NCBI RefSeq assembly: GCF_000745975.1
Contig: NZ_JQKJ01000003.1
Coordinates: forward strand, 124,001 to 188,000
DNA from: Desulfobacter vibrioformis DSM 8776
GTDB taxonomy: Bacteria; Desulfobacterota; Desulfobacteria; Desulfobacterales; Desulfobacteraceae
Direction of reading: 5' to 3'
DNA length: 64,000 nucleotides
Position numbers and translations under genes: made by a program. The notes beneath the pieces are model-generated. The model worked only from the letters and a program-made list of their open reading frames with translations. It was not told where the DNA came from and made no database searches. Shown here piece after piece: positions 1-64,000 of this stretch (its first letter is position 1; each line of letters starts with the position of its first letter).

Positions 1-105
1 TCCGACGAAATGGCGGATGCCAGCAGCCGGATCAAAACCAGTGCCGATGACCTAAAAGGTTTATCAGGCACTTTAACCACTACGGTAAACCAGTTTAAGG
101 TGTAG
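1..105 (+). CDS. Methyl-accepting chemotaxis protein, C-terminal end (partial)
   Basis: The window opens inside a reading frame that ends at the TAG at 103-105. The 34 visible residues are rich in Ser, Ala and Thr, and include IKTSADDLKGLSGTL and the ending VNQFKV. This is how many bacterial chemoreceptors end: the last helix of the signalling coiled coil with a final hydrophobic-Phe-Lys turn. The sensing domain and the signalling tip lie outside the window, so the ligand cannot be inferred. A strong hairpin follows 12 bases after the stop. Assignment as a chemoreceptor tail is likely but rests on a short fragment. Confidence 0.65.
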   Translation, partial: SDEMADASSRIKTSADDLKGLSGTLTTTVNQFKV

Positions 106-116
106 TGAAACCTAAA

Positions 117-148
117 GGGGCGCGAAAAAACAGCGCCCCAATTTTGTT
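117..148 (+). terminator. Rho-independent terminator after the chemoreceptor
   Basis: A perfect 7-bp stem (GGGGCGC at 117-123, GCGCCCC at 133-139) with a 9-base A-rich loop is followed by a T-rich run. It lies just downstream of the chemoreceptor stop. Confidence 0.75.
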
Positions 149-321
149 TGCCGTTTTATCCATATTCTTAGGTACGACCCAGGACATCAGGAACAATATG
201 ATTACTGGGTCGTGCCTTGAATACGAATAAAACTCCGGCGCAAAATCTGTGGCATTTATTTCTTCTGCGTCCCTGATCTGAACGAATCTTGATATACAAG
301 GCATAATGGCCGGACAGGCGA

Positions 322-1167
322 TTACGATTTTCCCAGACAGGTCATGAATTCTACAGCCTCCGGGGCATAATGGGAAAAAAAGGCGCTTTCATTCTCGTCC
401 AGCCCGGCAATGACCTCCATATCTTCGGCTGTCAGGGCAAAATCAAAAACCGTAAAATTTTCTATCATACGTTCTTTACGGGTGGTCTTGGGGATCACAA
501 CCACGTCATTTTGAATCAAAAAACGTAAAATGACCTGGGCCACAGACTTGCCGTATTTATTACCAATGGCCTTGATGGTCGGATTGGTGAACATATCCTT
601 GCGCCCTGCGGCAAAAGGCCCCCAGGACTGGTGCTGTACACTGTATTTTTTCATAATTTCATGGGCAGCCTTCTGCTGCTGGAAGGGATGGGTCTCCACC
701 TGGTTGACCGCCGGAACAATCTCCTGAAATTGACAGAAATCAATGAGGCGGTCCGGGTAAAAGTTGCTGACCCCAATGGCCCGGGCTTTACCTGCCTTAT
801 ACGCGTCAGCCATGGCGCGGTAACTGCCGTAGTAATCGTTGAACGGCTGGTGGATCAGCAGCAGGTCGATATAATCCGTCTTCAGTTTTTTCAAAGATTC
901 TTCAATGGAGGCGTTGGCTTTTTCGTAGCCGCCATTTGAGATCCAGACCTTGGTGGTCAAAAATAATTCTGAACGGGGCACACCGCTTTTTTCGGCGGCA
1001 TTGCCGACGCCCGCCTCGTTTTGGTAAACCTGGGCCGTATCAATGGAACGGTACCCGACCGATAGGGCATCTGATACGCAGCGCTCACATTCTTCCGGTT
1101 TGACCTGATATACGCCATACCCAAGAACCGGCATCTCTATCCCATTGTTGAGAGTGATATGATTCAT
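322..1167 (-). CDS. Aldo/keto reductase
   Basis: A 281-residue NADPH-type aldo/keto reductase of the 2,5-diketo-gluconate reductase group, a soluble TIM barrel that reduces aldehydes or ketones to alcohols. The catalytic tetrad is complete: Asp43 and Tyr48 (DTAQVY), Lys73 (TTKVW) and His106 (LLIHQP). The cofactor-loop region VIPKTTRKERMIEN is also present. The start ATG at 1167 gives a normal N-terminus for the family. It lies 12 bases downstream of the iron-containing alcohol dehydrogenase on the same strand, so the two probably form an operon for detoxifying or fermenting aldehydes. The substrate cannot be told from sequence. Confidence 0.9.
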   Translation of the reverse strand: MNHITLNNGIEMPVLGYGVYQVKPEECERCVSDALSVGYRSIDTAQVYQNEAGVGNAAEKSGVPRSELFLTTKVWISNGGYEKANASIEESLKKLKTDYIDLLLIHQPFNDYYGSYRAMADAYKAGKARAIGVSNFYPDRLIDFCQFQEIVPAVNQVETHPFQQQKAAHEIMKKYSVQHQSWGPFAAGRKDMFTNPTIKAIGNKYGKSVAQVILRFLIQNDVVVIPKTTRKERMIENFTVFDFALTAEDMEVIAGLDENESAFFSHYAPEAVEFMTCLGKS

Positions 1168-1179
1168 GTTATTTCTCTT

Positions 1180-2346
1180 CTAAAAGCACGCTTCCAGAAT
1201 GCGTAAAATTTCATCACGTGTCAGCTTTTTATATCCGCTGCCCCGGATAACCGTGGATTCCGCGATCCTGGGAAGCATCTCTTTGGTGGCACCCAGCTCT
1301 TTAAGGCGAATTACGATGCCGCATTCATTCAAAAATTTTTCCATGGCATCAATTCCTTCCCCGGCAACCGCCTCTTTGGTTTTACCCTGGGTGGAAACGC
1401 CCCAGATTTCAGTGGCAAACCGGACAAATTTATCCAGACCATGGGGGTAAATATGGCGGTAGTAGGGCAGTGAAATCGCGGCAAGCCCCATGCCGTGAGC
1501 ACAGTCCGTATATGCACCAAGCTGGTGCTCGATCATGTGAACCTGCCAGTCCTGGGTCTTTGAAACCCCTGTTACAGTGTTCAAAGCAAGGGTGGCATTC
1601 CACATCAGGTTGCTACGGGACGCGTAGTCTTCGGGACTTTTCAGGGCCGTGCGGAGATTATCAATGGATGATTTCAACAAGCTTTCAATAATATAGTCTG
1701 TTGTGTTGTTGTCATTGCCGCTGAAATACTGCTCCATGAGATGGGACATGGTGTCAAACACCCCGCTGACCATCTGATACGGGGATACGGAAAAGGTATA
1801 TTCCGGGTTCAGGATGGAGAATTTGGGATAAACTTCCACAGGGAACACCCTGCCGGCCTTGACTTTCGACGCCTCATGGGTGATGACCGAGCCGCCGTTC
1901 ATCTCCGAGCCTGTGCCCACCATGGTCAGGATGGATGCCACGGCAACGATTTTATTTGAAAGACCTTCATACCGCAGCCAGTACTTTTCGAAGGGATCTT
2001 CATCGCAGTACGCGGATACGGCAATAGCCTTGGCGCAGTCGATAACAGAACCGCCGCCCACGGCCAGTATCAAATTGACATTGTTGTCCCTTACAAGTTT
2101 GATGCCTTCCATCAGTTTGGCATAGGTGGGGTTCGGCATGACACCTGGCAATTCAACCACCGTTTTCCCGGCATGTTTCAGGATGGAAATGACCTGATCG
2201 TAAAGGCCGATGGACTTGATGGCATTTTTGCCGTAGGCCAGAAGAACCGTATCTCCATAATTGGCAAGTTCGGCTTTCAGGTTGTTCAGGGAATCTTTCC
2301 CAAAATAAATTTTTGTCGGATTGTAGAATGTAAAATCCAGTAACAT
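1180..2346 (-). CDS. Iron-containing alcohol dehydrogenase (YqhD/butanol dehydrogenase type)
   Basis: A 388-residue group III alcohol dehydrogenase, almost the exact length of E. coli YqhD. The dinucleotide-binding motif GGGSVID is at residues 97-103. The metal ligands predicted from YqhD are all present with the right spacing: Asp198, His202, His270 and His284 (in GVFDTMSH and TDCAHGMG). Enzymes of this branch reduce short and medium aldehydes with NADPH. It is the first gene of a two-gene unit with the aldo/keto reductase. The 170-base divergent region upstream, shared with a hybrid kinase, should hold its promoter. Confidence 0.92.
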   Translation of the reverse strand: MLLDFTFYNPTKIYFGKDSLNNLKAELANYGDTVLLAYGKNAIKSIGLYDQVISILKHAGKTVVELPGVMPNPTYAKLMEGIKLVRDNNVNLILAVGGGSVIDCAKAIAVSAYCDEDPFEKYWLRYEGLSNKIVAVASILTMVGTGSEMNGGSVITHEASKVKAGRVFPVEVYPKFSILNPEYTFSVSPYQMVSGVFDTMSHLMEQYFSGNDNNTTDYIIESLLKSSIDNLRTALKSPEDYASRSNLMWNATLALNTVTGVSKTQDWQVHMIEHQLGAYTDCAHGMGLAAISLPYYRHIYPHGLDKFVRFATEIWGVSTQGKTKEAVAGEGIDAMEKFLNECGIVIRLKELGATKEMLPRIAESTVIRGSGYKKLTRDEILRILEACF

Positions 2347-2578
2347 ATGAAAATCCTTTTTTTATGGTTAAAAGCTGTTTTGAAGCAAAGGTATCACAGC
2401 AATTTTAAAGCATAACATATTAAAATCATATTTTTATGGTTTTTTAACCTTAATTTTGCCAAATTTAAAATTGCTGTGAACATGTTTTGATATTTTCATC
2501 AAATTAAGATAGAGTTTGTCACTTTGGTCATCTTTAATAAATACATTTAGCAAAAGTTTTCTGACGGAAGGAAGCGCT

Positions 2579-5500
2579 TTGAAGAAAGCTTACAAGCAAA
2601 TATCACCGGAACGTTTGCGAAGGACTCTGTTTTTGTATTTGGCAGCAATCCTGTTCATTTTTTCACTATTTTTAATTTTGACAATCGCAAATCCAATCTA
2701 CGCGCATTTAAAAAAATCAGAAAACAACAATGTATACCATGACGCAGCGTTGACAGCCATGGCGGTGAATGAGTGGGGGAGACGTGTCACGGACCTGGCC
2801 GTTCAAATCACCAGTCGAACACAGATTCGACAGGCGCTTGAAAAATATAACAATAAAGAAATATCCTTAACACAGCTTACGGCATTTACTGAACCTAAAT
2901 TATCAGATGCCATGAATATGTCAGAAGAAATTATAGGCATCACCCGGTTAGACCGCTTGGGAAAAGTCGTTGCCCGATGTGGCGAAAGTCTTCCCTCTGC
3001 ACCCCGTTCGATTGATTATTCCATCTCATTTGATATGTCAGTATCCACGCCTGTTATCCAAAACAAACGTCATATAGTGGTTGTCAGTGCCCCCATTATA
3101 AATCACTCAAAGGAATATATCGGTGCGGATTTAGTATTGATTGACCTTTATCAATTAAAAAATATCATCAGCAGCAGCAAGACGAATCCGGAAAAAAACT
3201 ATGAAACGATTTTAGGTTATACGTCGGACAATGCAATCTCTAAAACATTCCCTGAAATTAAAAACATAAAAAATGATGTGATCAACGATTTGCTGAAAAA
3301 GGCGTTCAAAGGCCAGAAGGGCGTGGATGACGAATCACCTGTTTTTGTTGCAGCATACCACAGCCTGGATATCAAAAACTTTGGGCTTGTTATTCTGAAA
3401 AACAAGGCAGAATTGTACAAAACCTTGAATACCAGGCTGATTTACTGGGGGCTTACGGGTATTTTTGCGTATATTGTATTTCTTGCAGGGTTTTGGTTTT
3501 TAATGAAATCCCTGGCAAACAGGTTGCTGCTGCACTCAGATGAATTAAATGAAAAGATTAAAGAACAAACCCGGCACCTTGAAGAGGAAATAAAAGAGCG
3601 GAAGCGAACAGCAGCCAAATTAGAGACAATTATTGCAGAACACCGACAGACTGAAATTTCCCTGAGTGAAAGTGAAAAAAAATATCGATTGCTGGCCAAC
3701 AATGTGACCGATGTTATCTGGTCAGTGGATATGGACCTGCGCTATAACTATATCAGTCCCTCCATTGAAAAAATGTGTGGGTACACGCCGGAAGAAATCA
3801 TGGAAATACCATTGGAACACTCATTTACACCTGGTTCCTATCAAAAAATAATTGAAATCTTTTCCCGGGAAAGAAGTCGTCGGGATGCCGAGCCGGTTGC
3901 GCGTACAAACAGATCCGCCGTTCTGGAACTCGATATACGCCACAAATCCGGTAAAACTGTTCCTGTTGAGGTAAATGCCTCTTTTTTAAGAGATGAATCC
4001 GGCCAGCCGACCGGAATCATCGGTATCACTCGTGATATCTTTGAGCGTAAACAAACAGAACAAGCCCTGAGGGATAGTGAGTCAAAATTCAGAAGCATAT
4101 TTAATAATAAAGGAACAGCAACATGTCTTTTTGGGGATGACAGGATTATTAGAGAATGCAATCCGACATTTGAAGAACTCAGTGGGTTCCTCAAATCCGA
4201 GATCATCAATAAAATGACATGGTCTAATTTTTTTGCCAAAGAAGATATTGAAAGGATGCAGCAATACCATAATCAACGTTCGCAAGGAACCGGTTCTCCC
4301 CCATCGCAATACGAGTCCGGATTTGTTAACAAAGCGGGTAAGGTGAAAACCGTTATCATCAACATCAGTTTGGTTGGAAAAGAACGAATCTTTTCGCTGA
4401 TGGATATTACCCAACGAAAGCTGGCAGAGACAGAGAATGAAAATCTGCATAAAAAACTGGCACAGTCACAAAAAATGGAGGCTATGGGGTCTTTAGCAGG
4501 TGGGATTGCCCATGATTTTAACAACATCCTTGGTGCGATTATAGGGTTCACCGAACTTGCAAAAATGAACAATGTTGACAATGAAAAGAAAGAGAAATAT
4601 CTCAATAGGGTGTTAACTGCTGCAGATCGGGCAAAAGATCTTGTTCACCAGATACTTACATTCAGCCGGCAGACAGAACAGGAGATTAAACCGTTAAAGG
4701 TGGGGCCGATTATAAAAGAAGTCGTTCAACTGCTCAGAGCATCATTACCTTCGACCATAGAGATCCAAAGTGATATCACCAGCGAGTCACTCATCATGGG
4801 GGACCGGACCCAGGTCCACCAGGTCATTTTAAACCTTTGCACCAATGCCGGCCATGCCATGCAGGAAAATGGCGGAAAACTATATGTAAGCCTGATGAAC
4901 CAAAGACTTGGATCGGATTTCACTGCGCACACCCCTGATTTATCCATTGGTGATTATGTAAAAATAGAGGTGAAAGACACAGGACACGGTATTCCACCTG
5001 AATTGATCGATCGCCTGTTTGAACCGTTTTTTACAACAAAGGATAAGGGTGAAGGAACAGGCATGGGACTTGCGGTTGTCCACGGTATCGTGAAACGCAT
5101 GAAAGGGGAAGTTGTCGTTGAAAGTTCTTTGGGAGAGGGAAGTTCCTTTAGTGTCTATCTTCCGGTTGTTCAAGATATGGAACAGACGGATGAGCCGGAA
5201 AAAGACCCTCTTGCCAAAGGCTGCGGACATATCCTTTTTGTTGACGATGAACCGGCTTTAGTTGACATTGGCGGGTTGCTTCTGAAAGAACTGGGTTATA
5301 ACGTAACGACAAGAACCAGTGGGATTGAAGCGCTGGAAGCATTTAAATCCACCCCGGATAAATTCGATCTTGTGCTGACGGATATGACAATGCCCCAGAT
5401 GACAGGAGAACGACTGACCAGGGAAATTCTTTCAATCCGTCAGGATATTCCCATTATAATCAGTACAGGGTTCAGTTCATCAATGACCGAAAAAAAAGCA

Positions 5501-5584
5501 CTGAAACTTGGGGCAAAAGGCTTTTTAATGAAGCCTTTTGTCCTATCAGAACTTGCAAGGGTGATTCATAATGTACTGGAATGA
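2579..5584 (+). CDS. Hybrid sensor histidine kinase (Cache-like sensor, two PAS, kinase, receiver)
   Basis: A membrane sensor kinase of about 1000 residues. In order: a first membrane helix, a periplasmic region of about 250 residues resembling a double-Cache sensor, a second membrane helix, a coiled coil, two PAS domains (KYRLLANNVTDVIWSVD; FRSIFNNKGT), a HisKA domain with GGIAHDFNNILGAIIGF, an ATPase domain (N-box CTNAGHAM, DTGHGIPP, GTGMGLAVVHGI) and a C-terminal receiver (FVDDEP, acceptor Asp in LVLTDMTMP, Lys in LMKPF). The TTG at 2579 has GGAAGGA six bases upstream, so I prefer it; an in-frame TTG at 2516 would add 21 residues. No output regulator lies beside it. Its signal is unknown. 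Confidence 0.88.
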   Translation: MKKAYKQISPERLRRTLFLYLAAILFIFSLFLILTIANPIYAHLKKSENNNVYHDAALTAMAVNEWGRRVTDLAVQITSRTQIRQALEKYNNKEISLTQLTAFTEPKLSDAMNMSEEIIGITRLDRLGKVVARCGESLPSAPRSIDYSISFDMSVSTPVIQNKRHIVVVSAPIINHSKEYIGADLVLIDLYQLKNIISSSKTNPEKNYETILGYTSDNAISKTFPEIKNIKNDVINDLLKKAFKGQKGVDDESPVFVAAYHSLDIKNFGLVILKNKAELYKTLNTRLIYWGLTGIFAYIVFLAGFWFLMKSLANRLLLHSDELNEKIKEQTRHLEEEIKERKRTAAKLETIIAEHRQTEISLSESEKKYRLLANNVTDVIWSVDMDLRYNYISPSIEKMCGYTPEEIMEIPLEHSFTPGSYQKIIEIFSRERSRRDAEPVARTNRSAVLELDIRHKSGKTVPVEVNASFLRDESGQPTGIIGITRDIFERKQTEQALRDSESKFRSIFNNKGTATCLFGDDRIIRECNPTFEELSGFLKSEIINKMTWSNFFAKEDIERMQQYHNQRSQGTGSPPSQYESGFVNKAGKVKTVIINISLVGKERIFSLMDITQRKLAETENENLHKKLAQSQKMEAMGSLAGGIAHDFNNILGAIIGFTELAKMNNVDNEKKEKYLNRVLTAADRAKDLVHQILTFSRQTEQEIKPLKVGPIIKEVVQLLRASLPSTIEIQSDITSESLIMGDRTQVHQVILNLCTNAGHAMQENGGKLYVSLMNQRLGSDFTAHTPDLSIGDYVKIEVKDTGHGIPPELIDRLFEPFFTTKDKGEGTGMGLAVVHGIVKRMKGEVVVESSLGEGSSFSVYLPVVQDMEQTDEPEKDPLAKGCGHILFVDDEPALVDIGGLLLKELGYNVTTRTSGIEALEAFKSTPDKFDLVLTDMTMPQMTGERLTREILSIRQDIPIIISTGFSSSMTEKKALKLGAKGFLMKPFVLSELARVIHNVLE

Positions 5585-5702
5585 CTTTAGCCCATGCCAT
5601 TATCTGCAGCCTCTCATTTATCAAAATTTTGGTTCATTTTTTTAAGAAGCCTTAACATCGACTTTTTTTTCTCGTAGAACTAAAAAAATAAAGGAAATCA
5701 AA

Positions 5703-6704
5703 ATGGAATCCATACAATTTAATGCGATGCAGATTTATGAAAAAGAGGCAGGTGTATTTGAACGCAAAATCATCTCAAAAAACACCTCGGAGTTACCTGA
5801 TGGTGACGTCCTGATAAAGGTAAGTTACTCTTCCCTGAATTATAAGGATGCGCTTTCATCCATTGGCAATAAGGGGGTTACCCGGCAATATCCACATACA
5901 CCGGGAATCGATGCTGCAGGTATTGTAACGGAAAGTAGTTCCAGCCTCTTTAAACCCAACGATGAGGTCATCGTAACCGGGTATGATCTTGGGATGAATA
6001 CCGCTGGTGGCTTTGGCGAATATATACGCGTTCCCGCTGACTGGGTTGTACCGTGTCCTGAGTCTTTATCCCTAAAAGAGAGCATGATTTACGGCACTGC
6101 CGGTTTTACAGCTGCTTTGTCTGTTTACAAACTTATTGGATCTGGCGTAAACCCTGAAGATGGTGAAATCCTTGTGACAGGTGCAACCGGGGGGGTGGGG
6201 AGCATAGCCGTATCAATCCTGAAAAAACTTGGATATGAAGTGATTGCGGCAACCGGGAAAATTCATGAAAAAAAATTGTTACAGTCCATCGGTGCAAAAG
6301 ACATCATTGATCGCAGCGAACTGAATGACACCTCTAATCGTCCAATGCTTAAAGGCAGATGGGCAGGTGTAATCGATACCGTAGGTGGCAATACACTGTC
6401 CACCGCTTTAAAAATGACCAAATATTCCGGAAGTGCCACATGCTGCGGCAATGTATCTTCACATGAATTCACAAGTTCAATTTATCCTTTTATTCTTCGG
6501 GGTGTCTCTCTTTTGGGAATTGACTCGGTCCAGTGCCCTATGGCATTAAGAAAGGATATCTGGTTTAACCTTGCAACGACTTGGAAGATTGACAATATCA
6601 ATTCAAATGTTACGGAAGTCTCTTTAGAAGAACTCAACGGAAGAATCGATCTGATACTTGCAGGCAAGCATGTAGGACGAACCATCATTAATCATAACCT
6701 ATAG
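5703..6704 (+). CDS. acuI: Acrylyl-CoA reductase-like / YhdH-family quinone oxidoreductase
   Basis: A 333-residue zinc-free medium-chain dehydrogenase/reductase. It shows SSLNYKDAL and PGIDAAGIV near the N-terminus and the cofactor motif GATGGVGSIAVSIL, all typical of the YhdH/YhfP/AcuI group. Characterised members reduce acryloyl-CoA to propionyl-CoA with NADPH, which detoxifies acrylate from DMSP or 3-hydroxypropionate. The start ATG has AAGGAAA upstream. No DMSP genes are nearby, so the physiological substrate is open; the gene symbol is by family only. Confidence 0.8.
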   Translation: MESIQFNAMQIYEKEAGVFERKIISKNTSELPDGDVLIKVSYSSLNYKDALSSIGNKGVTRQYPHTPGIDAAGIVTESSSSLFKPNDEVIVTGYDLGMNTAGGFGEYIRVPADWVVPCPESLSLKESMIYGTAGFTAALSVYKLIGSGVNPEDGEILVTGATGGVGSIAVSILKKLGYEVIAATGKIHEKKLLQSIGAKDIIDRSELNDTSNRPMLKGRWAGVIDTVGGNTLSTALKMTKYSGSATCCGNVSSHEFTSSIYPFILRGVSLLGIDSVQCPMALRKDIWFNLATTWKIDNINSNVTEVSLEELNGRIDLILAGKHVGRTIINHNL

Positions 6705-7013
6705 ATCGAATGGAATCTGGGTGTTGACAGAATATGCAGGGATGCACCTCAGCTCGTCTTTGCCTATGCCTCTAATGAATTCGGAACGGCTTCGGCCGAC
6801 TGTCATACCGCCCTTGCTTACCTCGAACTTGCCTTACCGGCATTTGGTCTGGGAAGTTGCTGGGCTGGCTATGTCAATTATGCCGCTGCTCAATGGCCGG
6901 GTTTATCAGAAAAACTCAGGCTTCCTGAAAATCATACCTGTCATGGTGCGCTCATGGTTGGAATACCAAAAATAAAATATGCCAGGGCACCTAAAAAAAT
7001 GAGCCGGATATGA
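6705..7013 (+). pseudogene. Nitroreductase, C-terminal remnant
   Basis: This frame has no usable start codon, so automatic gene finding would miss it. It begins straight after the acuI stop, in the same frame as acuI, and stays open for about 100 codons to TGA at 7011-7013. The translation contains DRICRDAPQLVFAYAS, ALAYLELALPAFGLGSCWAG and HGALMVGIPKIKYAR. These match the C-terminal half of the nitroreductases that carry GxGSCWAG and a final GYPKxKYxR. The FMN-binding N-terminal half is absent. A deletion apparently joined the 3' part of this gene to acuI. A 255-base open frame in another phase (6721-6975) is a shadow of it. Confidence 0.8.
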
Positions 7014-7054
7014 CTTATTTTACAGGCGAACAATACTGATTTTCATCACATTGT

Positions 7055-7074
7055 GGCGGACGTCCATGTCCGCC
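7055..7074. repeat. Short GC-rich hairpin in the gap before the RNA ligase gene
   Basis: GGCGGAC (7055-7061) and GTCCGCC (7068-7074) form a perfect 7-bp stem with a 6-base loop. There is no clear T-run on either side, so it is not a textbook terminator. It lies just beyond the 3' end of the minus-strand ATPase-nuclease-ligase cassette and may mark its edge. Nothing else is visible between 7014 and 7135. Confidence 0.45.
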
Positions 7075-7135
7075 TAAAGATGAGTTAAAAAGCGTGGAAG
7101 TACAGATAGTCTACTTGATAGGCAGGCTTCACCAA

Positions 7136-7819
7136 TTATTGCCTACTTATGGTTTGATTCGGGATAATAGCTTTTTGAGACCAGTGGACGTCAATGTTCT
7201 GGATGAATTTGGCTTTAACGATTTTGGCTCTTTGCTTTAACCATTTATCTCCATCGTAACGAATATAAATACCTTCGCCTTGCTCGGGCCCAAAACACGA
7301 ACGCCCCATTAAGGCTTCTAATTGCGGCAATGTGAAGATCCCTTGTTGGATAAAGGGAACGGATGAAATATTCATCTGTTCAAATTTTCGATTTCTTGGC
7401 TTTAATGATAGGAATTGGTTGTTTTGTTTATCAAAGATATCAAAACCTAAGAAATAATCAGGCAGTCTATTATATCCGATTGAATGTTTTGCAAAACACC
7501 ATTCACCAAACAAAATATACCGGTCAAAGAGATGGTCAAACAAAATTTCCATTCGGGGAGTCAGCCAGTTTCCCACTTTCTTCCACTGCCCCAAATAAGG
7601 CGGAGAAAGCATAGAACCCCTATTCTGAAGAATTAAGCTGCCTTGCGTATCAAAAGAAATACCTAAGTTTGCCCCGTCTATTTTTTCTTCGACAATCAAA
7701 ATATTTTTCAAAAAGATTTTTCGGTTCTCCTGAGATAGCACCTTATCATCCCTAACACTGTTTCCCCCAAGCATTATCAGATGGGGAGTAGAAGGAAATT
7801 TGAAAAATATCTGATTCAT
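7136..7819 (-). CDS. RNA ligase family protein (Rnl2/DRB0094-like nucleotidyltransferase)
   Basis: A 227-residue ATP-dependent ligase core. The AMP-accepting lysine is Lys46 in motif I (EEKIDGAN). Motif III is FGEWC (104-108), motif IIIa GFDIFD (125-130), motif IV EGIYIR (182-187) and motif V RAKIVKAKF (197-205). It has no OB fold or BRCT domain, so it is not a DNA ligase of the replicative kind. Members of this family seal nicked or broken RNA. I chose the ATG at 7819 because it overlaps the stop of the upstream PIN gene in an ATGA; an in-frame ATG 45 bases earlier is inside that gene. It is the last gene of the cassette and should work on RNA ends made by its nuclease partner or by an invader (inference). 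Confidence 0.85.
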   Translation of the reverse strand: MNQIFFKFPSTPHLIMLGGNSVRDDKVLSQENRKIFLKNILIVEEKIDGANLGISFDTQGSLILQNRGSMLSPPYLGQWKKVGNWLTPRMEILFDHLFDRYILFGEWCFAKHSIGYNRLPDYFLGFDIFDKQNNQFLSLKPRNRKFEQMNISSVPFIQQGIFTLPQLEALMGRSCFGPEQGEGIYIRYDGDKWLKQRAKIVKAKFIQNIDVHWSQKAIIPNQTISRQ

Positions 7820-8355
7820 TTTTCCATCTTTTTTTCGTATTTTACTTTCACAAAATCCGGACACAGAAAATTTACTTTAATTCCTGATTCGTCAAGAGCA
7901 TCTTTCCATCCCCACCATTTGCTATCCGTTGCTTCCATTATCTGCGGTTTCTTATGATGCGCATTTGCCACGGCAACAAACTTCCTATCACTGATATCAA
8001 AATCGGCAAGTCCTGGGTGGTCTGGAAATTCATCATATGAATCATCTTTAGGGGTAATCGTGACCCTGTTAGATTCCGGAAAGCTGTATCGATTATAATG
8101 AAGCCATTTTAAAAATTCGTCACCCACGCCTGGTTGTCCACTCATGGAAAGCTTGCCTCGATATTCATTAAAAATTTCGTCGCCATTATCTAACACAAGA
8201 TTGCCGTTTTCAATGACCTCCATTATTGAGTCAACACACTGCTGGACACATATGATCAATTCTTCAGGAATAGACATAGGATCAACGGCAAGGTTAGCCG
8301 TTTTGGGAACGTTGGTGTCAATTACAATGGGAGAAGAGGCCGTCTGATTATTCAT
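7816..8355 (-). CDS. PIN-like nuclease, middle gene of the cassette
   Basis: A 179-residue protein that I read as a PIN-domain ribonuclease. The acidic positions expected for PIN are present in order: Asp13 in IVIDTNV, Glu60/Glu64 in DEIFNEY, Asp123 in FDISDRKFVAVA and Asp144 in EATDSKWWGW. The last strand region (IKVNFLCPDF) also fits a PIN fold. Similarity elsewhere is low, so family placement rests on these motifs. Its start overlaps the end of the ATPase gene by 8 bases and its stop overlaps the ligase start by 4, so the three proteins are probably made together. There is no small antitoxin gene next to it, which argues against a plain VapC toxin. Confidence 0.7.
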   Translation of the reverse strand: MNNQTASSPIVIDTNVPKTANLAVDPMSIPEELIICVQQCVDSIMEVIENGNLVLDNGDEIFNEYRGKLSMSGQPGVGDEFLKWLHYNRYSFPESNRVTITPKDDSYDEFPDHPGLADFDISDRKFVAVANAHHKKPQIMEATDSKWWGWKDALDESGIKVNFLCPDFVKVKYEKKMEK

Positions 8356-9760
8356 CCTGAAGATCCTTTTGAATTTTTACCTGTTGAATTCTTTTTTCCA
8401 TTGCCGCTTTGGCATGTTTAGTCACGTCCCCCATTTCATCTCCAAAAAAATTTTTAGGCCAGTTACTAATATTGCCAAAGATATCAATTTGAAGAGGCTC
8501 CAGCTTGGCTGGCAATTGATCCACTTTTGCAAAATAGGCGGAAATTTTATCTGCGGCAATGCTATCTTCGGCTATACGTCTTTGGAATCGCTTCAAAAAA
8601 TGTTCGGAGTGAGTCTCTATTATCAACTGAATATTTCGATCCTTTCCCTTTTCCCTTGAATGAATAACGTCAATCATTACATCTGCCAGTGCGGCCTGGG
8701 CGCTTGGGTGCAGATGAATTTCAGGCTGTTCCATGATAATGATGGAGTTGGCCGGTGCATAAAAGCACTGAACCAGAACCGGGAGCACCTGTGATACGCC
8801 AAACCCTACATCAGGGAGGTCCACCCAGTCTTTTGAGCCTTTTGTCTGGACTTTCACCTCATATTCCTGGCGCTGCGCTGAAATCCGCCTTACTTTAAAT
8901 TCATCAATTAGATCCATATTTTTCAGGCTTTTTGCAACGATCTGTTCTATTGGCTGCGTGGGTTTTTTGTATCCCAAATTTATTTTCCGATTTTTTGCCG
9001 CAAGTATGGCGGCAATAGTTGATTCCCCAGAATAACCAACGCTTTCTGGAGTAATTCCACTCCAAGAATAGAGTCTATCGGTTTTTTCCCGCAACGGGCC
9101 AAGATAAAATATGGATTTAAACAGGTTTTCATGTTCAAGGTTCAGACTTTGAACAAACTGGGCGTTTTGATGGTATGAAACTACTTCATCCGGGAATCCG
9201 TAAAATCTGACAGGCGTGCCTGGGTACCAGACCCTTCCTGTATTTCTTTTTAAAGGATAATTTTTGCAAAAAACGTCATATTCATTTTTTGTTCCTGATT
9301 TCTTCTTAAGCATTCCAATTTGGAGCTCTTCTGCATTAGTCGCATTTAGGGTGTAATAAAATTCTTCCATACAAAGAGTTTGACCACCATCTTCCTGCAT
9401 GGCAATTTTTCCATCAAATCCCATGTGGCCGACCGCATATCTTTTTTTGTTTAATGCATCTTCAAATTTCAGTTCCTTGCTCAAATCCCAGTTATAGCCG
9501 AAGGAAATTTTTTTTCTGATATCTCTTCTAAACACCATTTCCTGGAAAGACCCTAACTGAACAGCAGAATTCTTATCCCCGGGATAGAGGACTGCTTTTC
9601 TATCAGATGACTGAACCGTCTGTTTAAGCATCATCAAGAAGTGCCCGATACTTGATTTACCAGAGCTGTTGGTCCCAAAAAACAGGGTTACCGGGGCCAT
9701 TTTTATTGAGTCTGTGTCTTGCCAACCCTTGAAATTTTTTATGGTCAAATTTTGGAGCAT
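8348..9760 (-). CDS. SMC/OLD-like AAA ATPase with DUF3696-type C-terminus
   Basis: A 470-residue ATPase of the AAA_15/OLD-like group. The N-terminus LTIKNFKGW leads to Walker A GTNSSGKSS (29-37). An ABC-type Walker B (IIMEQPEIHLHP, about residue 340) and a switch histidine (IETHSEH, about 383) follow. The C-terminal stretch PLQIDIFGNISNWPKNFF matches the DUF3696 pattern. There is no TOPRIM nuclease domain, so the nuclease activity is presumably supplied by the PIN gene downstream. Such ATPases act as sensors or clamps in several anti-phage systems (for example with PtuB or AriB). It is the first gene of the cassette; the promoter should lie in 9761-9890. Confidence 0.85.
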   Translation of the reverse strand: MLQNLTIKNFKGWQDTDSIKMAPVTLFFGTNSSGKSSIGHFLMMLKQTVQSSDRKAVLYPGDKNSAVQLGSFQEMVFRRDIRKKISFGYNWDLSKELKFEDALNKKRYAVGHMGFDGKIAMQEDGGQTLCMEEFYYTLNATNAEELQIGMLKKKSGTKNEYDVFCKNYPLKRNTGRVWYPGTPVRFYGFPDEVVSYHQNAQFVQSLNLEHENLFKSIFYLGPLREKTDRLYSWSGITPESVGYSGESTIAAILAAKNRKINLGYKKPTQPIEQIVAKSLKNMDLIDEFKVRRISAQRQEYEVKVQTKGSKDWVDLPDVGFGVSQVLPVLVQCFYAPANSIIIMEQPEIHLHPSAQAALADVMIDVIHSREKGKDRNIQLIIETHSEHFLKRFQRRIAEDSIAADKISAYFAKVDQLPAKLEPLQIDIFGNISNWPKNFFGDEMGDVTKHAKAAMEKRIQQVKIQKDLQDE

Positions 9761-9891
9761 TATAGCCTCCCTGGTCTTCTATTAGGTGCGCTTCGCTAAA
9801 TATCGTTCAATCAATATCCTAAATTTTTACAAGAAAGTTATGAGTATTCACTATAGCATGTATGAAGGTCAATATTTAAATACAATTAATA

Positions 9892-10035
9892 CAATACCGC
9901 AAAACTCACCTTTTTTGAATTTGTTGCCATTCGGCGGACTGCCACTTTCGTCCGAAATTGATGCAGTTCGAACTCTTTCACTGCTTGGGCCAATAACCGA
10001 TTTCAATCCTTTTCGGGGTGAGTTTTGCGGTATTG
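9892..10035. repeat. 19-bp perfect inverted repeat flanking a 106-base core
   Basis: CAATACCGCAAAACTCACC (9892-9910) is repeated exactly, inverted, at 10017-10035. The match stops sharply on both sides. The core has only a partial palindrome (TTCGG 9931-9935 with CCGAA about 20 bases on) and no convincing gene. The size and the perfect ends resemble a small non-autonomous mobile element, or a long-armed regulatory hairpin. It lies in the 420-base gap between the ATPase gene and the tRNA-Phe terminator; nothing else is recognisable there. Confidence 0.7.
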
Positions 10036-10178
10036 CGAAAAATCAAAGTCTTTAGACCCTCTTGGGTGTCAGCTTGTAAGAAAAGCGAAGACGATCTTAT
10101 GATGGCTGACAGAAAGCAGGAAAAATACCTGAAAAATCAGATGGAAACAATTACGGGCACAGTCACCGATTCACCAAT

Positions 10179-10210
10179 AAAAAAAGCTTCCAGTGAAAAA
10201 AACTGAAAGC
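10179..10210 (-). terminator. Rho-independent terminator of tRNA-Phe
   Basis: Read on the minus strand, GCTTTCAGT pairs with ACTGGAAGC (one G-T wobble) around a short T-rich loop, and TTTTTTT follows. It starts 23 bases after the tRNA 3' end. Confidence 0.8.
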
Positions 10211-10232
10211 CTCTTCATTCGTAGCTTTTGTG

Positions 10233-10308
10233 TGGTGCCCAGGAACAGAATTGAACTGCTGACACGGGGATTTTCAGTCCCCTGCTCTACCGACTGAGCT
10301 ACCTGGGC
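10233..10308 (-). tRNA. tRNA-Phe (anticodon GAA)
   Basis: The minus strand folds into a canonical 76-base tRNA. Acceptor GCCCAGG pairs with CCTGGGC, the D arm is GCTC/GAGC, the anticodon stem GGGGA/TCCCC closes the loop CTGAAAA with anticodon GAA, and the T loop is TTCAATT. The 3' CCA is encoded. Its 3' end faces the ATPase-PIN-ligase cassette, the side on which tRNA-targeting islands usually integrate. Confidence 0.97.
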
Positions 10309-10388
10309 ACACCAAACAACGACAGCTTTTATATGTTCTTTACCCTTTCAAGTCAAGCAAAAAATTAGAAACGTATTAAGAATACTTT

Positions 10389-11126
10389 TCAGCATCCGCC
10401 CATATCACCCAGCAGATACTGGATTAAACCGCAGGCACATACCGCTGCTGTTTCTGCCCTTAAAATCCTGGGCCCAAGGGAATAGCTCATAAAGCCTGAT
10501 TCAGCGGCACGCCTGATCTCTTCTTCTTCAAACCCGCCCTCTGGTCCGATCAGGACAACAGCACTGTTATCCTCTCCAGGAACCGGACCGGAAAGAGGCC
10601 GGTCCGACGCTTCCCAGAAGGCGAATCTGTGCGAACAGCCTTTTGAAAATACCAGAACCTGTTGAAAATCCATGGGCGGCATAATTTCAACAAGACTGGA
10701 CCGTCTGCACTGCTTCAAAGACTCCCTGGCAATGGTCTGCCATCGCTCAATCTGTTTTTTCTCCCGATTCTGACCTGACAATGGGATGGATCTTTTACAA
10801 TAAAAAGGAATCCAACGGGTTACCCCGAGTTGGGTAATCTGCTTGATGATCTCATCCATCTTGTTGTGTTTGAGCATGGCAGTACACAAGGTCAGATCAA
10901 GATTTGATTCTGTGAGGCTTTTTTTTTCACTTAGAATGGAAATTTGCACAAGTTCAGGAGAGACCTGGTCTATACAACCTGTAAAGTCAGTGCCATGGCC
11001 ATCGGTCATGGAAATGGCATCCTGGGGTTTAAGCCTTAGTACCTTGCATATATGTTTTGCGTCCTGACCATGGATTACGGCCTTATCTGCGTTTAATGCC
11101 TCTTTATTAATTAAAAACTTCTGCAT
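10389..11126 (-). CDS. rsmE: 16S rRNA m3U1498 methyltransferase RsmE
   Basis: A 245-residue SPOUT methyltransferase. An N-terminal PUA-like part (HICKVLRLKPQD) is followed by the knotted domain with LIGPEGGFEEEEI and LGPRILRAETAAVCA, the SAM-binding signatures of RsmE. It methylates N3 of U1498 in the decoding region of the small ribosomal subunit. The length is normal. It stands alone, divergent from maf across 156 bases that should carry both promoters. Confidence 0.95.
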   Translation of the reverse strand: MQKFLINKEALNADKAVIHGQDAKHICKVLRLKPQDAISMTDGHGTDFTGCIDQVSPELVQISILSEKKSLTESNLDLTLCTAMLKHNKMDEIIKQITQLGVTRWIPFYCKRSIPLSGQNREKKQIERWQTIARESLKQCRRSSLVEIMPPMDFQQVLVFSKGCSHRFAFWEASDRPLSGPVPGEDNSAVVLIGPEGGFEEEEIRRAAESGFMSYSLGPRILRAETAAVCACGLIQYLLGDMGGC

Positions 11127-11282
11127 ATTTATGTCTTGATTCCGTTAAAAAATGAATAAATTTTTGATCATTATAGTCTGCAATAAATAACCTTTACCAT
11201 GAATTTATCTCCCCCTATTAAAAATAATTTTAAAATACGGCAAATCTGTTCGCAAGTCATGAATTATGATACATAAGGGACC

Positions 11283-11888
11283 ATGAAAACCATAAACAAA
11301 GAGACCATTATTCTTGCCTCAGGTTCACCGCGCAGAAAAGATCTGATGACCCGGGCAGGCATTGATTTCAAAATTCATGTGGCTGATATTGACGAATCTA
11401 AAGTTGATCCGGGCATGGCCCCCGAAGACTATGTCTGTTTATTGTCCAAAACCAAGGCCCAGGCCGTGGCTCCAAACTATCCTGACGCCTGGACCATCGG
11501 GGCGGACACCATTGTGGCGGTCGGCAGTACGATTTTAGGAAAACCTGCCAGGCGGGAACAGGCCGTAACCATGTTAACCCAGCTCAGCAACCGGGAACAC
11601 AGTGTCGTTACCGCCTTCACCATCACCAGACCGGAGGCCAATGATATGGTTACCCGGGTTGTAAACACCCGGGTGCGGTTTAAAGCACTGTCCAACGATG
11701 AAATCAACTGGTACGCAGACACCGGCGAGCCCTATGACAAAGCCGGCGGTTATGGGATACAGGGGATTGGGGCCTTTCTGGTCAAAGAGATATCCGGATC
11801 TTATACCAACGTTGTCGGCCTGCCCGTGTGTGAACTCATTGATGTCCTGGTATCTTTGGGGGCAATCAGTTTTAAGGAAGCAAAATAG
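11283..11888 (+). CDS. maf: Maf/YhdE-family nucleotide pyrophosphatase
   Basis: A 201-residue Maf protein with the phosphate-binding signature LASGSPRRKDL at residues 11-21, GADTIV (69-74) and the tail GYGIQGIGA. The family hydrolyses non-canonical or excess nucleoside triphosphates such as dTTP, UTP or modified bases to monophosphates. It is the first gene of a tight run with yggS (2 bases) and queH (4-base overlap). AAGGGA lies just before the ATG. Confidence 0.93.
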   Translation: MKTINKETIILASGSPRRKDLMTRAGIDFKIHVADIDESKVDPGMAPEDYVCLLSKTKAQAVAPNYPDAWTIGADTIVAVGSTILGKPARREQAVTMLTQLSNREHSVVTAFTITRPEANDMVTRVVNTRVRFKALSNDEINWYADTGEPYDKAGGYGIQGIGAFLVKEISGSYTNVVGLPVCELIDVLVSLGAISFKEAK

Positions 11889-11890
11889 CA

Positions 11891-12580
11891 ATGCAGATTC
11901 AATCCAATATAAAAAAAATTCATGATGACATACGTGCTGCAGCGCAAAAAAGCGGACGGGATGCATCCCGGGTGACCCTTATCGCAGTAAGCAAAAGAAA
12001 ACCGCCTGAGATGATCCAGCAAGCCATTGATGCCGGCCACAGGGATTTCGGGGAAAATTATATCCAGGAAGCCATGGAAAAAATTGATATCCTGGGCAGA
12101 GAATCAGCGATTTGGCATTTTATAGGGCATCTTCAATCCAACAAAGCCAAATTCGCGGTAAAATATTTTGACCTGATTCATACCGTGGATACGCTTAAGC
12201 TTGCCGGGGAAATCAACCGCCAGGCCCGGAAAATCGGAAAAATCCAGAAGATTCTGCTCCAGGTAAATATTGCCCGGGAAACAACCAAATCCGGTGCAGA
12301 AGAAAATGAAGTTATGAATATTGCAAAACAGGCCTGCCAGTTTGACAACCTGCATGTTTCAGGACTTATGTGCATGCCGCCTTTTTTCGATGACCCTGAA
12401 GATGCAAGAATTTATTTTAAAAGACTTAAACAGATCAGCAAAGAGATTGAAACGCTCAATCTTCCCAATACAGCCATGACCCATTTATCCATGGGCATGA
12501 GCAATGATTTTACCGTGGCCGTTGAAGAAGGGGCGACGTTCGTGCGCGTGGGCACAGCCATCTTCGGAGCAAGGCTGTGA
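11891..12580 (+). CDS. YggS/PLPBP-family pyridoxal-phosphate homeostasis protein
   Basis: A 229-residue single-domain alanine-racemase-fold protein. The PLP lysine is in LIAVSKRKP (about residue 36). Family landmarks GENYIQEA, WHFIGHLQSNK, LMCMPP and LSMGMSNDF are all present. The family binds PLP without known catalysis and balances vitamin B6 and amino-acid pools. It sits between maf and queH in what looks like one operon. Confidence 0.94.
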   Translation: MQIQSNIKKIHDDIRAAAQKSGRDASRVTLIAVSKRKPPEMIQQAIDAGHRDFGENYIQEAMEKIDILGRESAIWHFIGHLQSNKAKFAVKYFDLIHTVDTLKLAGEINRQARKIGKIQKILLQVNIARETTKSGAEENEVMNIAKQACQFDNLHVSGLMCMPPFFDDPEDARIYFKRLKQISKEIETLNLPNTAMTHLSMGMSNDFTVAVEEGATFVRVGTAIFGARL

Positions 12581-13116
12581 GAATTGTTCTGCACACCTGC
12601 TGCGGCCCGTGCAGCATCTATCCCCTTGGGGTTTTAAGAAACATGGGCATGGAGGTCATGGGATATTTTTACCGGCATAATATTCATCCATTCACCGAAT
12701 GTATGAAGCGTGAGGCAACATTGCGCGATTATGCGGATCAGATGAATCTGAAAATGATTTGGCAAAAAGGGTATGAACTTGAAGAATTTTTGCGTGCCGT
12801 GACGTTCAGGGAACAAAACAGGTGCAGATACTGCTACCACGCACGTCTTAAAGCCAGCGCCCTGGTTGCCAAAAAGGGAAAATTCGACGGGTTTTCCACC
12901 ACCCTGCTCTATTCAAAATTCCAGAATCATGCTCTGATCACGGAAATCGGCCAGGACTTGGCAAAACAATATGGCCTGAAATTCATTTATCATGATTTCC
13001 GTGAAGGCTGGAAACAGGGGATAGAAACATCAAAGGCATTAGGCATGTACCGCCAGCAGTATTGCGGCTGTATTTACAGCGAAAAAGACCGGTACTATGC
13101 AAAAAATGAGGAATAA
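12577..13116 (+). CDS. queH: Epoxyqueuosine reductase QueH
   Basis: A 179-residue DUF208 protein that reduces epoxyqueuosine to queuosine in tRNA, the non-B12 alternative to QueG. Conserved cysteines are visible as HTCCGPC (7-13), RCRYC (86-90) and YCGCIYS; they bind an iron-sulfur cluster and a second metal. The start is a GTG whose GTGA overlaps the yggS stop, consistent with coupled translation. The length is typical. Confidence 0.93.
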   Translation: MRIVLHTCCGPCSIYPLGVLRNMGMEVMGYFYRHNIHPFTECMKREATLRDYADQMNLKMIWQKGYELEEFLRAVTFREQNRCRYCYHARLKASALVAKKGKFDGFSTTLLYSKFQNHALITEIGQDLAKQYGLKFIYHDFREGWKQGIETSKALGMYRQQYCGCIYSEKDRYYAKNEE

Positions 13117-13269
13117 ATTGCTGACAAGCCACTCCTTGTGAGCAAATAAATCCGGTTCTTCGCAGATGCGTTTGGTTGGGCTCATGCCGCACCCGCCCAA
13201 GCGTTTTAGCCAACATGCTCAGACCAGGGCCTGATTTTTAGGATGGCTTTATAACAGGCATGGGACGCC

Positions 13270-16066
<2,797 letters not shown>

Positions 16067-16306
16067 CTTTTACCTCATCAATAATGTCATACAGCCACAT
16101 GACATCTTCCACGGAGAGCCGGCCCGCTTTCATGGGCGCCCGGTCCGAGCCGTCTTTTTTCTTCAGAATTCTGGGACCGATCTGAAGTTTGGGTTCACCC
16201 TGACCATACTGCATGATGGAGATGACCAGTCCGGTTTCCTCATTTTTCCATTCCGCTTTTTTTTTATCCTGTTCGGGATCATATCCTGCCATTTTATCTC
16301 CTTTCA

Positions 16307-17347
16307 CTAGTGTACAAAAATTCCCATAGTATCTATGGCTGTATCCAGTACCATTGCCCCGTCAATGGGATCAAGCATGTTCTGCCATTGTGTTTTCAGC
16401 TTGTCAATATCTGTTTCTTCCCCAATGGCCCATAGACAGCCGCCGCCCCCGGCGCCTGTGAATCTGGCCCCGCAGCCTTGGGCCTTTGCAGATTCCCACA
16501 GCTTTTTACCGGTATTGTCCAGCACATCCGGGGTCATTTCACAACGAATCGCTGTTTCCTGGTTCATCAACTGTGCGGCCGCCTTAAAGGAAAAAGCGCC
16601 CAGGGCGCTGGTGAACTGCCGTGTCAAACGGGTGATGCACTCAAATGCATCATATGCCCTGCCTGATTTAAAGTCATTTACCCACCGGGTGTTGATATCC
16701 CCCGAATCATGGGGAATGCCGCAATAAGCCACAATGAGATGGCGGTTCAGTTTTTCTATTTTTTCATGGGAGTCAAACACCGGGCAACGTATAAATTCAG
16801 GGCTGTTGCGCCCGAATGTCCATTCCCACAGGTTCACCCCGCCAAACGCGGCAGAGGCCTGGTCCTGGACCCCGCACACCACCCCTGCCACGGCACCTTC
16901 CAGATAATGGGCCAGCCAGGCAATATGTTCGGGATGGATCTGTTTTTCCAAGGCAGTATAAACGGCTGCAATAATGGCCACGGCTGCACAGGAAGACCCG
17001 CCAAGGGCACTTCGGACAGGCGATTTGGATTCAATGTGCAGATGTACCCCATGGACATTAAAATACTGGAAAACGGCAAACATCAGTCCCATGGGGCCGT
17101 CCCACCCTTTTTCATCAAGGCTGCGGTCAATGGTGTCAAACCCCTTGGAAGAAATTTTAATCCGTCCTTGTTCCCACGGTGATAGATAGACATGGGTGCG
17201 CATATCAAGGGCCAGGTTCAGGGTGGCCGGTTTAAGACCTGCCAAGGGCAGATAAAAGGTGGAAATATCCAGGGTGCCGCCGAAATCAATGCGGCAGGGC
17301 ACGCAAACCTGTATCTGTTTTTTTTCAAGTATTGGCGCAAGATTCAT
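16307..17347 (-). CDS. GHMP-family sugar kinase
   Basis: A 346-residue kinase of the galactokinase/homoserine/mevalonate/phosphomevalonate fold. The N-terminal substrate loop is VPCRIDFGGTLDIS. The ATP loop SPVRSALGGSSCAAVAII matches PxxxGLGSSAA, and GARFTGAGGGGCLWA is motif 3. It resembles heptose-7-phosphate and galacturonokinase-like members, but no heptose genes are nearby, so the sugar is not assigned. It overlaps recO by 4 bases and precedes the small unknown gene. Confidence 0.85.
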   Translation of the reverse strand: MNLAPILEKKQIQVCVPCRIDFGGTLDISTFYLPLAGLKPATLNLALDMRTHVYLSPWEQGRIKISSKGFDTIDRSLDEKGWDGPMGLMFAVFQYFNVHGVHLHIESKSPVRSALGGSSCAAVAIIAAVYTALEKQIHPEHIAWLAHYLEGAVAGVVCGVQDQASAAFGGVNLWEWTFGRNSPEFIRCPVFDSHEKIEKLNRHLIVAYCGIPHDSGDINTRWVNDFKSGRAYDAFECITRLTRQFTSALGAFSFKAAAQLMNQETAIRCEMTPDVLDNTGKKLWESAKAQGCGARFTGAGGGGCLWAIGEETDIDKLKTQWQNMLDPIDGAMVLDTAIDTMGIFVH

Positions 17348-18159
17348 ATTTCAGATCTCATTTTCTGTAAAAATTTCAAACTGTTGAAATGTCGTCCGAT
17401 ATAAAACGGAATAAAGGATTCCAGCAGGGTTTCGCCCTCCCGGATGGCAACGGGAGAAAACTTGATACGGTCTGCCCGTGACATTTCCACGGTATTGATC
17501 CAGGACAATTGCTTCAGGGTCCCCTTGGACACCCAGCACCCCCGGGCACTGCCGCCAAAAGGTCCGGCTGATTCCCGGGCAAAGCGTTCACTGCCCCGGC
17601 ATTCCGGACAGACAATCCGCCCGGCTTTGAAATCAAACCAGAACCGGGTCAAATGAACATCCTCCAGATTTGTACGGCAGGCATCGCACTGGTCAAGCCC
17701 GGGAGAAAACCCGGACAACCGCATAAAGCGGATCTGAAACAGCAGGCTGATCACTTCGGTGCGGATAAAACCATCATCGACCATCTCAAGGGCCGTGAAA
17801 AGCAGTTCAAAAATATCTGGCTGGGCCTTTCCCTCCTCCAGCCACTGGGTAACAATTTCCATCCAGTAGGAGGCATACGCCGTGTTCACCACATCATACC
17901 GGATATGAGAAAACCCGTTTTCAAGAACCGTCTGGCACAGATTGATCATGGCGGTCCTGTTTTTTTTGGGAAAGGCGCACTGGATATGATTGACCGAAAA
18001 CAGATCCATGGCACCTGAAAACCTGCGCACGCTCTTTTTTGCATTTTTTGCCATCACACTGATCTTTCCTTTGTCCCGGGTCAGAAAGGTAATGATCAGG
18101 TCATGGTCTCCATATTCAATTTTGCGCAGCAAAATGGCGTCTGTGCTGAAATCGTCCAT
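17344..18159 (-). CDS. recO: DNA repair protein RecO
   Basis: RecO, which with RecR loads RecA onto SSB-coated single strands. The N-terminal OB fold is seen as TDAILLRKIEYGDHDLII and FLTRDKGKISVMAKNAKK. The central zinc site is CDAC with CPEC. The C-terminal helical domain ends YIGRHFNSLKFLQKM. The first ATG that matches the family start (MDDFSTDAILL) is at 18159, 8 bases after the mgtE stop; the longer open frame upstream overlaps mgtE and adds nothing recognisable. Length 271 residues is normal. Confidence 0.92.
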   Translation of the reverse strand: MDDFSTDAILLRKIEYGDHDLIITFLTRDKGKISVMAKNAKKSVRRFSGAMDLFSVNHIQCAFPKKNRTAMINLCQTVLENGFSHIRYDVVNTAYASYWMEIVTQWLEEGKAQPDIFELLFTALEMVDDGFIRTEVISLLFQIRFMRLSGFSPGLDQCDACRTNLEDVHLTRFWFDFKAGRIVCPECRGSERFARESAGPFGGSARGCWVSKGTLKQLSWINTVEMSRADRIKFSPVAIREGETLLESFIPFYIGRHFNSLKFLQKMRSEI

Positions 18160-18166
18160 ATTGTTG

Positions 18167-19531
18167 TCAGAAGCCAAGCAGTACTCTTGTAATCGTGAAA
18201 TAGCAGTAAACGCTGATAAGGTCCATGGTGGTGGTGACAAAGGGACCTGTGGCCACGGCCGGATCAATATTGAGCCGATGGAAAATCATGGGCACCGAGG
18301 TTCCCACAAAAGCAGCCACGGTCATGGAAGATAAAATTGAGAATCCGACAACCACAGACAATGCCCAGGAAAAGGGTTCGGCCATGAAGCTGAACTTGGC
18401 CACGACAGCAATCAAAGTGCCATAGGTTACCCCTAGGATAAACCCCACGCCAAGTTCCCTTGAAATGATCTTGGCAAAATCCCGGATATTCACCCGGCCT
18501 GTGGCAATACCCCGCACCACGATGGTGGCGCTCTGGGTACCGATGTTGCCCCCCATGCCCATGATGATAGGAATAAACGCGGCAAGCCCTGTCAACTGTG
18601 CCAGGGTGGATTCAAACCCGCCGATGATGAAAAAGTTGGCGATGCCGCCAAGGCAGCTGGCAAACAGCCAGGGCAGCCGGATCCGGGTGCCTTTGAGAAT
18701 GGACTGGGTCTCAACATAATCTTCACCCACACCAGCCATTTTCAACATATCTTCGGTGGCAGTCTCGTGCAGGATGTCAATGACGTCATCCACGGTAACA
18801 ATACCGATGATCCGGTTGTCATCGTCCACAACCGGCACGGCCAGGTAATCATACCGCGAGACCAGGCGGGCCACCACATTTCGGTCCGTATAGGGCTTGA
18901 CCGATACAATATCCGTGGCCATAAACGATTTAAGGGGCTTATCCGGGGACTCCACCACAAGCTGGCGAAGGGAACTGACCCCCACAAGCTTGCCATAATT
19001 ATCGATCACATAGATGTAGAAAGGCATCTCAACATCCAGATACTTGTTCTGCAGTGCTTCGATAACTTCCTTTGCCTTGACGTCTTCTTCCAGGGCCACG
19101 TAATCCTTGACCATGAGACTGCCGGCGGTATCCTCTTCATAACTCATGATCTGCTCGACATTGTACGATTCTTCCTTTTTCATTTTGGACAGAATCTTGT
19201 CGGACAGTTCCTCGTCCAGACACCCGAGCAGTTCGGCAGCATCATCCGAGGGCATGTGGTCAAACACCGTAACCAGCTTATCGAAATCCAGGATTTTGAC
19301 ACACTCCACAAAGGTTTTTTCGGACAGGTGGGAAAACAGCAGGCCGATATCTTCGGGATTGTCCAGCAGATTGAACAGCTTTTCCCGGTTAAGGGGGGTC
19401 ATATTCTCAAAAATAATGGACAGGTCTGCCATGTGGGTTTTTTTTATGATATTGAGCAGCTGTTTATTGGCCCCCCGGCGTAACAATCTTGTAATGCTGG
19501 TCTCAAGTATCTGGATTTGCTCTTTTTGCAT
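18167..19531 (-). CDS. mgtE: Magnesium transporter MgtE
   Basis: A 454-residue MgtE. The cytoplasmic N-domain superhelix (DHMPSDDAAELLG) is followed by two CBS domains (YVIDNYGKLVGVSSLRQL; VPVVDDDNRIIGIVTVDDV) and five membrane helices with the pore signature PIIMGMGGNIGTQSATIVVRG. The CBS domains gate the channel by internal magnesium. It lies directly upstream of recO and 35 bases after the SurA-like gene in transcription order. Confidence 0.96.
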   Translation of the reverse strand: MQKEQIQILETSITRLLRRGANKQLLNIIKKTHMADLSIIFENMTPLNREKLFNLLDNPEDIGLLFSHLSEKTFVECVKILDFDKLVTVFDHMPSDDAAELLGCLDEELSDKILSKMKKEESYNVEQIMSYEEDTAGSLMVKDYVALEEDVKAKEVIEALQNKYLDVEMPFYIYVIDNYGKLVGVSSLRQLVVESPDKPLKSFMATDIVSVKPYTDRNVVARLVSRYDYLAVPVVDDDNRIIGIVTVDDVIDILHETATEDMLKMAGVGEDYVETQSILKGTRIRLPWLFASCLGGIANFFIIGGFESTLAQLTGLAAFIPIIMGMGGNIGTQSATIVVRGIATGRVNIRDFAKIISRELGVGFILGVTYGTLIAVVAKFSFMAEPFSWALSVVVGFSILSSMTVAAFVGTSVPMIFHRLNIDPAVATGPFVTTTMDLISVYCYFTITRVLLGF

Positions 19532-19566
19532 GGATAAGTTTCCTTTGGCAGACGGTTTCGAAAGGA

Positions 19567-20511
19567 TTAAAGCATTAGTTTAATGTGTGCGCTGTTTTTA
19601 AGATTTTCCATCCACTTTTTGAACTGGGCTTCCCCGTGTTCCCGGTACAGAATATTCTGGATCTGTTTTTTTACCTCTTCCTGAACCTGTCCCTGTGAAA
19701 TGATATCCGCCACATAAAGGATCTGGAAAGAATTCCCCATATCAACGGGCTTGGTGTATTGGCCCTTGCCAACCCCGTCGAGTGCCTTTTTGATCTCATC
19801 GCTGAAGCTTGATATGTCAAATTCGCCGAGTTCACCGCCGGAAGACGCATTAGGGCCGATGGAATAGTCCTTGGCAACTTGTGAAAAATCAATCTTGCTT
19901 TCCAATTTTTCCCGGACCGTGGAAAGATCCTTTGAATCCCTTACGATGATATTTTTTAAATGATATTTTTTCCTGGCCTTGAATTCCTGATCATGGCTGG
20001 CGTAATACGCTTTGATATCCTCATCCGTGACAACGATCTTGGCACGGACAGCCCTTGAAACGATCATGCTCTGGAGAATCTGCTCCCGGATTCTTTCACG
20101 GTATTGCCCAATGGTCGTGCCCTGGGCGGCCAGGCCGAATTCCAGCTTTTCCTGGTCAAGATCGTGCTCTTTTTTAAAATTTTCCACGGCATTGTCCACA
20201 TCAGCGTCATCCACGGCAATACCCATTCGTTTGGCTTCCTGAACCACCAGGCTGTTTTCCACCAGTTGATTGAGGACCTGGGTGTACATTTGCGCTGTCA
20301 ACTCTTTTTTCCGGACCAATGACTCCTGGGATTCTTCAATATTTCTCCGGTACGGAGCCGCTGCCATGTCAAGCTGGGACAGGGTAATAATATCGTCATT
20401 TACAATGGCGACGATCCGGTCAATCACCTCCTGGGCCAGGCAATTTGCCGCCCAGAACAAGGCAAGCATAAAAATAAAAATTATTAAAATTGTGTTTCGT
20501 TTTTTTCCCAT
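19567..20511 (-). CDS. SurA-like periplasmic peptidyl-prolyl isomerase
   Basis: A 314-residue exported chaperone. The signal peptide (ILIIFIFMLALFWAANCLAQ) is followed by the SurA N-domain (DRIVAIVNDDIITLSQLD) and one parvulin domain (KYHLKNIIVR, ASSGGELGEFD, VDMGNSFQILYVAD). E. coli SurA has two parvulin domains; one is usual in deltaproteobacteria. It should help outer-membrane proteins fold. The next gene upstream is a SurA-N lipoprotein, so the two probably act together. Confidence 0.88.
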   Translation of the reverse strand: MGKKRNTILIIFIFMLALFWAANCLAQEVIDRIVAIVNDDIITLSQLDMAAAPYRRNIEESQESLVRKKELTAQMYTQVLNQLVENSLVVQEAKRMGIAVDDADVDNAVENFKKEHDLDQEKLEFGLAAQGTTIGQYRERIREQILQSMIVSRAVRAKIVVTDEDIKAYYASHDQEFKARKKYHLKNIIVRDSKDLSTVREKLESKIDFSQVAKDYSIGPNASSGGELGEFDISSFSDEIKKALDGVGKGQYTKPVDMGNSFQILYVADIISQGQVQEEVKKQIQNILYREHGEAQFKKWMENLKNSAHIKLML

Positions 20512-20615
20512 ACATCCACCTTTATACGTAACGTCCCAATAAGTTGATAGATTATTTTAATGTTGTGTTGGGTGTTGGACCCGGATGTTGATAAACTCAG
20601 GTCAACCCATGACTG

Positions 20616-21368
20616 TTATTGCTTTTCGGGGTTCATTAAAAAGGAACTTAACGCCAGCTTGTCAATGTGAACAGGATAGCTGTCCTGCAAGCCCTGCAGC
20701 CACTCTCCAAAGACATCCTGGCTCTTTTCCATCCGCAGCCTGAACACCAGATCTTTTTCATCCATCATTTTTGAATTATTATTGTCCTGGGCCCCGGTCT
20801 GTCCTGCAAGACGGTCATAAAAGGCAATCATGTCCCCGGGATTAATTTCCTGGGACGCCATCAAGTCCTGCATGATTAATTTGCGGATGACCATATCCTT
20901 TTTTAATCTCTTTTTCCAGACAGGATATGATATGGCCCTTTCAAGGAGCATCTGGTCAAAGCTGTCTTCGGGATAGTCTTTCTTAAAGTCGGCGACAGCC
21001 AGGTCAAGTTCCTTGGCACAGACATCAATCCCCTTGGCTGCGGCTGCAGCCAGCAGTACAGCCTCATCAGACAGATCAGAAACAAGATCCATAACCATGG
21101 CATTGTATTCACCGGGCCTGTCTTTTATATCATAGGGGTAATTGGCCTGCTTGACTTCCAGTTCCCGGGCAAAGTCTGCCCGGCTGATTTCCACGGTGCC
21201 GGCTTTGATGATACTGCCTTTTTGTTCGACTTTTTGTTGATCCGTACACCCGGATCCAATTAAACTTGCAATACCTGCGGCCACAAGCAATAAAGTTCCC
21301 CAAAAAAAAGTTCTTAAAAACGTATTGAACGCTTTTATGCCATGCCCAATATTTGCAATGCTGCTCAT
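20616..21368 (-). CDS. SurA-N-domain lipoprotein
   Basis: A 250-residue protein with a membrane-spanning signal (FFWGTLLLVAAGIASLIGSGC) that ends in a lipobox cysteine at about residue 41, so it is probably a lipoprotein. The rest is helical and resembles the chaperone N-domain of SurA/PrsA (GTVEISRADFARELEV, SDEAVLLAAAAAKGIDV, ISYPVWKKRLKKDMVIRKL) without a recognisable parvulin domain. It precedes the SurA-like gene by about 100 bases on the same strand. A role in outer-membrane protein folding is inferred from that pairing. Confidence 0.75.
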   Translation of the reverse strand: MSSIANIGHGIKAFNTFLRTFFWGTLLLVAAGIASLIGSGCTDQQKVEQKGSIIKAGTVEISRADFARELEVKQANYPYDIKDRPGEYNAMVMDLVSDLSDEAVLLAAAAAKGIDVCAKELDLAVADFKKDYPEDSFDQMLLERAISYPVWKKRLKKDMVIRKLIMQDLMASQEINPGDMIAFYDRLAGQTGAQDNNNSKMMDEKDLVFRLRMEKSQDVFGEWLQGLQDSYPVHIDKLALSSFLMNPEKQ

Positions 21369-21551
21369 TTTATATTCCCATTGTTACTCACTGCCCCGGG
21401 CCAGCGTATTCATTTATTTTGGGAATTTTTCCTTCAAATTTTTTAAAAAAGGAAAGAAAACAAATGACGGCCCGTTTCCTTAAGTTTTGGAAACTTTTAG
21501 CATTATGCCTGTTTTTTCGCAACCCCCTCAAACCGTTGCCTGCGCCATGAA

Positions 21552-21648
21552 AACCATGAAGCGCAGGAAGGACATGAAGATTTCTTTTTCGGTGTTATTC
21601 TTCATGCGTTTCATGTTCTTCATGGTAAAATAAAATATGTAATGCTTA
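21552..21648. repeat. Dispersed palindromic repeat, family B copy 1
   Basis: The block runs from AACCATGAAG to TTCATGTTCTTCATGGT and a tail GGTAAAATAAAATATGTAAT. It shares its right half with a block at 35155-35193 (pattern TTCxTGTTCTTCxTGGTAAAATAAAAT). Both fill gaps between genes. The 300-base gap 21369-21669 holds nothing else recognisable. Confidence 0.6.
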
Positions 21649-21669
21649 AAGGACCCGGGAAAAAACAGG

Positions 21670-22671
21670 TTAACCGGACAGCGGGAAATGGCATGCTGTC
21701 AGGTGATCCGGGTCATGGTGGCGGGCAGAAAGTGTCGGCGCCTTTTCAAAACACAGGGACCGGGCCCCGGGACAGCGGGAAGAGAACCTGCATCCCGGGG
21801 GCGGATGTTCAGCCGAGGGAATTTCGCCTTTAAGCGGGGTTCTGTTTGAAGGATGATCCGGATCAGCTATGGGTACAGCCTCCAGCAATGCCTTTGTGTA
21901 GGGATGTCCCGGATGGTTATATAAGTTTTGGGCATCATCAATTTCCATGATCCGGCCCAAATACATGACAATGATGCGGTCGGACATGTGGCGGACCACG
22001 GACAGATCGTGGGAAATAAACAGGTAGGTCAGGCCCATTGCAGACTGCAGATCCAGCAGCAGATTCAAAATCTTTGACTGAATCGAAACATCCAGGGCGG
22101 AAACCGGTTCGTCGCAGATAACAATCTGCGGGGTCATGCTGATGGCCCGGGCAATACCGATACGCTGGCGCTGCCCCCCTGAAAACGCATGGGGATATTT
22201 GGTCAAAGCCCCGGGATCAAGGCCCACCTGATCCAGTAATAACGCAATCTGCAACGCCGTTTCCTGTCGGGACACCCCGTGAATGCGAAACTTTTCTTCC
22301 AGGATCTGACGTACGGTCTGCCTGGGGTTCAAGGACTCAAAAGGGTCCTGGAAAATCATCTGCACCCGGGTTGAAAACGCTTTACGCATTTTCCGGGTCA
22401 TGCCAGACAATGGTTTTCCATCCAGAAGAATGCAGCCCCGGGTCAAGGGATACAATCCCATGATGCACCGGCCCAACGTGGTTTTTCCGCACCCGGATTC
22501 TCCCACGATACCAAGGGTTTCTCCCCTGAAAACCGAGAAACTGACATCATCCACTGCATGAACATTACCGGTCTGTCGCAGGAAAACACCCGAGGTGACC
22601 GGAAAATATTTTTTCAGATCCTGGATCGCCAGAATTGGCCGGCGAATTGCTACACCGTCTGATTCTACCAT
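21670..22671 (-). CDS. Oligopeptide/dipeptide ABC transporter ATPase (OppF/DppF type), orphan
   Basis: A 333-residue ABC ATPase. Walker A is GESGCGKTT, the Q-loop is MIFQDPFESLNPRQT, the ABC signature SGGQRQRIGIARA, Walker B VICDEPVSALD and the switch His in LFISHDLSV. The C-terminal oligopeptide domain contains PPGCRFSSRCPGA, the iron-sulfur-like cysteine patch seen in OppF/DppF. No permease, OppD or binding protein gene is adjacent, so its partners must be elsewhere or lost. Its start overlaps the end of arfB by 7 bases. Confidence 0.9.
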   Translation of the reverse strand: MVESDGVAIRRPILAIQDLKKYFPVTSGVFLRQTGNVHAVDDVSFSVFRGETLGIVGESGCGKTTLGRCIMGLYPLTRGCILLDGKPLSGMTRKMRKAFSTRVQMIFQDPFESLNPRQTVRQILEEKFRIHGVSRQETALQIALLLDQVGLDPGALTKYPHAFSGGQRQRIGIARAISMTPQIVICDEPVSALDVSIQSKILNLLLDLQSAMGLTYLFISHDLSVVRHMSDRIIVMYLGRIMEIDDAQNLYNHPGHPYTKALLEAVPIADPDHPSNRTPLKGEIPSAEHPPPGCRFSSRCPGARSLCFEKAPTLSARHHDPDHLTACHFPLSG

Positions 22672-23084
22672 TCATCCTTTCCTGTCATCTGCCTTAATGC
22701 CTTAACCCTGCTGCGCCTGTTTTTCGAATCAAGGCGCCTGGCCTTTGAGGCCCGGGTGGGCCGGGTGGGCTTTCTTTTCTTCACAGGCCGGACAGCACTT
22801 CTGATCAGTTCTGCAAGCCGTTCCAATCCGTTTTCACGATTTTTTGCAGCGCTTCTAAAGGTCATGGCCTTGATTACAATAATCCCCTGCCGGGTAATGC
22901 GCTTGTCATTGAGGGACAAAAGCTTAGCCTTGATTTCATCCGAAAGATCCGAGGCATGGATATCAAAACGGATATGAACACCCGAAGACACTTTGTTCAC
23001 ATTCTGCCCCCCGGGTCCCCGGGACCGGATGGGGTAAAATTCGATACTGGCATCCGGGATGGATATGTAATCGGATATTTTCAA
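22665..23084 (-). CDS. arfB: Peptidyl-tRNA hydrolase ArfB (YaeJ)
   Basis: A GGQ-domain ribosome rescue factor. The motif RSRGPGGQNVNKVSSGVH hydrolyses peptidyl-tRNA on stalled ribosomes. The basic C-terminal tail (RPVKKRKPTRPTRASKARR) enters the empty mRNA channel. I prefer a TTG at 23084 (LKISDYISIP) because AAGGAAGGTG sits just before it; an ATG at 23114 would add ten residues (total 149). It is co-directional with and overlaps the oppF gene. Confidence 0.92.
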   Translation of the reverse strand: MKISDYISIPDASIEFYPIRSRGPGGQNVNKVSSGVHIRFDIHASDLSDEIKAKLLSLNDKRITRQGIIVIKAMTFRSAAKNRENGLERLAELIRSAVRPVKKRKPTRPTRASKARRLDSKNRRSRVKALRQMTGKDEW

Positions 23085-23213
23085 ATTCACCTTCCTTTGT
23101 GTCAAAAATGCCATATTTTCATGGCCCGGGTCAATGCCGTCGGCAAAATGACTTTACTGCCAGTGCCTTTCATCTGCATTGACAAATCCAATACTGTTGC
23201 CTGGCAGATAGTT

Positions 23214-23331
23214 TCAGAAATCTTCCTCAATGGCGTTCAATCGGGATATGAAATGGGATTCAAGGCTTTGGTAGGCTTCCAGCCCGGAGAACTCGTTGGA
23301 CAATTTTCGGGCGATCGTTAATCCTTCCTGA
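23214..23331 (-). pseudogene. Short coding remnant of unknown origin
   Basis: A minus-strand frame of about 38 codons ends at TGA (23214-23216) and reads like real protein (QEGLTIARKLSNEFSGLEAY, then SHFISRLNAIEEDF). It has no clear start and is open back into the 67-bp palindromic repeat. It may be the tail of a gene truncated when that repeat arrived. No family is recognised. Confidence 0.3.
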
Positions 23332-23338
23332 AAAAATT

Positions 23339-23405
23339 TTAACCACGGAAATCACAGAAGACACTGAAGATAGAATTCTGTGATTTCCGTGTGTTCTGTG
23401 GTTAA
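23339..23405. repeat. 67-bp dispersed palindromic repeat, family A copy 1
   Basis: The ends are TTAACCAC and GTGGTTAA, and the inside contains CGGAAATCACAGAA paired with TTCTGTGATTTCCG around a central GAATTC. The copy at 38650-38716 is the reverse complement with a single base changed (66 of 67). Confidence 0.85.
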
Positions 23406-23446
23406 AATGTCTTTCATAGTTTGTTATGTCCGCCAGGTCATGGCAG

Positions 23447-24799
23447 TTATTCCAGCTTAAACGCTTTGATCTTGCGCCATAAAGAGACCCGGTCGATCTC
23501 CATGATTTCAGCGGCCCGGGTTTTGTTCCAGTTGGTCTGTTCCAGGACCCACTGGATATACCGTTTTTCCTGTTCCTTCATGGTGGGGATTTTGCCTTCC
23601 GGGGCTGTGCGGTAGGTTTCAATGGCCAGCTGGGTGAGGTGGTCGGGCAAAGCCTCGGGATATATCACGTCGCTGTTTTCCATGGCCACGGCCCGTTCAA
23701 TGATGTTTTCAAGTTCCCGCACATTTCCGGGCCAGGTATAATTGACAAGAAAATTCATGGTGGTCCGGTCAATTTCCTTGATGGTTTTTCCCATATCCCG
23801 GTTTTTCTTTGCCAGAAAATGATAAGCCAGCAAGGGAATGTCCTCTTTTCTGTCTGCCAGGGCAGGCAAAATGATGGATGCCACGTTGAGCCGGAAATAA
23901 AGATCCTGGCGGAAATGGCCCTGGTCCACCTCGTGGCGCAGGTCCCGGTGGGTGGCGGCAATGAACCTTAAATCCACACCCACGGTCTGGGTGCTGCCCA
24001 CCCGCATGATCTCTTTTTCCTGGATCACGCGCAGGATCTTGACCTGCATGGAGGGCGGCATATCCCCGATTTCATCAAAAAACACCGTGCCCTGGTCGGC
24101 AAACTCAAACAGGCCTTTTTTGGTTTTCATGGCACCGGTGAAAGCCTCTTTTTCGTGGCCGAAAAGCTCATTGGCCATGAGATCCTCTGAAAACGAACCG
24201 CAGTTAAAGGCCACCATTTCATGGTTTTTCCGGCTGGAAAGGCTGTGAATTGCCCTTGCCACAAGTTCTTTACCTGTACCGCTTTCCCCTAAAACCAACA
24301 CGGAGATATCGGTCTGGGCCACCTGGGCAATGGTTTTTTTCACCTGGCGCATGGGCGGACTGTTGCCGATGATTTCAGGCAGCTTTGCCTTCTGGTTAAG
24401 CTGCTTTCTAAGCGACTGATTTTCCATTTGAAGGGATCGTTTGAGAAGGGCCTGTTTGATGATCTGCCGGACCTCGTCTATTTTGTAGGGCTTTGCTATA
24501 TAATGGTAGGCCCCCTCTTTCATGGCGATCACCGCATTGTCCACGGTGGCATAGCCGGTGATCATGATGACTTCGGTGTGGGGCTGCAGCTCCCGGGTGT
24601 GTTCAAGAATCTGCATGCCATCAATTTTCTTCATCTTGTAATCGGTGATGATCAAATCAAAGGCCTTGGTTTTAATCAGGTTCAGTCCCTTTATTCCGCT
24701 GTCCAGGGCCGTAACCTTGTATCCATCCTTGACAAGAATGTGCTCAAGATTTTTAAGGGCGATCTGCTCATCTTCGATAATAAGAATGTGTTCCTGCAT
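23447..24799 (-). CDS. Sigma-54-dependent NtrC-type response regulator
   Basis: A 450-residue regulator with three parts. The receiver (LIIEDEQ, acceptor Asp in LIITDYKMK, Lys in AKPYK) is followed by a sigma-54 AAA+ domain (Walker A GESGTGKE, the sigma-54 contact loop seen as EAFTGA instead of GAFTGA, GTVFFDEIGDM) and a Fis-type helix-turn-helix (NKTRAAEIMEIDRVSLWRKI). The first residue of the loop motif is Glu rather than Gly, a tolerated but unusual change. The start ATG at 24799 has GGAGAAAC upstream; the longer open frame runs into the kinase gene. It follows its kinase by 22 bases. Confidence 0.94.
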   Translation of the reverse strand: MQEHILIIEDEQIALKNLEHILVKDGYKVTALDSGIKGLNLIKTKAFDLIITDYKMKKIDGMQILEHTRELQPHTEVIMITGYATVDNAVIAMKEGAYHYIAKPYKIDEVRQIIKQALLKRSLQMENQSLRKQLNQKAKLPEIIGNSPPMRQVKKTIAQVAQTDISVLVLGESGTGKELVARAIHSLSSRKNHEMVAFNCGSFSEDLMANELFGHEKEAFTGAMKTKKGLFEFADQGTVFFDEIGDMPPSMQVKILRVIQEKEIMRVGSTQTVGVDLRFIAATHRDLRHEVDQGHFRQDLYFRLNVASIILPALADRKEDIPLLAYHFLAKKNRDMGKTIKEIDRTTMNFLVNYTWPGNVRELENIIERAVAMENSDVIYPEALPDHLTQLAIETYRTAPEGKIPTMKEQEKRYIQWVLEQTNWNKTRAAEIMEIDRVSLWRKIKAFKLE

Positions 24800-24821
24800 G
24801 TTTCTCCTGATGTAGACAATG

Positions 24822-26240
24822 TTAATCCGGCAGGCTGACGGTAAATATTGTACCCTGGCCCGGGCTGGAATCCACGCTGATTGTTCCGCCGTGCTGCTCA
24901 ATGATGCCATGGATGATGGAAAGTCCCAGGCCCGAGCCCTTTCCCACTTCCCGGGTGGTGAAAAAAGGATCGAAAATTTTGGCCAGATGTTCTTCCTTGA
25001 TTCCCTTGCCCGTATCCTGAACCGTAAAAACAAAGGTATGTTCCTGTCTGTCCTTGAACGCTGAAATGGTCAGATGTCCGCCATCCTGGTCCTCCATGGC
25101 AAACACGGCATTGATAATCAGATTAAGCAACACCTGCTGGATGCGCCGGGGATCCATATTTCCTTCAACATCATCGGGAACTGTGATTTCCACGTCAATA
25201 TCCGAAGGGATGTCCCCGGTGATCAGGTGCATGGTGTTGTTAACCAGTTTTTTAAACAGGACCGGTTCAAGACTGAAATCACTTTGCCTGGAAAAATCCA
25301 GCAGGGCCCGGATAATTTCCTTTGACCGGTTGATCTCCTGTTCAACATTGGCCAGAAGCATTTTTTTATAATTAATATCCGGGTCTTCAATTTCCTCCTG
25401 GATAATCTGGACACTGGTGGAGATATTGTTCAACGGGTTGTTCAATTCATGGGCCACCCCGGAGGTCAGCGTGCCCAAAGAAGACATTTTCTCGGCCTGG
25501 ATGAGCTGGGTTTTACGCCGGTCCAGCTCTTCAATCATGTAGTTCAGGCTTACGGCCAGCGATTCAAACTCGTCTCCGGTTTTTATTGCCGGGATTTTAT
25601 CATAATCGCCCTTGGCAATGTGTTTGATGCCGGTTTCAATGGCCTTTAAGGGCCGGTTAAGCTTGATGACCAGAAAAATGGTGGCCAGCACCGTGAGAAT
25701 AAACAAAAAAAGCAGGGAAAGCATCAGGTATTCTCTGGACCGGTCCAGCAGTTCAAACACCTTTTTTTTCTCTGTTTTCACCACCTGTTCAATATCAGTG
25801 GTCAGTTCCCGCCCAAGCTGGGTTACCGTATTTTGAATCTGCAAAGACTGCTCAGAAGAGACTGTACCCCTTTTATACAGGGTTAACAGGGTTTCCATGT
25901 TGGTGCGGTAGGCATTGATGGCCTGGCTGCGCTGCTGAAAAGAGGGCTCCCTTGCCACAAGATCAGAAAAATTTTTTTCAATAAGCGCCTGTTTTTCATC
26001 AATTTTATTGATGTATGACAGGGCCTGGGACAGATCCTTGATCTCCTTTCTTAAAAAAAAATTTTTCTCGTAACGCCGGGCCTCCAGCACCGTATCCAAC
26101 AGGTCCCGTTTTTTTTCAATGAGCACCAGGGTGTTTAACACCGTGGAATTGCTGTAGTGGTTCACAAACCAGATGATACTGTTCACCACCATGAAAACCA
26201 GGAAAAGAAATGAAATTTTTTGTCTAAGACTGAAACTCAT
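24822..26240 (-). CDS. Membrane sensor histidine kinase, partner of the NtrC-type regulator
   Basis: A 472-residue kinase. A first membrane helix (FLFLVFMVVNSIIWF) and a helical periplasmic domain of about 140 residues precede a second helix (YLMLSLLFLFILTVLATIF). A HAMP domain, HisKA (LTSGVAHELNNPLNNIS, phospho-His) and an ATPase domain (NLIINAVFAM, DTGKGI, GSGLGLSIIHGI) follow. The helical sensor resembles four-helix-bundle ligand sensors. It is transcribed first in the pair and probably phosphorylates the regulator at 23447-24799. The nearest sigma-54-like promoters are at 29054-29370, which suggests targets. Confidence 0.93.
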   Translation of the reverse strand: MSFSLRQKISFLFLVFMVVNSIIWFVNHYSNSTVLNTLVLIEKKRDLLDTVLEARRYEKNFFLRKEIKDLSQALSYINKIDEKQALIEKNFSDLVAREPSFQQRSQAINAYRTNMETLLTLYKRGTVSSEQSLQIQNTVTQLGRELTTDIEQVVKTEKKKVFELLDRSREYLMLSLLFLFILTVLATIFLVIKLNRPLKAIETGIKHIAKGDYDKIPAIKTGDEFESLAVSLNYMIEELDRRKTQLIQAEKMSSLGTLTSGVAHELNNPLNNISTSVQIIQEEIEDPDINYKKMLLANVEQEINRSKEIIRALLDFSRQSDFSLEPVLFKKLVNNTMHLITGDIPSDIDVEITVPDDVEGNMDPRRIQQVLLNLIINAVFAMEDQDGGHLTISAFKDRQEHTFVFTVQDTGKGIKEEHLAKIFDPFFTTREVGKGSGLGLSIIHGIIEQHGGTISVDSSPGQGTIFTVSLPD

Positions 26241-26338
26241 AAGCTATCTATATCGTTGTTCATAAAGGGAAACAAGGCATAGCCGGTTTAATTTTTATCA
26301 CCTTACAATAAATTGGGACAATAAACGCGACAATAAAC

Positions 26339-26372
26339 GGGCCGACCGGTCACAAGGTAATCCGATCGGCCC
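26339..26372 (-). terminator. Hairpin after the SLC13 transporter gene
   Basis: GGGCCGACCGG (26339-26349) and CCGATCGGCCC (26362-26372) pair over 11 bases with one mismatch. On the minus strand it follows the transporter stop by 30 bases and is followed by GTTTATTG, so it is a weak or Rho-assisted terminator. Confidence 0.55.
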
Positions 26373-26402
26373 GGGGGGGAATACTATATTATTATCTGGG
26401 CT

Positions 26403-28214
26403 TTAGGAAATACCGTAAAACAGATAAATCACCGCCAGCTCCACGGTAAGAAACAGCACCGTCATCACAGCACCGGCCTTGGCATAGTCAACGGTTCTGT
26501 AACCGCCCGGACGCATGATCAGGGCATTGACCTGGTGTGTGGGCAGCACAAAGGTATTGGAAGCGGAAAGCCCCACCACCAGCGCAGCCATTCTCGGATC
26601 AGCCCCGGCCATCACCGCCATATTCATGCACAGTGGCACCAGAAGCACCGTGGCCCCCACATTGGAGATCACCAGGGTAAAAAAGGATGCCATAATGCCC
26701 ACAACCCCTAAAAGGACAATAGGCGAAGGGGTGCCGATCAGGCCGAGCACGGTGTGGGCAATAAACCCGGCCGTGCCGGTCTTTTCAAAGGCAATGCCCA
26801 AGGGGATAAGTCCTGCCAGAAGAAAAACCGTCATCCAGTCCACGGACTGATAGGCTTCGTCAATGGTAAGAACGCCTGTAATGATCATGCCCAAGGCCCC
26901 TGACATCAACGCCACGGAAAGCTGAATTTTCAAAACAACAATCTGGAACAGGGCCAGGGCCAGCCATCCCACGGCAAACATGGCTTTCTGGGGCCGCAGA
27001 ATTTCGCCTTCCAGTTCAGAGGCGAACATCAAAGACTTTGGCGCAGGCCGGTTTTTAAGGATATGAAATTTTTCCCATGGCCCCTGGAGCAGCAAGGTAT
27101 CCCCCATGGCCAGCCGGATATTGGTCAGCCCGGAATAGTATTTGCGGTTGTCCTTGAACAGCACCAGCGGATTAAGCCCGAACATCTCCTTGAAATCCAC
27201 CTCGTTCAAGGTTTTGCCGATCAGTTCGGACCGGGGGGAGACAACAGCCTCCACCATGCCGGCATTGGTGTTTGCCAGGGACTCGGCAAAGGTCTCCAGG
27301 GCCGGCTTGATTTCCCAGCCGAATTCCGCTGCCAGCCGGTCAATATTTTTCTTTTTACCCACCACCACGATGTCGTCCCCGGCATGAATGCCTTCGTAGC
27401 TGTGGGGCACATGGTTGGTGGTCCGGGTGGCGGGAGAAGAGATGCCGATCACCGTAACAAGAAATTGCGGACGAATGTTTAAATCATCCAGAAGTCCTGT
27501 GGTGCCGCCTTCGGGCACATGCATCTCCACCAGGCTGTCAACCCCTTGGTATTCCTGGATCAGTACATCTGATGCGCCTTTTCCGGCCTGGCCGCTTGCG
27601 TTGGGAAGAATGAACCGCCCGAAAATCAGAAAATATAAAAGCGCCGTGAGCAACAGGCACACACCAATAGGGGTCTGGGTAAACAGCCCGAAAGGCTCAA
27701 GCTTTTCACCGCCCAGGACCATAAGATCGTTGAGCAGGATGGTCGGGCTTGCGCCCACAAGGGTCAGGGTGCCGCCGATGATGGCGCAAAACCCCATGGG
27801 CATCAGGATGCGGGAAGTGGGAATCCCCACCCGCTTGGAGATTCTCTGGGTGGCGGGCAGAAACAGGGCTGCGGCCCCGATGTTCTGCATCATACTTGAA
27901 ATAATACCCACGGTGCCTGAAACCAGAAGCATGATCTTTCCTTCGCTTCTGCCGGCCAGGGCCAGGATGGGTTTGGCCACCTTATTCATAACGCCGGTCT
28001 TATCCAGACCCGCGCCAATAATAATTACGGCGATAATGGAACAAACTGCATTGGAACTTAAGCCCACAAAGGCTTCCTTGGGAGAGATCAGCCCAATCAG
28101 GGGAAGAAGGACCATCATCATTATCCCGACCACATCTACCCGCACCCATTCAAACACAAAGAGGCAGATAACAAAGACCAGGATGATCATGGTCATAATC
28201 ATATCAGGTGTCAT
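26403..28214 (-). CDS. SLC13/DASS-type anion transporter with two TrkA-C (RCK_C) domains
   Basis: A 603-residue inner-membrane symporter of the ArsB/NhaD/DASS superfamily. N-terminal helices (MIILVFVICLFVFEW, TVGIISSMMQNIGAAALFLP) contain the conserved Asn-rich hairpin, and a second half ends ISNVGATVLLVPLCMNMAV and FVLPTHQVNALIM. Two TrkA-C domains sit in the central cytoplasmic loop (residues about 200-360), typical of the bacterial branch that carries dicarboxylates or sulfate. The ATG at 28214 is preceded by GTGGAGTG; a longer frame upstream looks non-coding. It is the last gene of an operon with a stress-protein-like gene and a tiny membrane peptide. Confidence 0.9.
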   Translation of the reverse strand: MTPDMIMTMIILVFVICLFVFEWVRVDVVGIMMMVLLPLIGLISPKEAFVGLSSNAVCSIIAVIIIGAGLDKTGVMNKVAKPILALAGRSEGKIMLLVSGTVGIISSMMQNIGAAALFLPATQRISKRVGIPTSRILMPMGFCAIIGGTLTLVGASPTILLNDLMVLGGEKLEPFGLFTQTPIGVCLLLTALLYFLIFGRFILPNASGQAGKGASDVLIQEYQGVDSLVEMHVPEGGTTGLLDDLNIRPQFLVTVIGISSPATRTTNHVPHSYEGIHAGDDIVVVGKKKNIDRLAAEFGWEIKPALETFAESLANTNAGMVEAVVSPRSELIGKTLNEVDFKEMFGLNPLVLFKDNRKYYSGLTNIRLAMGDTLLLQGPWEKFHILKNRPAPKSLMFASELEGEILRPQKAMFAVGWLALALFQIVVLKIQLSVALMSGALGMIITGVLTIDEAYQSVDWMTVFLLAGLIPLGIAFEKTGTAGFIAHTVLGLIGTPSPIVLLGVVGIMASFFTLVISNVGATVLLVPLCMNMAVMAGADPRMAALVVGLSASNTFVLPTHQVNALIMRPGGYRTVDYAKAGAVMTVLFLTVELAVIYLFYGIS

Positions 28215-28244
28215 TGAAAAACACTCCACTTTTAAATTTTTATG

Positions 28245-28272
28245 CGCCTTGCATCTGGGCAGCGTTGTGAGC
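28245..28272. repeat. 28-bp dispersed repeat, copy 1
   Basis: CGCCTTGCATCTG plus GCAG and TTGTGAGC recurs at 44007-44034 in the same orientation with 25 of 28 bases matching. Both lie 30-75 bases before a gene start or in a leader. Function unknown. Confidence 0.5.
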
Positions 28273-28336
28273 ATGGGCTCCGTTAACGAGCCGTCCAAAC
28301 ACAGGTTTTTAGTTCAAAGCTATATCAAGAATGGTC

Positions 28337-28420
28337 TTATTCATCCTCATTTCTGTAAAAAAAGCACAGCACCGCTGTAAACAAAACCAAACCAAGACCT
28401 ATGAAAAAATGAGCACTCAT
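28337..28420 (-). CDS. 27-residue single-helix membrane peptide
   Basis: A small gene between the stress-protein-like gene and the SLC13 transporter. ATG at 28420 is followed by a hydrophobic helix (FFIGLGLVLFTAVLCFFY) and a short charged tail RNEDE before TAA at 28337. The G-run at 28431-28436 may serve as the ribosome binding site. One membrane span with an acidic tail is what is expected of small accessory subunits that sit beside transporters, but no homolog is recalled. Its place in the operon, the clean helix and the tight spacing are the support. It is too short for most gene callers. Confidence 0.6.
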   Translation of the reverse strand: MSAHFFIGLGLVLFTAVLCFFYRNEDE

Positions 28421-28435
28421 GAAAGGTATTCCCCC

Positions 28436-28996
28436 CTATTCCACTGAATAAACGCAAAGCCGCTGGGCAATCCGGTTCTGGTTGACGGCAGCGGCCCTTG
28501 TCGCAACAGGACTTTTGTTCTCGGAGATGATGAATTCAATATGGCCACACTCCTTGGTGATATCGGAAATGGCGTGATCAACATCGGCCTGGCTTGTGGT
28601 ATGGGCGAATTTCAGTCCCAGTTCCGCAGCCTTCTCCTTGAACGGGACCACATTTTTTCCGGCCTCATCCTTGAAATCGGCGAACAGCTCTTCCTGGCTG
28701 GTGGAAAAAAATGAGGTCACGTCATGGGTCAGATTGGCTGCATTTACCGCAATAATGCCGTAATCCATACGTTTGGCCATATCCAGGGCATAATCCACCA
28801 TCTCATCGGAAAACCGGCTTTCAAGGGTGGCAACCACCACATTTTTTCCCTGGTTTGCCCTGCATGATATGGTACACTCATCAATGCCGCCATCGGTGTT
28901 AACACAAGGCTGGGAAAACGTAATCTCCTTTTCCGTATTGCCGTGTCTTTTGCCAAGACTTAATAATCGGTCCTTTAATCCATTTAGCAACTGCAT
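28436..28996 (-). CDS. Universal-stress-protein-like domain protein
   Basis: A 187-residue cytoplasmic protein starting at the ATG at 28996, which has AAGGAGG upstream; the longer open frame covers the promoter region. The C-terminal two thirds fold like UspA (VVVATLESRFSDEMVDYALDMAKR, then MDYGIIAVNAANLT), with an additional long helix and VDHAISDITKECGHIEFIISE near the end. The usual nucleotide-binding GxxGxxGS is not visible. In sulfate reducers such proteins often lie beside SLC13 or TRAP transporters and may regulate them. First gene of the operon behind a sigma-54-like promoter. Confidence 0.75.
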   Translation of the reverse strand: MQLLNGLKDRLLSLGKRHGNTEKEITFSQPCVNTDGGIDECTISCRANQGKNVVVATLESRFSDEMVDYALDMAKRMDYGIIAVNAANLTHDVTSFFSTSQEELFADFKDEAGKNVVPFKEKAAELGLKFAHTTSQADVDHAISDITKECGHIEFIISENKSPVATRAAAVNQNRIAQRLCVYSVE

Positions 28997-29053
28997 ACTC
29001 AACTGTCCTCCTTTATAAATGTGTTGGGTTATCATCATCGTTGGAAAATAATG

Positions 29054-29069
29054 AGCAAGTTGCATACCA
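29054..29069 (-). promoter_or_regulatory. Putative sigma-54 promoter of the stress-protein/SLC13 operon
   Basis: The minus strand reads TGGTATGCAACTTGCT, matching TGGCACG-N4-TTGCW at TGG, A, G and TTGCT with correct GG-GC spacing. It lies 58 bases before the start ATG of the first gene. Assigned by pattern only. Confidence 0.6.
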
Positions 29070-29147
29070 GTTTTCCCAAATGGCCATAACAGCCTGCAGG
29101 GCAAGGCTTTTCGTAATCGGGGAGCCATTTGTACGTCCCTGGTTGTG

Positions 29148-29245
29148 TTGCATAATGCAATATTTTTGATGATTACTGCCCAAAGCCTTGCCCCATAGCG
29201 GTTTTCGGACATTGCAATTATCAATGTTTCTGTTGCACAATGAAA
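29148..29245. promoter_or_regulatory. Paired palindromes, possible enhancer sites
   Basis: TTGCATAATGCAA (29148-29160) is a perfect palindrome. A near copy TTGCACAATGAAA is at 29233-29245, 85 bases on, and CATTG/CAATG arms lie between at 29210-29226. They sit between two divergent sigma-54-like promoters, at the distance expected for NtrC-type activator sites. The gap 28997-29458 holds these sites and no gene. Confidence 0.5.
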
Positions 29246-29354
29246 CGATTTACATCCCATTTACCTGGTATTCTTATTCGGCCCGGCCCATAAATATAGG
29301 ATAAATTGGTTGGGAATAGACCATCAAAGGGACTTTAAAAGCCAAACAGGTATC

Positions 29355-29370
29355 AGGCATGGTATTTGCT
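29355..29370 (+). promoter_or_regulatory. Putative sigma-54 promoter of the receiver-Lon gene
   Basis: AGGCATGGTATTTGCT matches the -24/-12 consensus with GG and GC separated by ten bases. Transcription would begin near 29381, about 78 bases before the proposed GTG start. Confidence 0.6.
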
Positions 29371-29458
29371 GTTTGCTGACTGATTGCTATGCTGCACCAA
29401 TGCTGAAAACTTTAATGATTTTCAAATATTTTTAAATTTGAGAGAAAGGGCCGTCAGG

Positions 29459-31519
29459 GTGAAACGAATCTTTAAAAAAGAAGAAGAGACTCAGGTTGTT
29501 GATACAGGTGCAGAAGAAATTGCTGCGCTGCGCGAGGCCGTTCTGGACCAAAGAATTCCGGCCGAGGTTGAAAAAATCCTGCTCAAAGAGGTGGACCGGC
29601 TTGAAAAAATCAACCCGGCTTCGGCAGAGTACACCATAGGCCTCAACCATATCGACTATGTAACCACCCTGCCCTGGAACCGGTACACCCAGGATAATCT
29701 TGATATCCAGCGCGCGGAAAAAATTTTGGATTCGGACCATTATGGGCTTGACGAAATCAAGGAGAGAATTCTTGAGCACCTGGCGGTCCGGCAGATGAAG
29801 CTGTCCCGGAAAAACACCATTCTTGTGGTGGATGATGAGCAGATCACCCGGATGAACCTGGAGCATGTCCTGTCCAAGGAGGGCTATGAGGTCAGCACGG
29901 CCGACGGGGGCACCCAGGCCCTGGCGTTTTTAAAGGACAACACCGTGGATCTTGTGATCACGGATCTTAAAATGGACAAGATCGACGGCATGGCGCTTCT
30001 GGAACGTATAAAAGCCACAAGTCCGGCCACGGAGGTGATCATCATCTCCGGGTATGCCACGGTACTCACTGCCGTGGACGCCATCAAGCGGGGGTCCTTT
30101 CACTTTATTCCCAAACCCCTCAAACTTGATGACATCCGGGAAACCGTTAAAAAGGCCCTGGGTAAAAAAACAGGACTGGTGGAAGCCAAGGGGCCTGTGA
30201 TCTGCTTTGCCGGCCCTCCGGGCACGGGAAAGACCTCGCTTGGCCAGTCCATTGCCCAAAGCCTGGAACGCAAATTTGTCCGGATCTCCCTTGCCGGCCT
30301 AAAGGATGAGGCCGATATCAGGGGACACAGGCGCTCCTATGCCGGTGCCCTGGCCGGTCGGATCATCCAGGAGATCCGCCGGGCCGAATCCTTGAATCCC
30401 GTACTCATGCTTGATGAAATCGACAAGATCGGACAGGACTTCAAAGGGGACCCTGCAGCTGCCCTGCTTGAGGTGCTGGACCCCCAGCAGAACGCCAGGT
30501 TCATTGACCATTACCTGGACCTTCCCTTTGATCTTTCCAAGGTGATGTTCATTGCCACGGCCAATACGGTGGCAAGGATTCCCGGGCCTTTGCTGGACCG
30601 GTTTGAGGTGATCTCCATGTCCGGGTACACCATCGAAGAAAAAATCCATATTGCCGGACGCCACCTGATCCCCCGGGCCAAGGAGGATACAGGACTTTCG
30701 GGATTTGATCTTGAATTTACCCCCAATGCACTTTGCGCCATCATCAGGGAACACACCCGGGAGGCGGGGTTACGGGGCCTTGAACGTAAAATTTGTGCCA
30801 TCTGCCGCAAGGTTGCCCGGCAGTATCTCAATACGCCGGAGGGCTCCCGGCAGATAAAAATTGATAAAAACGCCGTGGAAAACCTTCTGGGCCCTGCCAG
30901 ATTTCACTATGAAATTGCAGGGGCCCGGGACCGGGTGGGGTGTGCCACAGGCCTTGCCTGGACAGAAAGCGGCGGGGAAATCATCTTTATTGAAACTACG
31001 CGGATGGTGGGCTCCGAACGTCTGATCCTCACCGGATATCTGGGAGAGATAATGAAGGAATCGGCCCAGGCCGCCTTAAGTTACATCCGCAGCCACACGG
31101 AACAGTTTGGCCTGGCCGCCGATTTTTTCCAGGGCCGGGATATCCACATTCATGTCCCTTCCGGGGCCATTCCCAAGGACGGGCCGTCAGCCGGGATGAC
31201 CATTGCCGTGGCACTGGTCTCTCTTTTAAAGGATATACCCTGTCCCCGGGATATGGCCATGACAGGTGAAGTGACCTTAAGCGGCAGAATCCTTCCGGTG
31301 GGCGGCATCCGGGAAAAACTGCTTGCAGCCAAAACCGCCGGAATCAAGACGATCATTTTTCCTGCCAAAAACCAGGCTGAAATTGCAGCCATGGATGACA
31401 CCCTCAAGCAGGGAATAAAGATATTTACCGCAGGTGAGCTCGACCAAGTGATCCGGCAGGTATTGGGTGTAACTGCCACTGATGTAGCGGCAGTTCCCAA
31501 TTTGTATTCAGCAGGTTAA
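29459..31519 (+). CDS. Lon-type AAA+ protease with an inserted receiver domain
   Basis: A 686-residue protein. It lacks the N-terminal LON substrate-binding domain but keeps the helical pre-AAA region (IGLNHIDYVTTLPWNRYTQD, HYGLDEIKERILEHLAV). There, exactly where normal Lon goes on to its ATPase, a complete receiver is inserted (ILVVDDEQ, acceptor Asp169 in VITDLKM, Thr/Ser in IIISGYA, Lys219 in PKPL). AAA+ (Walker A GPPGTGKTS, MLDEIDKIG) and the Lon protease domain with Ser577 (PKDGPSAGMT) and Lys620 (GGIREKLL) follow. Phosphorylation probably controls proteolysis. I start at GTG 29459 (VKRIFKK), which follows AGAAAGG; an ATG at 29384 adds 25 unconvincing residues. The stop overlaps the convergent hydrolase gene. 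Confidence 0.92.
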   Translation: MKRIFKKEEETQVVDTGAEEIAALREAVLDQRIPAEVEKILLKEVDRLEKINPASAEYTIGLNHIDYVTTLPWNRYTQDNLDIQRAEKILDSDHYGLDEIKERILEHLAVRQMKLSRKNTILVVDDEQITRMNLEHVLSKEGYEVSTADGGTQALAFLKDNTVDLVITDLKMDKIDGMALLERIKATSPATEVIIISGYATVLTAVDAIKRGSFHFIPKPLKLDDIRETVKKALGKKTGLVEAKGPVICFAGPPGTGKTSLGQSIAQSLERKFVRISLAGLKDEADIRGHRRSYAGALAGRIIQEIRRAESLNPVLMLDEIDKIGQDFKGDPAAALLEVLDPQQNARFIDHYLDLPFDLSKVMFIATANTVARIPGPLLDRFEVISMSGYTIEEKIHIAGRHLIPRAKEDTGLSGFDLEFTPNALCAIIREHTREAGLRGLERKICAICRKVARQYLNTPEGSRQIKIDKNAVENLLGPARFHYEIAGARDRVGCATGLAWTESGGEIIFIETTRMVGSERLILTGYLGEIMKESAQAALSYIRSHTEQFGLAADFFQGRDIHIHVPSGAIPKDGPSAGMTIAVALVSLLKDIPCPRDMAMTGEVTLSGRILPVGGIREKLLAAKTAGIKTIIFPAKNQAEIAAMDDTLKQGIKIFTAGELDQVIRQVLGVTATDVAAVPNLYSAG

Positions 31520-32262
31520 ATGCCGAGGGGATCGCCGCAAGCAAACCGGGGTTCATGTAAAGGGATAAGAATGTCCGCCTCTTTTTTTACCTGTGCCATG
31601 ATATCATAGGCCGAATAGACATCCACATGAGTGCCTGGCGGGATAAGGTCCATTTCCATGCCTTTGATTTCAGGCGGGGGATTGTAATTTTCTTCAATGA
31701 TGCAGAATCCGGTGATGGCAGCTTTGCCTTTGGGTGTATCAATGAATACGGTCAAGCCCCCTTTGGTGTGGACCGGCGTATGTTTGACACAGATGCCGTC
31801 AACAATGGGGCCGTCCTGCCTCACTATCCTGATCTGCCCGTTTTCCTCCACATCTTCGATATAATCTTCCAGGTACCGGTAATCCAGTGGGTGCGGGTTG
31901 TGGATGGATTCAAGTTCATGCGCATGCACGTAGAATATGGCGTTTTCACACTTATAGTCGTTTTCGCAATGATCGTTGTGCAGATGGGTATGGATGACAA
32001 TATCAATGTCTTCGGGTGAAAGCCCGTGTTTTTTTAAGCCCTGTTCAAAGGTATAGATCTTCCCGTTGATGGCTTTTTCCCTTTGCTCAGACAGAATGGG
32101 ATTCATTTCACCGGTATCCACCAGGATATTTTTGTCCCCGCCCTTGATGACAAAGCAGAAAATGGGAATGGTATAGGTCTCACCCTGACCGTACTGGTAG
32201 GTCATCATACTCTTATCAAATACTTTTGTCCCCATGGCAACGGGGTGGATAGTATAGGTCAT
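31516..32262 (-). CDS. Metallo-beta-lactamase-fold hydrolase (AHL-lactonase-like family)
   Basis: A 248-residue hydrolase. The zinc motif HTHLHNDHC is at about residues 91-99, with later ligands in TPVHTKGGL, the Asp/Cys region TGFCIIEENY and LIPLHEPRF. The layout matches the N-acyl homoserine lactonase family of the fold, but members include many non-lactonases, and no quorum-sensing genes are nearby. It converges on the Lon gene with a 4-base overlap. Substrate unknown. Confidence 0.82.
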   Translation of the reverse strand: MTYTIHPVAMGTKVFDKSMMTYQYGQGETYTIPIFCFVIKGGDKNILVDTGEMNPILSEQREKAINGKIYTFEQGLKKHGLSPEDIDIVIHTHLHNDHCENDYKCENAIFYVHAHELESIHNPHPLDYRYLEDYIEDVEENGQIRIVRQDGPIVDGICVKHTPVHTKGGLTVFIDTPKGKAAITGFCIIEENYNPPPEIKGMEMDLIPPGTHVDVYSAYDIMAQVKKEADILIPLHEPRFACGDPLGI

Positions 32263-32291
32263 TGTATTCCTTAATGCTACGAGATTGGCCT

Positions 32292-34280
32292 TCAGGCACT
32301 AAATACAGATTCAATTTTTTCCGACAGTTTGGCAATGTCAAAGGGTTTTAACAAAAAATCCCTGCACCCGTTGTCGATCATCTGCCGGATCTCCTTTTTC
32401 TGGGCAAGCCCGGAACTGACCAGCACCCGGATATCAGGATTCATCTGCCGCACAGCTTCATAGGTCTGGAGCCCGTCCATGCCGGGCATAACAACATCCA
32501 AAATCATCAGGTCAATGCCTTTGACATCATTTTGAACCACAGACACGGCCTGGGCCCCTGTACCGGCAACAAGAACCTCATAGCCAAGGGTTTCAAGCAT
32601 CTCCTTGCAGACTTCTATCACCCCTTTTTCATCATCCACGAGAAGCACCCGGCCCTTGCCCGAAATAAGACGGTCTTCATTTTCCGCCAAAGGCCGGACA
32701 TGATCCGGGGACGCCAGATCATGTGCAGCAGGCAGAAAAAACATGAATACACTGCCCTTTCCGGGAGAGGATTCGACATGAAAGGTGCCCTTGTGGGCTT
32801 TGATGATCCCGTATGCTGTCGATAGTCCCAGGCCGGTTCCCCGCCCCCGGGCCTTGGTTGTAAAAAAGGGATCAAATATGCGGGAAAGGGTCTCCTTGTC
32901 CATACCCGTGCCGGTGTCTTCCACACAGACTTTGATATAATCCCCGGCCTGGCTCAGTCCGATTTTTTGGGCCTGCCGGATATCCATGACCATGTTTTGG
33001 GATTTCACCACAATCCGGCCGCCTCTGGGCATGGCATGCCAGGCATTGACAAACAGGTTCATAAGCACCTGCTTGATCTGAATTTCATCGACCCTTATCG
33101 GCCACAAATCCTTATCCAGTTCCTGGCGGATGATGATATCTTTTCTGGTGCGGCCGAACATTTTGGCGGAGGTCTTAAGCAGATAATTTATATTCAGGGT
33201 GGTGGCTGCCTGCCTGCTGTTTTTCCGGGAAAAATCCAAAAGTTGACGCGCCATTTCCGCACCATTGTAAATATATTCGTCAATATTGGACAGCCGTTTA
33301 TATTCCTCTGATTCACTGTTGAACCGGCTTTTAACAAGGGAAGCATACCCTTGTATGCCCATAAGAATATTATTAAAATCATGGGCAATGCCGCCGGCAA
33401 GTGTACCGATGGCTTCCATTTTCTGGGCCTGACGAAGCTGGTCCTCAAGCCGTATACGATCGGTGACATCCCTGGCCACAGCATAAATACCCTTGAAATT
33501 CTGGGCGGATTCGGTATCTGGCGGGGTAAGAAGAGAGGCCTTCATCTCCATGAATGCAAAGGTGGAATAAGGATCATATCTGTTTTCCCCGGCACCGGCT
33601 TTTTTAAAACGCAGGTTCAGCGCAATGCTGCCACCAGGGGACAGATCCCGGGTGGGCGGTCCGCCGGTCTGAAACAGTCGAGACAGTTTGCCGCGGTCAT
33701 CCTCATGGAGAATCGCGTCAAACGAACTGCCTTTCAACTCCTGGGGCAAATACCCCAGAAGGATTTCAAACTGCTGATTGGCAAAAGAAAAACAAAAATT
33801 TTCATCCAGGGTGAAAATCAGATCCGGTGAATTGTCAACCATGTACTGGTATTTTTTTTCCGAGGCATCAAGGCGGGCCGCGTAGAATCTTTTCTCAGCA
33901 ATCAGATTTCGCTGGGCAATCCCGTTTTGAACGGTTTTAATCAGATCAGCAAATTCAAAGGGTTTTTTCAGGTAATCCCAGGCACCCTGTTTCAGGGCAG
34001 AGACCGCAGAAGCCACGGAAGCGAATCCGGTCATGATGATGACAACGACTTCGGGATCCAGTTCAAACATCCTGGCCATGGCCTCATATCCATCCATGCC
34101 GGGCATGGATATATCCATCAGAACCAGGTCAAACTTCTGTGTATTGAACAAGGTGACTGCCTGTAGGCCGTCACAAGCACAAAAGACGCTGTACCCTTCC
34201 CTGGTCAGGCATCTGGCAATGCTTTTAACCATCCGTTCTTCATCATCAACAACCAGAATCTGTTCAGATCTCATACTCAA
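32292..34280 (-). CDS. Cytoplasmic hybrid histidine kinase, REC-PAS-kinase-REC
   Basis: A 662-residue soluble hybrid. The first receiver (LVVDDEE, Asp in LVLMDISMP, Lys in LKKPFEF) precedes a PAS domain (KYQYMVDNSPDLIFTLD). HisKA (LAGGIAHDFNNILMGI), an ATPase domain (NLFVNAWHAM, DTGTGM, GTGLGLSTAYGI) and a second receiver (VLLVDDEKG, LMILDVVMP, LLKPFDI) follow. No membrane helix is present, so the input is probably another kinase acting on the first receiver. An ATG six bases inside the annotated start is possible. It is divergent from trmO. Confidence 0.93.
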   Translation of the reverse strand: MSMRSEQILVVDDEERMVKSIARCLTREGYSVFCACDGLQAVTLFNTQKFDLVLMDISMPGMDGYEAMARMFELDPEVVVIIMTGFASVASAVSALKQGAWDYLKKPFEFADLIKTVQNGIAQRNLIAEKRFYAARLDASEKKYQYMVDNSPDLIFTLDENFCFSFANQQFEILLGYLPQELKGSSFDAILHEDDRGKLSRLFQTGGPPTRDLSPGGSIALNLRFKKAGAGENRYDPYSTFAFMEMKASLLTPPDTESAQNFKGIYAVARDVTDRIRLEDQLRQAQKMEAIGTLAGGIAHDFNNILMGIQGYASLVKSRFNSESEEYKRLSNIDEYIYNGAEMARQLLDFSRKNSRQAATTLNINYLLKTSAKMFGRTRKDIIIRQELDKDLWPIRVDEIQIKQVLMNLFVNAWHAMPRGGRIVVKSQNMVMDIRQAQKIGLSQAGDYIKVCVEDTGTGMDKETLSRIFDPFFTTKARGRGTGLGLSTAYGIIKAHKGTFHVESSPGKGSVFMFFLPAAHDLASPDHVRPLAENEDRLISGKGRVLLVDDEKGVIEVCKEMLETLGYEVLVAGTGAQAVSVVQNDVKGIDLMILDVVMPGMDGLQTYEAVRQMNPDIRVLVSSGLAQKKEIRQMIDNGCRDFLLKPFDIAKLSEKIESVFSA

Positions 34281-34534
34281 GTGAGTCTATCATGCTTCAG
34301 GCAGTGCCTCCTGCACATTTGCACATTAACATGGTGTATTCCCATGGGATTTAGCATTATTTTCCCGGTCCCAGCGTATCCGGCAACTTTCACCTGTATA
34401 GGATGAAGGCAGTTAAAATGTCAACCTGAACGCTTAAAAACCTTGACAAAAATGACCTCCCGGCGTTTATAAATACAGGAAAGGGTTGCGACGCCCCATT
34501 GCCCGAAAACAGGCTCAACCAATGGAAGGAAGAT

Positions 34535-35083
34535 ATGGATACTGATCAACAAAATGCCCGGCCCCCAATGGTGTTGAATCCGGTGGGGGTTGTGCGAAGC
34601 CCGTTTAAAGCCCCCATGCTCATGGCTAAGGATTCCGGATTGTCCCTTGAACTGCGCATGGAAAAAGTCAAGGAACACCATGGCCAGGTGAAATCAGGCA
34701 TCAGCGAACTGGTCCTTGATAAACAATGGGAAGCGCTTTTAGACGGCGTTGAAGGATTTTCCCATATCCTGGTGCTGTACTGGCCCCATTTGCTAGATCC
34801 TTGCCGGCGCAATCTTAAAAAAGTACATCCCATGGGCAGAAAAGACCTGCCTGAACAGGGTATATTTGCCACGTGCAGCCCGGCCCGGCCCAACCCGGTG
34901 CTGGTCACAGCCGTGGCGTTGAAAGAACGCAAGGGCAATGTACTCACCGTACAGGGATTAGAGGCCGTGGACGGCAGCCCCATCATTGATATCAAGCCCT
35001 ATTCCCAGAACTATATGACCATTGGGGCGCTGAAAAATCCGGACTGGATGACGCAAATTCTCAACGAACTGGACGAGGATTAA
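34535..35083 (+). CDS. trmO: tRNA m6t6A37 methyltransferase TrmO (YaeB/TsaA family)
   Basis: A 182-residue TsaA-like beta-barrel enzyme. Family signatures are NPVGVVRSPFKAP, FATCSPARPNPVLVTAV and LEAVDGSPIIDIKPY. TrmO adds a methyl group to N6 of t6A37 in tRNA-Thr using SAM. The ATG at 34535 follows GGAAGGA; an earlier ATG at 34499 adds 12 residues. The member is shorter than E. coli TrmO (235) and lacks its C-terminal domain, as in many archaeal-type members, so the exact tRNA substrate is uncertain. Confidence 0.8.
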   Translation: MDTDQQNARPPMVLNPVGVVRSPFKAPMLMAKDSGLSLELRMEKVKEHHGQVKSGISELVLDKQWEALLDGVEGFSHILVLYWPHLLDPCRRNLKKVHPMGRKDLPEQGIFATCSPARPNPVLVTAVALKERKGNVLTVQGLEAVDGSPIIDIKPYSQNYMTIGALKNPDWMTQILNELDED

Positions 35084-35084
35084 A

Positions 35085-35209
35085 CCCAATGTCATAAAGT
35101 TAAGAATCTTTCAGATTAAAAACACGAAGTTTAGTACGCTAATATCTTCGTGAACTTCGTGTTCTTCGTGGTAAAATAAAATCTCAATGCTTAAGTTTAT
35201 GACATTGGG
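35085..35209. repeat. 125-bp element with 14-bp terminal inverted repeats, family B copy 2
   Basis: CCCAATGTCATAAA (35085-35098) is repeated inverted at 35196-35209. Inside, ACACGAAG (35122 onward) and CTTCGTGTTCTTCGTGGT form further palindromic arms, and GGTAAAATAAAAT matches the element at 21552-21648. It fills the gap between trmO and the DsrE gene, and looks like a small palindromic mobile element. Confidence 0.7.
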
Positions 35210-35321
35210 ATTAAACCTGTCCCGAAAATGAATTGGGCTTTTCTTGTTTGGCCTGATAAAAAGAGTAAAAAGCGGATCATTTTTTCCGCAATCCTCACAC
35301 ACTGATACAGGAGAAAAAATC

Positions 35322-35672
35322 ATGGCTAATTTTTTGTTTGTTCTCAGCAAGGATAATAACGAGTCTGCCACAAGATGTTTCCAGTTTGCCAAAATTGCCC
35401 ATTCAAAAGGGCATCATGTGGATATGTTTTTCATTGACGGCGGTGTCATGTGGGCCAATAAAGACAGGGACCTGACCATCAAAACCGACACAGGTGACTG
35501 CCCTGCCGATTACCTGCCCTATCTTGTGGAAAATGAAGTCACCACAGGTATCTGTACCCCATGCGCGAAAAACCGCGGCCTTGATGAAGCCGGTTTTTTC
35601 ACCAATATGCAGCTGGACGGCGGCCCCCATCTTATTGATATGGCAGCAGAGGCAAAGGTATTTAACTTCTAA
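35322..35672 (+). CDS. DsrE/DsrF-like sulfur-relay family protein
   Basis: A 116-residue protein of the DsrEFH fold. It starts at the ATG at 35322, with GGAG eight bases before; the longer frame has no support. FLFVLSKDNNESATRCFQFA is the first beta-alpha unit. Cysteines in GDCPADYL and GICTPCAKNRG are candidates for persulfide carriage, as in DsrE and TusD. Family members pass sulfur between proteins in dissimilatory sulfur metabolism or tRNA thiolation. No dsr genes are next to it; a second DsrE-like gene is at 62019. Confidence 0.8.
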   Translation: MANFLFVLSKDNNESATRCFQFAKIAHSKGHHVDMFFIDGGVMWANKDRDLTIKTDTGDCPADYLPYLVENEVTTGICTPCAKNRGLDEAGFFTNMQLDGGPHLIDMAAEAKVFNF

Positions 35673-35680
35673 CGCGTCGC

Positions 35681-36664
35681 TCAAACACGGATTTTTTTCA
35701 GATCCAGTTTTGAAAGATCGCTGAGCAGGCCCTTTGCCCCGGCATAGGGCTTCCCTGTCCCGGAACACGGCCCAGAGGATGAAGAAAACCGCATCAGGAT
35801 ACCGTTGAGATCATCCGGGATATAGGGAAACAGTTTTTGAAGGTTCATGACCCGGTGGGAATACATCAGGGACATATCCCCAGATTCCAGGCCGGACTTG
35901 AAATCCGGATACGCCCCGGGCGTGGTACGGATATTTTCTATGGAATGGCGGCCTTTTCCCACCACCTGCTGCAGCACATTGCCCAGACAGAATACATCCA
36001 TGTCAGGGCCGTCCATATCGTAATCAAAATCAATCCAGGCCAGCGCTTTAAGGGGACCCGTCCACAGCAGGTGATCGGCCCGGATATCCCCGTGGTGCTG
36101 CCCCTGTTCATGAAGATGCACAATGGCTGCCACACTTTCCAGAAATCTGTCCATGACTTTGGGGAACAGGGTGTTGAAATATTCCCTGTGGGACAGGTCA
36201 AGATCGCGAAGATACTGGTAAAGGGACGGGCCGGGAACAATGTCCAGTATCCGGACCAGATTGCCGGCGCTGTCCCTGGCCTGCCGGCCCTGCATGAAAT
36301 TGGGGTGGCCCTGGGTGGCGGACAATACGTCTGCTTCCTTTTCCGGGCTCCTGATGCAGTTAAATGACAAGGGCCCGATGCGGCCTTTGAATGTCTCCCG
36401 GAACACCAGCTTTATAATCTTGCGGGTATTGCTGCCAAGATCCAGGGCCTTTTTCACCCAGAACTTAGGCTGGTCGTCAATGCCGAACCGCCCCTCCCTG
36501 GCATTGCTGTAAACCCAGTAATCGCTGTCTCCCAGCCGCACCACATCTCCCGGATTAATAAACATAAACTCTGTGGTATCTTTAAAGATCCGGGGTGGTC
36601 TCCGGATGTCCCTGCCTGTAAGCTGCCGGATTCTCTCCAGCAGATCCGGTCCCTGATATCCCAT
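35681..36664 (-). CDS. Protein-kinase-like phosphotransferase
   Basis: A 327-residue soluble kinase-fold protein. The catalytic loop is HGDIRADHLL, with Asp in the HxD position, and the metal-binding DFD is in WIDFDYD, replacing DFG. A likely ATP lysine is in IIKLVFRE. An unusual N-terminal part (residues 1-75) resembles none I know, and a CSGTGKPYAGAKGLL helix lies near the end. It could be a serine/threonine kinase or a small-molecule kinase of the aminoglycoside type; the HGDxRxxH loop favours a protein or sugar substrate equally. Converges on the DsrE gene with 8 bases between them. Confidence 0.72.
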   Translation of the reverse strand: MGYQGPDLLERIRQLTGRDIRRPPRIFKDTTEFMFINPGDVVRLGDSDYWVYSNAREGRFGIDDQPKFWVKKALDLGSNTRKIIKLVFRETFKGRIGPLSFNCIRSPEKEADVLSATQGHPNFMQGRQARDSAGNLVRILDIVPGPSLYQYLRDLDLSHREYFNTLFPKVMDRFLESVAAIVHLHEQGQHHGDIRADHLLWTGPLKALAWIDFDYDMDGPDMDVFCLGNVLQQVVGKGRHSIENIRTTPGAYPDFKSGLESGDMSLMYSHRVMNLQKLFPYIPDDLNGILMRFSSSSGPCSGTGKPYAGAKGLLSDLSKLDLKKIRV

Positions 36665-36692
36665 GGCCCCTCCTGTTTATCCGTAAATGCGT

Positions 36693-36724
36693 CAACCAGT
36701 CAATCAGTCACCCAGTCAATCAGA
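36693..36724. repeat. Four tandem 8-bp repeats
   Basis: CAACCAGT, CAATCAGT, CACCCAGT and CAATCAGA follow each other with no spacing. They lie upstream of the kinase-like gene, in the 424-base gap before tetR. That gap also holds a plus-strand frame ending near 36960 (GGISETAKEVITRYS) which may be a gene remnant, and the tetR promoter. Confidence 0.6.
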
Positions 36725-36965
36725 TATTAGCAACTCCCATGCCAGAACACATGTCCTGGCAGAACAGGCGCCATGCCGATCTTAACGTCCTAATTTTACG
36801 AGTATTTTACCCTGATCTCTTTTATTTTCCGAGAGACCGGATAAGAACATGATGCCGGAAAAAAAACCGGCGGTCTGTCCGCTTTTTTTACGTTGTTCTC
36901 AGATCCTGCCTGGGCGGCATAAGCGAAACTGCCAAGGAGGTCATCACCCGGTATTCTTAATCTCC

Positions 36966-36994
36966 TTGACAAAAATCATACCATTCAGTATGTT
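36966..36994 (+). promoter_or_regulatory. Sigma-70 promoter with palindromic operator for the TetR gene
   Basis: TTGACA (36966-36971), a 17-base spacer and TATGTT (36989-36994) form a near-ideal promoter. The spacer and -10 contain CATAC-CATTCA-GTATG, a 5-bp-arm palindrome (36977-36992), a natural place for autorepression by the TetR-family product encoded downstream. Confidence 0.65.
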
Positions 36995-37088
36995 TTGTTT
37001 TATATCCGGGTCTTATTAAGACCTGTCAATGGAGAATCATACTGTTGAGTGCGTTTTTTTTAACGATATAATAGCAGGCCAGGTACCC

Positions 37089-37679
37089 ATGAAAAAAATA
37101 GAGCAGAAAAAAAAGCAGAAGCTGGACAGCATACAAAAAGCGGCCCAGGAATTATTTCAAACAAAGGGCTTCATTGGCACCAGCATGGATAATATCGCCG
37201 AGCAGGCCGGTGTCACCAAACAAACGGTGTACCGATATTTTGAATCCAAGGAGGCACTTTTCAAGTCAACCCTGGAAGCCCAGCGACTCCAGGCGAGCAA
37301 TGATTTTTTGGACGCACTGGACCTGGAAGACGCGACAAAGGCCCTGGAAGCCTTTGCAACCGGATTCATTGAACGGCATTTGTCTGCGGCGCACCTGGCC
37401 AATATTCGCCTGCTGGTGTCCGAAGGTCCCATGGTCCCTGAAATAACGCGTGCCTTTTACGCCGTTGGACCCAGGCGAACCAAAACCCGCCTTGCCCGTT
37501 TCTTCAAGGATCGATTCAAAATTGATGACGCCCAATACGAGATTGATATTTTTCTGGGCATTCTTCTGTCCATGCGCATGACTGTACTCACCGGTTTGGA
37601 TGCGCCTCCGTCACCGGAAAAGATATGTGAGCATTCCGCAAGAGCGGTCAAAGCGATTCTGAAATTGCTGGATTTATAA
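37089..37679 (+). CDS. TetR-family transcriptional regulator
   Basis: A 196-residue regulator. The helix-turn-helix is canonical (GFIGTSMDNIAEQAGVTKQTVYRYF, residues 28-52 here, quoted in part: MDNIAEQAGVTKQTVYRYF). The C-terminal ligand domain resembles the TetR_C_7/AefR-like group (VSEGPMVPEI, YAVGPRRTKTRLARFF). I use the ATG at 37089 because the family starts near there; an ATG at 37029 adds 20 residues. It precedes a SAM methyltransferase by 75 bases, which is probably its co-regulated target. Confidence 0.9.
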   Translation: MKKIEQKKKQKLDSIQKAAQELFQTKGFIGTSMDNIAEQAGVTKQTVYRYFESKEALFKSTLEAQRLQASNDFLDALDLEDATKALEAFATGFIERHLSAAHLANIRLLVSEGPMVPEITRAFYAVGPRRTKTRLARFFKDRFKIDDAQYEIDIFLGILLSMRMTVLTGLDAPPSPEKICEHSARAVKAILKLLDL

Positions 37680-37753
37680 AAAAAATAAGATGAAACATGA
37701 CATGCGGCCGATGTGGAACGGCCATTCCCATAAACGATGAAGGAGATCCCAAC

Positions 37754-38626
37754 ATGAATTTATTTCCGTTAACGAACCCAAGCGTCTGGAAAAATCTATG
37801 GCTTAACGCATTAAAAAATGATCCTGAAAAAAAGAGCGGCACAGATCATATTCAAATTCAAAAATGGGACCAACGCGCCCAGACCTTCGATAAACAGACC
37901 ACCACACCGGAGGCGGTTTCCCGAAAAGAAGGCATCTTATCCATGCTCAGGGAAGCCGGCGCACTTCAAGCTGGAAGCCGTGTTCTGGATATTGGTGCCG
38001 GATCGGGAAACTGGGCCATTCCCATGGCGGAAATGGGGGCAAAAGTGGTCGCACTGGAACCTTCCGGCGGCATGGTTGACATACTCAAGAAGAAAATGTC
38101 CGCCAAGGGTATCGGCCCGGATCAAATCCGCATCAGTCAGCAGACATGGCAGGATGTGGATGTGGAAAAAGAGGGGCTGGCCAGCCAATTCGACTTGGTC
38201 TTTGCCTCCATGAGCCCTGGCGTTTGCGATCCCGGGACATTGGAAAAAGTGATGCAGGCCTCCCGAAACTTCTGCTACCTGAGCACCTTTTCCGGCGGTG
38301 GCTGGCGCAGTTGCTACAACGATCTGTGGCAGCACATCACCGGCCAGGCGCTTGAATCCACGTCATGGGATTTCATCTACCCCTTCACCTATGTTTACGC
38401 CCTGGGATATCGTCCCCAGACCGATTTCAAGGTCTGGTCCCATGACCGCAAAGAGACCATTGATGAAGCTGTTGAAAATATTATCTTTTTTATCCAGGGC
38501 ATGACAGAAGTCACGCCGGAAATCCGCCAAAAATTGAAAGACCATATAACCCGCCAGGCCGTTGACGGGATTTTTCATCAGAAACAGACTGTTTGCCAGG
38601 GCGTGATGCTGTGGCAGGTCGCGTGA
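37754..38626 (+). CDS. Class I SAM-dependent methyltransferase
   Basis: A 290-residue methyltransferase. Motif I is VLDIGAGSGNWAIPMAE, motif II VVALEPS and the post-motif region FDLVFASMSPGV. The ATG at 37754 is preceded by GAAGGAGAT; an upstream ATG at 37697 gives a cysteine-rich leader with no family support. The fold resembles small-molecule methyltransferases that are often paired with TetR regulators in sulfate reducers. Substrate unknown. Confidence 0.85.
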   Translation: MNLFPLTNPSVWKNLWLNALKNDPEKKSGTDHIQIQKWDQRAQTFDKQTTTPEAVSRKEGILSMLREAGALQAGSRVLDIGAGSGNWAIPMAEMGAKVVALEPSGGMVDILKKKMSAKGIGPDQIRISQQTWQDVDVEKEGLASQFDLVFASMSPGVCDPGTLEKVMQASRNFCYLSTFSGGGWRSCYNDLWQHITGQALESTSWDFIYPFTYVYALGYRPQTDFKVWSHDRKETIDEAVENIIFFIQGMTEVTPEIRQKLKDHITRQAVDGIFHQKQTVCQGVMLWQVA

Positions 38627-38649
38627 CGACAAGGGCTGCCGCGTTCATA

Positions 38650-38716
38650 TTAACCACAGAACACACGGAAATCACAGAATTCTATTTTCAGTGTCTTCTG
38701 TGATTTCCGTGGTTAA
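38650..38716. repeat. 67-bp dispersed palindromic repeat, family A copy 2
   Basis: Reverse complement of the element at 23339-23405, with one mismatch (A for G near the centre). It follows the methyltransferase stop by 24 bases. Confidence 0.85.
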
Positions 38717-38728
38717 ACTTTTTCATAT

Positions 38729-38769
38729 AAAAAAAATTGCGGCAGATGATCTGACATCATCTGCCGCAA
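38729..38769 (-). terminator. Rho-independent terminator of serCA
   Basis: TTGCGGCAGATGAT (38737-38750) pairs perfectly with ATCATCTGCCGCAA (38756-38769). On the minus strand the stem is followed by a run of eight T. It is the strongest terminator in the window and lies 31 bases after serA. Confidence 0.92.
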
Positions 38770-38799
38770 CATAAACCTTACAGTCTTTAGTTCAGATCA

Positions 38800-40383
38800 C
38801 TAAAGCTCAAAGGTGGTCATGCTGACCACCAGTTCAAGGTCTTCAATTTCCTTTACCACATCAGGCGGTACCGGGGTCTCGGTTCTTAAAAATATAATAT
38901 TTCTATCTCCGTCATCCTCACGGCCCACCATCATTCTGGCAATGTTGATGTTGTGCTCGCCTAATTTCTGGCCGATGGAACCGATGGAACCGGGTTTGTC
39001 CACATTGTGGATTATACCCAGATGGCCCTCGGGAATAACCTCTAAACGGAATTTATTGATTCTTACGATCCGGGCATCATCCTTTCCAAAGATGGTGCCT
39101 TCCAGGATATTGGTCTGGGTGTCCGTAACCACGATCATCCGGACCAGGTTCAGGAAGTTGCCTGCCTCCTGGGCCGTGGATTCGGTAATTTTGATCCCCA
39201 TCTCATTGGCCAGGGAAATGGCATTTACCGAATTGACTTCATCCCTGACATATTCATTGAGCAGACCCTTGATTCCGTTAATGGTCAGGGGCTTGAGATC
39301 AAGGTCCGGAAATTTACCAATGTATTCGATGTTGACTTCGCGAACACCTCCCTTGGTAATCTGGGCCTGCATTTTTCCCATTTTTTCCACCAGGTAAAGA
39401 AAGGGTTTAAGCTGCCTTAAGACCTCTCCGGTCACCGACGGTACATTCACGGCATTGATCACGGTGTCGTGCAGCAGATAGGCAATAATCTGGTTGGCAG
39501 CAGCCACGGAAACATTGGTCTGGGCCTCCTTGGTGGATGCGCCTAAATGGGGAGTGGCAATGACCTGGTCCAGCAGGAGCAGCGGATGGTCTCCGCCCGG
39601 GGGCTCGGTGGAGAATACATCAAGGGCCGCGCCAGCCACTTTTCCTGACTGGATGGCCTCATGCAGGGCTGCTTCATTGACAATGCCGCCCCTGGCACAA
39701 TTGATGACCATAACGCCTGTCTTCATCTTTTCAAAGGCCTGGGCGTCCAGTAAATCAATGGTGGCATCCATTTTGGGAACATGGATGGTGATATAATCCG
39801 ACCGGGCATAGAGTTCATCTAAACTCACATATTCAAAACCGGCCTTTTCAATATGTTCCGAAGAGATATTGGGATCGTACACAATGACGTTCATACGCAT
39901 CCCCTTGGCAAGTCCGGCAACAATGGAGCCGATATTTCCGAACCCCACGACACCCAAGGTCTTATTGAAAATTTCCCGGCCCTGGAGCAATTTTTTATCC
40001 CAGCGCCCGGCTTTCAGGGATGCAGTTCCCCTGGGAATATTCCGGGTCAAGGCCATCATCATGGCCATGGCATGCTCGGCTGTGGTCACGGTGTTGCCGC
40101 CGGGGGTGTTCATGACGGCAACCCCTTTTTTGGTGGCCGCATCAATATCCACATTATCCAGACCAATGCCGGCCCGGGCAATAACCTTGAGGTTGCCTGC
40201 CGCTTCAAGCAGGTCCGCGGTCACCTTGGTGGAACTTCTGATGGCCAGGGCATCGTATTGCCCGATAATTTTTTTAAGTTCTTCGGGTGAAAGCCCGGTA
40301 TTGACATCGACATCTATACCTTCCTGATTTCTGAAAATATTAATGCCGGCTTCATCCATTTTATCACTGATCAGAACCTTCAT
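38800..40383 (-). CDS. serA: D-3-phosphoglycerate dehydrogenase SerA (long form)
   Basis: A 527-residue enzyme for the first step of serine synthesis, oxidising 3-phosphoglycerate with NAD. The Rossmann motif GVVGFGNIG, the catalytic Arg in NCARGGIV, Glu in STEPP and His in ATPHLGAST are present. The C-terminal part contains an allosteric substrate-binding domain and an ACT domain (GIIHNVDKPGSIGSIG) as in the Bacillus/Mycobacterium type, so serine feedback is likely. It overlaps serC by one base (TAATG-type junction). Confidence 0.97.
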   Translation of the reverse strand: MKVLISDKMDEAGINIFRNQEGIDVDVNTGLSPEELKKIIGQYDALAIRSSTKVTADLLEAAGNLKVIARAGIGLDNVDIDAATKKGVAVMNTPGGNTVTTAEHAMAMMMALTRNIPRGTASLKAGRWDKKLLQGREIFNKTLGVVGFGNIGSIVAGLAKGMRMNVIVYDPNISSEHIEKAGFEYVSLDELYARSDYITIHVPKMDATIDLLDAQAFEKMKTGVMVINCARGGIVNEAALHEAIQSGKVAGAALDVFSTEPPGGDHPLLLLDQVIATPHLGASTKEAQTNVSVAAANQIIAYLLHDTVINAVNVPSVTGEVLRQLKPFLYLVEKMGKMQAQITKGGVREVNIEYIGKFPDLDLKPLTINGIKGLLNEYVRDEVNSVNAISLANEMGIKITESTAQEAGNFLNLVRMIVVTDTQTNILEGTIFGKDDARIVRINKFRLEVIPEGHLGIIHNVDKPGSIGSIGQKLGEHNINIARMMVGREDDGDRNIIFLRTETPVPPDVVKEIEDLELVVSMTTFEL

Positions 40384-41471
40384 TATTTGGCCTCCTTTTG
40401 AAACGCATCCATGAATTGCACCAGGGCTTTGATACCCTCCATGGTGGTGGCATTATAAATGGATGCCCTGCATCCGCCCACGGATCTGTGCCCCTTGAGA
40501 CCGCCAAGGCCTTTGGCCGTTGCCTCTTTGATAAATTTTTGTTCAAGTTCCTCACTGGGCAGGCGGAAGGTTACGTTCATCAGGGACCTTGAGCCCTGTG
40601 CGGCGGTGGCCCGGTAAAAATTGCTTGCCTCCATAAAATCGTACAAAAGGCCTGCTTTCTCTTTATTAAAAGCTTCCATCTTTTCAAGGCCGCCCATCTC
40701 TTCTTCGATCCATTTGAGCACCAGGTCAATGGTATATATGCCGAAGCAGGGCGGGGTATTGTACATGGAATTCTTTTCTGCATAGGTGGAATATTTGAGC
40801 ATGGAAGGCAGATCCGAATTGGCTGTTTCCAGCAGGTCCTTGCGCAAAATCACCACGCAGGTACCGGAGGGCCCTAAATTTTTCTGGGCGCCGGCGTAGA
40901 TCATGCCGAATTTTTCCATGGGAAGGGGACGTGAAAAAATATCGGATGACATATCCGCAATAATAGGAACCCCACCGGTGTCGGGGAAGTCGGCAAACTG
41001 GGTTCCCTTAATGGTGTTGTTGGAGGTGATGTGGACATATTTTGCATCTTTGCTGAAGGGAATATTTCCAGGGATATATGAAAAGTCCTTGTCCTCGGAA
41101 GAGGCCACAACCACATGTTTTTTGTTTTGAATTTTTGCCTCTTTAATGGCTTTGGTGGACCAGGTTCCGGTGTTGACATAGTCGGCACTTTGATCCCCGG
41201 AAAGAAAATTCATGGGAATCATGGCAAACTGTAAAGATGCCCCGCCCTGGATAAAAAGGACATGGTATTGGTCATCCAGGCCTAAAAGACGCTTGGCCCG
41301 CGCCACGGCATCATTGATCACATCATCAAAATAAGAAGATCTGTGGCTGATTTCTGTAATGGACATGCCTGAATTGCCAAAATTCAGGAAAGAGGCCTGA
41401 ATTTCTTCAAGAACCGGCAGAGGCAGCGCCGCAGGTCCGGCATTGAAATTGTAAATTCTTTGGTCTGTCAT
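40383..41471 (-). CDS. serC: Phosphoserine aminotransferase SerC
   Basis: A 362-residue PLP enzyme for the second step of serine synthesis. It begins YNFNAGPAALP and has the PLP lysine in YAGAQKNLGPSG. GGCRASIYNATTMEGI is the family C-terminal signature. It is transcribed before serA as an operon with one terminator. The 257-base gap upstream (41472-41728) shows no riboswitch or other recognisable element. Confidence 0.97.
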   Translation of the reverse strand: MTDQRIYNFNAGPAALPLPVLEEIQASFLNFGNSGMSITEISHRSSYFDDVINDAVARAKRLLGLDDQYHVLFIQGGASLQFAMIPMNFLSGDQSADYVNTGTWSTKAIKEAKIQNKKHVVVASSEDKDFSYIPGNIPFSKDAKYVHITSNNTIKGTQFADFPDTGGVPIIADMSSDIFSRPLPMEKFGMIYAGAQKNLGPSGTCVVILRKDLLETANSDLPSMLKYSTYAEKNSMYNTPPCFGIYTIDLVLKWIEEEMGGLEKMEAFNKEKAGLLYDFMEASNFYRATAAQGSRSLMNVTFRLPSEELEQKFIKEATAKGLGGLKGHRSVGGCRASIYNATTMEGIKALVQFMDAFQKEAK

Positions 41472-41728
41472 TTTTTACCTTTCTTTTAGTGGTTATCTTT
41501 ATTCTCATTGTCCTTATATGTTTCATTGCCTCACAACCCAAGGCAATTTGATACCAAACCCTTTCATTAACGCCGTCGCAGATGAAAATCAATAGGTGAA
41601 CCGCCTTCATGCGATAAAAATACGGGGCTAATCCCGAACCAACCCGAAAAGGTGAAAATCAAGACAATATTTAGACCGCGATAGATTAACTCAAAAAATA
41701 CGTGAACATTTTTTAAATTGCCATGCCC

Positions 41729-42856
41729 CTAAAGCATCAAACTCCAAAGTACGCCTGCGGCAATGGCCGAGCCGATAACGCCGGAAACATTAGGGGCCAT
41801 GGCATGCATGAGCAGAAAATTGGTGGGGTCTTCCCGCTGGCCCACAATGTGTACCACCCGGGCAGAGTCCGGTACAGCCGAAACACCGGCAGCACCCAGC
41901 AGGGGGTTGATCTTCTTTTTCAAAAACAGGTTCATGAACTTGGCAAACAATAGCCCGCTTGCCGTTGCAATGCCAAAGGAGAGCGCGCCCAAGATAAAAA
42001 TTTTCACGGAGCTATGGGTAAGAAAGACATCTCCCTGGGTGGATGCGCCCACGGTAATGCCCAAAAGGATGGTGGCAATATCAATCAATGCAGTGCGTGC
42101 TGTCACAGCCAGACGCTCTGTAACCACAGCCTCTTTAAGGAGATTGCCAAAACACAGCATCCCCAAAAGCGGCAGGGCTGCAGGCGCCAGGAAACAGCAG
42201 AGTAAAAAGACGATCACCGGGAATATCATTTTTTCGCGTTTGGTGACCTGGCGCGGCTCTTCCATGTGGATAAGCCGTTCCTTGCGCGTGGTTAACAGTT
42301 TCATAATGGGCGGCTGGATTACCGGCACAAGGGCCATGTAACTGTAAGCCGCAACAGCGATAGGTCCGATAAGATGCGGAGCCAGCTTGGCAGTCAGAAA
42401 AATGGCTGTGGGGCCGTCTGCCCCGCCGATAATCCCGATGGCGGCTGCCTCCTTAGGCAGAAACCCTAAAGCCAGTGCTCCCAGAAAAGTGATAAAGATG
42501 CCTGCCTGGGCCGCAGCGCCCAAAAGCATGAGCACCGGTCGTGCCAGGAGCGTTGAAAAGTCAGTCATGGCGCCGATGCCAAGGAATATCAAAGGCGGAT
42601 AAATGCCCTGGGTTACCCCGAAATACAGGTAGTGCAGAACGGAATTATTTTCATAAATGCCAAGCCCCAGCCCCTTGAAAATAGGAATATTCCCCACGAG
42701 CATGCCAAATCCGATGGGAACCAGCAGCAGCGGCTCATAATCCTTTGCAATACCCAGATATATAAAAATCATGCCAACGATGATCATGATAATATTTCGG
42801 TAGTCGCACAGATAAAACCCGGTATTCTGAAAAAACTCTAAAAATAAAGCATCCAT
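41729..42856 (-). CDS. oadB: Sodium-pumping decarboxylase beta subunit OadB
   Basis: A 375-residue integral membrane protein with about nine helices. The signatures GIGAMTDFSTLLARP, GIIGGADGPTAIF and GAAGVSAVPDSARVV include the Asp and Ser residues that bind Na+ in oxaloacetate decarboxylase. The subunit couples decarboxylation of biotin-CO2 to sodium export. It lies 70 bases after oadG. No alpha (carboxyltransferase) or biotin-carrier gene is in the window, so the complex and its acid substrate are undefined. Confidence 0.94.
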   Translation of the reverse strand: MDALFLEFFQNTGFYLCDYRNIIMIIVGMIFIYLGIAKDYEPLLLVPIGFGMLVGNIPIFKGLGLGIYENNSVLHYLYFGVTQGIYPPLIFLGIGAMTDFSTLLARPVLMLLGAAAQAGIFITFLGALALGFLPKEAAAIGIIGGADGPTAIFLTAKLAPHLIGPIAVAAYSYMALVPVIQPPIMKLLTTRKERLIHMEEPRQVTKREKMIFPVIVFLLCCFLAPAALPLLGMLCFGNLLKEAVVTERLAVTARTALIDIATILLGITVGASTQGDVFLTHSSVKIFILGALSFGIATASGLLFAKFMNLFLKKKINPLLGAAGVSAVPDSARVVHIVGQREDPTNFLLMHAMAPNVSGVIGSAIAAGVLWSLML

Positions 42857-42926
42857 TGATTTTTATTTCTTTCAATTTCCCATGGGGATCAAGTAGTTAA
42901 CTATCAGTTATTAATAAAATATCAAA

Positions 42927-43391
42927 TCAAGAAATGGTACGGATGAATATATCCTCATCCCATCTGAAATACCCCTGTTCATCAGCACATAAAATGCCGG
43001 ATTTAATCAGGAGATTCATGTTTGCATGGGGATCATTAAGGCCGGAAAGCTCGGCCATGCGCAGCAGCTTTGGCAAAGAAATCACATCATCCATGGTCTG
43101 GGCCAAAAGATTATACTGCCGGCACACCTGTTTTTGAGCCTCGGTGAGGTCCAGGTGCGCTTTAGGGGTACCTGCCCTGGCAACAGATTCAGATCTTGAC
43201 ACGAACAGTTTTTTTATTTTCCCTGGATTATCATACAGGGCCACCAGCTTATGAATCTGGGAGATCAGGACGGACAGGGCGACAAGCCCTGTGAACACAA
43301 TCGTGATGCCCACAACTGAAATGGCCCACCCGTTGTTGGCGTTTATGGCCTCAAGTCCATAAAGAACGCTGGCAGCGTCAACTCCATTCAA
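42927..43391 (-). CDS. Decarboxylase gamma subunit-like OadG
   Basis: A 154-residue protein. An N-terminal helix (WAISVVGITIVFTGLVALSVLI) and a basic stretch after it are typical of OadG, which holds alpha and beta together. The C-terminal 75 residues (LTEAQKQVCRQYNLLAQTMDD onward, quoted here to 20: EAQKQVCRQYNLLAQTMDD) form an extra winged-helix-like domain not usual for OadG. Located directly before oadB. Confidence 0.75.
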   Translation of the reverse strand: MNGVDAASVLYGLEAINANNGWAISVVGITIVFTGLVALSVLISQIHKLVALYDNPGKIKKLFVSRSESVARAGTPKAHLDLTEAQKQVCRQYNLLAQTMDDVISLPKLLRMAELSGLNDPHANMNLLIKSGILCADEQGYFRWDEDIFIRTIS

Positions 43392-43431
43392 GACACACCT
43401 CGTTTTTTTTATTATTATTTTTTATTAATTC

Positions 43432-43932
43432 TTAAACAACGCCTGTTTCGGCAGGATCTGAACAAAAAGGGGCTTTTTCCGCATAGAATTGCTGCCATCC
43501 ATCCATAATTGTGGCTGCCACCGGAGAGTCATGGCCAATCAGATCAAGGATATTCAGGCAGGGCACAACCCAGACAACCCCTTTTTCCAGTACTGTAATT
43601 GTGGCCGTATTTGTACCCTTCAGGCTCACCATTGACAGACCTGCAAAATCCCCCGGCCTATTGAGTACCACCGCCCTCCCCGCTTCCAGGGCAACAAGCA
43701 GGGCACCTTCTTCTACAAGGAAGAAAAACTGGGCGCAATGACCTGCCTGGGCCAGAATTTCACCAGGCATAACCGTCCACCTTGAAAACAGCGGGACAAG
43801 ACTGTCAATATCCCGGGCATCGAGCCCATTAAAGATGATAGATTCTGATAAGCATGCTGCAGAGCTGTCCATATGCCTCCTTAACTTGTCATTGGAGTTT
43901 GAAGCAAGCTTCCTTTGAAAAGAAGTATTCAA
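43432..43932 (-). CDS. Cyclic-nucleotide-binding-domain protein without DNA-binding domain
   Basis: A 166-residue protein with a single cNMP-binding beta-roll (FNGLDARDIDSLVPLFSRW, VMPGEILAQAGHCAQFFFLV, LNRPGDFAGLSMVSL). The phosphate-binding RxA motif of true cAMP sites is absent, so it may bind another ligand or only sense redox through its cysteines. There is no helix-turn-helix. An ATG at 43872 (MDSSAACLS) is an alternative start. It stands just upstream of oadG-oadB on the same strand, which suggests a regulatory link to the pump. Confidence 0.75.
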   Translation of the reverse strand: MNTSFQRKLASNSNDKLRRHMDSSAACLSESIIFNGLDARDIDSLVPLFSRWTVMPGEILAQAGHCAQFFFLVEEGALLVALEAGRAVVLNRPGDFAGLSMVSLKGTNTATITVLEKGVVWVVPCLNILDLIGHDSPVAATIMDGWQQFYAEKAPFCSDPAETGVV

Positions 43933-44006
43933 GCATATTTTATAAATTCTGTCGAGCGCAAAAAGATCTGACCCAGAACAATCACGTATAAAAAATAAGG
44001 TCTATT

Positions 44007-44034
44007 CGCCTTGCATCTGAGCAGGTTTGTGAGC
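44007..44034. repeat. 28-bp dispersed repeat, copy 2
   Basis: Matches the block at 28245-28272 at 25 of 28 bases, same orientation. It lies 73 bases before the glutathione peroxidase start. Confidence 0.5.
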
Positions 44035-44106
44035 TAATCTCCTCGAACGAAGCGGTTCAAAAACGCTTTTCCGTTCAGGCACTATTTATTAAGGAGACGT
44101 ACCGGT

Positions 44107-44601
44107 ATGACGATTTATGATATCTCTCTGGAAACACTTCAGGGTAAAACCATCTCAATGGCTGATTTTAAAGGAAAGATCTTATTGGTGGTAAACACGG
44201 CAAGCAAGTGCGGGTTTACGCCGCAGTTTACAGGACTTCAGAAATTGTATGAAACCTATCGTGACCAGGGATTTGTTGTCCTTGGTTTTCCATGTAACCA
44301 GTTCGCCAACCAGGAACCGGGAACGCAACATGATATTCTGCAGGTATGCGCCGTTAATTACGGCGTCACCTTTCCCATGTTCCAAAAAGTGGCGGTGAAT
44401 GGCAAAGACGCCCATCCGTTATTCCGGTTTTTAAAAGAACAAAAATCCGGGCTGGGCGGAAAAACCATAAAATGGAACTTTACCAAATTTCTCATTGATC
44501 CTGATGGCCGGGCGGTGAAACGGTATGCACCGGTCACCGCACCTGAAAAAATCGAAAAAGATATCCGCCAGCTTTTAGGGCAAAGGCCGGCCCGAGGTTG
44601 A
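44107..44601 (+). CDS. Glutathione peroxidase-family thiol peroxidase
   Basis: A 164-residue peroxidase of the GPx/BtuE family. The peroxidatic Cys35 lies in [11 protein letters not shown], with the Gln in GLQKLYETY, Trp/Asn in IKWNFTKFL and the [12 protein letters not shown] loop. A second cysteine in that loop (position 64 region) and one at LQVCAVNY fit the thioredoxin-dependent type. It protects an anaerobe from peroxides. AAGGAG precedes the ATG. It converges on the ferredoxin gene with a 27-base overlap. Confidence 0.94.
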
Positions 44602-45300
44602 AATGGTTACCCGTTGAACAGGAATGTGTTCACCGGATTTTTCCATGGCGCGATCAACGATCCATTTCATTTTTGAACAGCAGGGAACTTCCATGACCAT
44701 CATGGTGATGCCCTGGATATGATTCCGGGTAAAAATATCTGCAAGTTTGTCAATATAAAGATCTGCATCATCAAATTTGGGGCAGCCAAGCATGACAATC
44801 CTGCCTTTCAGATAATCTGAATGGAACGAAGGTGCGGCAACGGGAACGCAGTCTGCTGTGATCAGCAGGGTTGCATCCTTCAAAAAGGGAGCTGTGGCAG
44901 GAATCAGCCGAAGCTGTACCGGCCAGTGCCCCAGGGCTGAAGGTCCAATGGTTCCGGCCGTCGGCCTCCCCATATCCGGAACCGGGGACATGGGAAATGT
45001 TGTGACCTGCCGTGACGGGCACCCCCTGGGATCAGGGGTGCCGACAGTTGATTTTTTCGCATCAAGCCGTGCATGTACAGCTTGTTCATTATATTCGTCT
45101 GCCCGGCGCTCAATGAGTTTAAGCGCGCCCCGGGGACAATCGCCAAGACAGGCCCCAAGTCCGTCACAGTATTGATCACCAATGACCTTTGCCTTGCCGC
45201 CAATGATCTGAATGGCCCCTTCGGCACAGGAGGGCACGCAATGACCGCAGCCATCGCACTTTTCCCGGTCTATCTCTATAATCTTACGGATAACTTGCAT
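44575..45300 (-). CDS. Ferredoxin-like 4Fe-4S protein with extra C-terminal domain
   Basis: A 241-residue protein. Two 4Fe-4S motifs at the N-terminus ([26 protein letters not shown]) are followed by a linker and a C-terminal domain with [21 protein letters not shown] and MEVPCCSKM. The second domain resembles the cysteine-rich part found in proteins annotated as 4Fe-4S dicluster, sometimes linked to nitrite or hybrid-cluster biology. The divergent FNR box at 45379-45392 suggests oxygen or NO control. The product may deliver electrons in stress defence (inference). Confidence 0.82.
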
Positions 45301-45378
45301 GGGCTGTATCCTTCATAGTTAAAATTTAAATTGAGTTTACATCCGGCTTGAAGTTACTATAGACAAAAAAAGAAAACC

Positions 45379-45392
45379 TTGATCTGGATCAA
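45379..45392. promoter_or_regulatory. Perfect FNR-type operator
   Basis: TTGATCTGGATCAA matches the FNR consensus TTGAT-N4-ATCAA exactly. It lies 79 bases before the ferredoxin start, with a -10-like TATAGT (minus strand 45361-45356) in between, and just before the Crp/Fnr regulator gene. It could serve both divergent genes. Confidence 0.85.
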
Positions 45393-45416
45393 TCCGTTGC
45401 ATTTTGATTATTTTTT

Positions 45417-46190
45417 TTGCCGTTATCCAGATCACCCAAACAACCCCGTACTGGGATACAGCACCGGAGACCGAAAATCGAAAAGTATCTGCATATGATC
45501 CCCCTTTTTTCAGGGCTGACACAAGACCAGCGAAAACCCCTTGCCGCGTTGTCCAGTGAATTGACTGTAAACAAAGGAGAGCTGATCTTTCAGGAAGGTG
45601 ACAGGGGTCAAGGGTTTTATATTGTAGGGGCAGGCAAAATTAAAGTGTTTAAAATGTCCTTTGAAGGAAAGGAGCAGATCCTGCATATTTACGGTCCAGG
45701 CCATATATTTGGCGAAGTCCCGGTGTTCCAGGGGAAAAGTTTTCCTGCCTCAGCCATGGCCCTGGAACCGTCAACCATTCTCTTTCTGCCCAGACAGGCC
45801 TTTATCCGGCAGATTGAAACGTCTCCCTCCCTTGCCATGAACATGCTGGCAGACCTGTCCAGGCGCTTAAGGGAATTTACGGTTCAGATTGAAAATTTAA
45901 GCCTGAAAGAAGTGCCTGCCAGACTGGCCGCTTATATTCTGACCCTGGCACAGGAAGAGGCGGGGCATTCACAGATAAGCGCATTGCAAAAAGACGGCCC
46001 GCCGGCAGCCACGGTGTCGTTGCCTGTCTCCAAGATTCAACTGGCAAGCCTCATCGGCACAACCCCTGAAACCGTTTCCCGCGCATTTAAAAAAATGGAC
46101 CAGGCCGGGTTTATTAAAACGGAAGGGAAAAAAATTTTGATTTTAGACCATGGGGGCCTGGAAGAGTTATCCCATACCGGCCGCATTTAG
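45417..46190 (+). CDS. Crp/Fnr-family transcriptional regulator
   Basis: A regulator of about 230-257 residues. The cNMP-type sensor (FQEGDRGQGFYIVGAGKIKVF, first 20: FQEGDRGQGFYIVGAGKIKV) and helix-turn-helix (ASLIGTTPETVSRAFKKM) are clear. The recognition helix ETVSRAF contains E and SR as in FNR, which fits the FNR-type operator just upstream. There is no N-terminal cysteine cluster, so it is not a classic oxygen-sensing FNR; HcpR/DNR-like NO sensing is possible. The only in-frame upstream start is a weak TTG at 45417; ATG at 45495 is inside the conserved IEKYLHMIPLF, so the true start is uncertain. Confidence 0.9.
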   Translation: MPLSRSPKQPRTGIQHRRPKIEKYLHMIPLFSGLTQDQRKPLAALSSELTVNKGELIFQEGDRGQGFYIVGAGKIKVFKMSFEGKEQILHIYGPGHIFGEVPVFQGKSFPASAMALEPSTILFLPRQAFIRQIETSPSLAMNMLADLSRRLREFTVQIENLSLKEVPARLAAYILTLAQEEAGHSQISALQKDGPPAATVSLPVSKIQLASLIGTTPETVSRAFKKMDQAGFIKTEGKKILILDHGGLEELSHTGRI

Positions 46191-46205
46191 AGAGGATTTA
46201 TTAAA

Positions 46206-46634
46206 ATGAAAAAAAAAGTGTTGTTTGTGTGTGTTCACAATTCTGCCAGAAGCCAGATGGCAGAAGCCTATTTAAAAAAAGCCAGCCCCGAGGCGTATGA
46301 GGTATTCAGCGCCGGCCTTGAACCAGGCAATCTGAACGCGGTTGTGGTTGAGGCAATGAAGCAGGATGGAATCGATATTTCAGGCAACCGGACAAAATCG
46401 GTCAATGAATTTCTGGATGCCGGTGTGGAATTTGATCATGTGATTACCGTTTGCGATGAATCATCGGCTGAACAGTGCCCGGTTTTTCCCGGCAAGGGGA
46501 ACCGGATGCACTGGGCGTTTGAAGACCCCTCCGGTCTTGACGGTTCCTTTGATGAAAAACTGGTACGGGTAAAGCAGATCCGGGATCAGATCAAAGCAAA
46601 GGTCACGGACTGGAATACTTGCGTTAAGCCATGA
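46206..46634 (+). CDS. arsC: Arsenate reductase ArsC, thioredoxin-coupled type
   Basis: A 142-residue low-molecular-weight-phosphatase fold protein. The P-loop is CVHNSARSQ. Cys9, Cys83 (TVCDES) and Cys91 (EQCPVF) form the three-cysteine relay of the S. aureus/B. subtilis enzyme, which reduces arsenate using thioredoxin. There is no arsB or arsR next to it, so its place in a Crp/Fnr-led operon is unusual. It starts 16 bases after the regulator stop and overlaps sixA by 4. Confidence 0.93.
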   Translation: MKKKVLFVCVHNSARSQMAEAYLKKASPEAYEVFSAGLEPGNLNAVVVEAMKQDGIDISGNRTKSVNEFLDAGVEFDHVITVCDESSAEQCPVFPGKGNRMHWAFEDPSGLDGSFDEKLVRVKQIRDQIKAKVTDWNTCVKP

Positions 46635-47128
46635 AAACACTTCACCTTATCCGCCATGCCAAGTCCAGCTGGAAGGACGAAAACCTTGCCGATATTGACA
46701 GGCCCCTGGCCCCAAGGGGCATCCGGGCATGCGCTGCAATGGCGCCTGAAATTGCAAAATCAGGCTGTGATTTCTCCAATGTTTTCACAAGCCCTGCGGC
46801 CCGGGCCAGGGAAACCATTGAAAGGATTTCCGGCCATCTCAAAGGGTTCTCTTTTACCTGGACCGTGGCAGAAAAACTATACACCTTCAACGCCCGCGAC
46901 CTGTTGGCGTTTTGCCGGGATGATCTGCCCGCAAATATTGACCAGGCGGTTATTGTGGGTCATAACCCGGCGTTTCATGATTTTTGCAGCCAGATGGGAG
47001 ACACCTCCCTGGAAAAGCTGCCCACCTGCGCCTATGCCCGGCTGGAACTGGACGCGGATGCCTGGGGCTTTATCGGCCCGGCCAGGTTGCGGCTCACTGA
47101 ATTTTTAACCCCAAAGATGTTCCGGTGA
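46631..47128 (+). CDS. sixA: Phosphohistidine phosphatase SixA-like
   Basis: A 165-residue histidine phosphatase. The catalytic RHA motif is in LIRHAKSSW, with an Arg in SPAARARETIE and the second His in VIVGHNPAFHDF. SixA removes phosphate from histidine on phosphotransfer domains and PTS proteins. It overlaps arsC by ATGA and the large helicase by 4 bases. Confidence 0.9.
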   Translation: MKTLHLIRHAKSSWKDENLADIDRPLAPRGIRACAAMAPEIAKSGCDFSNVFTSPAARARETIERISGHLKGFSFTWTVAEKLYTFNARDLLAFCRDDLPANIDQAVIVGHNPAFHDFCSQMGDTSLEKLPTCAYARLELDADAWGFIGPARLRLTEFLTPKMFR

Positions 47129-50100
47129 TGGAGATCGTCCAGGATTGTAACCAAGATAGTGCCCGGGAATCGGACAGGATTCCGGAACTTGCACCCGGAA
47201 ACCTGCCTTCGGCCCTGCCCATTGACCTGAAGAATGACCTGAAGAATGATCTGTCCAATCCCCTGGTCATTGATTTTGAAGCCACACCCGATGGCGCGGT
47301 GTTTCACATCGCTGCCGTATTTAACGGCCAGATTTTCAATGAAGAGAAGATTTCAAATCCGGCCCCGGCACTCAAACGGCTTTCCCAGTTTGCACAAGGT
47401 GCAACACATATCCTCGGGCACAATATTATCAAGCATGACCTGGCCCTGGCCCGGGACCATTGCCCGGATGCCGGAATCCTCTCTTTGATCCCCATAGATA
47501 CACTGATTCTCTCTCCTTTAGCCTTTCCGGAAAACCCCTATCACCGGCTCATCAAAGGATACAAACTTCTGAGCGCATCAAGGAATAATCCTGTGGCCGA
47601 TGCAACGCTTTCCATGGTGCTGTTTGAAGATCAAGTGGCAGCGTTTCTTCTTTTAAAAAAGACCGGCCCCGGGCTCATTGCTTTTTTTGCCTGGGCCTTT
47701 GATTTGCCAACAGGACAGTTTCAGGGAATCAGTCAGCTTTTTAAAACCCTTGGCAACGAAAAACCCGATGAGAGCCACGCCCGGGACCTGTTTTTAAATT
47801 TGTGCCAAGACCGGGGCTGTGCAGCGGCGGCCCGGGAAATCTGGGAAGAAATCGGTCAGGCCCCGCACAGGAAACCGGAACTTGCCTACCTGGTTTCCTG
47901 GCTCCGGGTGGCTGGCGGCAACTCCGTTCTTCCCGGCTGGGTCCTCCACGAGTTTGACGGCATTGCAGATCTGGTTTTAAGGCTTCGGATGGCCTGCGGG
48001 AATGACGCCTGTCCCTTTTGCATGGCGCACAACAATCCGGAACGGCTTTTAAATAAATATTTTGGGTTCACCGCGTACCGGACCATGCCCGACGGCCGGA
48101 TGCTCCAGCGGGAAATCGTTTCCGCGTCCCTTTCCGGCCGCCACCACCTGGCCATCCTGCCCACGGGCGGCGGCAAATCCATCTGCTACCAGATCCCGGC
48201 CCTTCACCGGTATGAACGCACAGGGGCGCTCACCATCGTCATTTCACCGCTCAAAGCCCTGATGAAGGACCAGGTGGACAACCTCAATCATGCCACCGGC
48301 ACCCAGGCAGCAGCAGCCATCAACGGCAGCCTGACCCTTCCCGAACGGGGTGCCGTGGTGGAGAAGGTGCGGTTAGGCGATATCGGGCTTTTGTACATCT
48401 CTCCTGAACAACTGCGGAATAAAAGCGTGGTGGAACTGATCGCCTCCCGCCAGGTGGGCTGCTGGATCTTTGACGAAGCCCACTGCCTGTCAAAATGGGG
48501 ACATGATTTCAGGCCCGACTACCTGCACGTGGCAGATCTCATTGCCGGACACAAAAACCGGCCAGGCCCAATACCGGTGATCGGTGCGTTCACGGCCACG
48601 GCCAAAAAAGATGTCAAAGAAGAAATCCGCCAGCATTTTAATGAGAAACTCGGTCTTGATCTGGACAGCTTTGAGGGGGGCGTAGACCGGGAAAATCTTC
48701 ACTTTTACGTCTATCCTGTCACCGCCGCTGAAAAATACGATGTCATTGCCCGCACCCTTCACGAAAATCTGTCGGAAACAAAGGGCAGTGCCATTGTCTA
48801 TTGCGCATCCCGGAAAGGCACGGAAAGCTTAAGCCAATTTCTCAACGAGCGCGGCATTGTATGCCAGGCCTTTCATGCAGGCCGAAACGAACCGGACAAG
48901 CGCAACATCCAGGAAGATTTTATCTCAGGCACCATCCCTGTGATCTGCGCCACCAACGCCTTTGGCATGGGCATCGACAAAAAGGATATCCGGCTGGTCA
49001 TCCATGCGGATATCCCGGGTTCCCTTGAAAACTATCTCCAGGAAGCCGGCAGGGCCGGACGGGACCAGGACCTTGCCGACTGCATCCTGCTTTATGAACA
49101 GGATGACATTGACAGCCAGTTCTCCTTGAATGCTTATTCAAAGCTCTCTTTGCAGGATATCAAAAAAATTCTCAAGGTGTTAAAGGACCGGGGCAAAAAA
49201 CATCCCGAAATCGTGATCACCCCGGCTGAGATCCTTCGCCTGGCAGGATATGAGCATATGGGCGGCGATGATCAAAGGGCCAGGATTGCCGTGGCCTGGC
49301 TGGAGAGACGGGGGTTTATCCGGCGTGATTTCAACCGCACCCTGTTTTTCAAGGGCGTGCCTTTGGTGAAAAGCCTGGATGAGGCGGAAAAGAAACTTGA
49401 AACCTTGAACCTGTCCCGGACCGTTCATTCGGTATATATGACGCTGTTGCAGACCCTTTTTAACGAAGATAAAAACGCCCTGATCTCGGCGGACATGCTG
49501 TGCGAGGCGCTCAGCGCCATTGAAAACCTGCCGGATAAGTACCTGGACCCGCGCACCATCATGCATGAGCTGTCCAATATGGCCAATGCAGGGCTCCTCC
49601 GGGAAGGTTCGGTGATGACCGCCTTTATCCGGCCCAAGGGCCGGAACAGCGCCGGGGACCTGTTAACGCTTTTTTCCCGCATGGAAAAGACCATGGCCGA
49701 CCTCATGGCAGAGCTTTCCCCGGACTCCAGTGCGGACAAAGCCGACCTGATCAACCTGCGGCGGGTTGCCCAGCGTCTCAAGGACAAGGGCTTTCAAACC
49801 GCCACCACAGACATCTGCACCACCTTGCTGCACATCATGGCTGCGGACCAGGGGGAGTCCGGGGGCAAAAGCCTGAAAATCGCCGGGAAAAAAGGCGCAG
49901 AACAGCAGCGGGTCTTTGTCAATGTGCCCTGGCAGATTTTAAAGGAGCGCATGGACCTGCGCCACAGGTGCGCCCAAGTCTGTATTGACGCCATCATCAA
50001 AAATCTTGAACCGGAACTTAAAGCCGCCCAGAAAGAGATCCTGGGGCAGTTTTTCCTTTCTGACATCATCCAGGCCATGACCCAGGATATTTTTCTGTCC

Positions 50101-52371
50101 GGGTTCAAGGGAAACAGCACCAGGCTGGTGGAAAAAAGCCTGCTGTTTCTGCACGACACAAAGGTGATCACCCTTCAAAACGGTCTGGGGGTATTCCGCC
50201 AGGCATTTACCCTGGCCATGGAAGAGGCGGCCCTGCCCCGGCACTATACCCGGGGGGATTACGAGCCCTTGTCCCAGCACTATGAGCAGAAAAATGTCCA
50301 GGTGCATGTGATGGAAAAATATGCCCAGTTCGGCATGGAAAAAATCCGAAACGCCCTGGATTTTGTCCGGGACTATTTTCAACACTCCCACGATAAATTC
50401 ATCCGCCAGTACTTTCCCGGCCAGAAGAAAATCATCACCACGGCCATGACAGCCAAAGCCTATGCAGATATCATCCAAAGCCTTGGCAATAAGGTACAGG
50501 AAGCCATTGTAGCCGCCCCGGAAAACAGGAACCTGCTGGTGCTGGCAGGCCCTGGCTCGGGAAAGACCCGAACCATCGTCCACCGGTGTGCCTGGCTGAT
50601 CAAGGCACGCTCAATCAACCCGGAAAGTATCCTTGTCCTGTGCTTCAACCACGGCACCATGATCGAACTTCGGGCCAGAATCAAAGCCTTGACCGGAAAA
50701 CAAAGCGCCCAAGTGACGGCCATGACCTTCCACGGTCTTGCCATGCGCATCACGGGCCGCTGCCTGCTGGACCCATATAATGGTCAAAACCAAAACCGGG
50801 AGATTAATTTCAACCTGGTGATTGACGAAGCTGTTGAGATTCTTGAAGGCAAAATGGAGATCCCGGGTGTGGATACGGATCAGGCCCGGCAGTACCTGCT
50901 GGCCCGGTACCGTTATATTCTGGTGGATGAGTACCAGGACATAGACGCACGCCAGTACCGGTTTATTACGGCACTCACCGGCCGGCTGGCATCCAGTGAA
51001 GATGCAAAAATCGCCATCATGGCCGTGGGGGATGATGACCAGAGCATTTACGGATTCAGGGATGCCAACGTCAAATTCATCCACCAGTTCAAGGAAGATT
51101 ACAAGGCCCAGGAATTTTATCTCACCGAAAACTATCGCTGCCCCCACCCGGTCATTGAAACAGCCAATGACCTGATTGCCAGAAACCGGCAGCGCATGAA
51201 AACCCAATCCCGGTGCCGGATCAATGACAAGCGAAAACACCTGGCCCTGGCCCATGACAAAACGCCTGAAAAAGAGCGGGTGACTATGGTCTGCTGCCGG
51301 GACATCCAAAGCCAGGCCGTATATACCGCCGCCTGTATTAAAAAACTTCTGGACCAGGAAGGCGCAACCGTCAAAGACATTGCCGTGATCTGCCGCCAGG
51401 GCATTGAATATCCCGCCCTTGTGGCCCTTCGCATGGCCCTGGCAAGGCTTGGGATTCCCATAAGTTACAGCCTTACGTCCAGCCCTGGGTTTCCGCTGTT
51501 CAGCATCCGGGAATTCCAGGAAACCCTGGATTTTTTAAATGAACACAAACATGAGAGTATGGCCCCGCAGTCCCTTAAAAAAACGGTTATGGATCTGTTT
51601 GAAAACAGGTCTCCATGGACCCGGCAGGTTTGCGGTATTTTAAATGATTTTTGTTCTGTCATCAGCGGCACAGAAATTTCGGTTGCCCAGGCAAGGGAGT
51701 TTTTCCTAGGTGCACTGATCGAGGAAAAACAGGCCCGTAAAACCGGCACAGGCGTTTTCATCGGAACGGTCCACAGCATCAAGGGTATGGAGTTTAAACA
51801 TGTGCTTATCCTGGACCACGGCTGGAAAGGGAAAGATAAAGAGATAGAAGAGGAGCGCCGCCTTTACTACGTCGGCATGACCCGGGCCATGAAACACCTG
51901 ACGCTTTTTGCCATTCAGGATTCCGGCAACCCGCATACAGCCGTTCTGGCCCGCCACCCTTTTGTCTGCTGCAGGCAAGGGCCCAATGCGGTAATAACCG
52001 GCTTTTCAAAAGATCTGACCATCTCAATCCTTGGCATGGAAGATCTGTACATCTCTTTTCCCCAACGGTTTTCCCAGAACCATTCCATCCATGAACACCT
52101 GGCTGCCCTTAAAACAGGTGACCGTATCTTTCTGGAAAGAGACGGTGCCTATATCCGCATCCTCAACCCGGACCGCCAATGGGTGGGACGCCTGTCCCGG
52201 AAAGGCGCTGAAAAATGGAAACACCGCCTGCCCGGCATCATCAATGCCCAGGTGTTAGGTGTGGTGCGCCGCAATGCCGATGAAAAGGATTCTTCGTTGA
52301 AAACCAAAAACAACATTGTACAGTGGTATCTGCCCATTGTGGAAATCCTTCACAGGACTTGTCACCCTTAA
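47125..52371 (+). CDS. Exonuclease-like/RecQ/UvrD fusion helicase
   Basis: A 1748-residue protein with three modules. Residues 45-175 resemble a DEDD exonuclease (IDFEAT Asp50/Glu52, GHNIIKHD Asp105, NNPVADA Asp159; the usual catalytic His appears as Asn). A cysteine cluster CGNDACPFC (about 294-302) leads into RecQ (Walker A LPTGGGKS, DEAHCLSKWGHDFRPDY, QEAGRAGRDQD). From about 1130 a complete UvrD/PcrA helicase follows (LAGPGSGKTRT, LVDEYQDID, DDQSIYGFRDAN, VHSIKGMEF, YVGMTRA). RecQ and UvrD both move 3' to 5'; a joined pair should resolve branched DNA or strip proteins. It ends the crp-arsC-sixA operon. Confidence 0.92.
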   Translation: MMEIVQDCNQDSARESDRIPELAPGNLPSALPIDLKNDLKNDLSNPLVIDFEATPDGAVFHIAAVFNGQIFNEEKISNPAPALKRLSQFAQGATHILGHNIIKHDLALARDHCPDAGILSLIPIDTLILSPLAFPENPYHRLIKGYKLLSASRNNPVADATLSMVLFEDQVAAFLLLKKTGPGLIAFFAWAFDLPTGQFQGISQLFKTLGNEKPDESHARDLFLNLCQDRGCAAAAREIWEEIGQAPHRKPELAYLVSWLRVAGGNSVLPGWVLHEFDGIADLVLRLRMACGNDACPFCMAHNNPERLLNKYFGFTAYRTMPDGRMLQREIVSASLSGRHHLAILPTGGGKSICYQIPALHRYERTGALTIVISPLKALMKDQVDNLNHATGTQAAAAINGSLTLPERGAVVEKVRLGDIGLLYISPEQLRNKSVVELIASRQVGCWIFDEAHCLSKWGHDFRPDYLHVADLIAGHKNRPGPIPVIGAFTATAKKDVKEEIRQHFNEKLGLDLDSFEGGVDRENLHFYVYPVTAAEKYDVIARTLHENLSETKGSAIVYCASRKGTESLSQFLNERGIVCQAFHAGRNEPDKRNIQEDFISGTIPVICATNAFGMGIDKKDIRLVIHADIPGSLENYLQEAGRAGRDQDLADCILLYEQDDIDSQFSLNAYSKLSLQDIKKILKVLKDRGKKHPEIVITPAEILRLAGYEHMGGDDQRARIAVAWLERRGFIRRDFNRTLFFKGVPLVKSLDEAEKKLETLNLSRTVHSVYMTLLQTLFNEDKNALISADMLCEALSAIENLPDKYLDPRTIMHELSNMANAGLLREGSVMTAFIRPKGRNSAGDLLTLFSRMEKTMADLMAELSPDSSADKADLINLRRVAQRLKDKGFQTATTDICTTLLHIMAADQGESGGKSLKIAGKKGAEQQRVFVNVPWQILKERMDLRHRCAQVCIDAIIKNLEPELKAAQKEILGQFFLSDIIQAMTQDIFLSGFKGNSTRLVEKSLLFLHDTKVITLQNGLGVFRQAFTLAMEEAALPRHYTRGDYEPLSQHYEQKNVQVHVMEKYAQFGMEKIRNALDFVRDYFQHSHDKFIRQYFPGQKKIITTAMTAKAYADIIQSLGNKVQEAIVAAPENRNLLVLAGPGSGKTRTIVHRCAWLIKARSINPESILVLCFNHGTMIELRARIKALTGKQSAQVTAMTFHGLAMRITGRCLLDPYNGQNQNREINFNLVIDEAVEILEGKMEIPGVDTDQARQYLLARYRYILVDEYQDIDARQYRFITALTGRLASSEDAKIAIMAVGDDDQSIYGFRDANVKFIHQFKEDYKAQEFYLTENYRCPHPVIETANDLIARNRQRMKTQSRCRINDKRKHLALAHDKTPEKERVTMVCCRDIQSQAVYTAACIKKLLDQEGATVKDIAVICRQGIEYPALVALRMALARLGIPISYSLTSSPGFPLFSIREFQETLDFLNEHKHESMAPQSLKKTVMDLFENRSPWTRQVCGILNDFCSVISGTEISVAQAREFFLGALIEEKQARKTGTGVFIGTVHSIKGMEFKHVLILDHGWKGKDKEIEEERRLYYVGMTRAMKHLTLFAIQDSGNPHTAVLARHPFVCCRQGPNAVITGFSKDLTISILGMEDLYISFPQRFSQNHSIHEHLAALKTGDRIFLERDGAYIRILNPDRQWVGRLSRKGAEKWKHRLPGIINAQVLGVVRRNADEKDSSLKTKNNIVQWYLPIVEILHRTCHP

Positions 52372-52794
52372 CGCAATCCCTGACAAACCCAGCACCCGGG
52401 GAGCTGATTTTGCAGAAATGGCCTGGTAATGTAAAAATACAATTAATCCCAAATATAAATTTAAATTTGAAATCACATAAAAAAAATGTTTAACTGCATA
52501 ATATGTTGCAGGCCCTGATCATCGTTTGGTTTGGCCCAGCCTTCGGACAGCATTTAACTTAATGAAGTCAAGACGCTAAATTTACATAGCTTCTTCCCGG
52601 AATCAAACATACCGTTTGCAGTGTTGGGCGAAACGATAATCAGGGTCATATTGTAAAAAAGAGAAGCAGCATTCTCGTATAATTAAAAAGTATAGGAATT
52701 TTCATTCCTAATACCTAAAACTTAACAACCCGCCCCAGGGCGATAATTAAACCATAAAAAAAACAGACAAGCTTATCAAAAAGGGATTTTCATC
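52372..52794 (+). promoter_or_regulatory. 423-base leader region of the chemoreceptor
   Basis: This gap holds no gene. It contains a TATAAT at 52678-52683 without a convincing -35, then a small perfect palindrome TAGGAAT-TTTC-ATTCCTA at 52693-52710 that could be an operator or leader hairpin. A ribosome binding site (AAAAGGGA) precedes the ATG at 52795. Confidence 0.4.
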
Positions 52795-54576
52795 ATGGGT
52801 ATTCGTGCGAAACTCAATTATAATTTACTGATCTTTTTATTTATTGCATTTTCCGGCCTTGTCATAATCGTTAACCGTGAAATCAAACAAAAAGATACGC
52901 ATCTTACCAATGAAATTGTTGATGCTGTCATTAAAGAAGATGACCAGTTGGTAAATTCTCTTACAGAAAATTTTGAAACCATTGAAAAAAAACTTGAGCT
53001 GTCAACAGAAACCACCAAAAAAATCGTCACAGATCTCTATATCATATCGTATGGAACGCTCACAAAGTCGATAGCCAATCAAATCTTCCCCTATGTGGTT
53101 GATTTTGAAATAGAAAAAGCTCAAAAAAGCATTGAAACAATGTTAGCGGAAAATCCGGCTATTTCCTGGATACAATTTGCAACATCCGAGTCCCCTTCCG
53201 GGAATGAAAAGTACGATATGGGAAAACACCTCACCGGAGCCATGCAAAAGGAGTTTACCCATACCATCCAAGATGATTTTAATTATTTGAACGTCAAGCT
53301 TCAGGTTAACCTGGCAAGTATGGAAGCCATATCTAAAATCGAAACCATGTTCTCTGAAATCAATAAAAAAAATCATGCGGTGGTCTCTGACATAGCGGAT
53401 CAACAGGCCCAGTCGATTAAGAGTATCAAAGAATTCTCATCTACACTTTCAATACAAGCACAAAAAAATTTAAATGTTAAATTAATTGCCATTATGGCTC
53501 TGACATTTATTATTGTCGCTGGTTTCATGTTTTTTGTGGCCAGTTCCATCATCAAGCCGATTTTGATCAGTGTACGATTTGCCGAACAAATTGCAAAAGG
53601 CGATTTTACGAAAACCATCCAGTTGGACAGAAAGGATGAGGTCGGAACACTCGTAATGTCTTTAAATAAAATGGTATCAAGTTTAAGTAAAATTTTTACC
53701 GAGTTGCAGGGGGAGGCGAAGCTGTTATCCAAATCTTCCCAAAATTTATCAAAAGTGTCTGACAATTTGTCTTCAGTTTCGAATAAAACCGATACCAATG
53801 CAAAAAGTGTTTATGATGCGGCCCAAACAATGAATACAAATATTAATGACATACAGCAAGCCGCTCAACTGGCTGCATCCAATGTTGAATTTATTGTTAC
53901 GTCTACGGATGAAATGAATTCCATCATTGCAACATCTGTTAAAGCTTCAAATGATATGAGAGGAATAAGTTCTCATGCATCTGAAAAAGGACAGACCGTC
54001 TTACAGACAACAATTGCGCTGGGTGAAAGTGCAAAAAGCATCACAAAAATCACAGAAAGTATCACCGAAATCTCCGAAAGTACCAATCTACTTGCACTTA
54101 ACGCCACAATTGAGGCAGCAAGGGCAGGAGAAGCAGGTAAAGGATTTGCTGTGGTTGCCACTGAGATCAAGGAACTTGCAAAAAAAACAACAGGGGCAAC
54201 CATGGAGATTAAACAGCATGTGGGGGGAATTCAAAAAGCGTCTGAACAGGCCCTGGATGAAATTTCCGAAATCACCCGGCTGATAGGCAATATTGATCAG
54301 CGAGCTGACAGTGTTGCTGAGTCTATGGAAGTGCAATCGGAAAAAACAAAGGAAATCTCCGACAATATCTCCTCTGTATCTGTTGGGATCAAAGAAATAA
54401 CAAACCGGATTTCGGAAAATGCCGTATTTTCAGACAATATAACCAATGAGAGTAAAATGTTGACCCAGGCATCAGCAATTACCTCTGAAGAGAGTTTAAA
54501 TGTGAAGCAGAAAAGTGATGAATTAAATAAAATTGCATCTAAGCTGTTCAAAACCGTAGAGCGGTTTCAATTATAA
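52795..54576 (+). CDS. Methyl-accepting chemotaxis protein
   Basis: A 593-residue transmembrane chemoreceptor. First membrane helix at residues 9-28, a helical periplasmic region of about 190 residues, second helix ([20 protein letters not shown]), HAMP, and a cytoplasmic coiled coil. The signalling tip [21 protein letters not shown] (first 20 residues: [20 protein letters not shown]) is textbook. Methylation helices on either side carry Glu/Gln pairs. The next gene encodes a periplasmic binding protein, which could present ligand to it. No che genes are nearby. Confidence 0.95.
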
Positions 54577-54642
54577 CAATTAGAACGGCGTTTTTAACTT
54601 TAACAGGATTATGACCGTTCCCAAAAACAGGAGGAAAACAAG

Positions 54643-55407
54643 ATGATTAAAAAATTAACCTGCTCATTAATTGCTTTTTTCGTATTTCTGCCAACGCTTG
54701 TACTGGCTGACACACCGTGTAAGCTTGTTATTTATTGTGGAATTACTATGGTAAAACCCATGGTTGAAATTTCAGAAGCGTTTGAAAAAGACACCGGATG
54801 CCAAGTACAATTTGTGAAAGGGGGTTCCGGAAAGCTGCTGTCATTGCTTTTAGAACATAAAAACGGGGATCTGTTTTTACCTGGTTCAGACTCATATATT
54901 CAAAAATTGGAATCCGAGCACCCGGGGGCGATCGTTGATAAATCACAAGTAGGGTACAACCAGGCTGCGATTCTTGTAAAAAAAGGCAATCCCCAAAAAA
55001 TACCTGCAGCGCTTTCCGCTTTGACCGATGACCGTTTTGCAGTAATAATCGGATCTGCTGAAAGGGGCAGTATTGGAAAAGAAACAAAAAAAATCCTCAC
55101 AAACTATGGCAATTTTGACCAGGTTATGAAGAAGGCCACAATTACCCTGAATTCACAGAGCTTGGTGAATGCAATCAAAGCTGGCAAAGCCGATGTCAGC
55201 ATTAATTGGTACGCCGTTTCCACATGGCAGGAAAATGCGGACCATGTGGATGGGTTGCGTATAGATGAAAAATTTGCCCACAAAAATAAGCTGATACTGG
55301 CGGTATTGGCAGACTCAAAAAATCCGGATCAAGCAAAGGCTTTTCTTGCCCTCGCTGCCTCTGAAAAGGGGCATGCCCTTTTTAAAAAATATGGTTTGGC
55401 TGACTGA
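54643..55407 (+). CDS. ModA-like periplasmic anion-binding protein
   Basis: A 254-residue exported binding protein. The signal peptide (LTCSLIAFFVFLPTLVLADT) is followed by a two-lobed type II domain (VIYCGITMVKPMVEI, KGGSGKLLSLL, GDLFLPGSDSYI, then DVSINWYAVSTW). This matches the molybdate/tungstate/sulfate-type ModA-WtpA family. AGGAGG precedes the ATG. No permease or ATPase gene is adjacent. It follows the chemoreceptor by 66 bases, so a sensing rather than transport role is plausible. Confidence 0.85.
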   Translation: MIKKLTCSLIAFFVFLPTLVLADTPCKLVIYCGITMVKPMVEISEAFEKDTGCQVQFVKGGSGKLLSLLLEHKNGDLFLPGSDSYIQKLESEHPGAIVDKSQVGYNQAAILVKKGNPQKIPAALSALTDDRFAVIIGSAERGSIGKETKKILTNYGNFDQVMKKATITLNSQSLVNAIKAGKADVSINWYAVSTWQENADHVDGLRIDEKFAHKNKLILAVLADSKNPDQAKAFLALAASEKGHALFKKYGLAD

Positions 55408-55427
55408 TCTGGATCCTTACGATAGAC

Positions 55428-55485
55428 TTCCCCCCGAATGTTTCATTTATGGTATTTCAAGGCCCCATAAAACATTCGGGGGGAA
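55428..55485. terminator. Perfect 16-bp inverted repeat after the binding-protein gene
   Basis: TTCCCCCCGAATGTTT (55428-55443) is repeated exactly inverted at 55470-55485 with a 26-base loop. It probably ends transcription from 54643, although no T-run follows; a smaller hairpin (CTTTCG 55571-55576, CGAAAG 55588-55593) lies further on. Confidence 0.55.
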
Positions 55486-55654
55486 AGATTTATAAGAAAC
55501 TGTTTCATGATAGGGCAGGTAATATTAAGGACTCTTTAATTTCTTTTGTCAGGCACTGGCAGTTGGTCTGCTTTCGGTCGATGCAGTCGAAAGACCTTTG
55601 TCTTCATGCTGTTAGAAAATATCAATGATTAAAATATCATCACTGTCTTTTTTC

Positions 55655-56842
55655 TTATTTTTGTGCAATAGCAATGAACCGTAACTCAAGGTAGTAAAAT
55701 TGATCATTATTTACAAACTGATCTTCTATAAACCTCTGGGCATCGCAGATCCATTTATAATGACTTTCAAGCTCATGACGTCCTTGACTGATCAGACGCT
55801 TAACATGGCTTCCTCTAAACGAGAAAGAATCGACAAAAATCTGTTCGCGTTCTTCTCGGGAGCGGTTGAGAGTGTCCAAAGGATAGTATTGGATATCAAT
55901 TTTAGTAAAACCCGCGTTCTTAAGTCGGCTGTATAATTTACGGGCCGACCACCGGTCTGCTGTGTGGGGAGAGTCGGTGGAAACTTTCATGAGATTTGCA
56001 ATAATACGATTTTCGTCTGGATAATAAATTTTGGTGCCGTCATCCACGTCCCGTATAACCAGAACGCCTTTATCATCTAGCAGGTTATAAATATCTTTAA
56101 TTAGCTTCTGCGGATAGGCCAGATGGTGGAGGGTAAGTGCAATAAATGCGAAATCATATTGATGTTTATCTTCTCGGTTAAACAAGGCCATATCTGCCTG
56201 AAAATCGTCTTTTGCAACATCTATTGAATGAAAAATATACCGGTTGCCATATTTTTCCGCTTCCTTTCGTGCATCTTTAATTTGATTCTCATCCTTGTCA
56301 ATTCCGATGATTTTTTTGAATTCATTGAATTTTTCAAATCGATCAAAGGTCACATATCCGTCTGCGCAGCCGATATCTAGTGCAGACAAATCTTTTTTGC
56401 CGTCAAGCCAGGATAGCGCTTTTTTAAAAGCAGCGACGTCAATCGGGGATGATAGATCTCCCTGCACTTTCAATCGTCGGTGTTCTTTTTCATCGTTAGG
56501 TGTGTATAAAGAGGCTTTGGGAATTTTCGGCAGCCGAACATTCTGTTTCAATAGTTCGTCTAGGTAATTTTCGGACTCAATCTGTTTTTCCAGCTGAATG
56601 CCATATAAAGATTTCGGTTTAAAAATCGCCATAAATGCGACAATAACAATCAACAGGGAGATCAAAATAATCATGCCAATTATCAAAAAGGTTCGGTCTG
56701 TCCCCTGGCTCAATACTGATACGGTCCCGAAAACAACTTCGACAATAAGGATTATTAGAACAAAAAAACCCAGAGGTGTTTTTATCGCGTTGATAATGTC
56801 CACTTTGGATTCTATATTTTTTGTTTGATCATTCATAGCCAT
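55655..56842 (-). CDS. Membrane-anchored SAM-dependent methyltransferase
   Basis: A 395-residue protein. Two N-terminal membrane helices (PLGFFVLIILIVEVVFGTV; FLIIGMIILISLLIVIVAF) anchor a cytoplasmic class I methyltransferase. Motif I is ALDIGCADGYVTF, motif II IIGIDKD, and FAFIALTLHHLAYP is typical of the Methyltransf_11/25 type. The codon use is clearly more A/T-rich than the flanking genes, so it may have been acquired. Two-helix anchors on this fold are uncommon. Target unknown: a lipid, quinone or membrane protein would fit. Confidence 0.82.
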   Translation of the reverse strand: MAMNDQTKNIESKVDIINAIKTPLGFFVLIILIVEVVFGTVSVLSQGTDRTFLIIGMIILISLLIVIVAFMAIFKPKSLYGIQLEKQIESENYLDELLKQNVRLPKIPKASLYTPNDEKEHRRLKVQGDLSSPIDVAAFKKALSWLDGKKDLSALDIGCADGYVTFDRFEKFNEFKKIIGIDKDENQIKDARKEAEKYGNRYIFHSIDVAKDDFQADMALFNREDKHQYDFAFIALTLHHLAYPQKLIKDIYNLLDDKGVLVIRDVDDGTKIYYPDENRIIANLMKVSTDSPHTADRWSARKLYSRLKNAGFTKIDIQYYPLDTLNRSREEREQIFVDSFSFRGSHVKRLISQGRHELESHYKWICDAQRFIEDQFVNNDQFYYLELRFIAIAQK

Positions 56843-56984
56843 ACCCCCTATTGAGTTTACATTCAGCTACAGGCAATGTCCTGCACGTGATGAAAACACT
56901 GAAGCCGCGAAGAACGCATGTTGTGCTGCGCGCTTGGTAAAGCTTCAGCGTTAGCATATAATCGGGTAATTGTACAGCCCGCCC

Positions 56985-57240
56985 GCGGTTGCCCCCAGGG
57001 CAAACGCATTAAAAAGTAATACATGGGAGCAAATAGAGCACTATGGAAATTCAAAACATGAATGGCTGTCAACATTTTTAGAACTTCCCAATGGTATCCC
57101 CTCCCACGATACAATAAGGCGGGTATTTATCCTCATTGATCCAAATGAATTCAGAACAGCTTTTATAAATTGGATTAAATCCATAAAGGATTTGATGGGA
57201 AATGAGGTCGTTTCCATTGATGGCAAAACCCTAACATTAC
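56985..57240 (+). pseudogene. ISAs1-family transposase fragment
   Basis: The frame contains TWEQIEHYGNSKHEWLSTFL, ELPNGIPSHDTIRRVF and VVSIDGKTL, which match residues about 35-105 of ISAs1 (H-repeat) transposases. The N-terminal start, the rest of the catalytic domain and both inverted repeats are missing. It breaks off after DGKTL into a hairpin-rich region (57254-57317). Confidence 0.85.
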
Positions 57241-57253
57241 AGCGATACTTCAG

Positions 57254-57317
57254 AATTCCCGCCCTTTCAGGAGGGAATTTATAGCTGTAAATCAGCAAAA
57301 ATACGATGATTTACAGC
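57254..57317. repeat. Two adjacent hairpins between the transposase remnant and nifS
   Basis: AATTCCC/GGGAATT (57254-57260, 57273-57279) and GCTGTAAATCA/TGATTTACAGC (57284-57294, 57307-57317) are perfect stems. They may end nifU-nifS transcription from the other strand or be leftovers of the insertion sequence. Confidence 0.5.
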
Positions 57318-57402
57318 CCCATTTTCTATGAAAAGAACAAAGTGCCGCTGTAGTGTTAACGAATAAGGTCTGGGACACTGCCGCTCCCCACAGCACAGAT
57401 AA

Positions 57403-58569
57403 TCACACAACTTTTCCGTCTTTCCAGAACGGCGACATCTGCCGCAGTCTGTCAATGGCCGGAACCAGGGTCTGCACGATGGTATCCATTTCCGCTTTGG
57501 TATTATAGTGGGACAATGAAAACCGAATGGTGCCGTGGGCTGATTTAAAGGGCACCTGCATGGCCATGAGCACATGGGAAGGATCCAGGGACCCAGAGGT
57601 ACAGGCAGACCCCGAAGAAGCGCATATACCGGCCTGGTTCATCAGCATGAGGATGGATTCGCCCTCAACGGCATCAAAGCCGATGGACAGGGTATTGGGC
57701 AGGCGGTTTTCCCTGTCTCCGTTCACGGATGTCGCGGGGATGGCTTCCAAAAGCCGTGTCTCAAGGTAATCCCGGACCTCCCGGACCTCGGTCGCCATCA
57801 GGGGAAGATGCGCTTTGGCAAGTTCGCAGGCCTTACCCAAAGCAATGATGGATGCTGTATTTTCCGTGCCGCCCCTGCGGCCCTTTTCCTGGTGGCCGCC
57901 AATGAGGAAAGGTGAAAACTTGATCCCATTTTTGACATACAGCACGCCAATACCCTTGGGTGCATGGATCTTATGTCCTGACAGGGAAAGCATATCCACC
58001 CCCGCAGCCCTGACGTCAATGGGAATCTTGCCCGTGGCCTGGACCGCATCAGTATGAAACCAGATCCCCTTTTCCTTTGCCTTTTCTGCAATTTCTGCAA
58101 TGGGAAAGATCACCCCGGTTTCATTATTGGCCCACATGACGGAAACAACGGCGGTATCATCGGACATGGCCCTGTAAAGGGTGTCAAGGTCCAGGCGGCC
58201 CTTGTTGTCCACCGGCACAAAGGTCACCTTGTACCCCTTTTTCTCCTGGAGGTGAAGACAAAGACTTCTGATGGCCGGGTGCTCAACTGTCGTGGTGATA
58301 ATATGTTTTTTCCGGGGAAATGCATTCATGGCCGCGTTAATGGCTGCATTATCGCTTTCAGTGCCGCAGGCGGTAAAAATAATGTCTCCAGGGTCTGCGT
58401 TGATCAGGTCTGCCACCTGTGCCCTGGCCTGCCCCACTTTTTTATTTACTAAATCCGCAAAGCTATACATTGAAGACGGGTTGCCGTAAAACTGCCCTAA
58501 ATACGGCAGCATCTCTTGGATCACTTCGTCAGCCACCCGGGTGGTGGCGTTATTATCGGTGTAGATCAT
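57403..58569 (-). CDS. nifS: Cysteine desulfurase NifS
   Basis: A 388-residue PLP enzyme that makes cysteine persulfide for iron-sulfur assembly. MIYTDNNATT is the NifS start, PLP Lys is in SLSGHKIHAPKG, and the persulfide Cys is in ASSGSACTSGS on the long loop. It lies 18 bases after nifU on the same strand. This NifS-NifU pair probably is the general Fe-S machinery, as in other bacteria without isc or suf. Confidence 0.96.
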   Translation of the reverse strand: MIYTDNNATTRVADEVIQEMLPYLGQFYGNPSSMYSFADLVNKKVGQARAQVADLINADPGDIIFTACGTESDNAAINAAMNAFPRKKHIITTTVEHPAIRSLCLHLQEKKGYKVTFVPVDNKGRLDLDTLYRAMSDDTAVVSVMWANNETGVIFPIAEIAEKAKEKGIWFHTDAVQATGKIPIDVRAAGVDMLSLSGHKIHAPKGIGVLYVKNGIKFSPFLIGGHQEKGRRGGTENTASIIALGKACELAKAHLPLMATEVREVRDYLETRLLEAIPATSVNGDRENRLPNTLSIGFDAVEGESILMLMNQAGICASSGSACTSGSLDPSHVLMAMQVPFKSAHGTIRFSLSHYNTKAEMDTIVQTLVPAIDRLRQMSPFWKDGKVV

Positions 58570-58587
58570 ATCAATCCTTTTTTAAAA

Positions 58588-59172
58588 TCAATCTGCTGTC
58601 GAGGATGTTTCCATGGCGGCCCTGGTCTTGTGGACAATTTCTTCAATTCTATCCAGACATTTGCCGCACCCGCCGCCGGCTTTAAGATAATTGGTCACGT
58701 CTTCGGTATTCTCAAGGCCATTTTTTTTAACAGCATCAATAATTTCAAGATCTGTCACATCAAAACATTCGCATACCATCTCTCCTGGTTTTTCAAGGAT
58801 CTGAATCCCGCGGAAATCGGCAATGGCTTTTTTAAGGGCGGCCTGGCCCATGACCGAGCAGTGCATTTTTTCCTTGGGCAGCCCGCCCAGGTAATCAGCA
58901 ATGTCGTCATTGGTTACTTTGGCGGCATCATCCAGGGTCATACCCTTGATGATCTCGGTCAACGCCGAGGAGGAGGCCACGGCGGACGCACAGCCAAACG
59001 TCATAAAAGTGGCGTCAATGATTCTCTCATTCTCGTTTACCTTTAAATAGAGTTTAAGTGCATCGCCGCAATTCAAAGACCCTGTTTCACCAACGGCATT
59101 GGCCCCTTCAAGCTCTCCCACATTTCTCGGTTTCAAAAAATGTTCCATAACCTTTTCCGAATAATTCCACAT
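58588..59172 (-). CDS. nifU: Iron-sulfur scaffold NifU (short form)
   Basis: A 194-residue scaffold. The IscU-like domain has the three cluster cysteines (LNCGDALK, FGCASAVASS, MHCSVMGQ). A BFD-like [2Fe-2S] domain follows (MVCECFDVTD, GGGCGKCLD). The C-terminal Nfu domain of nitrogen-fixer NifU is missing, which is common in anaerobic epsilon- and deltaproteobacteria. It is co-transcribed with nifS and supplies clusters to ferredoxins and reductases. Confidence 0.94.
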   Translation of the reverse strand: MWNYSEKVMEHFLKPRNVGELEGANAVGETGSLNCGDALKLYLKVNENERIIDATFMTFGCASAVASSSALTEIIKGMTLDDAAKVTNDDIADYLGGLPKEKMHCSVMGQAALKKAIADFRGIQILEKPGEMVCECFDVTDLEIIDAVKKNGLENTEDVTNYLKAGGGCGKCLDRIEEIVHKTRAAMETSSTAD

Positions 59173-59256
59173 ATCTGCCCTCCTTTTATCCTTCAGTGAT
59201 CATCCATTTAGCAGGATGAATTTCTCTTTAAGAGAATACTACATAGTGGTAGTTTG

Positions 59257-59991
59257 TCAATCCAGCCTGAAAAAATTTAAAGAACGATTCAGGCGAATCC
59301 GTGCCTGGTCTGCATCCAGATCAAAAACAACATCCCGGACAATAATTTCAACACCCTCTAACCTGGCCTGCATGAGCTTTTCTGCATATTCCGGATCAAT
59401 GTCAGCCGCCGGGGTAAAGGCATGGGCATCTGTGCGCTGGACAAGAAAAAACAGGACCGCCCTGTGTCCGTTGGCAGCAAGGGCCACAAGTTCCTGGATA
59501 TGCTTTTGTCCCCGCATCGTAACGGCATCGGGGAACCTGGCCACCCCGTTTTCCACCAGGGTGCAGTTTTTAATTTCCACAAAACACTGCTTTTTATTGT
59601 TATCTTCCAGCATCAGGTCCAGGCGGGTATGCTCGGATGTTTTCACTTCCGGCCTCACCCGGCTGTAACCGGAAAGTTCCGGCACCAGACCGTTTTCCAC
59701 AGATGCCCTGACCAGCCGGTTGGGTACAAGGGTATTAATACCGATGAACGTGCCGTCAATCCGGGTAAGTTCCCAGGTGTATTTAAGCTTTCGTTTCAGG
59801 TTGGTGCTTTGTGATATCCACGCCTCGGCACCCGGACGGACACAGCCTTTCATGGACCCTGAGTTGGGGCAATGGGCAGTAACCACCTCACCGTTTTCCA
59901 GTTCAATATCAGCCAGAAAGCGTTTATATCGTTTCAAAAGCGTTCCCTGGATCAAAGGCGGAAATTCATACCCGTCATACATCATAAACAT
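59257..59991 (-). CDS. sfsA: Sugar fermentation stimulation protein SfsA
   Basis: A 244-residue SfsA homolog. The landmarks are HCPNSGSMKGC, PNRLVRASVENG, LDLMLEDN, CFVEIKNCTLV and PDAVTMRGQKHI; the last three resemble a PD-(D/E)xK nuclease core. The biochemical function is not settled (nucleotide binding, cAMP-dependent DNA binding have been suggested in E. coli). It overlaps the start of the TIGR02757-type gene's end by 17 bases, forming a unit with it. Confidence 0.93.
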   Translation of the reverse strand: MFMMYDGYEFPPLIQGTLLKRYKRFLADIELENGEVVTAHCPNSGSMKGCVRPGAEAWISQSTNLKRKLKYTWELTRIDGTFIGINTLVPNRLVRASVENGLVPELSGYSRVRPEVKTSEHTRLDLMLEDNNKKQCFVEIKNCTLVENGVARFPDAVTMRGQKHIQELVALAANGHRAVLFFLVQRTDAHAFTPAADIDPEYAEKLMQARLEGVEIIVRDVVFDLDADQARIRLNRSLNFFRLD

Positions 59992-60784
59992 CGTCCTTTA
60001 AAAACCCTTTCAGTTCAGCCATATCAAGCCCGTCACGGATTCCGAACCGGGTCAGACAAAAATCATATTTCACCGGGTCAGCCGGGTTGATCCGCCTGAA
60101 GCCTTGGGTAATCTGGGCAGCACAGATCCCGTCGGCACTGCGGCGTTTTGTAAATCCAAGCATATGTCCGATTTTAAACATATGCGCATCCACCGGACAG
60201 GTCAGTGCGGATGCCGGTATAGTGGACCAGCCCCCCGGGTCCACCTGATCCTTGCGCACCATCCATCTTAAAAACAGATGACTGCGCTTGCAGGCAGAGG
60301 CTTTCCCGGGATCAGCCAGAAGATGCCCGGCATCCCCTTCCCGCAAAACCCGGGTCCTGATCCGGGCAAGTCCTTCGGACAGATCTGTCCCACCAGCCTG
60401 ATCCACCGTAAAACAGGCGCCCAGGGATCCGTAATCTGCAATAACCGCCTGAAGCCCCATGATCAGGGCGCTTAAATGATCCCCTGTGGCAAACCTGTAT
60501 TTAAAGTTTTGAAACATGCCAGCAATGTTTTCCGGATCGGCATTCACGACAAATCCGTGAAGGTCAGGCCCCATCTTGTCAAGCACAGCCGACACAGCCT
60601 GCATGATCATGGCGACCCGGCCATATGCCAGACTTGAGGCGATAATCCCTGCGATCTCCCTGTCCCGGACATCCGGATAGTTGTAAAGAAACAACAATGG
60701 ATCAGGATCAACATACGGTTTCCGGTTATATGCCGAATAAAGCTGGTCCAGCTTTGATCTTAATTTTTGTACGCCAATTTTCAT
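59975..60784 (-). CDS. TIGR02757/DUF2400 family protein
   Basis: A 269-residue protein of a conserved family in Bacteroidetes and deltaproteobacteria. Landmarks are VDPDPLLFLYNYPDVRDREI (20 residues), FQNFKYRFATGDHL, LFLRWMVRKDQVDPGGW and PVDAHMFKIGHMLG. The fold resembles helix-hairpin-helix DNA glycosylases; CPVDAHMFKI could hold the catalytic Asp. A DNA-repair role is therefore possible, but no activity has been proven. It is the first gene of a unit with sfsA. Confidence 0.85.
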   Translation of the reverse strand: MKIGVQKLRSKLDQLYSAYNRKPYVDPDPLLFLYNYPDVRDREIAGIIASSLAYGRVAMIMQAVSAVLDKMGPDLHGFVVNADPENIAGMFQNFKYRFATGDHLSALIMGLQAVIADYGSLGACFTVDQAGGTDLSEGLARIRTRVLREGDAGHLLADPGKASACKRSHLFLRWMVRKDQVDPGGWSTIPASALTCPVDAHMFKIGHMLGFTKRRSADGICAAQITQGFRRINPADPVKYDFCLTRFGIRDGLDMAELKGFLKDDVYDV

Positions 60785-60941
60785 GTTAACACATTATGCA
60801 AAATAGGGGCCAATTCACCTGGAAAGAAAAAATACGAAGAATCTCCATGCCCCTCGAAACATAGCATGAAATCAGGGTTGTAAACTTTTAGATTGGCAGG
60901 TAGTATAGTTAAAATATTTTTTAAAACCAGATAAGAACATT

Positions 60942-61811
60942 ATGGACGTTAAATATATCAACCCATTTATCACTGCCTCTATAAATGTATTTTTCACATT
61001 CTCGGGCATTGAATCCAAGCCCGGCCGCCCCACCATCAGGACAACCCCCCTGGTCAGCGAGGATATCAACGGCTTCATCAGCCTCAACGGCCACGGCATC
61101 TCCGGATATTTCATCATCAATTTTTCACAACCCTTTTTAACCCAGATTCTTGCCGCCATCTTTGATTACTCCCAGTCCTCTTTAAACGAACTCCAGGATC
61201 TTGCGGGTGAGCTGACCAATATGATTACCGGATCGGCCAAAGCAGAATTATCCCAAAAAGGATTTTTCTTTGATGTCGCTGTGCCCCAAATCAGTCAAAC
61301 AATCCCTCCCATTCCCAAAGGTCTTAGGGGAAATCCCATTATTGTAGTTCCCTTTAATACGAAATTCGGCAAATTTCAGATTCAAGCATCCCTCCTGGAA
61401 ATCGCGGAAGATTTTCAAAAGGTTACGCCCCCCGAAATAAAAGCGCCTCCGGGGTATCTTTCAGTGGCGGATTTTGCAAAACTGACCCGGGTTGCTCCCA
61501 TCAAGGTCAGACGTCTGCTGAAAACCGGTTTTCTCAGAGGGGAAAAGATATCTGCCACGGAATGGTATATTCCGGAAAAAGAATTGCTGAAAATCCAGGG
61601 AGATCATCCGCCCCAAATCGCAAATGCATCCGAGCAGTCCCCGACTCTGTTGGAGGAATCTGTCAGCCTGGAAGAATTTTCAAGGCTATCCGGATTGCCG
61701 CCCACAAAGATAAAAAATTTTCTTCGAACCGGATTTATCAAAGGAGTCAAGGATGAAAACCAAGCCTGGTGGATCAAAAAAGAGCAGGTGTCAAAATTCA
61801 AAAAAATTTAA
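60942..61811 (+). CDS. CheX-like domain fused to two helix-turn-helix repeats
   Basis: A 289-residue protein. Residues 1-150 match CheX (DVKYINPFITASINVFFTF) with the phosphatase pair Glu90 and Asn93 in AGELTNM. Two similar repeats follow, LSVADFAKLTRVAPIKVRRL and VSLEEFSRLSGLPPTKIKNF, each with a wing-like tail (WYIPEKEL; WWIKKEQV), resembling MerR or excisionase DNA-binding domains. CheX dephosphorylates CheY in known bacteria; a DNA-binding version could link a phospho-receiver to transcription. No recognisable chemotaxis genes are next to it. Confidence 0.8.
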   Translation: MDVKYINPFITASINVFFTFSGIESKPGRPTIRTTPLVSEDINGFISLNGHGISGYFIINFSQPFLTQILAAIFDYSQSSLNELQDLAGELTNMITGSAKAELSQKGFFFDVAVPQISQTIPPIPKGLRGNPIIVVPFNTKFGKFQIQASLLEIAEDFQKVTPPEIKAPPGYLSVADFAKLTRVAPIKVRRLLKTGFLRGEKISATEWYIPEKELLKIQGDHPPQIANASEQSPTLLEESVSLEEFSRLSGLPPTKIKNFLRTGFIKGVKDENQAWWIKKEQVSKFKKI

Positions 61812-62018
61812 ATCATATGTCATACCCAAACAAGACAGGCCTCCTTTAGACTGCTTTGTTTGCTATAAAATTCAGGAAAATTACAAACTCAATTCTTATA
61901 CCGGGCTATCAATAATTTAATAGAAAGATATCAAAATAACGGTTTTTGAATATATGCAGCAACCTAACTGAACACGACTGAAACACAACAAAAATTTCAA
62001 ACAGGAAACGAAACTTTA

Positions 62019-62474
62019 ATGAAAAAAGAAGTGGATGAACAGTTAGCCGCTATTATAATGTGGTCAAATGATCCTTACCTGGCAAAAGAACTTATTCGAG
62101 AGATTGGTATTTTAAACCGGATGGGGATGGACACCATGGTATTCCTGATTAAGGATGGGACAGATTTGGCCTTTCCCGATGGTATTAAAAACATCTGCCA
62201 TGACCCCCAGCTGCAGGAGGACTTACTAACGGGAATCGAGTCATGCTTAGATTCCGGCACGTTTTTTCTGGCCTGTAAAGACTGTTATAAAAAACGGACT
62301 GCCGGAGATAAAAATGATTTGGGAAAACCATTTTTGGGCATAGGCGTAGATGCCTTTAACAACTTTATTACCGAGGCTATGCAGGCGGATATTTTCCTGA
62401 CCTTACAAGGTTTCACGGAAAAACGTATCATTGAATTAATCGACCAGCGAATAGCAAAGGCCTTGGCGAAATAG
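62019..62474 (+). CDS. DsrE-like family protein
   Basis: A 151-residue protein. The opening IIMWSNDPYLAKELIREIGI and the central FFLACKDCYKKR, then FITEAMQADIFLTLQGF, give a DsrE/DsrF-type beta-alpha pattern. The CKDC pair could carry sulfur, as in peroxiredoxin-like DsrE members. It is 11 bases before a sulfite-exporter-family gene on the same strand, which favours a sulfur-handling role. Family assignment is tentative. Confidence 0.6.
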   Translation: MKKEVDEQLAAIIMWSNDPYLAKELIREIGILNRMGMDTMVFLIKDGTDLAFPDGIKNICHDPQLQEDLLTGIESCLDSGTFFLACKDCYKKRTAGDKNDLGKPFLGIGVDAFNNFITEAMQADIFLTLQGFTEKRIIELIDQRIAKALAK

Positions 62475-62485
62475 AAGGAGGGATT

Positions 62486-63256
62486 GTGGAGTATTTAATT
62501 ATTGCAGTATTAACTATTGTCGCGAGTACATTGACAGGTACGGTAGGCGTAGGCGGCGCATTGGTTATTGTTCCTGCGTTGACCGTGACTGCCCTCAACA
62601 TCGGAATGCTTCAGCCTGAAATACGCCTGATCGGTTACACCATGAATTTCATCAGCCTTGCTCCGATTGTCTTTAAACACCGTAAAGCAATTGATTATTC
62701 CCTGGCAAGGCCATTGATTGTTTTTTCAGTCATTGGGGCGTTCATCGGGGCGAATATTCCCACGTTTATTGATGAAAAAATATTATTGTATTATTTTGTT
62801 GCCACCCTGCTTGTCATTATTTTGCTGTTGATCAAAAAAATGTATGACAAAACCGTGACAGTTAAAAATTTCCAGCACAATTATCGCAACTGGTTGGCGA
62901 TCAGCCTGATCGGCATGATTGTTGGCTTGGCATCCGGTCTCTTTGGCATTGGAGGCGGTGTGTTTATGTTACCGCTGGTGATAATTTTTATAGGCGTTAA
63001 ACCTAAAAATATTATCCTTGTCACCCCGCTCATTGTGTTGTTCTCCACTGGAACAGGTATCCTAGTGTCACTGTGGAATAACATATTCTTACAAAACACT
63101 GCCGTTGCTGTGATCGTTATTCTGTCTGCCTTGCAGGGAGCAGAATTAGGTGACAAGCTGCGAGGGAAAATGTCTGACAGGATGTTGCAGTGGGTAATTG
63201 TGATGGTGTTACTGATCCTAACGGTGAAATTGGGAATGAAGGTTGCTGCCATGTAA
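62486..63256 (+). CDS. TauE/SafE (TSUP) family anion exporter
   Basis: A 256-residue membrane protein with about eight helices. GTVGVGGALVIVPALTV and GLASGLFGIGGGVFMLPLVI are the two internal repeats that define the family. Members export sulfite, sulfonates or related anions. The start is GTG with AAGGAGGG upstream. It is 11 bases after the DsrE-like gene, and directly before the BREX remnant. Confidence 0.92.
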   Translation: MEYLIIAVLTIVASTLTGTVGVGGALVIVPALTVTALNIGMLQPEIRLIGYTMNFISLAPIVFKHRKAIDYSLARPLIVFSVIGAFIGANIPTFIDEKILLYYFVATLLVIILLLIKKMYDKTVTVKNFQHNYRNWLAISLIGMIVGLASGLFGIGGGVFMLPLVIIFIGVKPKNIILVTPLIVLFSTGTGILVSLWNNIFLQNTAVAVIVILSALQGAELGDKLRGKMSDRMLQWVIVMVLLILTVKLGMKVAAM

Positions 63257-63261
63257 AAAGC

Positions 63262-63738
63262 AAGGTCCATTTTTCGGGTGAACTCCCCCGGATCATCCCT
63301 GCCAGCGTTGCTTTTTGAAATGGCTCATCTATTGTCATACCCGTCATCACCGTTTCTGAAATGAAAGGCATCCACAAGGAAAAATCCCAGATCAGCAAGG
63401 TTGGCGTCTCCATGTTGGGAACAATGAAAAAAATTGTTACCAACATTCCACGATTTGAGTTCATTCAGACCGATGCCGTGTCAAACCGTATGAAACCCAG
63501 GACGTTAAAAATTTCACTACGGGACGGAAACGAACTGATCAGCAGTGAATAGACCATCACATTTGACAGCAGTTCTTCATCCATGGATGACAGGAAAAAA
63601 GCGGTTAAGCTTGGATTAAAATCAGGCCCCTTTGACAATAAGAAAGAATATGCCCTGGTTTTAAGAAATGCAGAAGACGAGACCGAGTATGAACGGCTGC
63701 CCTTAATGATAGACATTGCATTTGCAAACGATTTTTAG
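63262..63738 (+). pseudogene. pglZ: BREX pglZ, 3'-terminal remnant with two in-frame stops
   Basis: A single plus-strand frame reads KVHFSGELPRIIPASVAF, then a TGA (63316-63318), then PVITVSEMKGIHKEKSQISK and FEFIQTDAVSNRMKPRTLKI, then TAG (63550-63552), then KEYALVLRNAEDETEYERLP and MIDIAFANDF. This looks like the C-terminal end of the BREX phosphatase PglZ (type A). The N-terminal alkaline-phosphatase domain is gone and the remnant cannot be translated as one protein. It lies 8 bases before the brxL fragment, in the order expected for type 1 BREX. Confidence 0.7.
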
Positions 63739-63746
63739 GCGGATTT

Positions 63747-63971
63747 ATGGAAAAAGAAGAGGTCGGCATTGACGTTTTATTGAATATTCATTTTGCAGGC
63801 CGTGTCGTTCGAAAAGACCTGACAAAACTTCTCAAGGAAGGGGCCAATGTTCCGGTGTATGTGCTGGAATACCTTTTAGGAATGTATTGTGCGGTGGATG
63901 ATGAAGAAACCATCCAGGAAGGTCTGAAAGACGCAGTGGATCGACATGATACTCAGATCCACGGGGCTTGA
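63747..63971 (+). pseudogene. brxL: BREX brxL (Lon-like), 5'-terminal remnant
   Basis: The 74-residue frame contains NIHFAGRVVRKDLTKLLKEG and ANVPVYVLEYLLGMYCA, which are diagnostic of the BrxL N-terminal domain. After EGLK the sequence stops matching and ends within 15 residues at TGA. The AAA and Lon protease domains, over 90% of BrxL, are missing. A different frame opens across the deletion point (63940 to the window end: ILRSTGLEPTVFEERVK) and may be the next gene. Confidence 0.85.
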
Positions 63972-64000
63972 GCCAACCGTTTTTGAAGAACGCGTGAAGT

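What the first reader, a model, noticed from the sequence alone, without database searches (positions are those of the whole stretch)
7136..9760. Three-gene ATPase, PIN nuclease and RNA ligase cassette
The sequence shows an SMC/OLD-like ATPase, a PIN-type nuclease with all four acidic positions and an ATP-dependent RNA ligase with motifs I-V, joined by 8-base and 4-base overlaps. Known defence systems pair similar ATPases with nucleases (Septu, PARIS), and PrrC couples an ATPase domain to tRNA cleavage that T4 counters with an RNA ligase. Here cutting and sealing enzymes are in one operon. I infer a system that cuts RNA when the ATPase is triggered and repairs host RNA through its own ligase. 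I cannot place it in any named system.
Basis: partly seen in the sequence, partly recalled or inferred. Interest (0 to 1): 0.88.

Follow-up and report, generated by a model that had tools for sequence, protein, structure and literature searches.

The report
Defence cassette with its own RNA ligase
Three overlapping bacterial genes make a switch-like ATPase, a probable RNA-cutting enzyme and an RNA-sealing enzyme; the first two match a catalogued candidate virus-defence pair, and the sealing enzyme is a recurrent third partner without a model in that catalogue, which suggests an immune system that can mend its own cuts.

Summary
Window 7136-9760 (- strand) encodes an AAA_15/DUF3696 ATPase, a PIN-like protein and a minimal Rnl2-type RNA ligase, overlapping by 8 and 4 bases. 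It is not unplaceable: the first two genes match PADLOC's candidate defence pair HEC-03 (HEC-03B E=7e-128, HEC-03A E=1.3e-30); the ligase matches no PADLOC model. The ligase is a recurrent third gene: of 35 loci found with the HEC-03A model, 35 have the ATPase and 26 the ligase; of 80 ligase-found loci, 53 have all three in order. Rows compared span 11 named phyla. Catalytic residues are conserved. ATPase clade B is one clade while its ligases are not (AU p=1.5e-84); they are slightly more like ligases of other cassettes in the same phylum. Best reading: an ATPase-gated PIN RNase whose 5'-phosphate/3'-OH cuts the ligase can reseal without end healing. This is inferred; nothing was assayed, and the PIN fold is likely but not proven. 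Ligase-less cassettes with intact PIN residues argue against the ligase being an obligatory antidote. Verdict: new variant of a known candidate kind.

The parts
8348..9760 (-). Gene 1: AAA_15/AAA_21 (SMC/OLD-like) ATPase with C-terminal DUF3696, 470 aa; PADLOC HEC-03B
   Evidence: G29, N31, S32, G34, K35 (Walker A) and E344, P346, E347, H349-P352 invariant in 53 aligned sequences
7816..8355 (-). Gene 2: PIN-like nuclease, 179 aa; PADLOC HEC-03A; acidic set D13, E64, D120/D123, D144
7136..7819 (-). Gene 3: ATP-dependent RNA ligase, Rnl2-type nucleotidyltransferase domain only, 227 aa; nucleotidyl lysine K46
8348..8355 (-). 8-base overlap of gene 1 stop and gene 2 start
   Evidence: tight junctions recur
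7816..7819 (-). 4-base overlap of gene 2 stop and gene 3 ATG
   Evidence: tight junctions recur

Best explanation
A HEC-03-type candidate defence operon with a built-in RNA ligase. Shown: three tightly coupled genes with conserved active-site residues, recurring together in many genomes, on plasmids and, in some relatives, next to BREX-type or Hma-type genes. Inferred: the DUF3696 ATPase holds the PIN protein inactive and releases or positions it when infection is sensed; the PIN active site cuts RNA, most likely tRNA or rRNA, by metal-dependent hydrolysis leaving 5'-phosphate and 3'-OH; the ligase, which needs such ends, reseals host RNA, limiting leaky self-damage and letting the cell recover. 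Translation arrest would then be reversible rather than suicidal. Because the ligase is only a nucleotidyltransferase domain, it probably needs the PIN or ATPase subunit to bring it to the break.
For: HEC-03A/B matches. Three-gene linkage by two routes: of 35 HEC-03A-found loci 35 have the ATPase and 26 the ligase (three were search centres known to carry the ligase, without them 23 of 32, and without G400 too, reached earlier through a ligase locus, 22 of 31); 53 of 80 ligase-found loci have all three. The seven-site PIN pattern is standard in 71 of 76 ligase-bearing rows; ligase motif residues are invariant in 54 sequences. Ligase model pLDDT 94.1; 51 PDB hits at E<=0.001, the 50 printed all RNA or DNA ligases, led by TbREL1 and T4 Rnl2. 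A related, longer ligase family outside the cassette is followed by an HD + AAA_33 protein (kinase-like; tested in L062 and L073), whereas the cassette carries no end-healing enzyme. Defence setting: PglXI-type gene in the operon of L015, BrxHI-type helicase directly after the ligase in L136, the same locus as L009 by identical ATPase, HmaB-type gene before the cassette in L137; conjugative plasmids. Between the two ATPase clades, ligases are somewhat more alike within a host phylum (49.2% against 45.9%; 21 of 2000 permutations reach it), ATPases are not (33.4% against 33.9%; 1128 of 2000), as expected if the ligase acts on host RNA.
Against: Nine of 35 HEC-03A loci lack the ligase, and 8 of 10 ligase-less rows keep the standard PIN pattern, the other two having conservative D-to-E changes, so the ligase is not strictly needed to survive the nuclease. 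Five ligase-only loci exist, plus one with PIN remnants. No firm structural or profile match of the middle protein to a PIN. Phylum likeness of ligases is a small effect and could be local recombination. No defence gene was noticed by eye beside the window copy. One ligase-bearing row has Q at site 64. No trigger, substrate or phage activity is known.
Confidence: 0.48

Rival explanations
1. The ligase is part of the attack: PIN makes the ends and the ligase turns them into a dead-end product (mis-joined or circular RNA, or 5'-adenylylated RNA that phage repair enzymes cannot use).
For: Ligase is a lone nucleotidyltransferase domain (227 aa); isolated T4 Rnl2 N-domain is recalled to adenylylate but seal poorly. 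An Rnl3 is said to adenylylate strongly and ligate weakly (stated in PMC12153264, part 2). In the one Acinetobacter soli plasmid region opened, the third place is taken by an HNH nuclease, a plain effector.
Against: The ligase-less HEC-03 clade presumably works without it. Ligase similarity follows host phylum somewhat, more natural for repair of host RNA.
Confidence: 0.2
2. The ligase repairs RNA cut by something else (phage or rival ribotoxins, or a neighbouring defence system), and the ATPase-PIN pair trims or senses broken RNA: an RNA-repair operon rather than a toxin with antidote.
For: Ligase-only loci persist; relatives in the longer ligase family are in repair-looking operons with HD/kinase-like proteins.
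Against: No kinase or phosphatase in the cassette, needed for the ends left by metal-independent ribotoxins (PMC7824862 passages). ATPase-PIN without ligase is a recurrent form and matches a defence candidate.
Confidence: 0.17
3. The system acts on DNA: a PIN/FEN-like nuclease and a nick-sealing ligase under an OLD/SMC-like ATPase, a DNA restriction or repair module.
For: The ATPase profile matches OLD-family and PtuA chains in the PDB and GajA models weakly; DNA ligases appear among structural hits of the ligase.
Against: Best fold matches are RNA ligases (TbREL1, T4 Rnl2, NgrRnl), Pfam RNA_ligase; the weak Pfam kin of the middle protein is PIN_3.
Confidence: 0.1

Closest known systems
HEC-03 (PADLOC-DB candidate; HEC = Hma-embedded candidate)
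   Same: ATPase = HEC-03B and middle gene = HEC-03A by HMM; relatives lie in operons with helicase, methylase, HmaB-, PglXI- or BrxHI-type genes.
   Different: No PADLOC model matches the ligase. Ligase-less members form one clade with mostly shorter PIN C-termini plus four single tips.
NsnB and PDC-M55A (PADLOC-DB models)
   Same: Next best full-length matches of the ATPase: E=1.1e-59 and 1.8e-57.
   Different: Far below HEC-03B (425.5 against 201 and 193 bits); the middle gene and the ligase match no model of those systems.
HARP (PIN-type protein-only RNase P) with Rnl3 RNA ligase, PMC12153264
   Same: A PIN metallonuclease gene linked with an ATP-dependent RNA ligase gene.
   Different: No ATPase; ligase is Rnl3, typically bidirectional to HARP; authors favour C/D-box RNA maturation and circularisation and discuss a toxin-antitoxin reading (parts 1-2 of 3 read).
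PARIS (AriA ATPase + AriB Toprim tRNase)
   Same: ATPase with an RNase partner; AriB cuts leave 3'-OH, with 5'-phosphate expected (PMC12409363 passages).
   Different: AriA model's best stretch is residues 284-389; the middle gene is PIN-like, not Toprim; no ligase gene is part of PARIS as recalled.
Septu / retron Ec78 PtuA-PtuB
   Same: AAA ATPase coupled to a nuclease; PtuA chains among PDB matches of the ATPase profile.
   Different: PtuA equivalog 25.5 bits against cut-off 500; PtuB nuclease is HNH (recalled).
Pnkp1-Rnl-Hen1 and T4 Pnkp-Rnl1 RNA repair
   Same: RNA ligase repairing cleaved RNA.
   Different: Those work with end-processing enzymes (PMC4411300 passages); this operon has none.

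Membership tests
HEC-03 (PADLOC candidate) | HEC-03B-type ATPase | tested here: met
   E=7e-128, residues 1-461 on profile 1-456/458
HEC-03 (PADLOC candidate) | HEC-03A-type partner next to it | tested here: met
   E=1.3e-30, profile 3-154/159; 8-base overlap
HEC-03 (PADLOC candidate) | Embedding in a defence operon | tested here: inconclusive
   Not noticed by eye in the first 20 kb of the window; seen in relatives such as L015, L136, L137
HEC-03 (PADLOC candidate) | Phage protection | not testable with these tools
   No assay; the original embedding study was not found in the library
PIN domain superfamily | Conserved acidic set in PIN order starting with DTN | tested here: met
   D13, E64, D120/D123, D144
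PIN domain superfamily | Significant profile match | tested here: inconclusive
   PIN_3 in 14 of 49 members, best E 0.0014, none for the window protein; hhalign to six PIN-type proteins: probability 36 over 19 columns, single sequences 0.7 to 72; controls 3.5 and 0.4
PIN domain superfamily | PIN fold | tested here: inconclusive
   Model pLDDT 95.9; 0 PDB hits at E<=0.001, VapC 5ecw prob 0.25, TMt 0.50; top viral hit DUF1308, prob 0.97, E 0.048, nature of that family not established
Rnl2-type ATP-dependent RNA ligase | KxDG nucleotidyl motif and motifs III-V | tested here: met
   EEKIDGAN, GEW, FD, EG, RAK invariant or at least 90% in 54 sequences; Pfam and fold
Rnl2-type ATP-dependent RNA ligase | Accessory domain beside the nucleotidyltransferase domain | tested here: not met
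   227 aa, model shows the nucleotidyltransferase domain only; the requirement is recalled
PARIS | Toprim nuclease AriB | tested here: not met
   Middle gene matches only HEC-03A in PADLOC at E<=1
Septu/PtuA | PtuA equivalog score | tested here: not met
   25.5 bits against cut-off 500
PrrC | PrrC anticodon nuclease protein | tested here: not met
   No PrrC among hits shown for the three proteins in PADLOC or NCBIfam at E<=1 (for the ATPase the best 25 of 118 PADLOC families were shown)

The most novel reading that the evidence does not exclude
Immunity with built-in repair: a whole lineage of ATPase-gated PIN ribonucleases carries a dedicated RNA ligase that seals the nuclease's own 5'-P/3'-OH cuts in host RNA, making the antiviral shutdown reversible. 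The ATPase-PIN pair evolves as sensor and cutter, while the ligase is swapped among cassettes within a host lineage because it is matched to host RNA.
Probability: 0.36. Interest if true: 0.87.

Novelty: new variant of a known kind. Interest (0 to 1): 0.63.

Why it matters
RNA cleavage in phage defence is usually treated as a one-way road to arrest or death, with RNA ligases on the phage's or a repair operon's side. A widespread defence-type operon that encodes both cutter and sealer would make reversibility a testable design feature. It also gives a catalogue entry (HEC-03), for which I found no described mechanism, a third subunit and a concrete biochemical hypothesis, with two predicted active sites and clean mutants.

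Tried and rejected
Considered and rejected: Septu, PARIS and PrrC membership; a chance cluster of this genome only; the 242-aa GTG-start ligase (relatives align from the ATG at 7819).

Led nowhere or weak: PDB sequence search for the middle protein, alone and as a profile; hhalign to six PIN-type proteins from relatives, mainly motif I; Rfam, which found only the tRNA above a family's gathering score; promoter-like (8 against 7.8 expected) and terminator-like (5 against 3.6) sites; phage records for the middle protein (none), while phages encode only remote ligase relatives (187 records, listed identities 25-32%); GC of the cassette, 0.39-0.42 in kilobases 7-10 against 0.40-0.57 elsewhere in the first 20 kb, not decisive. 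The paper search for DUF3696 with RNA ligase gave 0 papers (open-licence PMC papers only). The Bacillota draw, 0 of 398, is not absence: the model also missed the genome of L022, whose cassette is clear by tblastn. The defence-neighbour contrast (16 of 85 cassette loci against 0 of 21 controls, Fisher p 0.037) is biased because the probes came from cassette loci; used as description only.
Full report
What is there. Window 7136-9760 (- strand) holds three genes: an ATPase of 470 aa (8348-9760), a protein of 179 aa (7816-8355) and an RNA ligase of 227 aa (7136-7819), overlapping by 8 and 4 bases. The window is G000:C3:124001-188000, and as DNA the cassette matches once in that genome. The ATPase matches AAA_15, AAA_21 and DUF3696; the ligase matches RNA_ligase PF09414; the middle protein has no Pfam match of its own. 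A profile of the ATPases finds an OLD-family chain (9.7e-11) and PtuA chains in the PDB.

Placement. PADLOC-DB places the ATPase as HEC-03B (E=7e-128; next NsnB 1.1e-59 and PDC-M55A 1.8e-57) and the middle protein as HEC-03A (1.3e-30, its only match); the ligase has no match at E<=1. HEC stands for Hma-embedded candidate; several HECs, HEC-06 among them, are said to be active against viruses (passages of PMC10855318 and PMC12988326). A search for HEC-03 with PADLOC found one paper, which lists it once (PMC13356809, passage). The original embedding study was not found in the library, so I cannot say whether it mentions the ligase.

Recurrence, from the ligase side. A genome-collection scan gave 220 relatives; the best 80 were kept. 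53 of the 80 carry ATPase, PIN-like gene and ligase in order, copies with broken frames such as L044 included; 5 have the ligase alone (L005, L017, L027 with an ATPase remnant, L042, L048), one (L019) has PIN remnants, and 21 have a longer ligase without ATPase or PIN match. I printed gene order for 12 of these 27. In four of the seven long-ligase loci among them (L062, L063, L073, L077) a similar protein follows the ligase; Pfam shows HD plus AAA_33 in the two tested (L062, L073). In the ligase tree the six long ligases used form one clade (100), apart from all cassette and ligase-only rows (100).

Recurrence, from the HEC-03A side. The HEC-03A model matched 8 of 395 genomes in the window's phylum, 15 of 398 in that of Marinobacter G396, 12 of 195 in that of Corallococcus G397 and 0 of 398 in that of G398, Bacillota (where the model is known to miss a case). 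Of these 35 loci, 35 have the ATPase and 26 the ligase: 4 of 8, 11 of 15, 11 of 12. Without the three centre genomes, known to carry the ligase, it is 23 of 32; without G400 too, reached earlier through a ligase locus, 22 of 31. Of 11 plasmid records with the ATPase I opened four: Aeromonas, Rhodococcus and Azotobacter have the ligase next, Acinetobacter soli has an HNH protein instead. Tistrella pTM2, found through the ligase, has the cassette with no defence gene annotated beside it. In IMG/VR contigs 3 of 73 pattern hits encode the middle protein, and the 3 have all three genes.

Enzymes. Ligase: motif residues invariant in 54 sequences; model mean pLDDT 94.1; 51 PDB hits at E<=0.001, the 50 printed all RNA or DNA ligases with TbREL1, T4 Rnl2, NgrRnl and Rnl3 kin first. 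It is a nucleotidyltransferase domain only. Middle protein: D13, N15, D56, Y65, D123 invariant and E64, D120, D144 at least 90% in 49 sequences. Over 86 rows the seven-site pattern is standard in 71 of 76 ligase-bearing rows (exceptions: one Q64, one D120E, one D144E, two gapped rows) and 8 of 10 ligase-less rows. The model is confident (95.9), but no PDB hit reaches E 0.001; VapC 5ecw has probability 0.25. The best viral match, DUF1308, has probability 0.97; the paper search did not tell what DUF1308 is. PIN_3 matches 14 of 49 members weakly and two of nine further proteins. I hold PIN at about 0.85. VapC52 uses the comparable set D6, E48, D99, E117 (PMC13273310 passages).

Evolution. In an ATPase tree of 86 rows the ligase-less ones make one clade of six (98) plus four single tips (L099, L138, L141, L151), 5 changes in all; the sample is enriched for ligase by construction. 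Residues after PIN position 163 number 7-11 in the clade of six, 3, 18, 23 and 26 in the tips, and 11-27 in 75 of 76 ligase-bearing rows. So the last helix may serve the ligase, or merely hold its gene's start signals. Over 76 rows, distances of ATPase and PIN agree (Spearman 0.75), PIN and ligase 0.34, ATPase and ligase 0.28 (maximum of 500 shuffles 0.15). ATPase clade B (14 ligase-bearing rows, seen) is one clade (100); its ligases as one clade are rejected (p-AU 1.5e-84) in a set of 41 rows, 14 B and 27 A rows that I picked; PIN does not reject it (p 0.22). Between A and B, ligases are more alike within a phylum (0.492, n=201) than across (0.459, n=625; 21 of 2000 permutations), ATPases are not (0.334 against 0.339; 1128 of 2000). 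The ligase is thus exchanged between cassettes. That fits a ligase matched to host RNA; recombination between co-resident cassettes would also do it.

Setting. The commonest neighbour cluster, a helicase, occurs in 11 of 86 cassette loci, and methylase-type clusters in 8 and 6. PADLOC scans of representatives gave PLD_Helicase (L038), PglXI (L015), HmaB (L137) and BrxHI (L136, whose ATPase is identical to that of L009). In L009 and L015 the ligase stop overlaps or touches the start of the next gene, which is the BrxHI-type gene as scanned in L136; other genes lie between the PglXI-type gene and the cassette. Six such probes hit 16 of 85 cassette loci and 0 of 21 control loci, a biased contrast. 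In the window the neighbours look by eye like household genes, with a tRNA-Phe at 10233-10308; beyond the cassette nothing in the window was scanned against PADLOC.

Mechanism. AriB, a metal-dependent RNase, leaves 3'-OH and, as expected by its authors, 5'-phosphate (PMC12409363 passages); for PIN enzymes I recall the same. Ends of metal-independent RNases need kinase and phosphoesterase before ATP-dependent ligation (PMC7824862 passages). This operon has a ligase and no healing enzyme, so cutter and sealer fit chemically. HARP with Rnl3 is the nearest precedent I found for a PIN gene linked to a ligase gene (PMC12153264, parts 1-2 of 3). PIN-dependent defence without an antitoxin is reported for DS-3 and DS-5 (PMC13092281 passages). 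I infer ATPase-gated RNA cutting with ligase resealing, at 0.48. Against it: PINs with intact sites live without ligase, so there the ligase is at most a tuner or recovery factor.

Novelty. The pair is a catalogued candidate; no PADLOC model matches the ligase, and no paper in the library holds both DUF3696 and RNA ligase. I call it a new variant of a known kind.

Noticed in passing
window 9892-10035: Element with perfect 19-base terminal inverted repeats just upstream of the cassette; two near-complete copies (95-96% over about 145 bases) and several shorter pieces elsewhere in the genome: MITE-like.
   Followed up: partly
window 6721-6990: Looks by eye like the remnant of a nitroreductase-type gene between the oxidoreductase and the cassette; no search run.
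   Followed up: no
window 10233-10308: tRNA-Phe (gaa) on the - strand about 470 bases from the cassette, a possible insertion landmark.
   Followed up: no
L099 7900-8658: In an Acinetobacter soli plasmid an HNH endonuclease stands where the ligase normally is, after helicase and N-6 methylase genes; the ATPase is annotated in two pieces.
   Followed up: partly
L096, L092, L153, L044, L019: Cassette copies in which the ATPase or another gene is broken into pieces; described only.
   Followed up: no
L062, L063, L073, L077: A separate operon type: longer RNA ligase (about 270 aa) followed by an HD + AAA_33 protein (tested in L062, L073) and, in L077, preceded by a methyltransferase; looks like an RNA repair operon.
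   Followed up: partly
L015 2767-4671: A second, diverged ATPase of the same family (34% identity) between the PglXI-type gene and the cassette.
   Followed up: no
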